A DNA stretch of 36,085 nt. It comes from an uncultured Clostridia bacterium (GTDB taxonomy: Bacteria; Bacillota; Clostridia; Oscillospirales; CAG-272). The notes beneath the pieces were generated by a model. The model ran no database searches. It had not been told where the DNA came from and saw only the letters and a list, made by a program, of their open reading frames with translations. Below, piece after piece: positions 1 to 36,085 of this stretch. The DNA is taken from contig CALWTR010000034.1 in assembly GCA_944384525.1 (NCBI GenBank), positions 1-36,085 on the forward strand, read 5' to 3'. How positions within the stretch are numbered: position 1 is the stretch's first letter; each line of letters begins with the position of its first letter. A program made the translations under genes and the position numbers.

Positions 1-244
1 AGTCTACATCCTCCCACCAGTTGCGGACTATATCACCGCCGCCGTCACCGCCGCCGCTGCCGCCTCCGCCTTCGTTTCCGCCGCCCTCGTTGTTAGGCAT
101 ATCGGCGCCGCAGTTATCACACTTTCCGTCGCTATTTGCATCGACATGTTCCTTGCACTCCTTGTCTCCGCAGGACGCAAGGACAAAGAGGGTCGAGAGA
201 ACCATGACGACAGCAAGAAACAAACTTAACAGTTTCTTATTCAT
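1..244 (-). CDS. secreted lipoprotein, N-terminal part (cut by window edge)
   Basis: The first 81 codons of a gene that runs off the left edge. The protein begins MNKKLLSLFLAVVMVLS and has a lipoprotein signal ending in LASC, with the lipidated cysteine at residue 25, so it should sit on the outer face of the membrane. Next comes a Cys/His/Asp cluster (CKEHVDANSDGKCDNCGADMP split as C-x2-H-x-D ... DGKCDNC), a motif often seen after the signal in Clostridia surface proteins, then a Gly/Glu/Asp-rich linker of about 20 residues. The functional domain lies outside the window; a solute-binding protein is possible but unproven. The start is supported by AAGGAG a few bases upstream, and a clean promoter lies about 170 bases further up. 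Confidence 0.8.
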   Translation of the reverse strand, partial: MNKKLLSLFLAVVMVLSTLFVLASCGDKECKEHVDANSDGKCDNCGADMPNNEGGGNEGGGGSGGGDGGGDIVRNWWEDVD

Positions 245-412
245 ACGAGTCTCCTTTTCCAAATAGGTAATAATGCTGCCGATACCGTCGGCAGCTCACG
301 GTTCAGCGCGATGGAAACCGGCGCTGTTATATATACCGGTAAAGCCCGGAACGGATCAAACAACGCAGAAACTAAAGCGCCAAATATAATACGCCCTATT
401 TCTCATCTCACC
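245..412 (-). promoter_or_regulatory. long hairpin-rich leader of the lipoprotein gene
   Basis: About 168 bases separate the predicted transcription start from the lipoprotein start codon. Two perfect hairpins lie in it: GCTGCCGA/TCGGCAGC at 275-295 (8 bp, 5-nt loop) and CAGCGC/GCGCTG at 304-326 (6 bp). I do not recognise a known riboswitch. The rest of the gap (413-605) holds the promoter and T-rich sequence with no gene. Confidence 0.4.
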
Positions 413-418
413 GCCATA

Positions 419-447
419 ATAATAGCATACAACTTTTTTAATGTCAA
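419..447 (-). promoter_or_regulatory. sigma-A promoter of the lipoprotein gene
   Basis: Read on the minus strand: -35 TTGACA (442-447), 17-base spacer, -10 TATTAT (419-424). It points toward the lipoprotein gene. Confidence 0.7.
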
Positions 448-605
448 TGTTTTTCACCCCTCAAAAAACATTTTTGACGTATTCAACAATCAAATGCTAC
501 GGTTTTTGTGCAAAATATCGCCCGTATTTGCCTTTATTTTTTATTTTTTCTATTTTGTACTTTTGTCTTCCTTTTGTTATATGTTTTCCTTCTATAACAG
601 ATTAG

Positions 606-628
606 TAAAAAGGCGGGGCTTTCCGCCC
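606..628 (-). terminator. intrinsic terminator of the guaB-fhs operon
   Basis: On the minus strand a GGCGG/CCGCC stem with a 6-nt loop (612-627) is followed by five T (607-611). It lies about 35 bases after the fhs stop. Between the stop and this stem is a perfect 14-base palindrome, CCGGAATATTCCGG, at 638-651. Confidence 0.75.
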
Positions 629-661
629 TGCCCGAATCCGGAATATTCCGGTATACAGCAG

Positions 662-2335
662 TCAAAAAAGCCCCGTTATAACGCCGTTGTCATCGACGTC
701 TATCTTCTCAGCCGCGGGAACGCGCGGAAGCCCCGGCATCGTCATTATATCACCGGTCAATGCTACGACAAATCCCGCCCCGGCGCTGACCTTTACGTCC
801 CTTACGGTTATCCTGAAATGCTCAGGGGCACCGAGGAGAGACGGATCGTCAGAAAAACTGTACTGAGTCTTTGCCATACATACCGGGAGAGAGCCGAAAC
901 CGAGCTCCTCAAAACGTTTGAGCTGTTTTTTCGCCTTAGGTTCAAAATCTACGCCGTCCGCGCGATATATCTTCTCCGCAACTGCGGTTATCTTATCCAT
1001 GAGCGACGCGGAAGATTCGTATGCATATCTGAAATCCGAGGCATCGGAAGAGCAAAGCTGAAGAACAGCAGAAGCGAGATCCTCTCCGCCTGCTCCTCCC
1101 TTTGCCCATACATCAGAGAGCACCGCCTCGACGCCAAAAGCTGCACATTCGGATATCAGCTCGTTTATCTCCGCGTCCGTGTCGGTCGGGAACCTGTTTA
1201 CCGCAACGACAGCCGGCAAGCCATATACGTCTTTTATGTTAGAAACATGGCGGAGAAGATTCGGCATACCGCGCTTAAGAGCGTCCACGTTCTCGACGGA
1301 CAGTTCTGCCTTTGAGACCCCGCCGTGCATTTTCAGCGCCCGTATGGTTGCTACTATCACGACTGCCGACGGAACTATCCCTGCCGCGCGGCATTTTATA
1401 TCCAAAAATTTTTCAGCGCCGAGATCTGCGCCGAATCCCGCCTCAGTGACCGCATAATCCGCAGTCTTCATGGCCATCCGTGTAGCTATTACCGAGTTGC
1501 ACCCGTGCGCGATATTTGCAAAAGGTCCGCCGTGAACAAACGCGGGGGTGCCTTCGAGAGTCTGTACAAGGTTCGGTTTTATAGCGTCCTTCAAAAGAGC
1601 CGCCATTGCACCGGCGGCATGCAGATCCCCTGCGGTGACCGGCTTTTCATCATATGTATACGCAACTATTATATCGGAGAGACGGCGCTTCAGATCTGCG
1701 ATCGAGGAGGAGAGACACAGCACCGCCATTACTTCGGAGGCGACCGTTATATCGAATCCGTCTTCCCTGGGCGTGCCGTTCACTCTGCCGCCGAGCCCGT
1801 CCACAATGAATCTCAACTGACGATCGTTCATATCGACGCATCTCTTCCAGGTTATGCGCCTGGGAGCTATTCCGAGGGCGTTGCCCTGCTGGATGTGGTT
1901 GTCAAGCATTGCGGCAAGCAGATTGTTCGCAGCGCCTATCGCATGAAAATCACCGGTGAAATGAAGGTTTATATCCTCCATTGGCACCACCTGAGCATAT
2001 CCGCCTCCGGCCGCTCCGCCCTTTATACCGAACACAGGTCCGAGAGACGGCTCCCTGAGTGCGACGCACACCTTTTTGCCGAGGCGAGAGAGGGCATCGG
2101 CAAGTCCGATGGTAGTTGTCGTCTTTCCCTCTCCTGCCGGGGTCGGAGATATAGCCGTGACCAATATCAGCTTCCCGTCCGCGGAATGATCCGGGTCTTT
2201 CAGCAGAGACAGATCTATTTTAGCCTTGTATTTTCCGTATCTCTCAAGATGTTCCTCCGTTATCCCGACACGCTCCGCGACCTTTTCTATCGGCAGAATT
2301 TTCGCGGCCTGGGCTATCTCAATGTCCGTCATCAT
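662..2335 (-). CDS. fhs: formate--tetrahydrofolate ligase
   Basis: Makes 10-formyl-THF from formate, THF and ATP, feeding purine synthesis and, in acetogens, the methyl branch of the Wood-Ljungdahl pathway. The protein is 557 residues, the usual length. A P-loop TPAGEGKTT lies at about residues 65-73, followed by [28 protein letters not shown] and [11 protein letters not shown], which are family hallmarks (quoted in two pieces: [18 protein letters not shown], then [11 protein letters not shown]). I chose the ATG at 2335 because GGGGG lies 9 bases upstream; an in-frame TTG at 2344 and the next ATG at 2332 are alternatives. It follows guaB by 43 bases with no terminator between, so the two are probably co-transcribed, and a terminator follows the stop. 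Confidence 0.97.
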
Positions 2336-2378
2336 AACAAGCAACCCCCGTATAAGTAAATTTCAGCTCTATATCCTA

Positions 2379-3887
2379 TCACCTGTTGCGGTTGGCAGTA
2401 TCCCTGAGCATTACGTCATGGTATCCGCCCTCGATTATACTGGTTGAGGACACCAGCGTTATTTTAGCCTTCTTCTGGAGATCGGGTATATTTGTAACCC
2501 CGCAGTTGCACATAGTGGACTTGACCTTGTAAAGCGATTTTGCGACGTTATCGTGCAGACTTCCCGCATAAGTTACGTATGAGTCTACACCCTCTTCGAA
2601 AGAAAGCTTGGCCTTTCCGCCGAGATCGTATCTCTGCCAGTTCCTTGCTCTGTTTGAGCCCTCGCCCCAGTACTCCTTGACATAGGTCCCGTTTATCATG
2701 AGCTTACTTGTCGGGCTCTCGTCAAAGCGGGCAAAATACCTTCCGAGCATCATAAAATCAGCCCCCATTGCAAGAGCCAGAGTCATATGATAATCATGCA
2801 CGATACCGCCGTCAGAACAGATCGGAATATAAACTCCAGTTTTCTTAAAATACTCATCGCGGGCCGCGGCGATCTCGATCACCGCGCTGGCCTGTCCGCG
2901 TCCGATACCCTTCTGCTCCCGGGTTATGCAGATCGATCCGCCGCCGATACCTATCTTTACAAAATCCGCTCCCGCCTCGGCGAGGAAAAGGAAGCCGTCG
3001 CGGTCTACCACATTGCCGGCTCCTACTTTTACCTTATCTCCGTATTTTCCGCGGATGAAGTCGAGCGTCTTCTTCTGCCATATCGTATACCCCTCGGAAG
3101 AATCTATGCAGAGCACGTCAGCGCCCGCCTCAACAAGAGCCGGCACGCGTTTCTCATAGTCGAGGGTATTTATACCGGCGCCGACGATATAGCTCTTGTT
3201 TGCGTCAAGGAGCTCAAGCGGGTTCTCCTTATGCTGAGAGTAGTCCTTGCGGAACACGAAATACATCAGGCGTCCGTCGTTATCGACAATAGGCAGAGAA
3301 TTCAGTTTATTGTCCCATATTATATCGTTTGCTTCCTTTAGGGTCGTGCCCTTGGGGGCTGTAACGAGTTTTGAAAGCGGAGTCATGAATGTCTCCACCT
3401 TAAGATCAGTGCTCATCCTGCTGACGCGGTAATCTCTGCCGGTAACTATGCCGAGGAGTTTTCCGTTCGAGGTACCGTCGTCGGTGACCGCGACTGTCGA
3501 ATGTCCGTATCTCTCCACCAGGTCGAGAACGTCTGCCAGGGTATCGTCAGGACGAACGTTGGAATCGCTGACTACAAAGCCGGCTTTGTAATTCTTTACT
3601 CTGGCTATCATTGCCGCCTCATCCTCTATGGACTGTGAGCCGTAGATGAAAGATATACCGCCCTCCTTTGCCAGCGCAATGGCCATCTTATCGTCCGAAA
3701 CGGACTGCATGATCGCGCTGACAAGCGGTATATTCAGCGACAGCGGGCATTCCTCCTTGCCCTTCTTATACTTCACAAGAGGAGTTTTAAGAGTCACGTT
3801 AGCGGGTATGCAGTTCTCATCTGTATAACCTGGAATGAGAAGATACTCGCTAAAAGTATGCGAAACTTCCGGAATAATAATGGCCAT
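2379..3887 (-). CDS. guaB: IMP dehydrogenase
   Basis: Oxidises IMP to XMP with NAD+, the first committed step of GMP synthesis. The 502-residue protein has the classic layout: a split TIM barrel, with two CBS domains inserted at about residues 95-225. The catalytic loop reads [12 protein letters not shown], with the active-site cysteine at residue 320; most bacterial forms have GPGSICTTR, so the second glycine is a small departure. A later [20 protein letters not shown] segment and the flap region with [15 protein letters not shown] also fit. The start has GTGAGGATC just upstream. It is first in an operon with fhs, which makes the one-carbon donor used twice in purine synthesis. Confidence 0.97.
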
Positions 3888-3921
3888 ATACGATCCTCAC
3901 TTTCGATTTTTACACTTTTGC

Positions 3922-3951
3922 CTACGCCTCCCGTAGCGGAACAGAGTTCCG
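3922..3951 (-). promoter_or_regulatory. two adjacent hairpins in the guaB leader
   Basis: In the transcript order, a CGGAAC/GTTCCG stem with a 3-nt loop (3937-3951) is followed directly by a CTACG/CGTAG stem with a 5-nt loop (3922-3936). They lie inside the roughly 90-base leader between the promoter and guaB. I could not match this to the purine, PRPP or ppGpp riboswitch consensus. No T-run follows, so it is not an obvious terminator. Confidence 0.45.
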
Positions 3952-3985
3952 TCGTCGGCCTGGGTATCTATGCTTATTAAAAATA

Positions 3986-4014
3986 ATTATATCATTATAC
4001 GATAAAATAATCAA
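3986..4014 (-). promoter_or_regulatory. sigma-A promoter of guaB-fhs
   Basis: Minus strand: -35 TTGATT (4009-4014), 17-base spacer, -10 TATAAT (3986-3991). The predicted start is near 3979, giving a leader of about 90 bases. Confidence 0.75.
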
Positions 4015-4073
4015 TAGGATACGACATTTTTTGCTCCGTCGATCACTCGTTTTAACGTACAGCAAGAACGCTA

Positions 4074-4102
4074 TTGAATAATCAAGCGCATTATGCTATA
4101 AT
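4074..4102 (+). promoter_or_regulatory. sigma-A promoter of the VOC gene
   Basis: -35 TTGAAT (4074-4079), 17-base spacer, -10 TATAAT (4097-4102). It lies back to back with the guaB promoter. Confidence 0.7.
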
Positions 4103-4178
4103 AAATTACGCTGAAAGGATCCGCGTATCTTGAGCGATGGCCGCCTCAAAAAAATACAGGCGCGGAGATATTTGTGAT

Positions 4179-4556
4179 ATGATACTGGGAATAGAACATA
4201 TCGGACTTGTCGCAAGAGACGTAGACAAGCTGTGCGATTGGTATAACAAAGTGTTTGGCTTTAAAACGATACGCGTTCTCGAGGACGGCTCCACATTTAT
4301 TGAAGCGCAGAACGGATTTAAAATAGAGATATACAAACTGAAAGAGGACGATCTGGAGAAGCATCACAACCACGTCAAAGGGCTACGGCATATCGCGATA
4401 GATGTAGAGGACTTTGAATACGAGAAACAAAGGCTCACCGATCTGGGCGTAGAATGGGCGAACTACGAGGTATATAACGAAAACGTTAAACTGGCGCTCT
4501 TCTACGATATAGAGGGGAACCTGATACATATAACACGCAGGACTCTCCCTCTTTAA
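4179..4556 (+). CDS. VOC-family (glyoxalase/dioxygenase-fold) protein
   Basis: A small two-repeat VOC protein of 125 residues. The first repeat starts MILGIEHIGLVARDVDKLCDWY and the second GLRHIAIDVEDFEYEKQRL; both begin with the histidine that binds metal in this fold. The closing motif is FYDIEGNLIHI. In many members the last metal ligand is a Glu in the DPDGNxxEL motif; here a His stands there. The substrate cannot be told. I chose ATG at 4179 (GGAG 11 bases upstream, and the usual family N-terminus) over the in-frame ATG at 4137, which would add 14 unlikely residues. It precedes the ABC exporter by 87 bases with no terminator, so it may share its transcript. Confidence 0.85.
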   Translation: MILGIEHIGLVARDVDKLCDWYNKVFGFKTIRVLEDGSTFIEAQNGFKIEIYKLKEDDLEKHHNHVKGLRHIAIDVEDFEYEKQRLTDLGVEWANYEVYNENVKLALFYDIEGNLIHITRRTLPL

Positions 4557-4643
4557 ACACTCCTGCTATCTGCACGGCATGTTTGTGCAAAGGCGTATTT
4601 TATGTAAATAATTATAGACATTCAAGCATACGATGAGGGGCAA

Positions 4644-5564
4644 ATGGCAAATATAATAGAAATAAAAGACCTCCGAAAGTACTTCGGAGACATCCATGCC
4701 GTTGACGGAATATCCTTCCGCGTAAAAGAAGGTGAACTTTTTTCCTTTCTCGGTCTGAACGGAGCCGGTAAAAGCACGACTATATCGGTAATATGCGGTC
4801 TTTTGAGAAAGGATTCCGGCGAAGTGCTTATCTGCGGCAAGGATCCGGACGACGGCACAGATGAGATAAAATCAGCGATAGGAGCGGTATTTCAGACCTC
4901 GAGGCTTGATCTCCCGCTTTCTGTCAACGACAATCTCAAGACGAGAGCCTCGCTCTACGGTATAACCGGGCAGTCGTTCCGAAACAGGATAGAAGAGCTC
5001 GACGCGCTCTTCAACATAAAAGATCTGCTGCACCGCCCGTTCGGAAAGCTGTCCGGCGGACAAAAACGGCGGATCGATATCGCAAGGGCGCTGATACACG
5101 ACCCTAAGATATTGATACTGGACGAGCCGACGACCGGGTTGGATCCGCAATCGCGCATAATGGTATGGGACGCCATAAAGGTGCTCAGAAAGACTCACGG
5201 GCTTACCGTTTTCCTCACGACTCACTATATGGAAGAGGCGGCGGAATCGGATTTTATAGTCATCATTGATTCCGGAAAGATAGCCGCAGAGGGTACGCCG
5301 CACGATCTTAAAGAGAAGTATGCCCATGATCTCATAAAGCTCTACGGAGCAGACGCGGGACGTGTATCCTCTGCCGGGCTGGAATTCAAGCAGGAAAACG
5401 GCTATCTGTCAATACCCGTCCGGGACACAGAAGCCGCAAAAGAGCTGATATTGAAAATGCCGGATCTTTTCACTGACTTTGAGGTAGTTAAAGGCAACAT
5501 GGATGACGTGTTTCTCAACGCTACCGGAAAAAAGCTTTCGGGATCGGAGGATTTTGCAAAATGA
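4644..5564 (+). CDS. ABC exporter ATP-binding protein (DrrA-like)
   Basis: The ATPase of an ABC-2 type exporter, 306 residues. Walker A is GLNGAGKST at residues 37-45, the signature LSGGQKRR is near 136, Walker B ILILDEPTTGLD is near 157, and the switch region LTTHYME follows. The C-terminal 70 residues form the extra domain found in DrrA/CcmA-like subunits. Exports of this type include drugs, lipids or antibiotics; the cargo is unknown here. The stop overlaps the next gene's start by four bases (ATGA), so the two are translationally coupled. Confidence 0.95.
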   Translation: MANIIEIKDLRKYFGDIHAVDGISFRVKEGELFSFLGLNGAGKSTTISVICGLLRKDSGEVLICGKDPDDGTDEIKSAIGAVFQTSRLDLPLSVNDNLKTRASLYGITGQSFRNRIEELDALFNIKDLLHRPFGKLSGGQKRRIDIARALIHDPKILILDEPTTGLDPQSRIMVWDAIKVLRKTHGLTVFLTTHYMEEAAESDFIVIIDSGKIAAEGTPHDLKEKYAHDLIKLYGADAGRVSSAGLEFKQENGYLSIPVRDTEAAKELILKMPDLFTDFEVVKGNMDDVFLNATGKKLSGSEDFAK

Positions 5565-6466
5565 ACGGCGCCGTATCGCTCAAATACTTGACAGGCAGAA
5601 ACATCCGCCTGTATTTCAAGGATAAAATCACATTTTTTACCTCACTGATAACCCCGCTTTTGCTTCTTGTGCTCTTTTCGACTTTTCTGAAAAACATATA
5701 CCGGGACACATTTCTGCAAATGATCCCTCCGTCGATCAAGCTTGACGAAAACATAGCCGACGCATTTACCGCAGGCTGGATGATGAGTTCAATATTGTCC
5801 GTCACATGCGTCACCGTGTCGTTTTGCTCTAATCTGATAGCCGCGAACGACAAAATCAGCGGAGCTATAACCGACCTGTCAGTATCGCCGGTGCGCAGCG
5901 AGATAATATATGCGAGCTATTTTTTGGCAAATCTCTTCACTACGCTGATCATATGCCTTTCAACTATGCTTATAGGATTTATCTACATAGCGACGCAGGG
6001 ATGGTATTACACCGCAGGAGAGACGTTCGTGATACTGCTGAACGTCCTGCTTATGGTCACGTTCGGCTCAACGCTGGCCGCGGCATTTGAATTCAATATA
6101 AAGACGACCGGTGGGATAAGCGCAGTCACAGCGCTTGTCAGCGCACTGTACGGCTTTATATGCGGCGCTTATATGCCGATGTCTCAGTTTTCAAAAATCA
6201 TAAAAGATACACTCACCTTCCTGCCAAGCTCATATGGCACGGTTTTACTCAGAAACAATTATGTACGACCGGTAACTGATGAACTGTCCGGGATAGTCCC
6301 CGGCGAGCTCATCAGCGCGATACATGACGCCGTCGACGTAAACATTTACTTTTTCGATCACAGAGTCGAAGTATGGAAAATGTATATCATAGTTGCAGTC
6401 ACAGCTTTGGCGGCTTTTTCCGTTTATTTGATCATGACCATGTTTGCCAAAAGAAAAAAATCATGA
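5561..6466 (+). CDS. ABC-2 type permease (DrrB-like)
   Basis: The membrane partner of the upstream ATPase, 301 residues with about six hydrophobic helices. The N-terminus SLKYLTGRNIRLYFKDKITF is the typical cytoplasmic lead-in of ABC-2 permeases, followed by a first helix, a periplasmic-side loop with NIADAFTAGWMMSS, and the conserved LVSALYGFICGAYMPMSQF segment before the late helices. It ends with basic residues AKRKKS. The gene starts inside the last codons of the ATPase and ends before a very strong terminator. Confidence 0.93.
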   Translation: MNGAVSLKYLTGRNIRLYFKDKITFFTSLITPLLLLVLFSTFLKNIYRDTFLQMIPPSIKLDENIADAFTAGWMMSSILSVTCVTVSFCSNLIAANDKISGAITDLSVSPVRSEIIYASYFLANLFTTLIICLSTMLIGFIYIATQGWYYTAGETFVILLNVLLMVTFGSTLAAAFEFNIKTTGGISAVTALVSALYGFICGAYMPMSQFSKIIKDTLTFLPSSYGTVLLRNNYVRPVTDELSGIVPGELISAIHDAVDVNIYFFDHRVEVWKMYIIVAVTALAAFSVYLIMTMFAKRKKS

Positions 6467-6510
6467 GCAAAGCCGGCGCTTACCGGTGCGCGATTGGGAT
6501 CGACAATACA

Positions 6511-6545
6511 AAACAACAGCGGCGCATTGCGCCGCTGTTGTTTTT
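6511..6545 (+). terminator. strong terminator after the ABC exporter
   Basis: A perfect 15-bp stem, AAACAACAGCGGCGC/GCGCCGCTGTTGTTT, with a 3-nt loop (6511-6543), followed by T. The A-run on the left means it could act in both directions. Confidence 0.92.
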
Positions 6546-6747
6546 GATTCAGCTTTACTTCACGTCTATAATGCGAGCATATGGAAATATTAAGCATGAC
6601 GAGTGTATTTTTGCACATATCAGCCCCTGTTAAATACATAGCACATCATATATAATTGTTTAGAGGTTATATTTTCGGGAGATAATATTATGCGGACTTA
6701 CAGTTTCAAACCATATGTCTTCCTATCTTTGTTTCGAGGTGATTTTT

Positions 6748-6978
6748 TTGAACGACAATTTTTATGTAGAGTACCGTGATTTCGGACTTTCGGTTTCATA
6801 TTTCAGAAAGGCAAGAGGGCTCACTCAACAGCAACTTGCCGACAAAATGGACGTAAACTATGAAACCATAAGCCGCATAGAGAACGCCAATACCGGACTC
6901 TCCATGGATATGCTTTTCGAACTCTCACGTGCTCTCGGAGTAACGCTGCATGAGCTGTTCGCACATGCCCGCCTGTGA
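6748..6978 (+). CDS. small XRE-family HTH regulator
   Basis: A 76-residue DNA-binding protein consisting almost only of one Cro/CI-type helix-turn-helix: FRKARGLTQQQLADKMD, then VNYETISRIENANTGLS, then MLFELSRALGVTLHELF. The best start is a TTG at 6748 with GAGGTGAT six bases upstream; an ATG at 6715 in frame lacks a ribosome binding site. There is no partner toxin, phage gene or sensor domain beside it. It converges with the structured RNA gene downstream, and their two terminators lie between them. Confidence 0.85.
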   Translation: MNDNFYVEYRDFGLSVSYFRKARGLTQQQLADKMDVNYETISRIENANTGLSMDMLFELSRALGVTLHELFAHARL

Positions 6979-7001
6979 TAAGGCTTTATAAATGTGAGCC
7001 G

Positions 7002-7030
7002 CCCGTAGGTTTTAATCCTGCGGGTTTTTT
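7002..7030 (+). terminator. terminator of the XRE gene
   Basis: CCCGTAGG/CCTGCGGG stem (7002-7009 with 7017-7024, one G-T pair), 7-nt loop, then six T. Confidence 0.85.
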
Positions 7031-7090
7031 ATTGTCTCTATGACTTGAGTTTTTTTCTGCCCGCCCCTGCTTTTCAAGCTCATAAAACAC

Positions 7091-7123
7091 AAAAAGGTGT
7101 ACACGACCGAAGTCATGCACACC
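7091..7123 (-). terminator. terminator of the structured RNA, UUCG tetraloop
   Basis: Minus strand: GGTGTGCATGAC, loop TTCG, GTCGTGTACACC (7096-7123), 12 bp with two G-U pairs, then five T (7091-7095). An upstream ACCGAAG (7136-7142) is complementary to CUUCGGU that includes the loop, and also to UUCGGU at 7121-7126, so an alternative anti-terminator fold is possible. Confidence 0.9.
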
Positions 7124-7297
7124 GAAAAACGCAAACTTCGGTTGTTGTCACACAAACTAATCGGCATATGTATGAACCTATGCTTAAATTAGTGAAGCTT
7201 GCATTTTTACCTAAATAAACGTCAAAATTTAAGCAAAGGTAAAAATAAGCGCCTCCTCATCAAGAAGCACCCGCGCCGATAATTAAGTTTGTGTGAC
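7091..7297 (-). ncRNA. free-standing structured small RNA (about 207 nt, possibly 6S-like)
   Basis: Transcribed on the minus strand from its own promoter and ended by its own terminator, with no reading frame. The ends are closed by a perfect 14-bp stem, TTGTCACACAAACT with AGTTTGTGTGACAA (7286-7299 and 7145-7158), continued by UCGGC/GCCGA (7275-7279 and 7161-7165). Inside, in 5' to 3' order: a GUGCUUCUU-GAUG-AGGAGGCGC hairpin (7249-7270); UUUUUACCU pairing with AGGUAAAAA (7237-7245 and 7204-7212); and UGCUUAAAUU (7226-7235), which lies in that loop but is a perfect complement to AAUUUAAGCA downstream (7181-7190). The last pair makes either an H-type pseudoknot or, with ACCU/AGGU added, an alternative 14-bp rod around one mismatch. 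Size, own promoter, end-closing stem and central bubble resemble 6S RNA, but I cannot confirm the family. No sense gene follows, so it is not an obvious riboswitch. Confidence 0.75.
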
Positions 7298-7303
7298 AAT
7301 TCG

Positions 7304-7332
7304 ATTATATCATAACGCGCTTGAATTTACAA
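7304..7332 (-). promoter_or_regulatory. sigma-A promoter of the structured RNA
   Basis: Minus strand: -35 TTGTAA (7327-7332), 17-base spacer, -10 TATAAT (7304-7309). The expected start, 7 bases on, is the G at about 7297, the first base of the closing stem. Confidence 0.8.
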
Positions 7333-7448
7333 TATTTTTATAAAATTTCCGCGCCTTTTATGTAAACCGTGTATTTTGTATTGTTTATGCGTATTAAATT
7401 ATATAATGGCGCTGGATCACCCTACGGCGAACAACTGTCATAAATGAT

Positions 7449-7493
7449 AAAAAAACAAAAACCGCAATGAACCGTATATCCGATCCATTGCGG
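7449..7493 (-). terminator. terminator-like hairpin downstream of the glycosidase-like gene
   Basis: Minus strand: CCGCAATG/CATTGCGG stem (7462-7469 with 7486-7493), 16-nt loop, followed by a T-rich tail. It is the second of two hairpins after the gene ending at 7698. The stretch 7333-7697 holds only these hairpins and AT-rich sequence; I see no supportable gene. Confidence 0.6.
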
Positions 7494-7580
7494 GAAAAAT
7501 ATCTGCAAGCCGATCAACGTCCGAATGATAAACCTATATATGGATCCTCCGCGCGTCAAGCAAAAGCAGTCTTATTCAAC

Positions 7581-7635
7581 AAAAAAACACCACCGATACT
7601 CCCAAAAGCCGTAAAAGGCGGGGAATTCGGTGGTG
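7581..7635 (-). terminator. terminator of the glycosidase-like gene
   Basis: Minus strand: CACCACCGA/TCGGTGGTG stem (7588-7596 with 7627-7635), a 30-nt loop, then seven T (7581-7587). Confidence 0.75.
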
Positions 7636-7697
7636 ATCAAATTGGCGCGTGTTGACAAAAAAGATGCCACACCTCGGGTTGCTTTTTTAATCCAATA

Positions 7698-9593
7698 TTA
7701 CTTGAAGACCTCAAATCCGGAAAACGCAAACGGATTAATATCGCTCAAATATACTTTATCTTTTTCCAATCTTCCGCCGCTGTTTATGAATTTGATATCG
7801 CTATATTCCGCCCCGAGCTCTATCACGGGATCAATAGCAGTATCCGCAAAGAAATTCCAAAGACCTACCGCCATAGAACCCTCATACTGCTTACACTGCA
7901 TATATAGAGAGGGGTGTCCGTATACATATGCAGGGAGCTTATTGCCCGACAACCATTCGATGCTGTCCGCGATCTGACGTCCTCTCTCATAGTGCTTGAG
8001 CATAGACGAGCTATCGGTGCGCGAATTTACGTTTAACACCAAAAAGCGGTTGCCGTCTGCGTTTTCATATCGATATGAAAGAGGAATCCTTCCGCCATGG
8101 ATCCGGATATCACTCAACACCTCAGCGCCTTCCCTTATGGTAATATCGTAAGAGGATGCGCCGATGATCGAAATATAATTGCCATTATGCAAAAAACGCT
8201 CCTCCATTCCGGCAACGATCGAGCCGGATGTGTCGCTTAGCGGTCCATTTATTTTTTCAAGGCCGACATCGATTCCCCTATCAGACAGAATTTCTGCTGC
8301 GGAAATGTCCAATATTAATCCGTTTTCCAAGGCGGTGATCGGAAGATTTCTCGCATTTTCATCGAAAACAATTCCGCAAACGCCCCTCCCCTCATAGACC
8401 GTGGGAATGCTGTTAGACACCAAGCATCTGGATGCCTTGGAAAATAAGAGCGACTGTATATCAACACTCTCATTTACCTTGGTAGGCACTTCTATATCCG
8501 CAACCTTTTTCATGGATTCGTATACACGCACACCACAGTTCTTTTTGTCACCGAATACTCTGTCAATATCCTTATACAGTGAAGCATTTCGCTCATGGAA
8601 AAGGGCGTAACCGGTTTCATAATCCGCATTTGATGTATAATCAATCCCGTATTTCAGAATACCATCCGTGCACCCCGCAGCTCTTATCGCCGTATCAAAC
8701 CCCTCTAAATAACTTGCGGGACAGTTGATTCGAGGTCTCGGATAGGTATCCCCCTCCGCCATGATCTCGATATCCCCCTGCCGAGTCCAGGAGCTTTCCA
8801 TCCTTTCAAGCTCAACAACGTCTTGCAAAGTGTTGCCCCAGCTTTCCTTAACTGCCCAATAAGGTGCTCCAATCAAGCGTACAAAAGGTCTTGTGTTTCC
8901 GGCCAGAAGTCTCGCAAGCTCATAAGCATCTGTGCCATCTATATCCCAAGATGTCATACAGGCACATGTGCCGATCCTTATCGTAGGGTCTACCTCGTCG
9001 ACGGCTGCTCTGATCCGAATCGCAAAATTCCTGAAAGCATCGCCGTTTGCTTTGAGATAGGCATCGCGGAATTTGTTCTTTTTGCCCGACGTTATATGCG
9101 CTTGAAGCTCTTCTCGTGTCAAATTCTCACCGGTCATCTCGTTGATGATCTCGATATGCCTGTCGCAAAGGCATGCAGGAGATTCTGCGTGATACCCATA
9201 TCTGAAATCGTCGTCAAATTGGAGCAGGGATACACCGCATTTTGCGATGTCACTTATGTAATCGGCGGCAAAGCATACAAATTCTTCGTCGGTTGGACAC
9301 ATGAATTTTTTTATTTCGGTGCCGTTTATGGAGCGCATATTTCTGAATCGAGTATTATTGTTGACCCAAAACGTCCAGATCCAAGCTCCTACCTCAAATC
9401 CATAATTTTGGAAAAAGCGACAGTTTTCCGCAAGCTCGTTCAGAACCGAAGCACGCTTATTCGCATCAAGCTCGTAGGTGTCCAATGCAAGGAAAATCCG
9501 CTCGGCGTTAAATCTTTTTATTTCGCTAACCAGTCTGTCCCGATCGCTTCGCTTTACAATGCGATTCATAATAGGAATGGAAATTTTATACAT
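7698..9593 (-). CDS. glycosidase-like TIM-barrel protein of unknown specificity
   Basis: A 631-residue protein without signal peptide. The N-terminal half looks like a beta/alpha barrel of the clan-A glycosidase type: an EVGAWIWTFWV strand near residue 67, a LLQFDDDFRYGYHAESPAC segment near 124-142 that resembles the active-site strand region of GH42-like enzymes, then CDRHIEIINEMTGENLTREE, RIGTCACMTSWDIDG, and IEIMAEGDTYPRPRINCPAS. The C-terminal 200 residues look like beta-sandwich domains. I cannot assign a family number or a catalytic pair with certainty. It is monocistronic, with its own promoter and terminators, and stands apart from any sugar transporter. Hairpin array A lies directly upstream, abutting the -35 box. 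Confidence 0.7.
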   Translation of the reverse strand: MYKISIPIMNRIVKRSDRDRLVSEIKRFNAERIFLALDTYELDANKRASVLNELAENCRFFQNYGFEVGAWIWTFWVNNNTRFRNMRSINGTEIKKFMCPTDEEFVCFAADYISDIAKCGVSLLQFDDDFRYGYHAESPACLCDRHIEIINEMTGENLTREELQAHITSGKKNKFRDAYLKANGDAFRNFAIRIRAAVDEVDPTIRIGTCACMTSWDIDGTDAYELARLLAGNTRPFVRLIGAPYWAVKESWGNTLQDVVELERMESSWTRQGDIEIMAEGDTYPRPRINCPASYLEGFDTAIRAAGCTDGILKYGIDYTSNADYETGYALFHERNASLYKDIDRVFGDKKNCGVRVYESMKKVADIEVPTKVNESVDIQSLLFSKASRCLVSNSIPTVYEGRGVCGIVFDENARNLPITALENGLILDISAAEILSDRGIDVGLEKINGPLSDTSGSIVAGMEERFLHNGNYISIIGASSYDITIREGAEVLSDIRIHGGRIPLSYRYENADGNRFLVLNVNSRTDSSSMLKHYERGRQIADSIEWLSGNKLPAYVYGHPSLYMQCKQYEGSMAVGLWNFFADTAIDPVIELGAEYSDIKFINSGGRLEKDKVYLSDINPFAFSGFEVFK

Positions 9594-9673
9594 ACTGTAT
9601 CTCCCTTATAAAAAAAGCCTTCCGGTGCTAAAATACGGAAAACATTTTTCCATATCTCCGCCTTTCTGGGTTT

Positions 9674-9702
9674 AGTATAACATAAAACCATTGTTTTTTC
9701 AA
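9674..9702 (-). promoter_or_regulatory. sigma-A promoter of the glycosidase-like gene
   Basis: Minus strand: -35 TTGAAA (9697-9702), 17-base spacer, -10 TATACT (9674-9679). The -35 box touches the last ATGAAGC unit of hairpin array A. Confidence 0.75.
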
Positions 9703-9869
9703 TGAAGCATCGCCTTCGTCGATATGAAGCAGAAGCCTTACGGCTTCTGTGAAGCGGCGCACCCACGCCATGAAGCGAAGCGCACATTTTTATTCTTCAT
9801 GTTGCGAAGCAACGCTTCATAGCCGAAGGCTGCTTCATTTTTCATGCACCGCAGGTGCGCTTCATTTCC
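9702..9869. repeat. hairpin array A: seven 7-base spacers (ATGAAGC) between short stems
   Basis: On the plus strand four spacers read (a/g)TGAAGC at 9702-9708, 9724-9730, 9749-9755 and 9770-9776; then the orientation flips and three read GCTTCAT at 9814-9820, 9832-9838 and 9859-9865. Between them are small hairpins: ATCG/CGAT (9709-9723), AGAAGCC-ttac-GGCTTCT (9731-9748), GGCG/CGCC (9756-9769), GTTGC-gaa-GCAAC (9801-9813), AGCC-gaa-GGCT (9821-9831), GCACC-gca-GGTGC (9846-9858). The stems differ in sequence while the spacer is constant, the opposite of a CRISPR. Because the spacers invert at the centre (about 9777-9800), the two halves could also pair with each other. No coding frame runs through it. 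Confidence 0.85.
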
Positions 9870-9907
9870 AAACAAAAGAGCACTGCTCTCGCAGTGCTCT
9901 TTTGTTT
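9870..9907 (-). terminator. 17-bp perfect hairpin at the edge of array A, likely MerR terminator
   Basis: AAACAAAAGAGCACTGC and its exact complement GCAGTGCTCTTTTGTTT flank a 4-nt loop. It lies 24 bases after the MerR stop. It matches the size and loop length of the hairpin closing array B. The arm ends in T-rich sequence on either strand, so it could work both ways. Confidence 0.75.
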
Positions 9908-9931
9908 GAGACGTGTTGACAAAAAGAATGC

Positions 9932-11122
9932 CTACCAATCAAGCTGCAAATAGTACGGCTGATCGACTCCGTTTTCAAGGCTGTCACAATAAATATAGCG
10001 AACTACGTTTGCTGTTTCGCTATAGGCAAAAATAAGATATTGATAATTATTCGTTACTTTTTGGAAGGGCTCAGATCCGCTGTACAAAATCAAACAAGTA
10101 TATTCACCTTTTTCAATTTCAACAAATTTGTAGCCATAAGTTTTGTCCGCGATCGCTTTTTCAAATACTCCCTTTACGTGCTGTACTTCCTCACCAAGCT
10201 TGTCAGCCTCTAATGGCCACTCGGCATAGATGTCATACGTATAATCCATGCCGTAGAAGAATCGATAATAATACTTTGCATCCAAATAAACAGTTTCCCA
10301 TTCACCGTCTTCATTTTTTACATTTTCAAAATAATGCGGCCACGTGGGGAAAACCTCATTGAAAACCTTATTTCTGGTGGCAAGGCAATCGGGATCAAAA
10401 TCTCTGTAATAACGAAAGTCGGTCGTTTCCGAACATGTAACAATTCCATACGGCATAATAAAGCTAAAAGGTATAGCAACGACACACAGGCACAGAATGA
10501 TCCGTTTGACGGTCCTTTTTATGTTGGGTTTGAGTTTTGTAATAACGAGAATGGAAATGGACGGTATTAACGTCAAAAGTGTTAAAATGACATTAGCTAT
10601 GTTGATTTTGGGATAGGCATACGTGGTTACATCATTGATAATGCCCCCAATAACTAAAACGAATGGCAACCATACAACGATAAAAATCACGGCACTTTTT
10701 ATGATTCTTTTGACGTTGAGTTTGGGCAACTCTACAGGAAATTGAATTTCTGCTTCGCCTTGCAACAAAATCTCCGAAAGTTCTTCAACAGAATAAGCCT
10801 TTAAGCTTTCCACACGAGAAAGTGCTTTTAATCGTCCGTGATATTCGTCTGCTTGGATTTTTGTTCTTTGCTTGACATTTTCTATTATAGCGATGCTTGT
10901 TTGTGAATCCAATAATATATTACGTATTTCGTCAATGGAAAAACCGTATTTTCGAAGAGTAGCGATGTTTTGAAGGGCGGCAATATCACTTTGAGAGAAC
11001 TCAAAAGATCGGCGTCCTAAATAATTCTCTGTAAACTCCGGCGCGATCAGTTGTTCGTCGATATATACCCGAACTGTACGGGCGGTAAGCCCTGTCAACT
11101 CACATACTGCTTTTATTTTCAC
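9932..11122 (-). CDS. membrane-bound MerR-family regulator
   Basis: A 396-residue protein. Residues 1-75 are a MerR winged helix-turn-helix (MKIKAVCELTGLTARTVRVY, then YLGRRSFEFSQSDIAALQ, RKYGFSIDEIRNILL), followed by a helical dimerisation stretch to about 105. Then come three hydrophobic helices (about 140-163, 175-195 and 207-226) and a C-terminal domain of about 170 residues rich in Tyr, Asp and Trp that should lie outside the cell. This suggests a one-piece receptor that senses outside and binds DNA inside. The start is GTG at 11122 with GGAGGTGAT just upstream; an in-frame ATG at 11146 falls before the predicted transcription start. Probably self-regulated through the operator upstream. 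It looks more AT-rich than the housekeeping genes. Confidence 0.85.
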   Translation of the reverse strand: MKIKAVCELTGLTARTVRVYIDEQLIAPEFTENYLGRRSFEFSQSDIAALQNIATLRKYGFSIDEIRNILLDSQTSIAIIENVKQRTKIQADEYHGRLKALSRVESLKAYSVEELSEILLQGEAEIQFPVELPKLNVKRIIKSAVIFIVVWLPFVLVIGGIINDVTTYAYPKINIANVILTLLTLIPSISILVITKLKPNIKRTVKRIILCLCVVAIPFSFIMPYGIVTCSETTDFRYYRDFDPDCLATRNKVFNEVFPTWPHYFENVKNEDGEWETVYLDAKYYYRFFYGMDYTYDIYAEWPLEADKLGEEVQHVKGVFEKAIADKTYGYKFVEIEKGEYTCLILYSGSEPFQKVTNNYQYLIFAYSETANVVRYIYCDSLENGVDQPYYLQLDW

Positions 11123-11144
11123 AATTATCACCTCCATCGCTATC

Positions 11145-11175
11145 ATTTTACATTGTTACATAGGGTAATTGTAAA
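11145..11175 (-). promoter_or_regulatory. MerR-type promoter with 19-bp spacer and dyad operator
   Basis: Minus strand: -35 TTTACA (11170-11175), 19-base spacer, -10 TAAAAT (11145-11150). A dyad covers the spacer (11147-11175): TTTACA-N2-TTAC-N5-GTAA-N3-TGTAAA approximately. The over-long spacer filled by an inverted repeat is the hallmark of promoters that MerR proteins untwist, so this is most likely the operator of the gene it precedes. Confidence 0.8.
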
Positions 11176-11323
11176 GTGCTTTTTATTATTTGTCTAAATT
11201 TTTTCGAAAAAGTGCCGAGTAAAGGTTCACTTCTGCTCCCTTGCCCGAAAATGCCGATTGGCATCTTTTTATTTGCCAATAAATTCGAATTTCAAAAAAG
11301 TGAGAAAAACGGCTATTTGAAAA

Positions 11324-11677
11324 TTATTTGTTATCAATTTTCTTTTCAATCGTAATACACGACAAGGTGAGCATTCGCTGTATTCTGCCACAGAGGTTAC
11401 GATATGTTTTGAAGGTCGCTTCGTCAACCACCTTTGTGTTAAAGAGCAATTTGAGCCAGCTTTCCGTTTCTGCACACTCTTTTCTTGCAATCTTGAATTT
11501 AGAGAGCATATCGGCAAGGCTTTGAGGATATTGAGCCTCGGTAATGTTGGCAAACACACTCGACGAGGATTTACGAAGCTGAAAAACCGTGTTGGAATTA
11601 CCGCTGATAGATTTGCAAAGCAGTTCGCATTTTGTGGCAAGCTCTTCGGAATATTCAAGTAAGAGATTTTTTGCCAT
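11324..11677 (-). CDS. four-helix-bundle protein (S23/IVP family, Avd-like fold)
   Basis: A 117-residue all-helical protein. The family core is clear: VFQLRKSSSSVFANITEAQ, SLADMLSKFKIARKECAETES, WLKLL, then a last helix with CGRIQRMLTL. The founding members are encoded inside 23S rRNA intervening sequences of spirochaetes and relatives, and the same fold is used by Avd, the accessory protein of diversity-generating retroelements; both bind nucleic acid or are thought to. No reverse transcriptase or rRNA is nearby here. The start is ATG at 11677 with AAAGGAG six bases upstream; only 24 bases separate it from hairpin array B, leaving no room for a promoter between. Stop is followed by a weak ATGCC/GGCAT hairpin (11251-11264). 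Confidence 0.88.
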   Translation of the reverse strand: MAKNLLLEYSEELATKCELLCKSISGNSNTVFQLRKSSSSVFANITEAQYPQSLADMLSKFKIARKECAETESWLKLLFNTKVVDEATFKTYRNLCGRIQRMLTLSCITIEKKIDNK

Positions 11678-11701
11678 GTCGTTCTCCTTTCGCATCCAAA
11701 T

Positions 11702-11904
11702 CACGGCGTAGCCGTGTATGAAATCCGCCGTAGGCGGTATGTCCTCAGCCCGTCAGGGCTGTATGGAATCATCCCGAAGGGATGTATGTTATCAAGCCGA
11801 AGGATTCCGGGGGAATGCACGCTAACGCGTGATGCCATACTGCGCGGGGCGCAGATTACATACACGCCCAAAGGGCGTGATTACATGCCAATCCTTCGGA
11901 TTGG
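11702..11904. repeat. hairpin array B: nine short hairpins with 8-base spacers that invert at the centre
   Basis: On the plus strand: CACGGC-gta-GCCGTG (11702-11716), CCGCC-gta-GGCGG (11725-11737), CAGCCC-gtca-GGGCTG (11746-11761), CATCCC-gaa-GGGATG (11770-11784), an imperfect central pair (ATTCC-ggg-GGAAT, 11804-11816), CACGC-taac-GCGTG (11818-11831), CTGCGC-ggg-GCGCAG (11840-11854), CACGCCC-aaa-GGGCGTG (11863-11879), CCAATCC-ttc-GGATTGG (11888-11904). Left spacers are TATGAAAT, TATGTCCT, TATGGAAT, TATGTTAT; right spacers are ATGCCATA, ATTACATA, ATTACATG. The right consensus ATNNCATA is the reverse complement of the left TATGNNAT. Read on the minus strand the array forms the leader of the four-helix-bundle gene. 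Confidence 0.92.
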
Positions 11905-11906
11905 AT

Positions 11907-11944
11907 AAAAATTAAAGCGACCTCGAAAGGTCGCTTTAATTTTT
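11907..11944 (-). terminator. 17-bp perfect hairpin: tRNA-Cys terminator and edge of array B
   Basis: AAAAATTAAAGCGACCT and AGGTCGCTTTAATTTTT pair perfectly around a 4-nt loop (CGAA on plus). On the minus strand it starts at the last A of tRNA-Cys and ends in five T, so it should end that tRNA transcript. Confidence 0.88.
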
Positions 11945-12017
11945 GGAGGCGCCACTCGGAATCGGACCGAGGATGGGGGTTTTGCAGACCCGTGCCTTAC
12001 CTCTTGGCTATGGCGCC
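11944..12017 (-). tRNA. tRNA-Cys (GCA)
   Basis: Seventy-four bases, begins GGCGCCATAGCC, anticodon loop CTGCAAA with anticodon GCA, T arm TCGGTCCGATTCCGA, encoded CCA. It has its own promoter and terminator, separate from the other four tRNAs. Confidence 0.95.
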
Positions 12018-12047
12018 GAAATGTACGGAGTTTTTTTCCGCTGTAAT

Positions 12048-12076
12048 ATTATAGCAAACGCCTATCGTTTTGTCAA
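12048..12076 (-). promoter_or_regulatory. consensus sigma-A promoter of tRNA-Cys
   Basis: Minus strand: TTGACA (12071-12076), 17-base spacer, TATAAT (12048-12053): both boxes are perfect. The stretch 12077-12248 upstream shows no gene. Confidence 0.88.
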
Positions 12077-12248
12077 TAGCAACTTTCAGGCTTATTTCAC
12101 ATGTGCATCGCGGCATAAAGCAGCGGCATAATAAATCCGGAATTGAATGCGGCGACAGACGCGTCTCTGAATGCTGTTCCGAATACAGCCTGCTGTTTCT
12201 ATTATATTCGGGCGAGTGAAAAGCCGACACTGCTCAGTACCCGGAGAT

Positions 12249-12277
12249 AAAAAAACACGCCCGATATTTCAGACGTG
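12249..12277 (-). terminator. terminator of the tRNA Val-Asp-Phe-Gly operon
   Basis: Minus strand: CACGTC/GGCGTG stem (12256-12261 with 12272-12277, one G-T pair) followed by seven T (12249-12255), seven bases after tRNA-Gly. Confidence 0.82.
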
Positions 12278-12283
12278 CCATAT

Positions 12284-12359
12284 TGGAGCGGATTACGGGG
12301 CTCGAACCCGCCACCTCGACCTTGGCAAGGTCGCGCTCTACCAAATGAGCTAAATCCGC
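12284..12359 (-). tRNA. tRNA-Gly (GCC)
   Basis: Seventy-six bases, begins GCGGATTTAGCTC, anticodon arm CGACC-TTGCCAA-GGTCG (anticodon GCC), T arm GCGGGTTCGAGCCCCGT, encoded CCA. Last tRNA of the four-gene operon. Confidence 0.96.
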
Positions 12360-12363
12360 ATCT

Positions 12364-12379
12364 AGCGACATAATGTCGC

Positions 12380-12380
<1 letters not shown>
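12364..12380 (-). other. inter-tRNA hairpin between Phe and Gly
   Basis: AGCGACA-taa-TGTCGCT, a perfect 7-bp stem with a 3-nt loop, beginning at the final A of tRNA-Phe. No T-run follows, so it is more likely a processing or stability element than a terminator. Confidence 0.6.
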
Positions 12381-12455
<75 letters not shown>

Positions 12456-12466
12456 AAATTAAGCAA

Positions 12467-12543
12467 TGGCGACCCGGATGGGGCTCGAACCCACGACCTC
12501 TAGCGTGACAGGCTAGCGCTCTAACCAACTGAGCTACCAGGCC
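12467..12543 (-). tRNA. tRNA-Asp (GTC)
   Basis: Seventy-seven bases, begins GGCCTGGTAGCTC, anticodon arm CTAGC-CTGTCAC-GCTAG (anticodon GTC), encoded CCA. The gene is flanked by an 8-base inverted repeat GCAATGGC/GCCATTGC (12463-12470 and 12541-12548), which lets leader and trailer of the precursor pair. Confidence 0.96.
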
Positions 12544-12551
12544 ATTGCTTG

Positions 12552-12566
12552 CGGCGCTATGCGCCG
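12552..12566 (-). other. inter-tRNA hairpin between Val and Asp
   Basis: CGGCGC-tat-GCGCCG, a perfect 6-bp stem with a 3-nt loop, one base after the CCA of tRNA-Val. Same style as the hairpin between Phe and Gly. Confidence 0.6.
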
Positions 12567-12567
12567 A

Positions 12568-12643
12568 TGGTGGAAGCTATAGGGCTCGAACCTATGACCC
12601 TCTGCTTGTAGGGCAGATGCTCTCCCAACTGAGCTAAGCTTCC
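12568..12643 (-). tRNA. tRNA-Val (TAC)
   Basis: Seventy-six bases, begins GGAAGCTTAGCTC, anticodon arm TCTGC-CCTACAA-GCAGA (anticodon TAC), T arm ATAGGTTCGAGCCCTAT, encoded CCA. First tRNA of the operon. Confidence 0.96.
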
Positions 12644-12659
12644 ATGTGTGACGGACTAT

Positions 12660-12688
12660 ATTATAACAAAGTTTTTTTTTGTTGTCAA
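12660..12688 (-). promoter_or_regulatory. consensus sigma-A promoter of the tRNA operon
   Basis: Minus strand: TTGACA (12683-12688), 17-base spacer containing a long A-run, TATAAT (12660-12665). The gap 12689-12837 is AT-rich with no gene seen. Confidence 0.88.
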
Positions 12689-12837
12689 TAACTTTTTTCA
12701 ATTTTTTTAATTTTACTTTTGCCGACTATATTTTTTGATATCCCGATCCCCAAAGCATGGATTTACGGATGGGATAAATCAGCCTTGATGAATATAAAAA
12801 TATATTGTCTGAAACACTCCTGCTCTGCCCCGATAGC

Positions 12838-12866
12838 TTGACATCTCCGCCTTACAGTAGTATAAT
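12838..12866 (+). promoter_or_regulatory. consensus sigma-A promoter with a long leader to the ThyX-like gene
   Basis: TTGACA (12838-12843), 17-base spacer, TATAAT (12861-12866), both perfect. The predicted start near 12873 leaves a 136-base leader to the gene at 13009; it contains a CTCGC/GCGAG stem (12935-12952) and two copies of CATACGG (12907 and 12954). Confidence 0.85.
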
Positions 12867-13008
12867 GAATAAGATAGATGTATATACCCGTGTGGCGCAT
12901 AACCAGCATACGGTATCCGATCCTCCATGGCTTGCTCGCCGCGCAGTGCGAGACATACGGCACGCAAACTAACGGATAAAACATTCACTTTCCCAAAAGG
13001 AGACCGCA

Positions 13009-13641
13009 ATGATAAAAATAGAAAACATTTCCGTAATGAATTTCGACAATGCTATAAGAGGCGCGAGAAATCCGATGAACAGCTGGGACAGATCTGACAG
13101 CCGCTGGGAAAACGGCAAATTTATCCTGGGGGAAAACGATCTCGCTCTGGCAAAAAGACTTGCCGTTGCAGGGAGCGACCACCGTAAATTTCTGAGGATG
13201 GTGTTTGTCTCCATGGATATCACCGCCCCGCTCTATTGGTGGAAGGAATTTGACACCTACAAAGTTGGTACGGTAGCCAACTCCTGCTCTACCATGCATA
13301 AAATACAGGCAAAACCGTTTTCGAGAGAGGACTTCTCTCACGATCGGCTTACCCCAGATGCGCTCGAAGTGCTCGACTGCGTTATAGAATATCTCGAAAG
13401 CGAGCGCGTCATGTTCAATGAAAGCAAGGATCGCTCCCACTGGCACAATATGATACAGCTCCTCCCGTCAAGCTTCAATCAGATGAGGACAGTTAGCCTG
13501 AATTACGAGGTTCTCATCAACATATACTATGCACGCAGAAATCACAAGCTTGCCGAATGGCACACACTTTGCGATGAGATAGAAAAACTCCCGTATGCAA
13601 AAGAACTGATACTTGTCCGCGACAAAAAGGAGGAGACCTAA
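13009..13641 (+). CDS. ThyX-like (FAD-dependent thymidylate synthase fold) protein, divergent
   Basis: A 210-residue protein with AAAAGGAG upstream of the ATG. Segments HRKFLRMVFVSMDITAPLYW, WKEFDTYKVG, NSCSTMHKI, then LLPSSFNQMRTVSLNYEVL, NIYYARRNHKLAEWHTLC, recall the order of elements in ThyX: an approach helix, an active-site strand with Ser, then the long helix with Arg and Asn. The strict ThyX signature RHRxxSxNxxSxRY is not present, so it may not make dTMP. I recall close relatives in Clostridia and phages only as uncharacterised proteins. It is expressed from a strong promoter and precedes pth and mfd by a 63-base gap without a terminator. Confidence 0.6.
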   Translation: MIKIENISVMNFDNAIRGARNPMNSWDRSDSRWENGKFILGENDLALAKRLAVAGSDHRKFLRMVFVSMDITAPLYWWKEFDTYKVGTVANSCSTMHKIQAKPFSREDFSHDRLTPDALEVLDCVIEYLESERVMFNESKDRSHWHNMIQLLPSSFNQMRTVSLNYEVLINIYYARRNHKLAEWHTLCDEIEKLPYAKELILVRDKKEET

Positions 13642-13704
13642 CACTGCGCAGGGCGTATATAACGACCTATCCTCACCGACTGCACACAGTTTAGATCGAT
13701 ATAA

Positions 13705-14325
13705 ATGGATATCTGGAATCTTTTCAAAAAAATTTCTCCGGCGGATCCTACGCCTGTACCCGAATTTATAGTGGCGGGACTTGGAAATCCCGGGCGTGAA
13801 TACGAGGGAACACGACACAACGCAGGCTTCCGCGCGCTTGATTTTCTGGCAGAGCGTCTGGGGGCGTCCGTCAAAGAATCGCGCTTTTCCGCGCTTGTCG
13901 GCAGAGCTGAGATATCAGGACACGGCGTCCTTCTGCTCAAGCCTCAGACATATATGAACTTGTCCGGCCGCGCAGTGGCGGAAGCGGCGAATTTTTATAA
14001 AATACCGCCGGAAAATATAATTGTTATGTGTGACGACATCTCCTTTGCCCCAGGGCATATGCGCATAAGGAAAAAAGGCTCCGCGGGCGGGCATAACGGA
14101 CTCAAAAGCATAATCGAAAGTCTCGGCTCAGACGCGTTTCCGCGGATAAAGATAGGAGTCGGAGCAAAGCCCTCGCCGGACACCGATCTTGCATCCTGGG
14201 TCCTCGGGAAACTGCCGGAGCAAGACGCCAAAAGCCTATCGGAGGTATTTGACAGGATAGTCTCCGCCGTCGCACTGATGACGGACGGCCGCGCAGACGA
14301 AGCGATGAGCCGATATTCCGGATGA
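13705..14325 (+). CDS. pth: peptidyl-tRNA hydrolase
   Basis: Cleaves peptidyl-tRNA released from stalled ribosomes. The core begins FIVAGLGNPGREYEGTRHNAG with the catalytic His in TRHN; KPQTYMNLSG, MCDDISF with the catalytic Asp, and KGSAGGHNGLKSI follow. At 206 residues it is slightly long because of a 20-residue N-terminal extension (MDIWNLFKKISPADPTPVPE). No strong ribosome binding site precedes the ATG, yet no better internal start exists before the core. Followed by mfd after 50 bases, a common pairing in Firmicutes. Confidence 0.96.
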   Translation: MDIWNLFKKISPADPTPVPEFIVAGLGNPGREYEGTRHNAGFRALDFLAERLGASVKESRFSALVGRAEISGHGVLLLKPQTYMNLSGRAVAEAANFYKIPPENIIVMCDDISFAPGHMRIRKKGSAGGHNGLKSIIESLGSDAFPRIKIGVGAKPSPDTDLASWVLGKLPEQDAKSLSEVFDRIVSAVALMTDGRADEAMSRYSG

Positions 14326-14375
14326 TCAGGTCCTTTAAATGTAAATAATGTTTGTCATAATATGCGAGGTTTGAA

Positions 14376-17300
14376 ATGAAAGATTTAACCTCAATCATAC
14401 GCCTCGACCGAGAATTCGGGCGGATGCTCGAAACATTCGAGGAGCAGTTCAGCGCAGAGAGACCTCTGCCGGCCGCGGTGAACGGTCTGTCCGGGTTTGC
14501 CGCTCTGTCACTCGTCTGTGAAACAGTCAAGGAAATAAAGAAATACACTTCCGCTCCGGCGCTCATACTGGTCTCAGGAGAGAGCGACGCCGCAGACACC
14601 GCAGAGCAAATGCGCGCCGCAGGTATAAAAGCCGCGGTATATCCCGGACGGGAATTAGTATTTCACGGTATAGCAGCCTCTCACGACACGGAACGCGAGA
14701 GGCTTTCGGTGCTTTCCGGGATACTCGGGGGAAAATTAGATGCAGTGGTGACCACTCAATACGCCGCAAGCTTGCGCACTATCCCGCCTGAACTGCTCTC
14801 CTCGCTGTCATTTTCACTTGTACCTGGCGGAACGGTCAACACGTCGGAGCTTGGAGAAAAGCTGGATCGCCTCGGCTTTGCAAAAGTAGAGACCGTAGAG
14901 GCGCCCGGTCAATATGCGCGGCGAGGCGGAATACTTGATATTTGGGCGGAAAGCGGCTCATCACCCGTCAGAGTTGAATTTTTCGGAGACGAGATAGACA
15001 GAATGGGAAGTTTCAATCCGGAAAGCCAAAGGGTTTTCGAAAACTCTCCCGGTATGAGTCTGATCCCGGCAGTAGAAGTCATCTGCGGGGACAAGGAACG
15101 CGAACGCATCGCCGCTGAAATAAGATACCTCTCCGAAAGAGCCAAAGACACGGCCAAAGAGGAGCTAGCCAGGGAGCTCACCGCCGCAGAGAACGGACTT
15201 ACCCTTGAATACAGAGACAAATATATAGGAGCCGTATATCCCGAATACGCAGATTTGTTAACTTATATTTACAAAGCCGGCAAACCTGTACTTTTCTTTA
15301 TAAATACCGGGGATGTCCGCGCCTCATATGACGCGGCGATCAAAACGCTGTCCGAAAGGATCGAATACCTCTCCAAGAACGCTCTGTGTCCCTACCGCAT
15401 CGGTGAATATTGCTCACCGCAGGATCGCTGGGACAAGACGGCAGATATATCTCCGACGCTCCATGTGAACTCACTCTCAGGCGGGATAGGCTCATCGAGG
15501 CTGTCGGGACTGTTCGGCTTCCGATGCAGGCGCACTGTTTCTTATGCAGACAATCCCAAGGCGCTCACAGAGGACCTGTCCGCATTCAAAAAAGGGCTTT
15601 ACCGCACGCTGATAGCTGCCAACGGACCTCAGGGAGTACAGAGCCTCGTCTCTTTCCTTGAGGACTCCGGCGTGACAGCCATCCCGGTAACCGAAGATTT
15701 CGACTGCGCAACAATGAGCGAGGGAGCCGTATACGTCAGTCCGCTGGATATACCTTCCGGGTACGAGCTCATAACTCCGAAGGTCGCTCTGCTGTCCATG
15801 AGAAAAGATGAGGGTCGTGCCCTCATGCGAAGAAAAAAACAGCGCCGTACCCTGAAAAAATACGGCTCAGGCGAGAGGATACTCTCTTACGCTGATCTCT
15901 CCGTCGGCGATTATGTCGTGCATTCCTCTTACGGAATAGGTCGGTTCGAAGGCCTTCAGACATTGACGACAGGCGGCGTGACCAGGGATTATATAACAAT
16001 AGCCTACCGGGGAGCCGACAAGCTGTTTCTCCCTGCCGACCGCCTTGAAATGATAGCCAAATATATAGGGGCACGCTCCGAGGACGGAGAGGTAAAGCTC
16101 TCCAAGCTCGGAGGCAACGACTGGAACAGGGCCAAGAGCAAAGCCAAGGCTGCGGCAAAAGATCTCGCCAAGGACCTGATAGCGCTTTATGCCGAGCGGC
16201 AAAGGCGCGCGGGTTACGCCTTCCCTCCCGATTCCGAAATAGAAAATTCTTTTGCCGCATCATTTGAGTTTGAAGAAACCGAGACGCAGCTTGAGGCGAT
16301 CGAGGAAATAAAATCAGATATGGAGCGACCGGTCCCGATGGACCGCCTTTTGTGCGGGGACGTCGGTTTCGGAAAGACGGAGGTCGCCCTCCGCGCCGCA
16401 TTCAAAGCGGCATGCGCCGGGAAACAGACCGCGATACTCGTCCCGACTACGATACTCGCCCTTCAACATTATCAGACAACACTTTCGCGCATGCACGGAT
16501 ATCCGGTATCGGTCGATATGCTCTCCCGGCTGTGCACCCCGAAGGAGGCCGCGGCGGTGCTCCGCAGAGTCAAGCGCGGCGAAACTGATATACTGATAGG
16601 CACACATAAGCTGCTCGGAAAAAATGTTGAGTTCCACGACCTCGGTCTTCTTATAGTAGACGAGGAACAGCGGTTCGGTGTCGCGCAGAAGGAAAAACTG
16701 AAAACCATTGCAAAAAACGTTGACGTATTGACACTGACCGCGACTCCTATACCGAGGACCCTCAATATGGCTATGAGCGGGATACGTGATATGTCCGTTT
16801 TGGATGAGGCGCCCACCGACAGACACCCGGTGCAGACCTATGTTCTTGAGCACGACGACATCATAATAATGGAAGCGATAAAAAAAGAGTTGGCGCGGGG
16901 CGGACAGGTGCTCTATCTCTACAACCGAACGGAAAACATCGACCTGATAGCCGGCAGGATCAACCGTGACCTCCCGGAGGCGCGCGTCGCATATGCTCAC
17001 GGAAAAATGGAAAAGGATGAGCTCGAGGATATATGGCAATCTCTGGTCGCCGGCGAGATAGATATACTCGTATGCACGACTATAATAGAGACGGGCATAG
17101 ATCTTCCGAATGCAAACACGCTGATCATCGAGGACGCGGACCGCATGGGACTTTCACAGCTCCATCAGTTGCGCGGAAGAGTCGGACGCAGCGGCAGGCA
17201 AGCATACGCATACTTTACCTATCGGCGAGGGAAAATGCTGAGCGAGATCGCCAGAAAACGGCTTGAGGCGATACGCGAGTACGCTGAATTCGGCGCTGGA

Positions 17301-17936
17301 TTCAAGATAGCCCTGCGAGATCTTGAGATACGCGGTGCGGGCAATCTTCTCGGCTCCGAACAGCACGGCTGCATAGAAAGCGTCGGATACGATATGTATG
17401 TGCGTCTGCTGAACGAAGCGGTCCTCGAGGAAAAGGGCGAGCCGCAGAGAGATATATTTGAGGCGAAGATAGACATCGCGGCCGATGCAAATATACCTGC
17501 CACTTATATTTCCTCCAATTCAAAACGGATGGAAATGTACAAAAAAATATCGCTCATCCGCTCGCGTGAGGATCTCGAGGATATCCTTGATGAGTTCTGT
17601 GACAGATTCGGACAGCCGCCGAAAGAGACGGAAAGACTGCTTTATATATCTCTTTCAAGAGCTCTGGCATCCGACGCGCACATAGCCCTTGTCTCAGAGA
17701 GGAACGGATCTCTGCGCTTCTCCGCAGACAAATCCGATCTCCCGGCATGGAGCGAGATCTTTGCAGAAAGAAAAGGGCTCAGCTTTTCCGCATCTGCTCC
17801 CCCATCTGTGACATACAAGCTGAAGAGCAAGGAGGATGCCGCGCGCGCCGCCGCCGACATCCTGGAATCTTTTATAAAAGCGCAAAAAACCGGTATCGAA
17901 AAGGATGAAAAAAACTATGGATCCGAAAAAAAGTAA
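14376..17936 (+). CDS. mfd: transcription-repair coupling factor
   Basis: Displaces RNA polymerase stalled at DNA damage and recruits UvrA. The 1186 residues show the full domain series: a degenerate UvrB-like N-terminal module, the RNA polymerase interacting CarD-like domain at about 505-575 (SVGDYVVHSSYGIGRFEGL), then the RecG-like translocase with Walker A GDVGFGKTE near 658, DEEQ box near 760, TATPIPRTLNM, the IETGIDLPNANT and QLHQLRGRVGR motifs near 905-935, and the C-terminal autoinhibitory domain. Start supported by GAGGT five bases upstream. It overlaps the foldase gene that follows, so the two are likely coupled. Confidence 0.98.
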   Translation: MKDLTSIIRLDREFGRMLETFEEQFSAERPLPAAVNGLSGFAALSLVCETVKEIKKYTSAPALILVSGESDAADTAEQMRAAGIKAAVYPGRELVFHGIAASHDTERERLSVLSGILGGKLDAVVTTQYAASLRTIPPELLSSLSFSLVPGGTVNTSELGEKLDRLGFAKVETVEAPGQYARRGGILDIWAESGSSPVRVEFFGDEIDRMGSFNPESQRVFENSPGMSLIPAVEVICGDKERERIAAEIRYLSERAKDTAKEELARELTAAENGLTLEYRDKYIGAVYPEYADLLTYIYKAGKPVLFFINTGDVRASYDAAIKTLSERIEYLSKNALCPYRIGEYCSPQDRWDKTADISPTLHVNSLSGGIGSSRLSGLFGFRCRRTVSYADNPKALTEDLSAFKKGLYRTLIAANGPQGVQSLVSFLEDSGVTAIPVTEDFDCATMSEGAVYVSPLDIPSGYELITPKVALLSMRKDEGRALMRRKKQRRTLKKYGSGERILSYADLSVGDYVVHSSYGIGRFEGLQTLTTGGVTRDYITIAYRGADKLFLPADRLEMIAKYIGARSEDGEVKLSKLGGNDWNRAKSKAKAAAKDLAKDLIALYAERQRRAGYAFPPDSEIENSFAASFEFEETETQLEAIEEIKSDMERPVPMDRLLCGDVGFGKTEVALRAAFKAACAGKQTAILVPTTILALQHYQTTLSRMHGYPVSVDMLSRLCTPKEAAAVLRRVKRGETDILIGTHKLLGKNVEFHDLGLLIVDEEQRFGVAQKEKLKTIAKNVDVLTLTATPIPRTLNMAMSGIRDMSVLDEAPTDRHPVQTYVLEHDDIIIMEAIKKELARGGQVLYLYNRTENIDLIAGRINRDLPEARVAYAHGKMEKDELEDIWQSLVAGEIDILVCTTIIETGIDLPNANTLIIEDADRMGLSQLHQLRGRVGRSGRQAYAYFTYRRGKMLSEIARKRLEAIREYAEFGAGFKIALRDLEIRGAGNLLGSEQHGCIESVGYDMYVRLLNEAVLEEKGEPQRDIFEAKIDIAADANIPATYISSNSKRMEMYKKISLIRSREDLEDILDEFCDRFGQPPKETERLLYISLSRALASDAHIALVSERNGSLRFSADKSDLPAWSEIFAERKGLSFSASAPPSVTYKLKSKEDAARAAADILESFIKAQKTGIEKDEKNYGSEKK

Positions 17937-19083
17937 GAAGATAAAAATAGCGTCCATCTCCGTCCTGATCGCGGCGGCGATCATTCTGGGGACGCTGTCA
18001 CTGCTATTTTCCCTTGGGGTAATAGGCAATAAAAACACCGTGTACAGCTATGGTTCAACAGATATATCTACTGAAGTTTACTGCTATCTCGCATCTTACT
18101 ATAAAATGCGCTTTATTTCTCAGAACAAGCAGGAATACGGAGCTGTGGACACGCCGGAATTCTGGGCTTCGGTATGCGAAGAAGAGGATGGAAAGACATT
18201 CGGAGAGATACTGAGGGAGGGAGTAGACGATTACGTAAAGCGTATCGCTGTCTCGGCAGAGCTCTATGATATAAACTCTGGAGGGATATCCTCAGTAGAC
18301 AAGCAGGAGATAGAAAACGCGGTCAACGATATCCTTAAATACCGTGCCGACGGATCCAAGAGCACGTTCAACGAAATGACTGAAAAATACGGTTTTGACT
18401 TTCGTGCCTTCCAGGAAGCGACCGTGCTGATGTATAAATCCGGATACCTCAAAAATGTACTTTACGGCTATGAAGGAAGCTCGCTATACTACCTAAGCGA
18501 GCTCTGCGATGAGTATTACAACGCGGAATTTGCCCGTGTGCTTATAGTATTCATAAGAACGGACACAAAGGTGGTCACGGATGAGGACGGCAATTCGGTC
18601 ACGGTCCCGATGACAGACGAGGACGTCGCCAAAGCGGAGGCGCTGGTAGAGGAGATCGCCTCTCATGCCGATGACGACACAGTCAGTGAGGAGTATATAA
18701 GATACTGCATAGAAGAATACGACGAGTCCGGCGGGACCGGAGAATATTATTTCAGTATCTACAATACCGCTGCATACCAATATTACACCGAGGTATCGGA
18801 AGGCGCGGTAACAGCCGCGCTCGAAATGGAACCGGGTGAGCTGCGTGTCGAGGACGGAAAATACGGCAAGCATATAGTGTACAAGCTCCCTCTCACAGCA
18901 CAGGGCTACAAAAACCTCGATAACGAATACTTTTTTGAGGATTTCTATAAAGACGCCGCAGATTATTTTACAGAAAAAACGGTGTCCGAACAGCTTGTCA
19001 ATGTGACAGCCGATACGGAAAATCTAAGTAAAATAGACCCGATGCTCCTGCCCGCGCAGAGCGAGTTCGTAGCATATCTTTAA
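17917..19083 (+). CDS. membrane-anchored SurA/PrsA-like foldase
   Basis: A 388-residue extracytoplasmic protein with a short basic N-terminus and one uncleaved helix (IKIASISVLIAAAIILGTL). The body has a SurA-N-like helical part (residues 40-190) and a parvulin-like segment with VEEIASHADDDTVSEEY and LEMEPGELRVEDGKYGKHIVYKL. Proteins of this type next to mfd are common in Clostridia and help fold exported proteins; the isomerase core is weak, so it may act as a chaperone only. It overlaps the end of mfd. I prefer ATG 17917 (AAAAGG 12 bases upstream); ATG 17905 in frame lacks spacing for a ribosome binding site. Confidence 0.75.
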   Translation: MDPKKSKKIKIASISVLIAAAIILGTLSLLFSLGVIGNKNTVYSYGSTDISTEVYCYLASYYKMRFISQNKQEYGAVDTPEFWASVCEEEDGKTFGEILREGVDDYVKRIAVSAELYDINSGGISSVDKQEIENAVNDILKYRADGSKSTFNEMTEKYGFDFRAFQEATVLMYKSGYLKNVLYGYEGSSLYYLSELCDEYYNAEFARVLIVFIRTDTKVVTDEDGNSVTVPMTDEDVAKAEALVEEIASHADDDTVSEEYIRYCIEEYDESGGTGEYYFSIYNTAAYQYYTEVSEGAVTAALEMEPGELRVEDGKYGKHIVYKLPLTAQGYKNLDNEYFFEDFYKDAADYFTEKTVSEQLVNVTADTENLSKIDPMLLPAQSEFVAYL

Positions 19084-19136
19084 TATAAAACTTCCAGAGA
19101 AAGCAAGACGCATAAAAACAGCAAGGAGCCAGGAAA

Positions 19137-20078
19137 ATGTCCGCCTTTACCGCAACATTCATAGCAGTACTTACAATGCTCGTATACGCCCTGCCCGGAT
19201 ATATCCTTATACGGCGCAGGATGATCTCGACCGAGTGCATACCGGGATTTTCAAAGGTCCTCCTGTATGTATGCCAGCCTTTTCTCGCCATACACACATT
19301 TTGTTCCGCGGAATACAGCACTCAGATGCTTTTACAAATACTTATGTTCGCCGGCGCCTGCGTCACCGTACAGATCATAATGCTTACATCATTTTTTTTG
19401 GTATTCAGAAAAAAAGGAAAAGAGGATGTGAGATACAGAATAGCTACGGTGTCGACAGCGTTCGCCAACTGTGCGTTCTTCGGTATTCCAATAATAGAGA
19501 CCCTGCTGCCCGAGAACCCGGAAGCGATACTTTTCACTACGGTATATTCTGTCATTATGAACATATTAGGATGGTCCGTCGGATCTGCAGTCATAACCGA
19601 TAATGCAAAATACATAAAACTCAAAAATATTTTCATAAATCCCGCGATGTTCTCTCTCATAATAGCCATACCGTTTTTCGTAACGGGAGTCGAGCTTTAC
19701 CCGACCGTTGACAATATGGTTATGATACTCGCCCGGATGTCTACTCCCCTGTCGATGCTGATAATAGGTATGAGGCTTGCCACGATAGATTTCCGTGCGC
19801 TGTTCGGAGACTGGCTCGTATATCTGTCGATCGGCATAAAGCAGCTCATAATGCCGCTTGTCGCCTTCGCCGTTATATCGTTTCTTCCGTTTGAGACCTA
19901 TGTTGCACAGTCGCTGTACATAATGACCGCCTGCCCGGTGGCGAGCATCGTCCTGAACTTTTCGGAGATCCTCGGAGAGGGACAGAAAAGCGCGGCGAAC
20001 AGCGTTCTGCTGGGAACGCTGTTCAGCCTTTTCACTCTCCCGATAATGTCACTGCTGCTGCCGTTTCTTGCGCGGTAA
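19137..20078 (+). CDS. AEC-family (auxin efflux carrier-like) transporter
   Basis: A 313-residue integral membrane protein with about ten helices. Typical family features are TVSTAFANCAFFGIPIIETL in the middle and MTACPVASIVLNFSEILG near the end, where the broken helices form the transport site, plus PLSMLIIGMRLA. Bacterial members move organic acids such as malate or act as uncharacterised carboxylate exporters. AAGGAG lies before the ATG. The gap after it (20079-20342) holds only a -10-like TATAAT (20228-20233) without a clear -35 and no gene. Confidence 0.88.
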   Translation: MSAFTATFIAVLTMLVYALPGYILIRRRMISTECIPGFSKVLLYVCQPFLAIHTFCSAEYSTQMLLQILMFAGACVTVQIIMLTSFFLVFRKKGKEDVRYRIATVSTAFANCAFFGIPIIETLLPENPEAILFTTVYSVIMNILGWSVGSAVITDNAKYIKLKNIFINPAMFSLIIAIPFFVTGVELYPTVDNMVMILARMSTPLSMLIIGMRLATIDFRALFGDWLVYLSIGIKQLIMPLVAFAVISFLPFETYVAQSLYIMTACPVASIVLNFSEILGEGQKSAANSVLLGTLFSLFTLPIMSLLLPFLAR

Positions 20079-20342
20079 TGCCTCCGGTCTCTGCACTGTC
20101 CCGTATACTTATGGAATGCTTTCGGCACACGTTAGGCCGCAAGGATAAGGAGCAATATTAATTATTTATAGTATTAAAATTTCTCAGCCGTCTAAAAATA
20201 ATTCATATAAACGAAACAAAAATAAGTTATAATATCCGCAAATACGGCAAAACGTCTTAAGATTTAACTCTGATAATGTTTTGAGATGCATAACAGATGC
20301 CCTGTACCCGCCAGGCGTAGGTCCGAATCGAAAGGAGACCTT

Positions 20343-21644
20343 ATGAAAAACAAAGTGGCGATAATAATACTCTCTCTTCTGGTAATAATATGCGGAGTCA
20401 TAATATTTACCGGAGTCGACGGAAAAAGCGCATACGAGCTTGCGTGCGAAAACGGCTACGAGGGTACGCTCGAAGAATGGCTCGCCAGCCTGAAGGCGGA
20501 CAATTCCTCTAATCAATATAACGTGACGTCAGGCGACAACTATAATATAACTGTAAATACCGACCAGACCGTGGAGGAAGCGGCAGCAGCAAAAGCTCTG
20601 CTGTCCACAGTCAGCGTATACAGTAAGTTCACTATCTCACATACCGGTACCGATATTTTCGGCAGACCGTATGAGACGACGAGCGAGGCAACAGGTGCAG
20701 GGGCCGGAGTCATATACCAGCTAGACAAGGACCGCGGGGACGCTTTTATCATAACTAACTACCATGTAGTGCACAATGCCGATTCGACCTCCTCAGACGG
20801 GATAGCGGAAGAGCTCGTAATATTCCTTTATGGTATGGAATATAATGAGTACGCGATAAGCGCAGAATACGTCGGCGGCTCCTCTGTCTACGACATTGCC
20901 GTCCTGAGAGTCAACAATTCAGATGTCCTGCGTAGCTCCAGCGCCGTCGCCGCAACGATAGCGGATTCCAGTGAAGTATCGATACTTCAGACTGCAATAG
21001 TCATAGGCAATCCGGAAGCGCTCGGTCTCTCCGCGACTGTAGGAGCGATCAACGTAGACAGCGAATATATAGAAATGGAGCTCTCCACCGGAGAAAAAGG
21101 ACAGATGCGCGTCATGCGGGTCGACGCCGCGGTCAATGAGGGCAACAGCGGGGGCGGACTGTATGACAAAAACGGAAATCTGATCGGGATAGTGAATGCA
21201 AAGATAATATCCTCAAGCGTCGATAATATGGGCTACGCTATCCCGTCGAATATAGCAATAGGAGTTGCTCAGTCGATAATCGATTACTGCTACGGCACAT
21301 CGAACAGGAGCATGTATAAATGCCTGATAGGCATCACACTTGTTACCGACTCCTCCTCCTGCGTTTACGACACAGAGACCGGTAAAGTCATGATACGCGA
21401 GACCGTCGCGATCGAAAATGTGACATCAGGCGGGCTCTTTGACGGTAAAGTCCAATCTGGCGACATAATAAAGTCTATAGAGATAGACGGCAAGATATAT
21501 GAGGCGACGAGAGTATTTACCGTCATCGACGCAATGCTCAACGCAAGAGTCGGCAGTGTGGTGACGATCAATGTGGTACGCTCCGGAGAAAACACATCCT
21601 TCTCCGTGACCATACCCTCAAGTGCTCTGACAGCAGTGGCATGA
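20343..21644 (+). CDS. membrane-anchored HtrA-type serine protease (S1C)
   Basis: A 433-residue protein with an N-terminal anchor (residues 4-22), then a short motif GKSAYELACENGYEGTLEEW common in Firmicute surface proteins, a Ser/Asn-rich linker, and a trypsin-like domain. The catalytic triad is visible: His in TNYHVVHNA near residue 140, Asp in YDIAVLRV near 182, and Ser in NEGNSGGGLYD near 267. The C-terminal 110 residues look like a PDZ domain (GLFDGKVQSGDIIKSIEID). It should act on misfolded or specific proteins at the outer membrane face. Start ATG 20343 has AAAGGAG upstream; a longer frame from 20286 has none. Ends at a strong terminator. Confidence 0.93.
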   Translation: MKNKVAIIILSLLVIICGVIIFTGVDGKSAYELACENGYEGTLEEWLASLKADNSSNQYNVTSGDNYNITVNTDQTVEEAAAAKALLSTVSVYSKFTISHTGTDIFGRPYETTSEATGAGAGVIYQLDKDRGDAFIITNYHVVHNADSTSSDGIAEELVIFLYGMEYNEYAISAEYVGGSSVYDIAVLRVNNSDVLRSSSAVAATIADSSEVSILQTAIVIGNPEALGLSATVGAINVDSEYIEMELSTGEKGQMRVMRVDAAVNEGNSGGGLYDKNGNLIGIVNAKIISSSVDNMGYAIPSNIAIGVAQSIIDYCYGTSNRSMYKCLIGITLVTDSSSCVYDTETGKVMIRETVAIENVTSGGLFDGKVQSGDIIKSIEIDGKIYEATRVFTVIDAMLNARVGSVVTINVVRSGENTSFSVTIPSSALTAVA

Positions 21645-21663
21645 TCTCAAAATAAATACACGC

Positions 21664-21702
21664 AAAGGCTCCCGCACACATTTGATTTGTGCGGGAGCCT
21701 TT
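21664..21702 (+). terminator. strong terminator after the HtrA-type gene
   Basis: Perfect 15-bp stem AAAGGCTCCCGCACA/TGTGCGGGAGCCTTT with a 9-nt loop, 20 bases after the stop. Confidence 0.92.
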
Positions 21703-21750
21703 AACTTATGCCGCGCCGATTCATAATATAAAAATAAAGAATGCCGCGTC

Positions 21751-21779
21751 TTGATACGGCGTGACAAAAATGCTATAAT
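21751..21779 (+). promoter_or_regulatory. sigma-A promoter of the GDPD gene
   Basis: TTGATA (21751-21756), 17-base spacer, TATAAT (21774-21779). A GGAGG sits a few bases before the ATG at 21826. Confidence 0.8.
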
Positions 21780-21825
21780 ATTCCTGACGGCGTAGTACCG
21801 CCGCAATCTCACGGAGGGTTTAATA

Positions 21826-22545
21826 ATGGACACGATCAAATTTGTCAAGGGCAACGTAAAAGTAATAGCCCACCGCGGGCTCAGCGGTCTGGAAGCGCAG
21901 AACACCGCGAGCGCGTTTGTCGCCGCAGGCAATCGCTCCTATTTCGGGATAGAAACAGACGTCAGGCGGAGCTCAGACGGGAAATATATACTTATACATA
22001 ACGATACTACCAAAGAGACCGGAGGAGACAGTCTGACCGTGCGCAACACCTCGTTTCAGACGCTCCGTTCCCTGCGCCTTTTAAACACGGACGGAAAAAG
22101 GAGCCGTGGCGACCTCATGATACCTACGCTCGCCGAATATATAGAGATAGCAAAAAAATATGACAAGGAATGCGTGCTGGAATTAAAAGACGCTTTTACT
22201 GCGGAGCAGGTCTCGGAAATATTTGACGAAATACGATATCTCGGCTATATAGACAGGACCATATTCATATCCTTTTTTGAAAAAGACCTTGAATATGTGC
22301 GCCTGAAAAATAAGGTCCAGCCGGTGCAGTTCCTGACATCAGGTATGGATGAAAAAATATTTTCACTTATATCGGAAAACGGTTATGACCTAGATATATA
22401 TCACGGTGCCGCGACACCGGAGCTAATAAAAAAATGTCACGACAGCGGCATACTCGTGAATGTCTGGACCGTCGATTCGCCAACGGATGCGGAAAAGCTG
22501 GTCTCCTACGGAGTCGATATGATAACCACAAATATATTGGAATAA
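21826..22545 (+). CDS. glycerophosphodiester phosphodiesterase
   Basis: Hydrolyses glycerophosphodiesters to glycerol 3-phosphate and an alcohol. The 239-residue cytosolic barrel has the HRG motif (VIAHRGLSG), the metal pair in GIETDV, DGKYILIHNDTT, and the later Glu in CVLELKD; it ends with WTVDSPTDAEKLVSYGVDMI and TTN, typical of the family. The usual PENT motif reads AQNT here, a small departure. It is followed after 41 bases by a PAP2 phosphatase, which suggests a lipid-turnover pair. Confidence 0.94.
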   Translation: MDTIKFVKGNVKVIAHRGLSGLEAQNTASAFVAAGNRSYFGIETDVRRSSDGKYILIHNDTTKETGGDSLTVRNTSFQTLRSLRLLNTDGKRSRGDLMIPTLAEYIEIAKKYDKECVLELKDAFTAEQVSEIFDEIRYLGYIDRTIFISFFEKDLEYVRLKNKVQPVQFLTSGMDEKIFSLISENGYDLDIYHGAATPELIKKCHDSGILVNVWTVDSPTDAEKLVSYGVDMITTNILE

Positions 22546-22586
22546 AAATCCCCGGCGAAAATGTGCCGGACAGCCTCGGAGGAAAA

Positions 22587-23126
22587 ATGGAAAACGAAAA
22601 TCACTCACAGCCGGACAAGCCATCTGCTGAAAGCGGGGCCGTATGGATACGCGCTGCGGCAAAAATAGCCGCCTCACCTCGATGCCGGCACACGGTCGCG
22701 GTCATCGATATGATCTCCACGCTGCTATCCGCGGCGGCATTTATAACGCTGTTATGTTATTTATTGTTTACAAATTTTCAAATAGCGGTCAAAGTCGCGC
22801 TGATATCCGGATCTTCGTTCATTATATTCAGTCTTATACGTTATCTTATAGATGCGCCGCGGCCATACGATCTCTATGACCTGGGCAAAAGCTTTTACGG
22901 CAAACGCCCCGGGCGTTCTTTTCCGAGCCGGCATATATTTTCGGCATTCCTGATAGCGACTTTGACGGCGGGCTTCTGCCCGTATTCTGCCGCCCTGCTC
23001 TTTCCGGTCTGCGCTGTACATTCGGCATGCCGGATACTGTCCGGCCTCCATTTCCCGCGCGACGTGATCGCCGGTGCGGCTGCCGGGGCACTAGCAGGCG
23101 GTCTTGCAATATTGACGGTCCGCTGA
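22587..23126 (+). CDS. PAP2-family membrane phosphatase
   Basis: A 179-residue membrane protein with about five helices. All three parts of the PAP2 signature appear: RYLIDAPRPYD, then PGRSFPSRHIFSAF with the catalytic His, then CRILSGLHFPRDVIAG with the second His and Asp. The first motif has Arg/Leu where Lys is usual. Likely substrates are phosphatidic acid or undecaprenyl pyrophosphate. I chose ATG 22587 with CGGAGG upstream over a longer frame from 22434 that overlaps the GDPD gene. Co-transcribed with the GDPD gene. Confidence 0.9.
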   Translation: MENENHSQPDKPSAESGAVWIRAAAKIAASPRCRHTVAVIDMISTLLSAAAFITLLCYLLFTNFQIAVKVALISGSSFIIFSLIRYLIDAPRPYDLYDLGKSFYGKRPGRSFPSRHIFSAFLIATLTAGFCPYSAALLFPVCAVHSACRILSGLHFPRDVIAGAAAGALAGGLAILTVR

Positions 23127-23252
23127 CCTGGGCCGAATACAATATCAACCGCCGAATAAATGATATCCTCAGGCATTTTGAGCGCGGAAGACCGGCAACG
23201 CACAGAATAATGATATATATTTGAAAATACGGTGAATTTTTCCGGAGTCTGA

Positions 23253-23281
23253 TTGACTTTCGCCTTGGAAAATTGTATAAT
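23253..23281 (+). promoter_or_regulatory. sigma-A promoter of galT
   Basis: TTGACT (23253-23258), 17-base spacer, TATAAT (23276-23281). Transcription would start near 23288, leaving an 87-base leader. Confidence 0.8.
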
Positions 23282-23374
23282 TATATTGTAAATAAGCATC
23301 AATACATATTAAATCCCTGCGTCTGTAAGTACCGGCGAACATACGGCGGGATCAGGCAGGAAAGCTGGAGAGAA

Positions 23375-24877
23375 ATGGAAATTTTCCGAACAGTAACAGA
23401 ACTTGTACATTACGCGCTTGAGCGCGGACTCATTGAAAAGGAGGACCGGATATACTGCACGAATCGTCTGCTTGAGATGCTCCGTCTCGGCAATTATACC
23501 GAAACTGAGATCCCATCCCCTGCGAGGGAGCTGGAAGAGCTGCTCCGTGAGATAGACGACTATGCGTATGAAAACGGTATAATACCGGAAAACACCGTCA
23601 CATATCGCGATCTTTTCGATACGGACGTTATGGGCATTTTTGTAGACAGGCCCTCTAACATACAGGCAAAATTCCGCGATCTGTATTCCATCTCTCCCAA
23701 AAATGCAACGGACTGGTTTTACCGCCTTGCCTGTGACTCGGACTATATCCGGACATACAGGATAAAAAAGGATGTAAAATGGGTCACGGATTCTGAATAC
23801 GGCAAGATCGATATAACTATAAATCTCTCCAAGCCGGAGAAGGACCCAAAAGATATCGCCGCCGCAAAGCTCGTAAAGGCATCCGGCTATCCGAAATGCG
23901 CTCTTTGCCGGGAAAATGAGGGCTATGCAGGCTCCGTATCCTCGGCAGCGCGGCAAAATATCCGCGTTTTCTCATTCGATATGGCAGGCACTGAGTGGTT
24001 CCTGCAGTATTCGCCTTACGTCTATTACAACGAACACTGTATAGCGGTCAACCGCTCTCATGTACCGATGAAGATCGACCGCTCCACATTTGAAAAGCTG
24101 CTCTGCTTCATTGAAAAATTCCCTCACTATTTTATCGGCTCAAATGCTGATCTTCCGATCGTCGGAGGCTCTATCCTGTCTCACGACCATATGCAGGGCG
24201 GGCGCTATACCTTTGCAATGGAGAGAGCACCCATAGAAAAGCCCCTGACTTTCCGCGGATATGAGGGAGTCACCGCCGGGATAGTAAAATGGCCTATGTC
24301 CGCTATCAGGATATCCGGCAAGTCAAAGGATGAGCTCGTCTCTCTTGCGGACAAGATACTGCGTACCTGGCGCGGTTATTCCGATCCGGATGCATTCATT
24401 TTTGCCGAGACAGACGGAGAGCCGCACAATACGATAACTCCGATAGCTCGGCGCCGCGGCGATGATTTTGAGCTGGATCTCGTACTGAGAAACAACATAA
24501 CCACCGAAGAGCACCCTCTCGGAGTATTTCATCCGCACAAGGAACTCCACAACATAAAGAAAGAAAATATCGGACTTATTGAGGTAATGGGACTAGCTGT
24601 GCTGCCGTCACGTCTGAAATCCGAGATAGCGTATATGAAAGCGGCCATACTGGACCATGTCGATTTCAACAGTATAGAAAACATAAAAAAACACCGCGAT
24701 TGGTTTGAAACATTCAAGGACAAATATGATTTTACCGAGGAAAATACTGAAAGCATAATCATGGAGGAGATCGGAAAAACCTTTGTCCGAGTGCTTGAGG
24801 ACGCAGGGGTATATAAATGCACGCCTGCGGGAAGAGCGGCATTTTTACGCTTTACGGATAAGGTCAATTCCGATTGA
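23375..24877 (+). CDS. galT: galactose-1-phosphate uridylyltransferase, class 2
   Basis: Transfers UMP between glucose-1-P and galactose-1-P in the Leloir pathway. The 500-residue length and sequence match the Firmicute class 2 enzymes, not the shorter E. coli type: TDVMGIFVDRPSNIQAKF, ALCRENEGYAGS, NRSHVPMKIDRSTF, GGSILSHDHMQGGRYTFAME with the HxH-type active site, and HPHKELHNIKKENIGLIEVM. Start ATG 23375 has GGAGAG upstream; the frame opens at 23273 without one. No galK or galE is adjacent. The DUF5131 gene follows after only six bases. Confidence 0.96.
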   Translation: MEIFRTVTELVHYALERGLIEKEDRIYCTNRLLEMLRLGNYTETEIPSPARELEELLREIDDYAYENGIIPENTVTYRDLFDTDVMGIFVDRPSNIQAKFRDLYSISPKNATDWFYRLACDSDYIRTYRIKKDVKWVTDSEYGKIDITINLSKPEKDPKDIAAAKLVKASGYPKCALCRENEGYAGSVSSAARQNIRVFSFDMAGTEWFLQYSPYVYYNEHCIAVNRSHVPMKIDRSTFEKLLCFIEKFPHYFIGSNADLPIVGGSILSHDHMQGGRYTFAMERAPIEKPLTFRGYEGVTAGIVKWPMSAIRISGKSKDELVSLADKILRTWRGYSDPDAFIFAETDGEPHNTITPIARRRGDDFELDLVLRNNITTEEHPLGVFHPHKELHNIKKENIGLIEVMGLAVLPSRLKSEIAYMKAAILDHVDFNSIENIKKHRDWFETFKDKYDFTEENTESIIMEEIGKTFVRVLEDAGVYKCTPAGRAAFLRFTDKVNSD

Positions 24878-24883
24878 TATATC

Positions 24884-25627
24884 ATGAAAAACATATGGAA
24901 TCCGTGGCACGGATGCAAAAAAAAGTCCGAGGGCTGTGAAAATTGTTATATGTATTACCTCGACCGACAAAGAGACCGGGACGGGGGTGATATCTATAAG
25001 GTCAAAGGGGACTTTGACCTTCCCATGAAACGTGACCGGGACGGTTTTTACAAAATAAGATCCGGGAGCCGAATAGTTGTTTGCGCAACATCGGATTTTT
25101 TCCTCGAAGAGGCGGATGAATGGCGCGGTGAGGCATGGGAAATGATGCGTCAGAGAAACGACGTTGAATTCGTGCTGTTCACGAAGCGTCCTGAGCGGAT
25201 AAGGCGATGCCTCCCGGATGGATGGAGGACCGGATGGGAAAACATAACCATAAGCGTCACTTGCGAAAACCAGCGCAGGACGGACGAAAGGATGCCTATC
25301 CTTATAGACGCACCCGTCGTACACAAAGAAGTTATGTGCACCCCTCTTTTAAGCGAAATACAAATGGGCAAGTATTTGGATTCCGGGGAAATAGAACATG
25401 TCTCCTCCGGCGGAGAAAATTATGAGGGCGCGCGTCCTACACGATATGAATGGCACCTTTCTCTCTATCGTCAATGCTCCGAGAGGGGTATCCCCTTTGA
25501 ATTTTTTGACACGGGAGCAAAATTCATAAAGGACGGACGCATGTACAGCATACCGTATTCCCTGCGGCGCGAGCAGGCGCTCAAAAGCGGCTTGGTTTAT
25601 CCGCCGATCATGAAATCAAAGAAATAA
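24884..25627 (+). CDS. DUF5131 (phage Gp37/Gp68-like) protein
   Basis: A 247-residue protein whose N-terminus KNIWNPWHGCKKKSEGCENC carries the C-x6-C-x2-C cluster of the family, then YKVKGDFDLPMKRDRDGFYK, FLFTKRPERI-type strand (VLFTKRPERI), NITISVTCENQRRTDERMP and HVSSGGENYEGARP. The cysteine cluster and barrel-like strands resemble radical-SAM proteins, but the function is unknown; relatives occur in phages and mobile elements. There is no clear ribosome binding site, so translation is probably coupled to galT. Ends at a two-way terminator shared with pfkA. Confidence 0.87.
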   Translation: MKNIWNPWHGCKKKSEGCENCYMYYLDRQRDRDGGDIYKVKGDFDLPMKRDRDGFYKIRSGSRIVVCATSDFFLEEADEWRGEAWEMMRQRNDVEFVLFTKRPERIRRCLPDGWRTGWENITISVTCENQRRTDERMPILIDAPVVHKEVMCTPLLSEIQMGKYLDSGEIEHVSSGGENYEGARPTRYEWHLSLYRQCSERGIPFEFFDTGAKFIKDGRMYSIPYSLRREQALKSGLVYPPIMKSKK

Positions 25628-25655
25628 AAAACGGAGAGTGTTGCTCTCCGTTTTT
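25627..25655. terminator. two-way terminator between the DUF5131 gene and pfkA
   Basis: AAAAACGGAGAG/CTCTCCGTTTTT around a 5-nt loop, 12 bp, with A-run on one side and T-run on the other. It directly overlaps the DUF5131 stop and ends the convergent pfkA transcript. Confidence 0.9.
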
Positions 25656-25715
25656 TGTAAATGTAAACATTTGTTTGATTTTAATGGAGAAATTTCAACC
25701 TTTGCGAGGGTTTTA

Positions 25716-26780
25716 TCAAAGACTCAGCCTGTCGGCGGTCTCGTAAAGCGATGTCATAAGTGCCTTTTTCTCCTCCACATGAGCCTTCATGGAATCTATC
25801 TGCTCGGGTGTGAACGCATCAAGGTCGCCGTCCTGTAGCTTTCCCTTATACATGCGGTCAAGTATCAGAGCATACGATATATCCGTAGAAACTATATCGC
25901 CGTGCCGTCTGCAAATAACGAGATTGGACTCGCCTTTGAAAAGGCACTTCACCGCAAACTCGCCCATCCGTGAGGCCATTACCCTGTCGAACAAATTCGG
26001 GTTTCCTCCTCTGACGACATGTCCAAAACGCGCGAATCGACACTCGACTCCGGTCGTCTTCTCTATCCGCTCGGTAAGTCCGGGCGCATAATCGCTTCCG
26101 AGCCCCTCGGACACTATAACTATGAAATTCCTTTTTCCGAGTCCTTTGGAGTGCTTTATCTTTTTGAAAAGCTCATCCTCATCAAATTTAAATTCCGGTA
26201 TTGCTATCGCAGTCGCTCCGGTAGCTATTCCGGTATTGAGCGCTATATCTCCGGCGCCTCTGCCCATTACCTCGACAACACTGCATCTTGCATGCGACTC
26301 ACAGGTATCACGAAGCTTGTCTACAAGCTCTACTACAGTGTTCATCGCGGTGTCATAGCCTATTGTCGAATCTGTTGAGGTAATATCGTTATCTATAGTT
26401 CCGGGAAGTCCGATGCAAGGAACTCCGTGAGCGGTGAGATCAGTCGCTCCGCGGAAAGTACCATCTCCGCCTATTGCAATGATCCCGTCTATATTAAACT
26501 TACGGCAGGTATCTACCGCCTTTTTCATTCCCTCCTCCGTCTTGAACTCGGGACATCTGTCGGAATAGAGTATCGTTCCGCCGTGGTTGAGTATATTGGA
26601 AACATCGCGGATCGCCAGCGGGCTTATATCTCCGTCGATAAGACCTGAATATCCGCGGTATATACCCATGACCTCAACGCCGTAGGATATAGCTGTCCTT
26701 GTTACGGCTCTTATGGCAGCATTCATTCCAGGAGCATCGCCTCCGGAAGTCAACACACCTATTCTTCTGAACTTTTTCAT
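25716..26780 (-). CDS. pfkA: ATP-dependent 6-phosphofructokinase
   Basis: Phosphorylates fructose 6-phosphate in glycolysis. The 354 residues begin MKKFRRIGVLTSGGDAPGMN with the nucleotide site; IGGDGTFRGA has Gly after the Asp, as in ATP-using enzymes (PPi-using ones have a second Asp); GLPGTIDNDI carries the catalytic Asp, followed by STIGYDTAMNTV, VVEVMGRGAGDIAL and FGHVVRGGNPNLFDR. Start ATG 26780 has AGAGG upstream; an in-frame start at 26819 would add 13 residues with no support. It follows cinA by 40 bases in a LysR-cinA-pfkA transcript. Confidence 0.96.
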   Translation of the reverse strand: MKKFRRIGVLTSGGDAPGMNAAIRAVTRTAISYGVEVMGIYRGYSGLIDGDISPLAIRDVSNILNHGGTILYSDRCPEFKTEEGMKKAVDTCRKFNIDGIIAIGGDGTFRGATDLTAHGVPCIGLPGTIDNDITSTDSTIGYDTAMNTVVELVDKLRDTCESHARCSVVEVMGRGAGDIALNTGIATGATAIAIPEFKFDEDELFKKIKHSKGLGKRNFIVIVSEGLGSDYAPGLTERIEKTTGVECRFARFGHVVRGGNPNLFDRVMASRMGEFAVKCLFKGESNLVICRRHGDIVSTDISYALILDRMYKGKLQDGDLDAFTPEQIDSMKAHVEEKKALMTSLYETADRLSL

Positions 26781-26820
26781 AATGGAAAACCTCTTATATA
26801 ATAAATCTTTCGCAAACAAC

Positions 26821-27306
26821 TTATAAGTCCTGCCCTGATACTGCCGTCAGAAGACGGTCCAGCGCAGCGGCGGCCGCGGCGCGCCTGATCTCCGCCCTAT
26901 CGCCACTGAATGTAAATTCAGATACAAATACGGATCCGCGGAAAAATGTTCCGATATAGACTCTGCCGACCGGTATCTCATCAGTGCCTCCTCCGGGGCC
27001 TGCAAGACCGGTAACGGATACCGATGCGTCTGCTCCGAAGCGCTCTGCCGCACCACGCGCCATCTGCTCGGCAACTGCGGCTGAAACTGCGGTGTATTTT
27101 TCAATATCCGAGCCGCTGACACCCAGCAATTCTTCCTTGATCCTGTTTACGTAGGAGACTATCCCTCCCAAAAACGTCCCGGAAGCTCCGGGAACCTCGA
27201 CAAGAGAGGAGGCTACAAGACCGCCGGTACAGCTCTCTGCCGTACATATGGTCAAACCTTTTTCAAGGCAAAGCGATATCAGCTCATTATTCTTTGTTCT
27301 TTTCAC
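26821..27306 (-). CDS. CinA C-terminal-domain protein (nicotinamide-nucleotide amidase, PncC-like)
   Basis: Deamidates nicotinamide mononucleotide to nicotinic acid mononucleotide in NAD salvage, if it has the typical activity. The domain is clear: LTICTAESCTGGLVASSLVE, GIVSYVNRIKEELLGV, YTAVSAAVAEQMA, SVSVTGLAGPGGGTDEIPVG and VYIG. It is the stand-alone form (161 residues) without the N-terminal MoaB-like half. I chose GTG 27306, with GAGGG 11 bases upstream; GTG 27324 is also in frame. Either start overlaps the end of the LysR gene, so translation is coupled. Confidence 0.92.
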   Translation of the reverse strand: MKRTKNNELISLCLEKGLTICTAESCTGGLVASSLVEVPGASGTFLGGIVSYVNRIKEELLGVSGSDIEKYTAVSAAVAEQMARGAAERFGADASVSVTGLAGPGGGTDEIPVGRVYIGTFFRGSVFVSEFTFSGDRAEIRRAAAAAALDRLLTAVSGQDL

Positions 27307-28198
27307 AACAGAGTGTACCCTCACTTATCATCCTGATCATCTTCCCCGCGGCGACCGATATAGGTATCCTCTTCAGATAGCACAGCAATATGCTGCGCGG
27401 CGCGCATTCCTCCGTAAGTTCAAGACGTTTGACCCTGCCGCACGCGATCGCCTCAGCTGCAAAATCCTCAACTATCGAGGATATCCCGATCCCTCTTTCA
27501 GCAAACTCCAGCAGCAGATCGCTCGTCGCGAGTTCTATCGCCGGGGACGGGAAAGAGTCTCCGAGCCAATCGGCAACATACTTTCTCGTAGAGGTATGCC
27601 CTTCGAGCATCATCATCGGGTAGTCCCTCAGCTTATCCTTACTGATCGGAGAGTCGAATCTGAACGCCTTGGGAGAGTATATGAATATATCGCGTATCTG
27701 CCTTACCGGTATGAAGCGGCAGTCGGCAGTCTTGCTCTCATCGACAGGGCCGCTGACGACGGCGAAATCGATCTGCCCGCTCCTGAGCGCCTCCATTGTG
27801 CGCGGAGTAGGAGCGTTCGTTATACTTATGCGTACATCGGGATATTCGCGGCGGAACCGTTCTATATAGTCGAGAAGAACAAAGCGCAGCGTCATATCCG
27901 AAGCGCCTATCCTCAGATTGCCGGAACGCAGCCCGCTTATTTCCCTGAGCTTTTCCTCACCCGCGGCTATAAAGGAAAACGCCTTCTTTACATAATCGTA
28001 AAGTACCGTGCCCTCCGGGGTAAGGGATACTCCGCGGTTCGATCTGAAAAACAGCTTTACCTTGAGCGACTCCTCAAGTGCGGCGATCTCGGAGCTGACC
28101 GCAGGCTGAGACACGAAAAGCTTTCTTGCCGCCTCCGACACGCTCCCGCACTCAGCGGCGGCGATGAACGCCTCATAATATGATATATTATCCGTCAA
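27287..28198 (-). CDS. LysR-family transcriptional regulator
   Basis: A 303-residue regulator. The N-terminal winged helix (YYEAFIAAAECGSVSEAARK, LFVSQPAVSSEIAALEE) is typical, followed by the linker helix and an effector domain starting GNLRIGASDMTLRFVLLDYI, close to the CysB/CbbR-type fold. The ligand is unknown. The start is a TTG at 28198 with GGAGTGAT seven bases upstream; an upstream in-frame TTG at 28222 lacks one. It heads the transcript with cinA and pfkA, which is an uncommon arrangement since LysR genes are mostly divergent from their targets; the divergent MGS-like gene is another possible target. Confidence 0.92.
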   Translation of the reverse strand: MTDNISYYEAFIAAAECGSVSEAARKLFVSQPAVSSEIAALEESLKVKLFFRSNRGVSLTPEGTVLYDYVKKAFSFIAAGEEKLREISGLRSGNLRIGASDMTLRFVLLDYIERFRREYPDVRISITNAPTPRTMEALRSGQIDFAVVSGPVDESKTADCRFIPVRQIRDIFIYSPKAFRFDSPISKDKLRDYPMMMLEGHTSTRKYVADWLGDSFPSPAIELATSDLLLEFAERGIGISSIVEDFAAEAIACGRVKRLELTEECAPRSILLCYLKRIPISVAAGKMIRMISEGTLCCEKNKE

Positions 28199-28255
28199 AA
28201 CAATCACTCCGATTTCCCGCAAGTTTTCGTAATGAGCTTAAAACACATCAGTGTT

Positions 28256-28284
28256 ATTATACAACAATTTTTTCACCTTGACAA
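28256..28284 (-). promoter_or_regulatory. sigma-A promoter of LysR-cinA-pfkA
   Basis: Minus strand: TTGTCA (28279-28284), 17-base spacer, TATAAT (28256-28261). Confidence 0.78.
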
Positions 28285-28378
28285 GCGTTATATAGGAAAA
28301 ACTTTTTATTATATTTGTATGTTTACCGATATCTTTCTTGTTGATTGTGCATAACTTTCAAAATTCTTTTGCAAGCAA

Positions 28379-28407
28379 TTGACAATTTGCGCGCAAAGTG
28401 CTATAAT
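28379..28407 (+). promoter_or_regulatory. consensus sigma-A promoter of the MGS-like gene
   Basis: TTGACA (28379-28384), 17-base spacer, TATAAT (28402-28407), both perfect. It is divergent from the LysR promoter about 95 bases away. Confidence 0.86.
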
Positions 28408-28456
28408 TATATGCGATAATGGCATAATAAGTCAAAATACTATAAAGGAGTTCGGA

Positions 28457-28894
28457 ATGGAAATCGCAATAATTGCAGACGACAATAAAAAAGAGCTGAT
28501 GGCTCAGTTCTGCATAGCATACTGCGGCATCTTAAGTCACCATAATATTTGCGCCACACAGATAACCGGCAAGTACGTATCCGATGCCACCGGACTTGAG
28601 ATAGAAACCTTTATGACTGGCAGCGGCGGCGGTGTCGAACAGATAGCCTCAAGGCTCTCTTATAATGAGATCGACCTTCTTTTTTATTTCAGAAGTACCG
28701 ATCCCGGGAAAAAATACAGTGAAGCGGAGAGAGACGTCCTCCGTCTCTGCGATATCTACAATATCCCGGTGGCGACAAATATAGCGACCGCGGAGGTGCT
28801 GGTCATGGCGCTCGATAAAGGGAATCTCGACTGGCGTGAATTCATCAATCCTCACAGCAGCTACAATCGCAAAAGGAACGCTCTCTCAAGGTAA
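28457..28894 (+). CDS. methylglyoxal-synthase-fold protein with altered active site
   Basis: A 145-residue MGS-like protein. It keeps the scaffold: MEIAIIADDNKKELMAQFC at the start, ATGLEIETFMTGS, NEIDLLFYF and YNIPVATNIATAEVLVMAL. However the active-site loop, usually GPLGGDQQIGA, reads GSGGGVEQIAS, so a Val stands where the catalytic Asp is expected (residue 60), and the usual FFWDPL with PHDPD is FYFRSTDPGKKYSEAE. It may lack synthase activity, or use a different geometry. Start ATG 28457 has AAAGGAG upstream. It stands alone with its own promoter and terminator, beside the glycolytic pfkA operon. Confidence 0.85.
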   Translation: MEIAIIADDNKKELMAQFCIAYCGILSHHNICATQITGKYVSDATGLEIETFMTGSGGGVEQIASRLSYNEIDLLFYFRSTDPGKKYSEAERDVLRLCDIYNIPVATNIATAEVLVMALDKGNLDWREFINPHSSYNRKRNALSR

Positions 28895-28921
28895 CTCTGC
28901 GAAATATATTCTGACACATTC

Positions 28922-28958
28922 GGATTGCCGGAGCGATAAACGGCAATCCTTATTTTTT
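28922..28958 (+). terminator. terminator of the MGS-like gene
   Basis: GGATTGCCG/CGGCAATCC stem (28922-28930 with 28941-28949), 10-nt loop, then TTATTTTTT. Confidence 0.88.
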
Positions 28959-28992
28959 GCTTATCCCACACTGCGGAGATGTGAGATATAAG

Positions 28993-29076
28993 TTTGAAAT
29001 CAAATTTTCAAATCCGCCCTTTGTTACTTCGGCGACAAAGGAACGGCGTCGATTTGCCAATGGCAAACCGAATAAA
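28993..29076 (+). promoter_or_regulatory. intergenic stretch with three inverted repeats before the DUF1934 gene
   Basis: TTTGAAA/TTTCAAA (28993-29012), CCTTTGT/ACAAAGG around a 10-nt loop (about 29018-29041), and TTTGCC-aat-GGCAAA (about 29055-29069). No convincing promoter boxes were found in it. Possible operator and leader hairpins. Confidence 0.3.
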
Positions 29077-29112
29077 ACGATGATTTAGCGTAAGAAAGAA
29101 CTGGTCATAAAT

Positions 29113-29529
29113 ATGAAAAAACTTCATTTCAGCGTTACCTCAGAGGCGACATCGGGCGGAGATACCGAGAAACACGTATCTGCGGTGCGCGGCGTCTTAT
29201 CGGAAAACGACGGTACAATATTTATACATTATCCGGAAAATACCGAGGGCGGCAGGATAATGACCGAAATACAGATACGCGGGAACAGCGTTAAAATAAG
29301 ACGCAGCGGCGCAGTCATATCGCTGATGGAATTTGCTCCGGGGAAAAAACACGATTTTATATATTCCGTACCGCCGTACCGCTTTGACGCCAGCATCATT
29401 ACACGCGAGGTCCTTACTCCCGGTCCCGGAGAGCGGATCTCTCTCTCGCTTGACTATGATCTGACGCTCGGCGGAGAAACGCGGAGAATGCTTTTTTGCA
29501 TTTCCGAAAAAGCCGGCGAGGTGAGATGA
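29113..29529 (+). CDS. DUF1934 (YwiB-like) protein
   Basis: A 138-residue beta-barrel protein of the DUF1934 family, related in fold to calycins; function unknown. Family-like parts are TIFIHYPENTEGGRIMTEIQ, KIRRSGAVISLMEFAPGKKH, and the closing SLSLDYDLTLGGETRRMLF. The stop overlaps the start of holA (ATGA), so the two are coupled. It is found in other Firmicutes near unrelated housekeeping genes. Confidence 0.85.
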   Translation: MKKLHFSVTSEATSGGDTEKHVSAVRGVLSENDGTIFIHYPENTEGGRIMTEIQIRGNSVKIRRSGAVISLMEFAPGKKHDFIYSVPPYRFDASIITREVLTPGPGERISLSLDYDLTLGGETRRMLFCISEKAGEVR

Positions 29530-30560
29530 TGGACAGCGAAACTCTCAAAAAAAACATAAAGGAAAAATCCCACGATAAATGGTATATTTTTTGCGGAGAA
29601 GAGGATTATCTTAAAAGATATTATCTCCGCGCTCTGGCATCATCTCTATGTCCGGACAAGACGCTCGAAAGTCTGAACCACATTATTTTTGACGGGCCGG
29701 ACGCATCTCTAGCAGAGATATATGAGGCCGCAGTCACCCCTCCGGTAATGTCGGAGCATAAATTCGTAGAATGGGGGAATGCGGACCTCGAACATCTTAA
29801 GGAGAAGGAGTTGCGCGCACTGGAGAATATTTTTTCCGAGAGGAGCACTTCCCCAGACTGCGTCCTGGCAATATCGGCGTCGGAAGAAGGACTTGTGACC
29901 GGAACGCAAAAAAAGCCGGGAAAACTTTTTACAAGGCTTTCAAAGATCGCCGCCGTGGTCGCGTTTCCTAGATCATCTGACCGACAGCTCCTGTCATGGC
30001 TCAAAAAGCATTTTGACCGCGAGGGCATCCGATCAGACGCCGCATCGCTCGGTAAAATGCTGCTGAGATGCGGTCACTCTATGGACGTTCTCGAAAACGA
30101 AACTGAAAAGCTCTGCGCTTATCTGAAACAAAACGAAGCGACGACGCTGACGACCGATACGGTCGAAGCCGTCACATCCCCTATCTCTGAGGCGGACGCT
30201 TTCGGACTTTCAAATGCTATTTTGGACCGGGATCTTCCCCGCGCGCTCGCAGCGCTCTCGGAAATGAAGGCACGGCGGGTAGAGGCTATCGTTGCCATCG
30301 CCTCGATCTCCAAAATATATTCTTCTCTGGCCTCGGTCTCGGTTTTGCTTTCTGAGGGCAAAAACTCTGCCGAGATCGCGCAGGCTCTCCGGATCGGATC
30401 CTCCTACTCCGCCTCGCTATATATAAAAGGTGCGTCAAAACGCTCGACGCGCGCTCTGGTATCTGCGTCTAAAGGATGTCTCCGGCTGGATACCGCGGCA
30501 AAATCAGGCGGGCAGACAGGATATTCTCCGATAGAGCGTTTTTTGGCAGAATATATATAA
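29529..30560 (+). CDS. holA: DNA polymerase III subunit delta
   Basis: Part of the clamp loader that opens the sliding clamp. The 343 residues have the family layout: WYIFCGEEDYLKRYYLRALA near the N-terminus, a P-loop-less AAA+ domain (VTPPVMSEHKFVEW), FPRSSDRQLLSWLKKHFDRE, the SISEADAFGLSNAILDRDLP-like stretch (ISEADAFGLSNAILDRDLP) and the C-terminal collar helices. Two ATG codons overlap the DUF1934 stop; I chose the second (29529), five bases after GAGGTG. Confidence 0.94.
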   Translation: MDSETLKKNIKEKSHDKWYIFCGEEDYLKRYYLRALASSLCPDKTLESLNHIIFDGPDASLAEIYEAAVTPPVMSEHKFVEWGNADLEHLKEKELRALENIFSERSTSPDCVLAISASEEGLVTGTQKKPGKLFTRLSKIAAVVAFPRSSDRQLLSWLKKHFDREGIRSDAASLGKMLLRCGHSMDVLENETEKLCAYLKQNEATTLTTDTVEAVTSPISEADAFGLSNAILDRDLPRALAALSEMKARRVEAIVAIASISKIYSSLASVSVLLSEGKNSAEIAQALRIGSSYSASLYIKGASKRSTRALVSASKGCLRLDTAAKSGGQTGYSPIERFLAEYI

Positions 30561-30731
30561 AAAGTAAATAATTATATACATTAAAGTCGGCGATATCAGA
30601 AAATCGGCCGCATCCGGTTTTATTTGCTCAAAACATTTCGCCAACAGCATTATTATCGGGATCAGCGAAACGATATAATTTCAACCAGCAAATCAAGCGC
30701 CTATAAAGGCCTAAAATCAAGGAGAACAGAA

Positions 30732-31349
30732 ATGAAGATTTTTAGATCCGTGCTTTCACTGCTCACAATAGTATCCGTAGTGCTTTGCGCCGCGTCATGC
30801 GGAAAAGGCAGTGACGCATGCGAATATGCTGCATCGCGCAATATTGAAGGCAGAGAGGTGTATTATGTCGATATAACTGTAAAAGATTACGGCACTATTT
30901 CCCTGCTTCTGGATGCAACGACTGCACCTATAACAGTCCATAACTTTCTTTCGCTAGTGGCCGATGGATTTTACGACGGGCTCACATTCCACCGCATTGC
31001 CCCCGGCTTTGTTATCCAGGGCGGTGATCCGAAAGGCAACGGAACAGGAGGATCGTCGGAGACTATAACCGGTGAATTTGCTCTTAACGGCTATGACAAC
31101 GATATAAGTCATATCCGCGGTGTTATTTCCATGGCAAGGTCCCAGAAGTACGACAGTGCGTCCTCCCAGTTCTTCATAATGCTTGAAGATAACACGTATC
31201 TTGACGGAGAATATGCCGCTTTTGGCTATGTGATCTCCGGGATGAACATAATAGACGAAATATGCAAGGACGCGATCGTAGAAGATTCGTTCGGAAACGT
31301 TCTGGCTGAGAACCAGCCTGTAATAGAAAGCATAGTCATCCGTGAATAA
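30732..31349 (+). CDS. cyclophilin-type peptidyl-prolyl isomerase lipoprotein
   Basis: A 205-residue surface protein. The lipoprotein signal ends in CAASC, with the cysteine near residue 21. The cyclophilin core follows: PITVHNFLSLVADGFYDGLT, FHRIAPGFVIQGGDPKGNGTG with the active-site Arg, FALNGYDNDISHIRGVISMA, SASSQFFIML and YAAFGYVISGMNIID. It speeds proline isomerisation in exported proteins at the membrane face. Start ATG 30732 has AAGGAG upstream; the frame opens at 30624 without one. The 171 bases before it hold no other gene. Confidence 0.94.
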   Translation: MKIFRSVLSLLTIVSVVLCAASCGKGSDACEYAASRNIEGREVYYVDITVKDYGTISLLLDATTAPITVHNFLSLVADGFYDGLTFHRIAPGFVIQGGDPKGNGTGGSSETITGEFALNGYDNDISHIRGVISMARSQKYDSASSQFFIMLEDNTYLDGEYAAFGYVISGMNIIDEICKDAIVEDSFGNVLAENQPVIESIVIRE

Positions 31350-31380
31350 GCAACAGCGGCTCCGACAACTATGCAAAACA

Positions 31381-31421
31381 AAAAACATCCCCCGCCTTAA
31401 AGTCAGGCGGGGGATGTTTTT
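31381..31421. terminator. terminator after the cyclophilin gene
   Basis: Perfect 17-bp stem AAAAACATCCCCCGCCT/AGGCGGGGGATGTTTTT with a 7-nt loop. The length resembles the 17-bp hairpins of the two arrays, but this one has a larger loop and no array. Confidence 0.92.
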
Positions 31422-31579
31422 ATCTATACAGCTCATAGGCGCATGCACATATAAGGTTTTACACACTTTTTTTGCTTTGTTAATATTATTCTCATAATTA
31501 GTACCTATAATAATTTTTGTGTCTATACAAATGAATATCTTATATAATAAATCATACACGAACGGAGCGAAATACGACC

Positions 31580-34579
31580 ATGCTCGAATTGAAGCAAATA
31601 CACAAGGAATATGATGCCGGGGGCTCAAAAGTAACGGCGCTGAACGACGTGACCGTCAGCTTTCGCCGGAGCGAATTTGCCGCGATACTGGGTCCTTCCG
31701 GTTGCGGGAAGACAACTCTTCTGAATATCATCGGCGGTCTTGATCAGTATACGAGCGGCGATCTTATCATAAACGGAAGATCCACAAAGGACTTCGCCGC
31801 ATCCGACTGGGACAACTACCGGAACCATTCGATAGGCTTTGTGTTTCAGAGCTATAACCTTATCCCTCATCAGACCGTTCTGTCAAACGTAGAGCTGGCA
31901 CTGACTCTATCCGGAGTATCCAAGACGGAGAGGCGCCGTAGAGCCGAGGAAGTGCTGCGCAAGGTGGGGCTTGAAAACCAGATCCACAAAAAGCCGAATC
32001 AGATGTCGGGAGGACAGATGCAGCGTGTTGCTATCGCCCGCGCTCTTGTCAACGATCCGGATATAATACTTGCGGACGAGCCCACCGGCGCGCTCGACTC
32101 GGAGACGAGCGTGCAGATAATGGAGATACTGAAAGAGATCTCGGGCGACAAGCTCATTATAATGGTAACGCACAATCCCAGCCTCGCAGAAAAATACGCG
32201 ACCAGGACGATCAATCTGCTGGACGGCAGGATAATAAGCGACTCGGATCCGTTCGACGCAGAGGCGGAGCGGCGGATGTCTGATGCGCAAGCTGACGGAG
32301 CAGCGGAAACTTCCGGAGAGGAAAAAGCCGAGGCCGATGAATCCGTTTCCGGATCTTCTGCCGACGGCTCAAAAAAGCGCGGCAAGAAGCGCGGGGCCGT
32401 ACGGGAAAGAAAGCCGTCCATGTCCCCTCTCACTGCTCTCTCACTCAGTTTCAACAACCTTCTCACAAAAAAGGCGAGAACTCTCCTGACAAGCTTTGCC
32501 GGATCTATCGGCATAATAGGCATAGCTCTTATCCTATCCGTTTCAAGCGGCGTTCAGGGATATATAAACGAGGTACAACGGGACACCCTGTCACAGTACC
32601 CGATAACCATATATGCTGAATCCATGGATCTCTCCTCACTGATAACGACTCTCATGGACGCAAACTCAAAGGACGGACCGGACCATGAGCTTGACGGGAT
32701 ATATTCAAACCCTGTATTTTCCGATATAATGGACTCCTTCAGCTCCGCAAACATTAATACCAATAATCTGAAAGCATTCAAGAAGTTCATAGAATCCGAT
32801 CCGGAATTTGCAAAATATATGTCTGCGCTGTCATTCGGATACAACCTTGACATAAACATATATACCAAGGATGATACCGGCAAGATCATAGAGTCCGACG
32901 TTGAGGATTTTATGAACAATTTCCTCTACGGTTCAAGTTCATCCGGCGGCGGACTTTTTTCGATGGGATTCACCGTATGGGAGGAAATGCTCCCGTCCGA
33001 CGATGGGATGGTGAACGAAACTCTCAAAAATCAGTACGACGTGATATACGGCTCATGGCCGTCGGAATACAATGAGGTCGTCATCGTCGTAGACGAAAAC
33101 AATGAAATACCCGACCTTGTGCTGTACGCACTGGGGCTGATGACACAGTCCGAGCTCATAAGCGGAACGTCTGATAAAAACTCCTGGAGCTACGAGGAGA
33201 TATGCGGAAGAGATTTCCGCGTTATACTGTCGCCTGATAAATATCAGAAGCAGGCGGACGGTACTTATCTGGATATCTCAGAGAGCGACGCAGGACTGGA
33301 TTACCTTTACAGCTATAAAGCTATGCCTCTGAAGGTCACCGGTGTCATACGCAAGAACCCGGATTCTACAGCGGCTATGCTATCAGGATCTATAGGTTAT
33401 ACTGAGGCTCTTACCAAGCATATAATCGAAGTGTCGCACAACAGCGATGTCGTAAAGGATCAGCTGGCTAATCCGGATATCGACGTCATAACGGGACTGC
33501 CGTTTGAGACCGGCGAGGAAACCGAGCTGACTCGCGAGGAAAAGATCGCCTGGGCTAAGAAATACCTATCCTCTCTTGACACAGCAGGAAAAGCCGATTT
33601 TTACATTTCCCTGATGTCTGTCATCCCGGAGGATCAGCTTTCAGAATCTGTGGAGCGTTATGTAGGGGCTATGACGCGTGAGCAGATAGTCGACATGATA
33701 GTGGAAGCATATGCTAAAGAGCTGGGGCTGACCGATACGACGTCTATCAGAAATACGATAGAGGCTATGAGCGATGAGGAGATCTTCGGCATCGCCAGGG
33801 AATACGCCGCTGAGGCAATAAAGAAAAGCTACGCAGAGACGATCGAGAAAAATCTCAGCAACTTCACCGATGAGGAACTCGCGGCAATGCTCGACGCCAA
33901 AGTCTTTACCGATGATGAATATGAGGCAATATACGATAGCTATGCACCCGACAGATTTTCCGACGGCAGTTACAATGGGAATCTGCGCAAGATAGGCTAC
34001 GTGGATCTGAGCGACCCATCTTCCATAAACATCTATACCTCATCCTTTGAAGATAAGGACGAAATAGCCAGGCTGATATCTGAATACAACAGCAGGGTCG
34101 AGGAGGCAGACAAGATAACCTATACCGACTATGTTGCCATGCTCATGTCCTCTATAACCACTATAATAAACGCCATATCATACGTCCTTATAGCGTTTGT
34201 AGCCATATCTCTTGTCGTATCCTCTATCATGATAGGTATAATCACTTATATATCCGTCCTGGAAAGGACCAAGGAGATAGGAGTCCTCCGCGCAATAGGA
34301 GCGTCCAAACGCGACGTATCACGGGTATTCAATGCGGAGACTCTTATAGTCGGATTTACCGCCGGCATCATCGGCATTGGCGGCACCCTGTTCCTGAATA
34401 TATTCATAAATATAATTCTCCACAGTCTGACCGGAATATCCGCACTCAAGGCATCTCTGCCGGTAGCGGGAGCGATCATACTGGTTGTAATAAGCATGTT
34501 TTTAACATTCATAGCTGGACTTATCCCGTCACGGCTCGCGGCAAAGAAAGACCCTGTCGTAGCGCTCAGAACGGAATAA
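31580..34579 (+). CDS. MacB-like ABC transporter, fused ATPase and permease
   Basis: A 999-residue fusion. Residues 1-230 are a MacB/LolD-type ATPase: Walker A GPSGCGKTTLLN near 37, Q-loop FVFQSYNLIPHQT, signature MSGGQMQRVAIARAL near 143, Walker B ILADEPTGALDSET. A charged linker (230-285, with SKKRGKKRGAVRERK) leads to a first membrane helix near 310, a large extracytoplasmic domain of about 540 residues rich in Asp/Glu and Ser, then three helices (TIINAISYVLIAFVAISLVV and two more) and the FtsX-like end PSRLAAKKDPVVALRTE. This form is common in Clostridia and may export or extract lipids or peptides, or work as a mechanical coupler; the cargo is unknown. Confidence 0.95.
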   Translation: MLELKQIHKEYDAGGSKVTALNDVTVSFRRSEFAAILGPSGCGKTTLLNIIGGLDQYTSGDLIINGRSTKDFAASDWDNYRNHSIGFVFQSYNLIPHQTVLSNVELALTLSGVSKTERRRRAEEVLRKVGLENQIHKKPNQMSGGQMQRVAIARALVNDPDIILADEPTGALDSETSVQIMEILKEISGDKLIIMVTHNPSLAEKYATRTINLLDGRIISDSDPFDAEAERRMSDAQADGAAETSGEEKAEADESVSGSSADGSKKRGKKRGAVRERKPSMSPLTALSLSFNNLLTKKARTLLTSFAGSIGIIGIALILSVSSGVQGYINEVQRDTLSQYPITIYAESMDLSSLITTLMDANSKDGPDHELDGIYSNPVFSDIMDSFSSANINTNNLKAFKKFIESDPEFAKYMSALSFGYNLDINIYTKDDTGKIIESDVEDFMNNFLYGSSSSGGGLFSMGFTVWEEMLPSDDGMVNETLKNQYDVIYGSWPSEYNEVVIVVDENNEIPDLVLYALGLMTQSELISGTSDKNSWSYEEICGRDFRVILSPDKYQKQADGTYLDISESDAGLDYLYSYKAMPLKVTGVIRKNPDSTAAMLSGSIGYTEALTKHIIEVSHNSDVVKDQLANPDIDVITGLPFETGEETELTREEKIAWAKKYLSSLDTAGKADFYISLMSVIPEDQLSESVERYVGAMTREQIVDMIVEAYAKELGLTDTTSIRNTIEAMSDEEIFGIAREYAAEAIKKSYAETIEKNLSNFTDEELAAMLDAKVFTDDEYEAIYDSYAPDRFSDGSYNGNLRKIGYVDLSDPSSINIYTSSFEDKDEIARLISEYNSRVEEADKITYTDYVAMLMSSITTIINAISYVLIAFVAISLVVSSIMIGIITYISVLERTKEIGVLRAIGASKRDVSRVFNAETLIVGFTAGIIGIGGTLFLNIFINIILHSLTGISALKASLPVAGAIILVVISMFLTFIAGLIPSRLAAKKDPVVALRTE

Positions 34580-34590
34580 CTCCGCTTACA

Positions 34591-34614
34591 GCGGCGCGGC
34601 AGCTGCCGCGCCGC
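34591..34614. repeat. perfect 24-base GC palindrome after the ABC transporter
   Basis: GCGGCGCGGCAG followed at once by its complement CTGCCGCGCCGC. No T-run follows, so it is a poor terminator; it may be an attenuator or mRNA-stability hairpin between the transporter and the next gene. Confidence 0.6.
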
Positions 34615-34636
34615 GATCTGATATGGAGGTATCTGT

Positions 34637-35059
34637 ATGAGCATACGGGAAAAAAGGGATTCATTTATGAAGGGCAGAAACGGCTTCGACAAGCTGTCGG
34701 TATTCACCGGAACGCTTGCCTCAGCGCTGACTCTGCTCTCAGTCGTTCTGACGGCCGCATCACTACACGCGGCGCTTTATAGCTGGAGCTGGGCTCTGCT
34801 GTTCACCGCATTGACGGTTTTCCGCGTTCTGTCGAGGAATATCTACGCCAGGAGACGCGAAAACTCCGTATTTATGGGTTTGTCCAAACTCGCAGCATCC
34901 CGTCTGCGCCTGGCCGGCAGAATGATAAAAGACAGAAAAACTCATGTCTATAAAAAATGCCCGTGCTGCCGCGCAAGGCTTCGCTTTCCAAGAGAGCCCG
35001 GCAAGCACACCGCCGTCTGCCCGATATGCGAGAACAGATTTGAGATCAACATAAAATGA
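34637..35059 (+). CDS. small membrane protein with C-terminal zinc ribbon
   Basis: A 140-residue protein of unknown role. Two hydrophobic helices (about residues 20-40 and 47-64) are followed by a basic stretch and a zinc ribbon with two CxxC pairs: CPCCRARLRF and CPICENRFEI. The ribbon should face the cytoplasm. GGAGGT lies six bases before the ATG. It is followed by birA after 19 bases and probably shares its transcript. I do not recognise a named family. Confidence 0.75.
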   Translation: MSIREKRDSFMKGRNGFDKLSVFTGTLASALTLLSVVLTAASLHAALYSWSWALLFTALTVFRVLSRNIYARRRENSVFMGLSKLAASRLRLAGRMIKDRKTHVYKKCPCCRARLRFPREPGKHTAVCPICENRFEINIK

Positions 35060-35078
35060 AAAGGAAAGACGTTTAAAT

Positions 35079-36044
35079 ATGGCTTTGAAAGATCAGGTCC
35101 TCTCATTGCTCCTGACCGGAGAGTATCTGTCCGGTGAGAGCGCAGCAAAAAAACTCGGAGTATCACGCACGGCGGTCTGGAAAGCAGTAGAGGCATTGCG
35201 GCAAGATGGCTGTAAAATAGAAGCAGTGACCAATCGAGGATACATCCTTGTAAACGAGAACCTTCTCTCTGAGGAAAGTGTCAGATGCTTCCTTCCGGAT
35301 AAATTGCATGATATGCCAATATATGTTTACAAATCCGTCACTTCGACCAATGATGTGGCCAAGGAGGCTGCGGAGGCAGGTCGTCAAGACGCTGTCTTCA
35401 TTGCAAACGAGCAAACCTCCGGACGCGGAAGGATGGGCAGAAAATTTATTTCCGAAGCGAACCGGGGAGTATATATGAGTTTCCTTTTGCACCCCGGGTG
35501 CCCGGCTGAGGATTCCGCGCTCCTGACGACTGCGGCGGCCGTAGCTGTCTGCCGCGCCGCGGAATCCGTTGCCGACGTGACCTGCGGGATAAAATGGGTG
35601 AACGACGTCTGCATAAAAGAAAAAAAGCTGGCAGGGATACTGTGCGAGGGGGCTTTCGGCTTTGAGAGCGGACAACTTGATTATGCGATCGTAGGAATAG
35701 GAACCAATATAAAGGCAGGGGCGTTCCCTGCCGAGATCGCGGATCGTGCCACCTCGCTGGAGACCGAGGCCGGTGTAATCATTTCAAGGTCAAGATATGC
35801 CGCCGCTCTAATAGAGGCGGTGGTTTCGGTTTTTTCGGATTTTTCCTCCGGCAGTTTTATGGACGAATACCGCGCGCGCTCTTTTGTGACCGGGCGCCGT
35901 ATACGCGTCAACTGCGGCACCGAGAGCTATGAGGCAACTGCAGAATACATAACCGACCGCGGTGCGCTCGTAGCTTCCCTGCCCGGAGGCGAACGCCGCA
36001 CGCTGTCATCCGGGGAGGTCAGCATAATTCCTATCGGCAATTGA
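35079..36044 (+). CDS. birA: biotin--protein ligase and biotin repressor
   Basis: Attaches biotin to carboxylase subunits and, through its HTH, represses biotin genes. The 321 residues carry an N-terminal winged helix (LSGESAAKKLGVSRTAVWKA) at 15-40, then the ligase domain with TSTNDVAKE, the biotinyl-AMP loop TSGRGRMGRKF near 112, KWVNDVCIKEKKLAGIL near 172, GIGTNI, and the C-terminal SH3-like domain (FVTGRRIRVNCGTESYEATA). The HTH shows it is the bifunctional type. No biotin genes lie in this window. Confidence 0.96.
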   Translation: MALKDQVLSLLLTGEYLSGESAAKKLGVSRTAVWKAVEALRQDGCKIEAVTNRGYILVNENLLSEESVRCFLPDKLHDMPIYVYKSVTSTNDVAKEAAEAGRQDAVFIANEQTSGRGRMGRKFISEANRGVYMSFLLHPGCPAEDSALLTTAAAVAVCRAAESVADVTCGIKWVNDVCIKEKKLAGILCEGAFGFESGQLDYAIVGIGTNIKAGAFPAEIADRATSLETEAGVIISRSRYAAALIEAVVSVFSDFSSGSFMDEYRARSFVTGRRIRVNCGTESYEATAEYITDRGALVASLPGGERRTLSSGEVSIIPIGN

Positions 36045-36085
36045 CGCGGGTCGGGAAAATCAGAAAGCTGTTGACTTTTTGACGC
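36045..36085. other. right edge, no gene
   Basis: Forty-one bases after birA. A TTGACT near 36073 could be the -35 box of a promoter that continues beyond the window. Confidence 0.3.

Follow-up and report, generated by a model that had tools for sequence, protein, structure and literature searches.

A centre-inverted hairpin array and its S23-family gene behind tRNA-Cys: a candidate small mobile element in an uncultured Clostridia bacterium

Organization of the locus

The window (the entire 36,085-nucleotide stretch of DNA that was analysed) carries two arrays of short hairpins, A and B, with a MerR-type regulator gene and an S23-family gene between them.

9702–9868, minus strand: array A, an S23-less array of the ATGAAGC/GCTTCAT family, recognized by word counts
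9869–9908, no strand: terminator-like hairpin (18-bp stem, 4-nt loop) bounding array A on its outer side
9932–11146, minus strand: MerR-type regulator gene (PF13411, 6.2e-12)
11324–11677, minus strand: S23-family gene, 117 aa from the ATG at 11677 (PF05635/TIGR02436)
11702–11904, minus strand: array B, two groups of four hairpins, with a spacer word that flips at the centre
11907–11944, no strand: terminator-like hairpin, 17 bp with a 4-nt loop, between tRNA-Cys and array B
11944–12017, minus strand: tRNA-Cys(gca), the neighbour ahead of the array B unit and outside the element

Array B extends from 11702 near the S23 gene to 11904 near the tRNA gene and comprises eight perfect hairpins (stems of 5–7 bp, loops of 3–4 nt), four in 11702–11784 and four in 11818–11904. 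The 8-nt spacers read TATGNNNT in the first group and ATNNCATA or ATTACATG in the second. A detector requiring at least three hairpins with like spacers, run on the whole window at two settings, picked both groups and returned no match in ten dinucleotide shuffles of the window; the laxer setting also gave one three-hairpin group at 3670–3727. Array A was missed by the strict hairpin and stem detectors run on the window, and its small stems are partly decayed. The support for array A comes from its word count: TGAAGC occurs in plus orientation at 9703, 9725, 9750 and 9771 and in minus orientation at 9814, 9832 and 9859, that is, seven words in 191 bp against at most three in any of 2000 shuffles. 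Both arrays, first described in an earlier note on this DNA, are confirmed as real. Folded as RNA together with their long hairpins, they give z-scores of -9.7 (array A) and -9.2 (array B), from 100 shuffles each.

The same note had placed a perfect 17-bp hairpin at the right edge of each array, which is accurate for array B; that of array A has 18 bp. Both look like intrinsic terminators with a T-run on both strands, one located after tRNA-Cys (B) and the other after the MerR stop codon (A). The 17-bp hairpin of array B is also found behind tRNA-Val in L035 (identity judged by eye), and the 18-bp hairpin of array A matches in sequence, up to the loop, the hairpin behind tRNA-Cys in L016 and L022. 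At the gathering score, the Rfam matches in the window are five tRNAs only, which rules out a known RNA family and places no insertion within a 23S rRNA gene.

The S23 protein

The S23 protein matches PF05635 (4.3e-18, 65.9 bits, cut-off 33.8; scanned with a longer start) and TIGR02436 (1.7e-18, 66.8 bits, cut-off 24). Its predicted structure is a four-helix bundle (mean pLDDT 95.9) whose best fold matches are 2rld (TM 0.83) and 2gsc (TM 0.80), so that the model has the fold of solved S23 proteins. Profile scans detected no known nuclease or transposase domain. Against PADLOC defence profiles at E values up to 1, the window's protein and two of three relatives gave no match and the third relative one weak match (0.009), a result that speaks against S23 as a defence gene.

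Hairpin arrays accompany S23 genes and tRNA genes in relatives

The layout of array B recurs upstream of S23 genes in related genomes. Centre-inverted 6-mers scoring at least 6 occur in 73/171 S23 upstream regions (a set that counts the window's S23 gene twice, as the window and as L001), compared with 29/1415 control ORFs and 0/162 shuffles. Words present at least five times, in both orientations, were found in 108 of 159 S23 upstream regions, a set without L001, identical proteins and short or weak matches, versus 5/158 shuffles; the five-copy threshold is quoted because 47/158 shuffles pass at four copies or more. Of 98 S23 genes collected with the Pfam profile, 12 have no array by the detection rules used. 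A same-strand tRNA gene lies within 500 bp upstream at 62/73 S23 loci, as against 24/1438 control ORFs, and the tRNAs preceding S23 units in relatives represent 14 isotypes.

With a word threshold of at least four copies, the fraction of gene pairs having an array word in common is 0.69 at S23 identities of at least 80% and 0.008 at 30–40%, and the array word correlates with S23 sequence (Mantel r 0.488, with 0/2000 permutations as high). As judged from these comparisons, the array word tracks the S23 lineage, which may reflect plain physical linkage. The expectation that S23 genes go with such arrays is thereby borne out.

Pairing within the hairpins is maintained while their sequence varies: compensatory changes affect 17 of 32 predicted pairs across 26 arrays, hand-chosen from the 51 parsed. 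The left end and the centre of the arrays also co-vary (0/10000 permutations; 50 distinct pairs parsed, with 21/74 genes unparsed). Across the phylum more broadly, inverted heptamers of sequence other than TAACTGA lie on the flanks of S23 genes.

Array A belongs to a different array family

By eye, array A aligns with the S23-bearing arrays of L016 and L022, and a copy with 85% identity across 240 bp is present in G027 and others. Other species of the genus carry the S23-bearing form of its family behind tRNA-Cys; array A is an S23-less member of a different array family rather than a further array belonging to the S23 gene of array B, as the earlier note had it. That note had also joined array A, the MerR gene, the S23 gene and array B into one block. 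This is ruled out both by the alignment of array A with other species' S23-bearing arrays and by its matches listed in other genomes, none of which runs on into the MerR gene. We judge the MerR gene to be outside the array/S23 system. Nor is a GCTTCAT array present at L320–L322, the three loci that best match the 631-aa neighbour by holding a relative of it; L322 has a single chain of three hairpins of a different type. The unit behind tRNA-Cys consists of array B, its terminator hairpin and the S23 gene, and array B with its S23 gene looks like a small mobile DNA element beside a tRNA gene.

Dispersed S23-less arrays and site turnover

Inverted palindromic units are dispersed between genes in related genomes. 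Across 69 genomes, two-unit patterns gave 184 and 265 matches, some of them non-arrays, versus 8 and 5 for the reversed patterns. S23-less arrays are spread through many genomes, often next to terminators: in 16 of the 26 GCTTCAT arrays, one end lies no more than 25 bp from a hairpin, compared with 140 of 1800 single random positions. Either array end was counted because first-unit ends are not reliably assigned by the automatic procedure, and the test is confined to these 26 arrays; in 19 GTGAAAT arrays it counts their own first hairpin. Five genomes (G047, G006, G024, G055 and G065) hold a 341–350-bp element at unrelated places, always with the same ends, as expected of a mobile element. The flanks of its 341-bp form are complementary over at least 7 bp in 4/5 copies versus 173/2000 windows, a sample too small to lean on and one in which the left end of L284 was shifted 7 bases outward by eye. 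Among the matches listed, and by eye, the tRNA-Cys and tRNA-Val(gac) sites of related species are either empty or occupied by other arrays. Array-free tRNA sites exist, as read at a resolution coarser than single bases. Taken at the level of sequence, these patterns suggest that the arrays move.

A reverse transcriptase (RVT_1) match was found in 35 of 147 relatives and a Y1 transposase match in 54/147, and neither RVT_1 nor PF01797 (Y1) has a match in G000 (72% complete). Since 12 of 17 array-rich genomes match neither enzyme, neither is needed, and both are ruled out as necessary partners.

Models of array maintenance and spread

Hairpin arrays, like heptamer repeats between genes, are common elements for which no partner is known to us. 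Our comparison ties the S23 gene to a word array that tracks it and to dispersed S23-less copies. We consider it on balance probable that these are mobile repeat families with S23 as their dedicated nucleic-acid partner, and that array B and its S23 gene exemplify a large class of small mobile elements. Under this model, the array would be a mirror-image site in which each half carries about four copies of a short family-specific word, flipped at the centre, the small hairpins holding the words apart with their sequence free and their pairing conserved. The S23 protein, an Avd-like four-helix bundle, would recognize its own family's word, probably by engaging the folded array in oligomeric form, and would promote the spread or upkeep of arrays. 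Gene-bearing units would settle behind tRNA terminators, and S23-less arrays such as array A would spread in trans, often beside intrinsic terminators. We infer the binding of the array by S23, its action in trans and its part in movement from these genomic patterns. In a stronger and unlikely version, S23 would itself be the enzyme that moves the arrays: a new transposase-like class built on an Avd-type bundle, with an active site of near-invariant polar residues (in 117-aa numbering, Q33, S40, N44, E47, D56, K60, K66, E67 and E70), which would target terminators and the 3' ends of tRNAs. The unexplained intergenic heptamers in other phyla would then be tracks of the same class.

Other readings assign S23 a lesser or different role. 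The arrays could be mobile with S23 as a passenger or beneficiary, moved by a general host or resident enzyme (recombinases, reverse transcriptases and template switching at terminators being examples). S23 indeed has no recognized catalytic domain, and the prediction that arrays be rarer where the protein is missing holds for one array word (mean of 0.27 matches in 11 genomes without an S23 match versus 3.12 in 58 with one) but not for GTGAAAT two-unit matches (4.27 versus 3.76 in the same genomes), of which G001, at 63% completeness, has 23 and no S23 match. The linkage and tracking across many families, together with the array-rich genomes that have no match to either of the two enzymes (reverse transcriptase, Y1 transposase), nevertheless make this passenger role somewhat unlikely. 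It is decidedly unlikely that the array is a control region, with S23 binding operator DNA or leader RNA to regulate its own gene and S23-less arrays regulating their neighbours. Such a role would suit arrays that stop a few tens of bases ahead of S23, promoter-like sequence within 110 bp upstream of 51/164 S23 genes (5 in shuffled sequence), and the position of L195, L198 and array A upstream of other genes; however, near-identical dispersed S23-less copies and empty sites exceed what self-regulation explains, and in the cases inspected the promoter follows the last hairpin and the array is therefore absent from that S23 mRNA. Finally, Avd and the ribonucleoprotein of diversity-generating retroelements rank next after S23 proteins in the fold comparison (4dwl, TM 0.77, E 0.018), which would fit a relic or variant of such a retroelement in which S23 is an Avd working with a reverse transcriptase, but the lack of an RVT_1 match in G000 and in 112/147 relatives renders this origin highly improbable.

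Relation to known systems

The mobile-family model with a dedicated S23 partner has its closest counterpart in REPIN–RAYT, in which inverted REP doublets are accompanied by REP-associated tyrosine transposases (PMC3116915, PMC3733652). In both systems, short palindromic DNA of mirror-image design lies between genes, a protein family of its own is encoded close by, and scattered copies lack the gene. By contrast with REPIN–RAYT as described there, the protein here is S23 instead of a Y1 transposase, the units are hairpins spaced by a 7–8-nt word, about eight per array, and the arrays are strongly tied to terminators and tRNA genes. The array families are best read as working like REPIN–RAYT without a known transposase. 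For the intervening sequences of 23S rRNA that contain an S23 ORF, one report refers back to an earlier proposal of the ORF as a mobility component (PMC4990558). They have the protein family and terminal inverted repeats in common with the present unit and, as described there, differ from a unit that lies behind tRNA genes, has a many-hairpin array and comes with dispersed S23-less copies. Avd of diversity-generating retroelements shares the fold, whereas most array-bearing relatives have no reverse transcriptase match. TAACTGA heptamers of Beggiatoaceae, Cyanobacteria and Bacteroidetes are described as intergenic, tandem and of no known role; heptamers, here of other sequence, likewise flank S23 genes of the window's phylum, and the main text of that report does not contain the terms S23 and helix bundle (PMC4679880). 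Unlike in a CRISPR array, the constant part is 7–8 nt long and flipped at the centre, and the variable part is palindromic. Among the literature matches listed, for which subscription journals and preprints were outside the scope, none reports an S23–array link.

If the proposed partnership is correct, the arrays represent a class of mobile elements without a recognized transposase, and the role of S23 becomes testable by assaying its binding to some 200 bp of DNA. As a check for a phage origin, one peptide pattern matched at least nine loci in the viral collection. S23 proteins are widespread and their structures have been solved; to our knowledge, their function is not settled, and the scatter of similar arrays through related gut bacteria offers a hint to the job of this family.

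Arrays and S23 gene in the window

The features concerned lie in the window as follows.
7698-9593, minus strand: 631-aa open reading frame (ORF), downstream of array A
9702-9868: array A, beside the MerR gene and without an S23 gene
11324-11677: S23-family gene (PF05635), encoding a 117-aa protein
11702-11904, minus strand: array B, upstream of the S23 gene and behind tRNA-Cys

The earlier note had read both arrays, the MerR gene and the S23 gene as one block. Arrays A and B lie where it placed them, and both exceed chance expectation compared with shuffles (array B in its hairpins, array A in its word count), 'word' denoting the short family-specific repeat whose orientation reverses at the array centre. 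Specifically, array B comprises eight perfect small hairpins with 8-nt spacers, reverse-complemented beyond the centre, and array A holds seven copies of TGAAGC/GCTTCA within 191 bp (at most three in 2,000 shuffles), its stems being partly decayed. Each array has a long hairpin at its right edge that resembles an intrinsic terminator, behind tRNA-Cys for array B and behind the MerR stop codon for array A. The gap between array B and the S23 start codon is 24 bp, and no promoter was seen in it. The 631-aa ORF has DNA relatives in three genomes (G027, G042 and G016) and no Pfam match at E 0.001.

The AlphaFold model of the S23 protein is a four-helix bundle (mean pLDDT 95.9) whose closest solved structures are the S23 proteins 2rld and 2gsc, followed by Avd of diversity-generating retroelements (DGRs) (4dwl; TM 0.77, E 0.018) and by the DGR ribonucleoprotein. 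Among 159 S23 sequences, N44 and E47 never vary, and conservation is at least 98% at Q33, S40, D56, K60, K66, E67, E70 and W74; one might guess that these residues are catalytic.

Array-S23 units behind tRNA genes

Comparison of related sequences indicates that array B and the S23 gene are one unit. Close S23 relatives occur mostly in ruminant-gut Clostridia and Oscillospiraceae records, and 104 loci (980 kb in all, among them that of the window) contain 87 hairpin chains with like spacers, against none after one shuffle, most of them directly upstream of S23. A same-strand tRNA gene lies within 500 bp upstream in 62 of the 73 loci encoding a relative of the window's S23 (median 262 bp; three further loci begin less than 350 bp from a contig start), compared with 24 of 1,438 other ORFs of those loci, and these tRNAs represent 14 isotypes. 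The terminator may travel with the unit: by eye, L032 and L042 carry behind tRNA-Cys the hairpin that L035 has behind tRNA-Val. In L046, one terminator sequence was seen by eye at both ends of the unit, ahead of the array and past the S23 stop codon. Two loci have an expanded array half on the S23 side, with 13 hairpins (L072:472-759) and 10 hairpins (L082:365-589) built from a few recurring stem types. Many contigs with S23 relatives stop a few hundred bases from the gene or within the array, as though arrays broke assemblies.

The association extends well beyond these loci. As the earlier note had anticipated, centre-inverted arrays are enriched next to S23 genes: 6-mers with a centre score of at least 6 occur upstream of 73 of 171 S23 genes (a set widened by S23 genes from relatives), 29 of 1,415 control ORFs, some of which adjoin real arrays (for example, L040), and 0 of 162 shuffles. 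Under looser rules, the 98 S23 genes found with the Pfam model (that of the window appears twice) include 66 with an upstream array, 19 with flanking inverted words, 1 with a downstream chain only and 12 with none; the looser centre score of 5 is reached by 83 of 1,415 control ORFs. An S23 match occurs in 35 of 199 genomes of the wider phylum, and among 29 S23 loci from these (L389-L417) compared with 48 control ORFs, the repeat period that fits best is 7 in 25 versus 15, a period-7 repeat occupies both flanks in 24 versus 5, and inverted words stand on both sides in 15 versus 2. No hairpin chains were found in these 29 loci. The general form would thus seem to be inverted heptamers around S23, hairpin-spaced words being an apparent variant of the window's order. 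L389 carries a CTAGTAA repeat on one side of S23 and its complement on the other.

Array words track S23 sequence

Words with at least five copies in both orientations lie upstream of 108 of 159 S23 genes versus 5 of 158 shuffles. Among the array words observed are TATGNAAT, ATGAAGC, GTGATAT, GTGAAGT, ATGATG, GTGAAAT and TATATCAT. Scored on words with at least four copies (152 of 159 genes), the fraction of S23 pairs sharing a word is 0.69 at 80% identity or more and 0.008 at 30-40%, and word sharing correlates with S23 sequence (Mantel r 0.488; 0 of 2,000 permutations).

Array structure is likewise maintained, with compensatory change at 17 of 32 predicted pairs across 26 arrays of the TATG family. 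The first unit and the array centre are complementary, and their match co-varies, with 9.44 of 11 positions matching within loci and 7.49 between them (0 of 10,000 permutations). By eye, most unit loops read GNA or GNNA on one strand and flip with the word. Among 164 S23 genes, 51 have promoter-like sequence in the 110 bp upstream (5 after shuffling); in the loci inspected by eye it lies downstream of the last hairpin, which places the array outside the S23 mRNA there.

Dispersal and site turnover

Two-unit patterns, not all of them arrays, gave 184 matches for ATGAAGC and 265 for GTGAAAT in 69 genus genomes, and 8 and 5 when reversed. Of six GTGAAAT arrays fetched from one genome (G047), one (L281) is followed by an S23 gene, two with both flanks present (L283 and L284) lack one, and the other three run into contig ends. 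A 341-350-bp element with identical ends occupies unrelated places in five genomes (G047, G006, G024, G055 and G065) and occurs in shortened form in others. GCTTCAT arrays, the kind of array A, are about 100-210 bp long and have differing neighbours; 20 stretches with such arrays (L339-L358), extending about 0.2-1 kb or a little further on each side, yielded no S23 ORF, and a hairpin of at least 6 bp lies within 25 bp of one end in 16 of 26 arrays versus 140 of 1,800 single random positions.

Individual tRNA sites differ in their occupants. Among the matches listed, 19 related genomes were judged by eye at the tRNA-Cys site (Table). L210 (G036:C21:1-650) has two GTGAAAT arrays in tandem, a T-rich stretch ahead of each. 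Behind tRNA-Val(gac), 19 of 20 loci among the matches listed were judged by eye: about ten are compact, with a terminator followed by a similar gene, four carry arrays with differing words (L428, L432, L435 and L442; that of L432 is a TATG array with no S23 in view), and L437 has an array further downstream. Different arrays also lie beside one gene, pnp by eye, in G005 and G045.

Table. Occupants of the tRNA-Cys site in related genomes.
TATG array and S23: L197, L206
GCTTCAT array and S23 (S23 confirmed separately): L212, L214
Array cut by contig end: L204
Array, no S23 in view: L195, L198, L210
Array further downstream: L209
Partial array: L199, L202, L207
Heptamers only: L205
No array recognised by eye: L196, L200, L201, L203, L208, L211; L208 has a different terminator, then sequence resembling that after the window's S23 stop codon

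Proposed mode of action and known systems

Linkage, word tracking, structure, dispersal and site turnover, all comparative, are best read as a system of mobile repeats, with S23 as the putative sequence-specific partner of the word array that belongs to it. S23 would bind its array, act in trans on others and take part in their movement, as the earlier note had proposed in part. A solo array and an S23 unit share one word in two genomes, G047 and G007 (L195 and L151). Genomes without an S23 match bear out the expected scarcity of arrays for one word and not the other: ATGAAGC averages 0.27 matches in the 11 such genomes versus 3.12 in the 58 with a match, but GTGAAAT averages 4.27 versus 3.76, which counts against this reading. 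In two of the 11 the absence of S23 is weak evidence, since array L296 of G042 meets a contig end just past a promoter-like sequence and G001 is 63% complete.

The system would work much like REPIN-RAYT but differs from it in the enzyme, no Y1 transposase match having been found in the window's genome. Reverse transcriptase (RVT_1) occurs in 35 of 147 relatives, Y1 transposase (Y1_Tnp, PF01797) in 54 and S23 in 102, and RVT_1 and Y1_Tnp are both absent from 12 of 17 genus genomes with at least ten pattern matches. The protein family is common to the intervening sequences of 23S rRNA, but the window's unit does not lie in rRNA; the fold is shared with Avd, but the window's genome (1.39 Mb, 56 contigs, 72% complete) gave no match to a reverse transcriptase. 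The literature matches listed, with subscription journals and preprints outside their scope, held no report of an S23-array link. A figure legend of a CRISPR survey names a '23S rRNA IVP' domain (PMC10910872), and S23-type arrays might conceivably be mistaken for CRISPR arrays.
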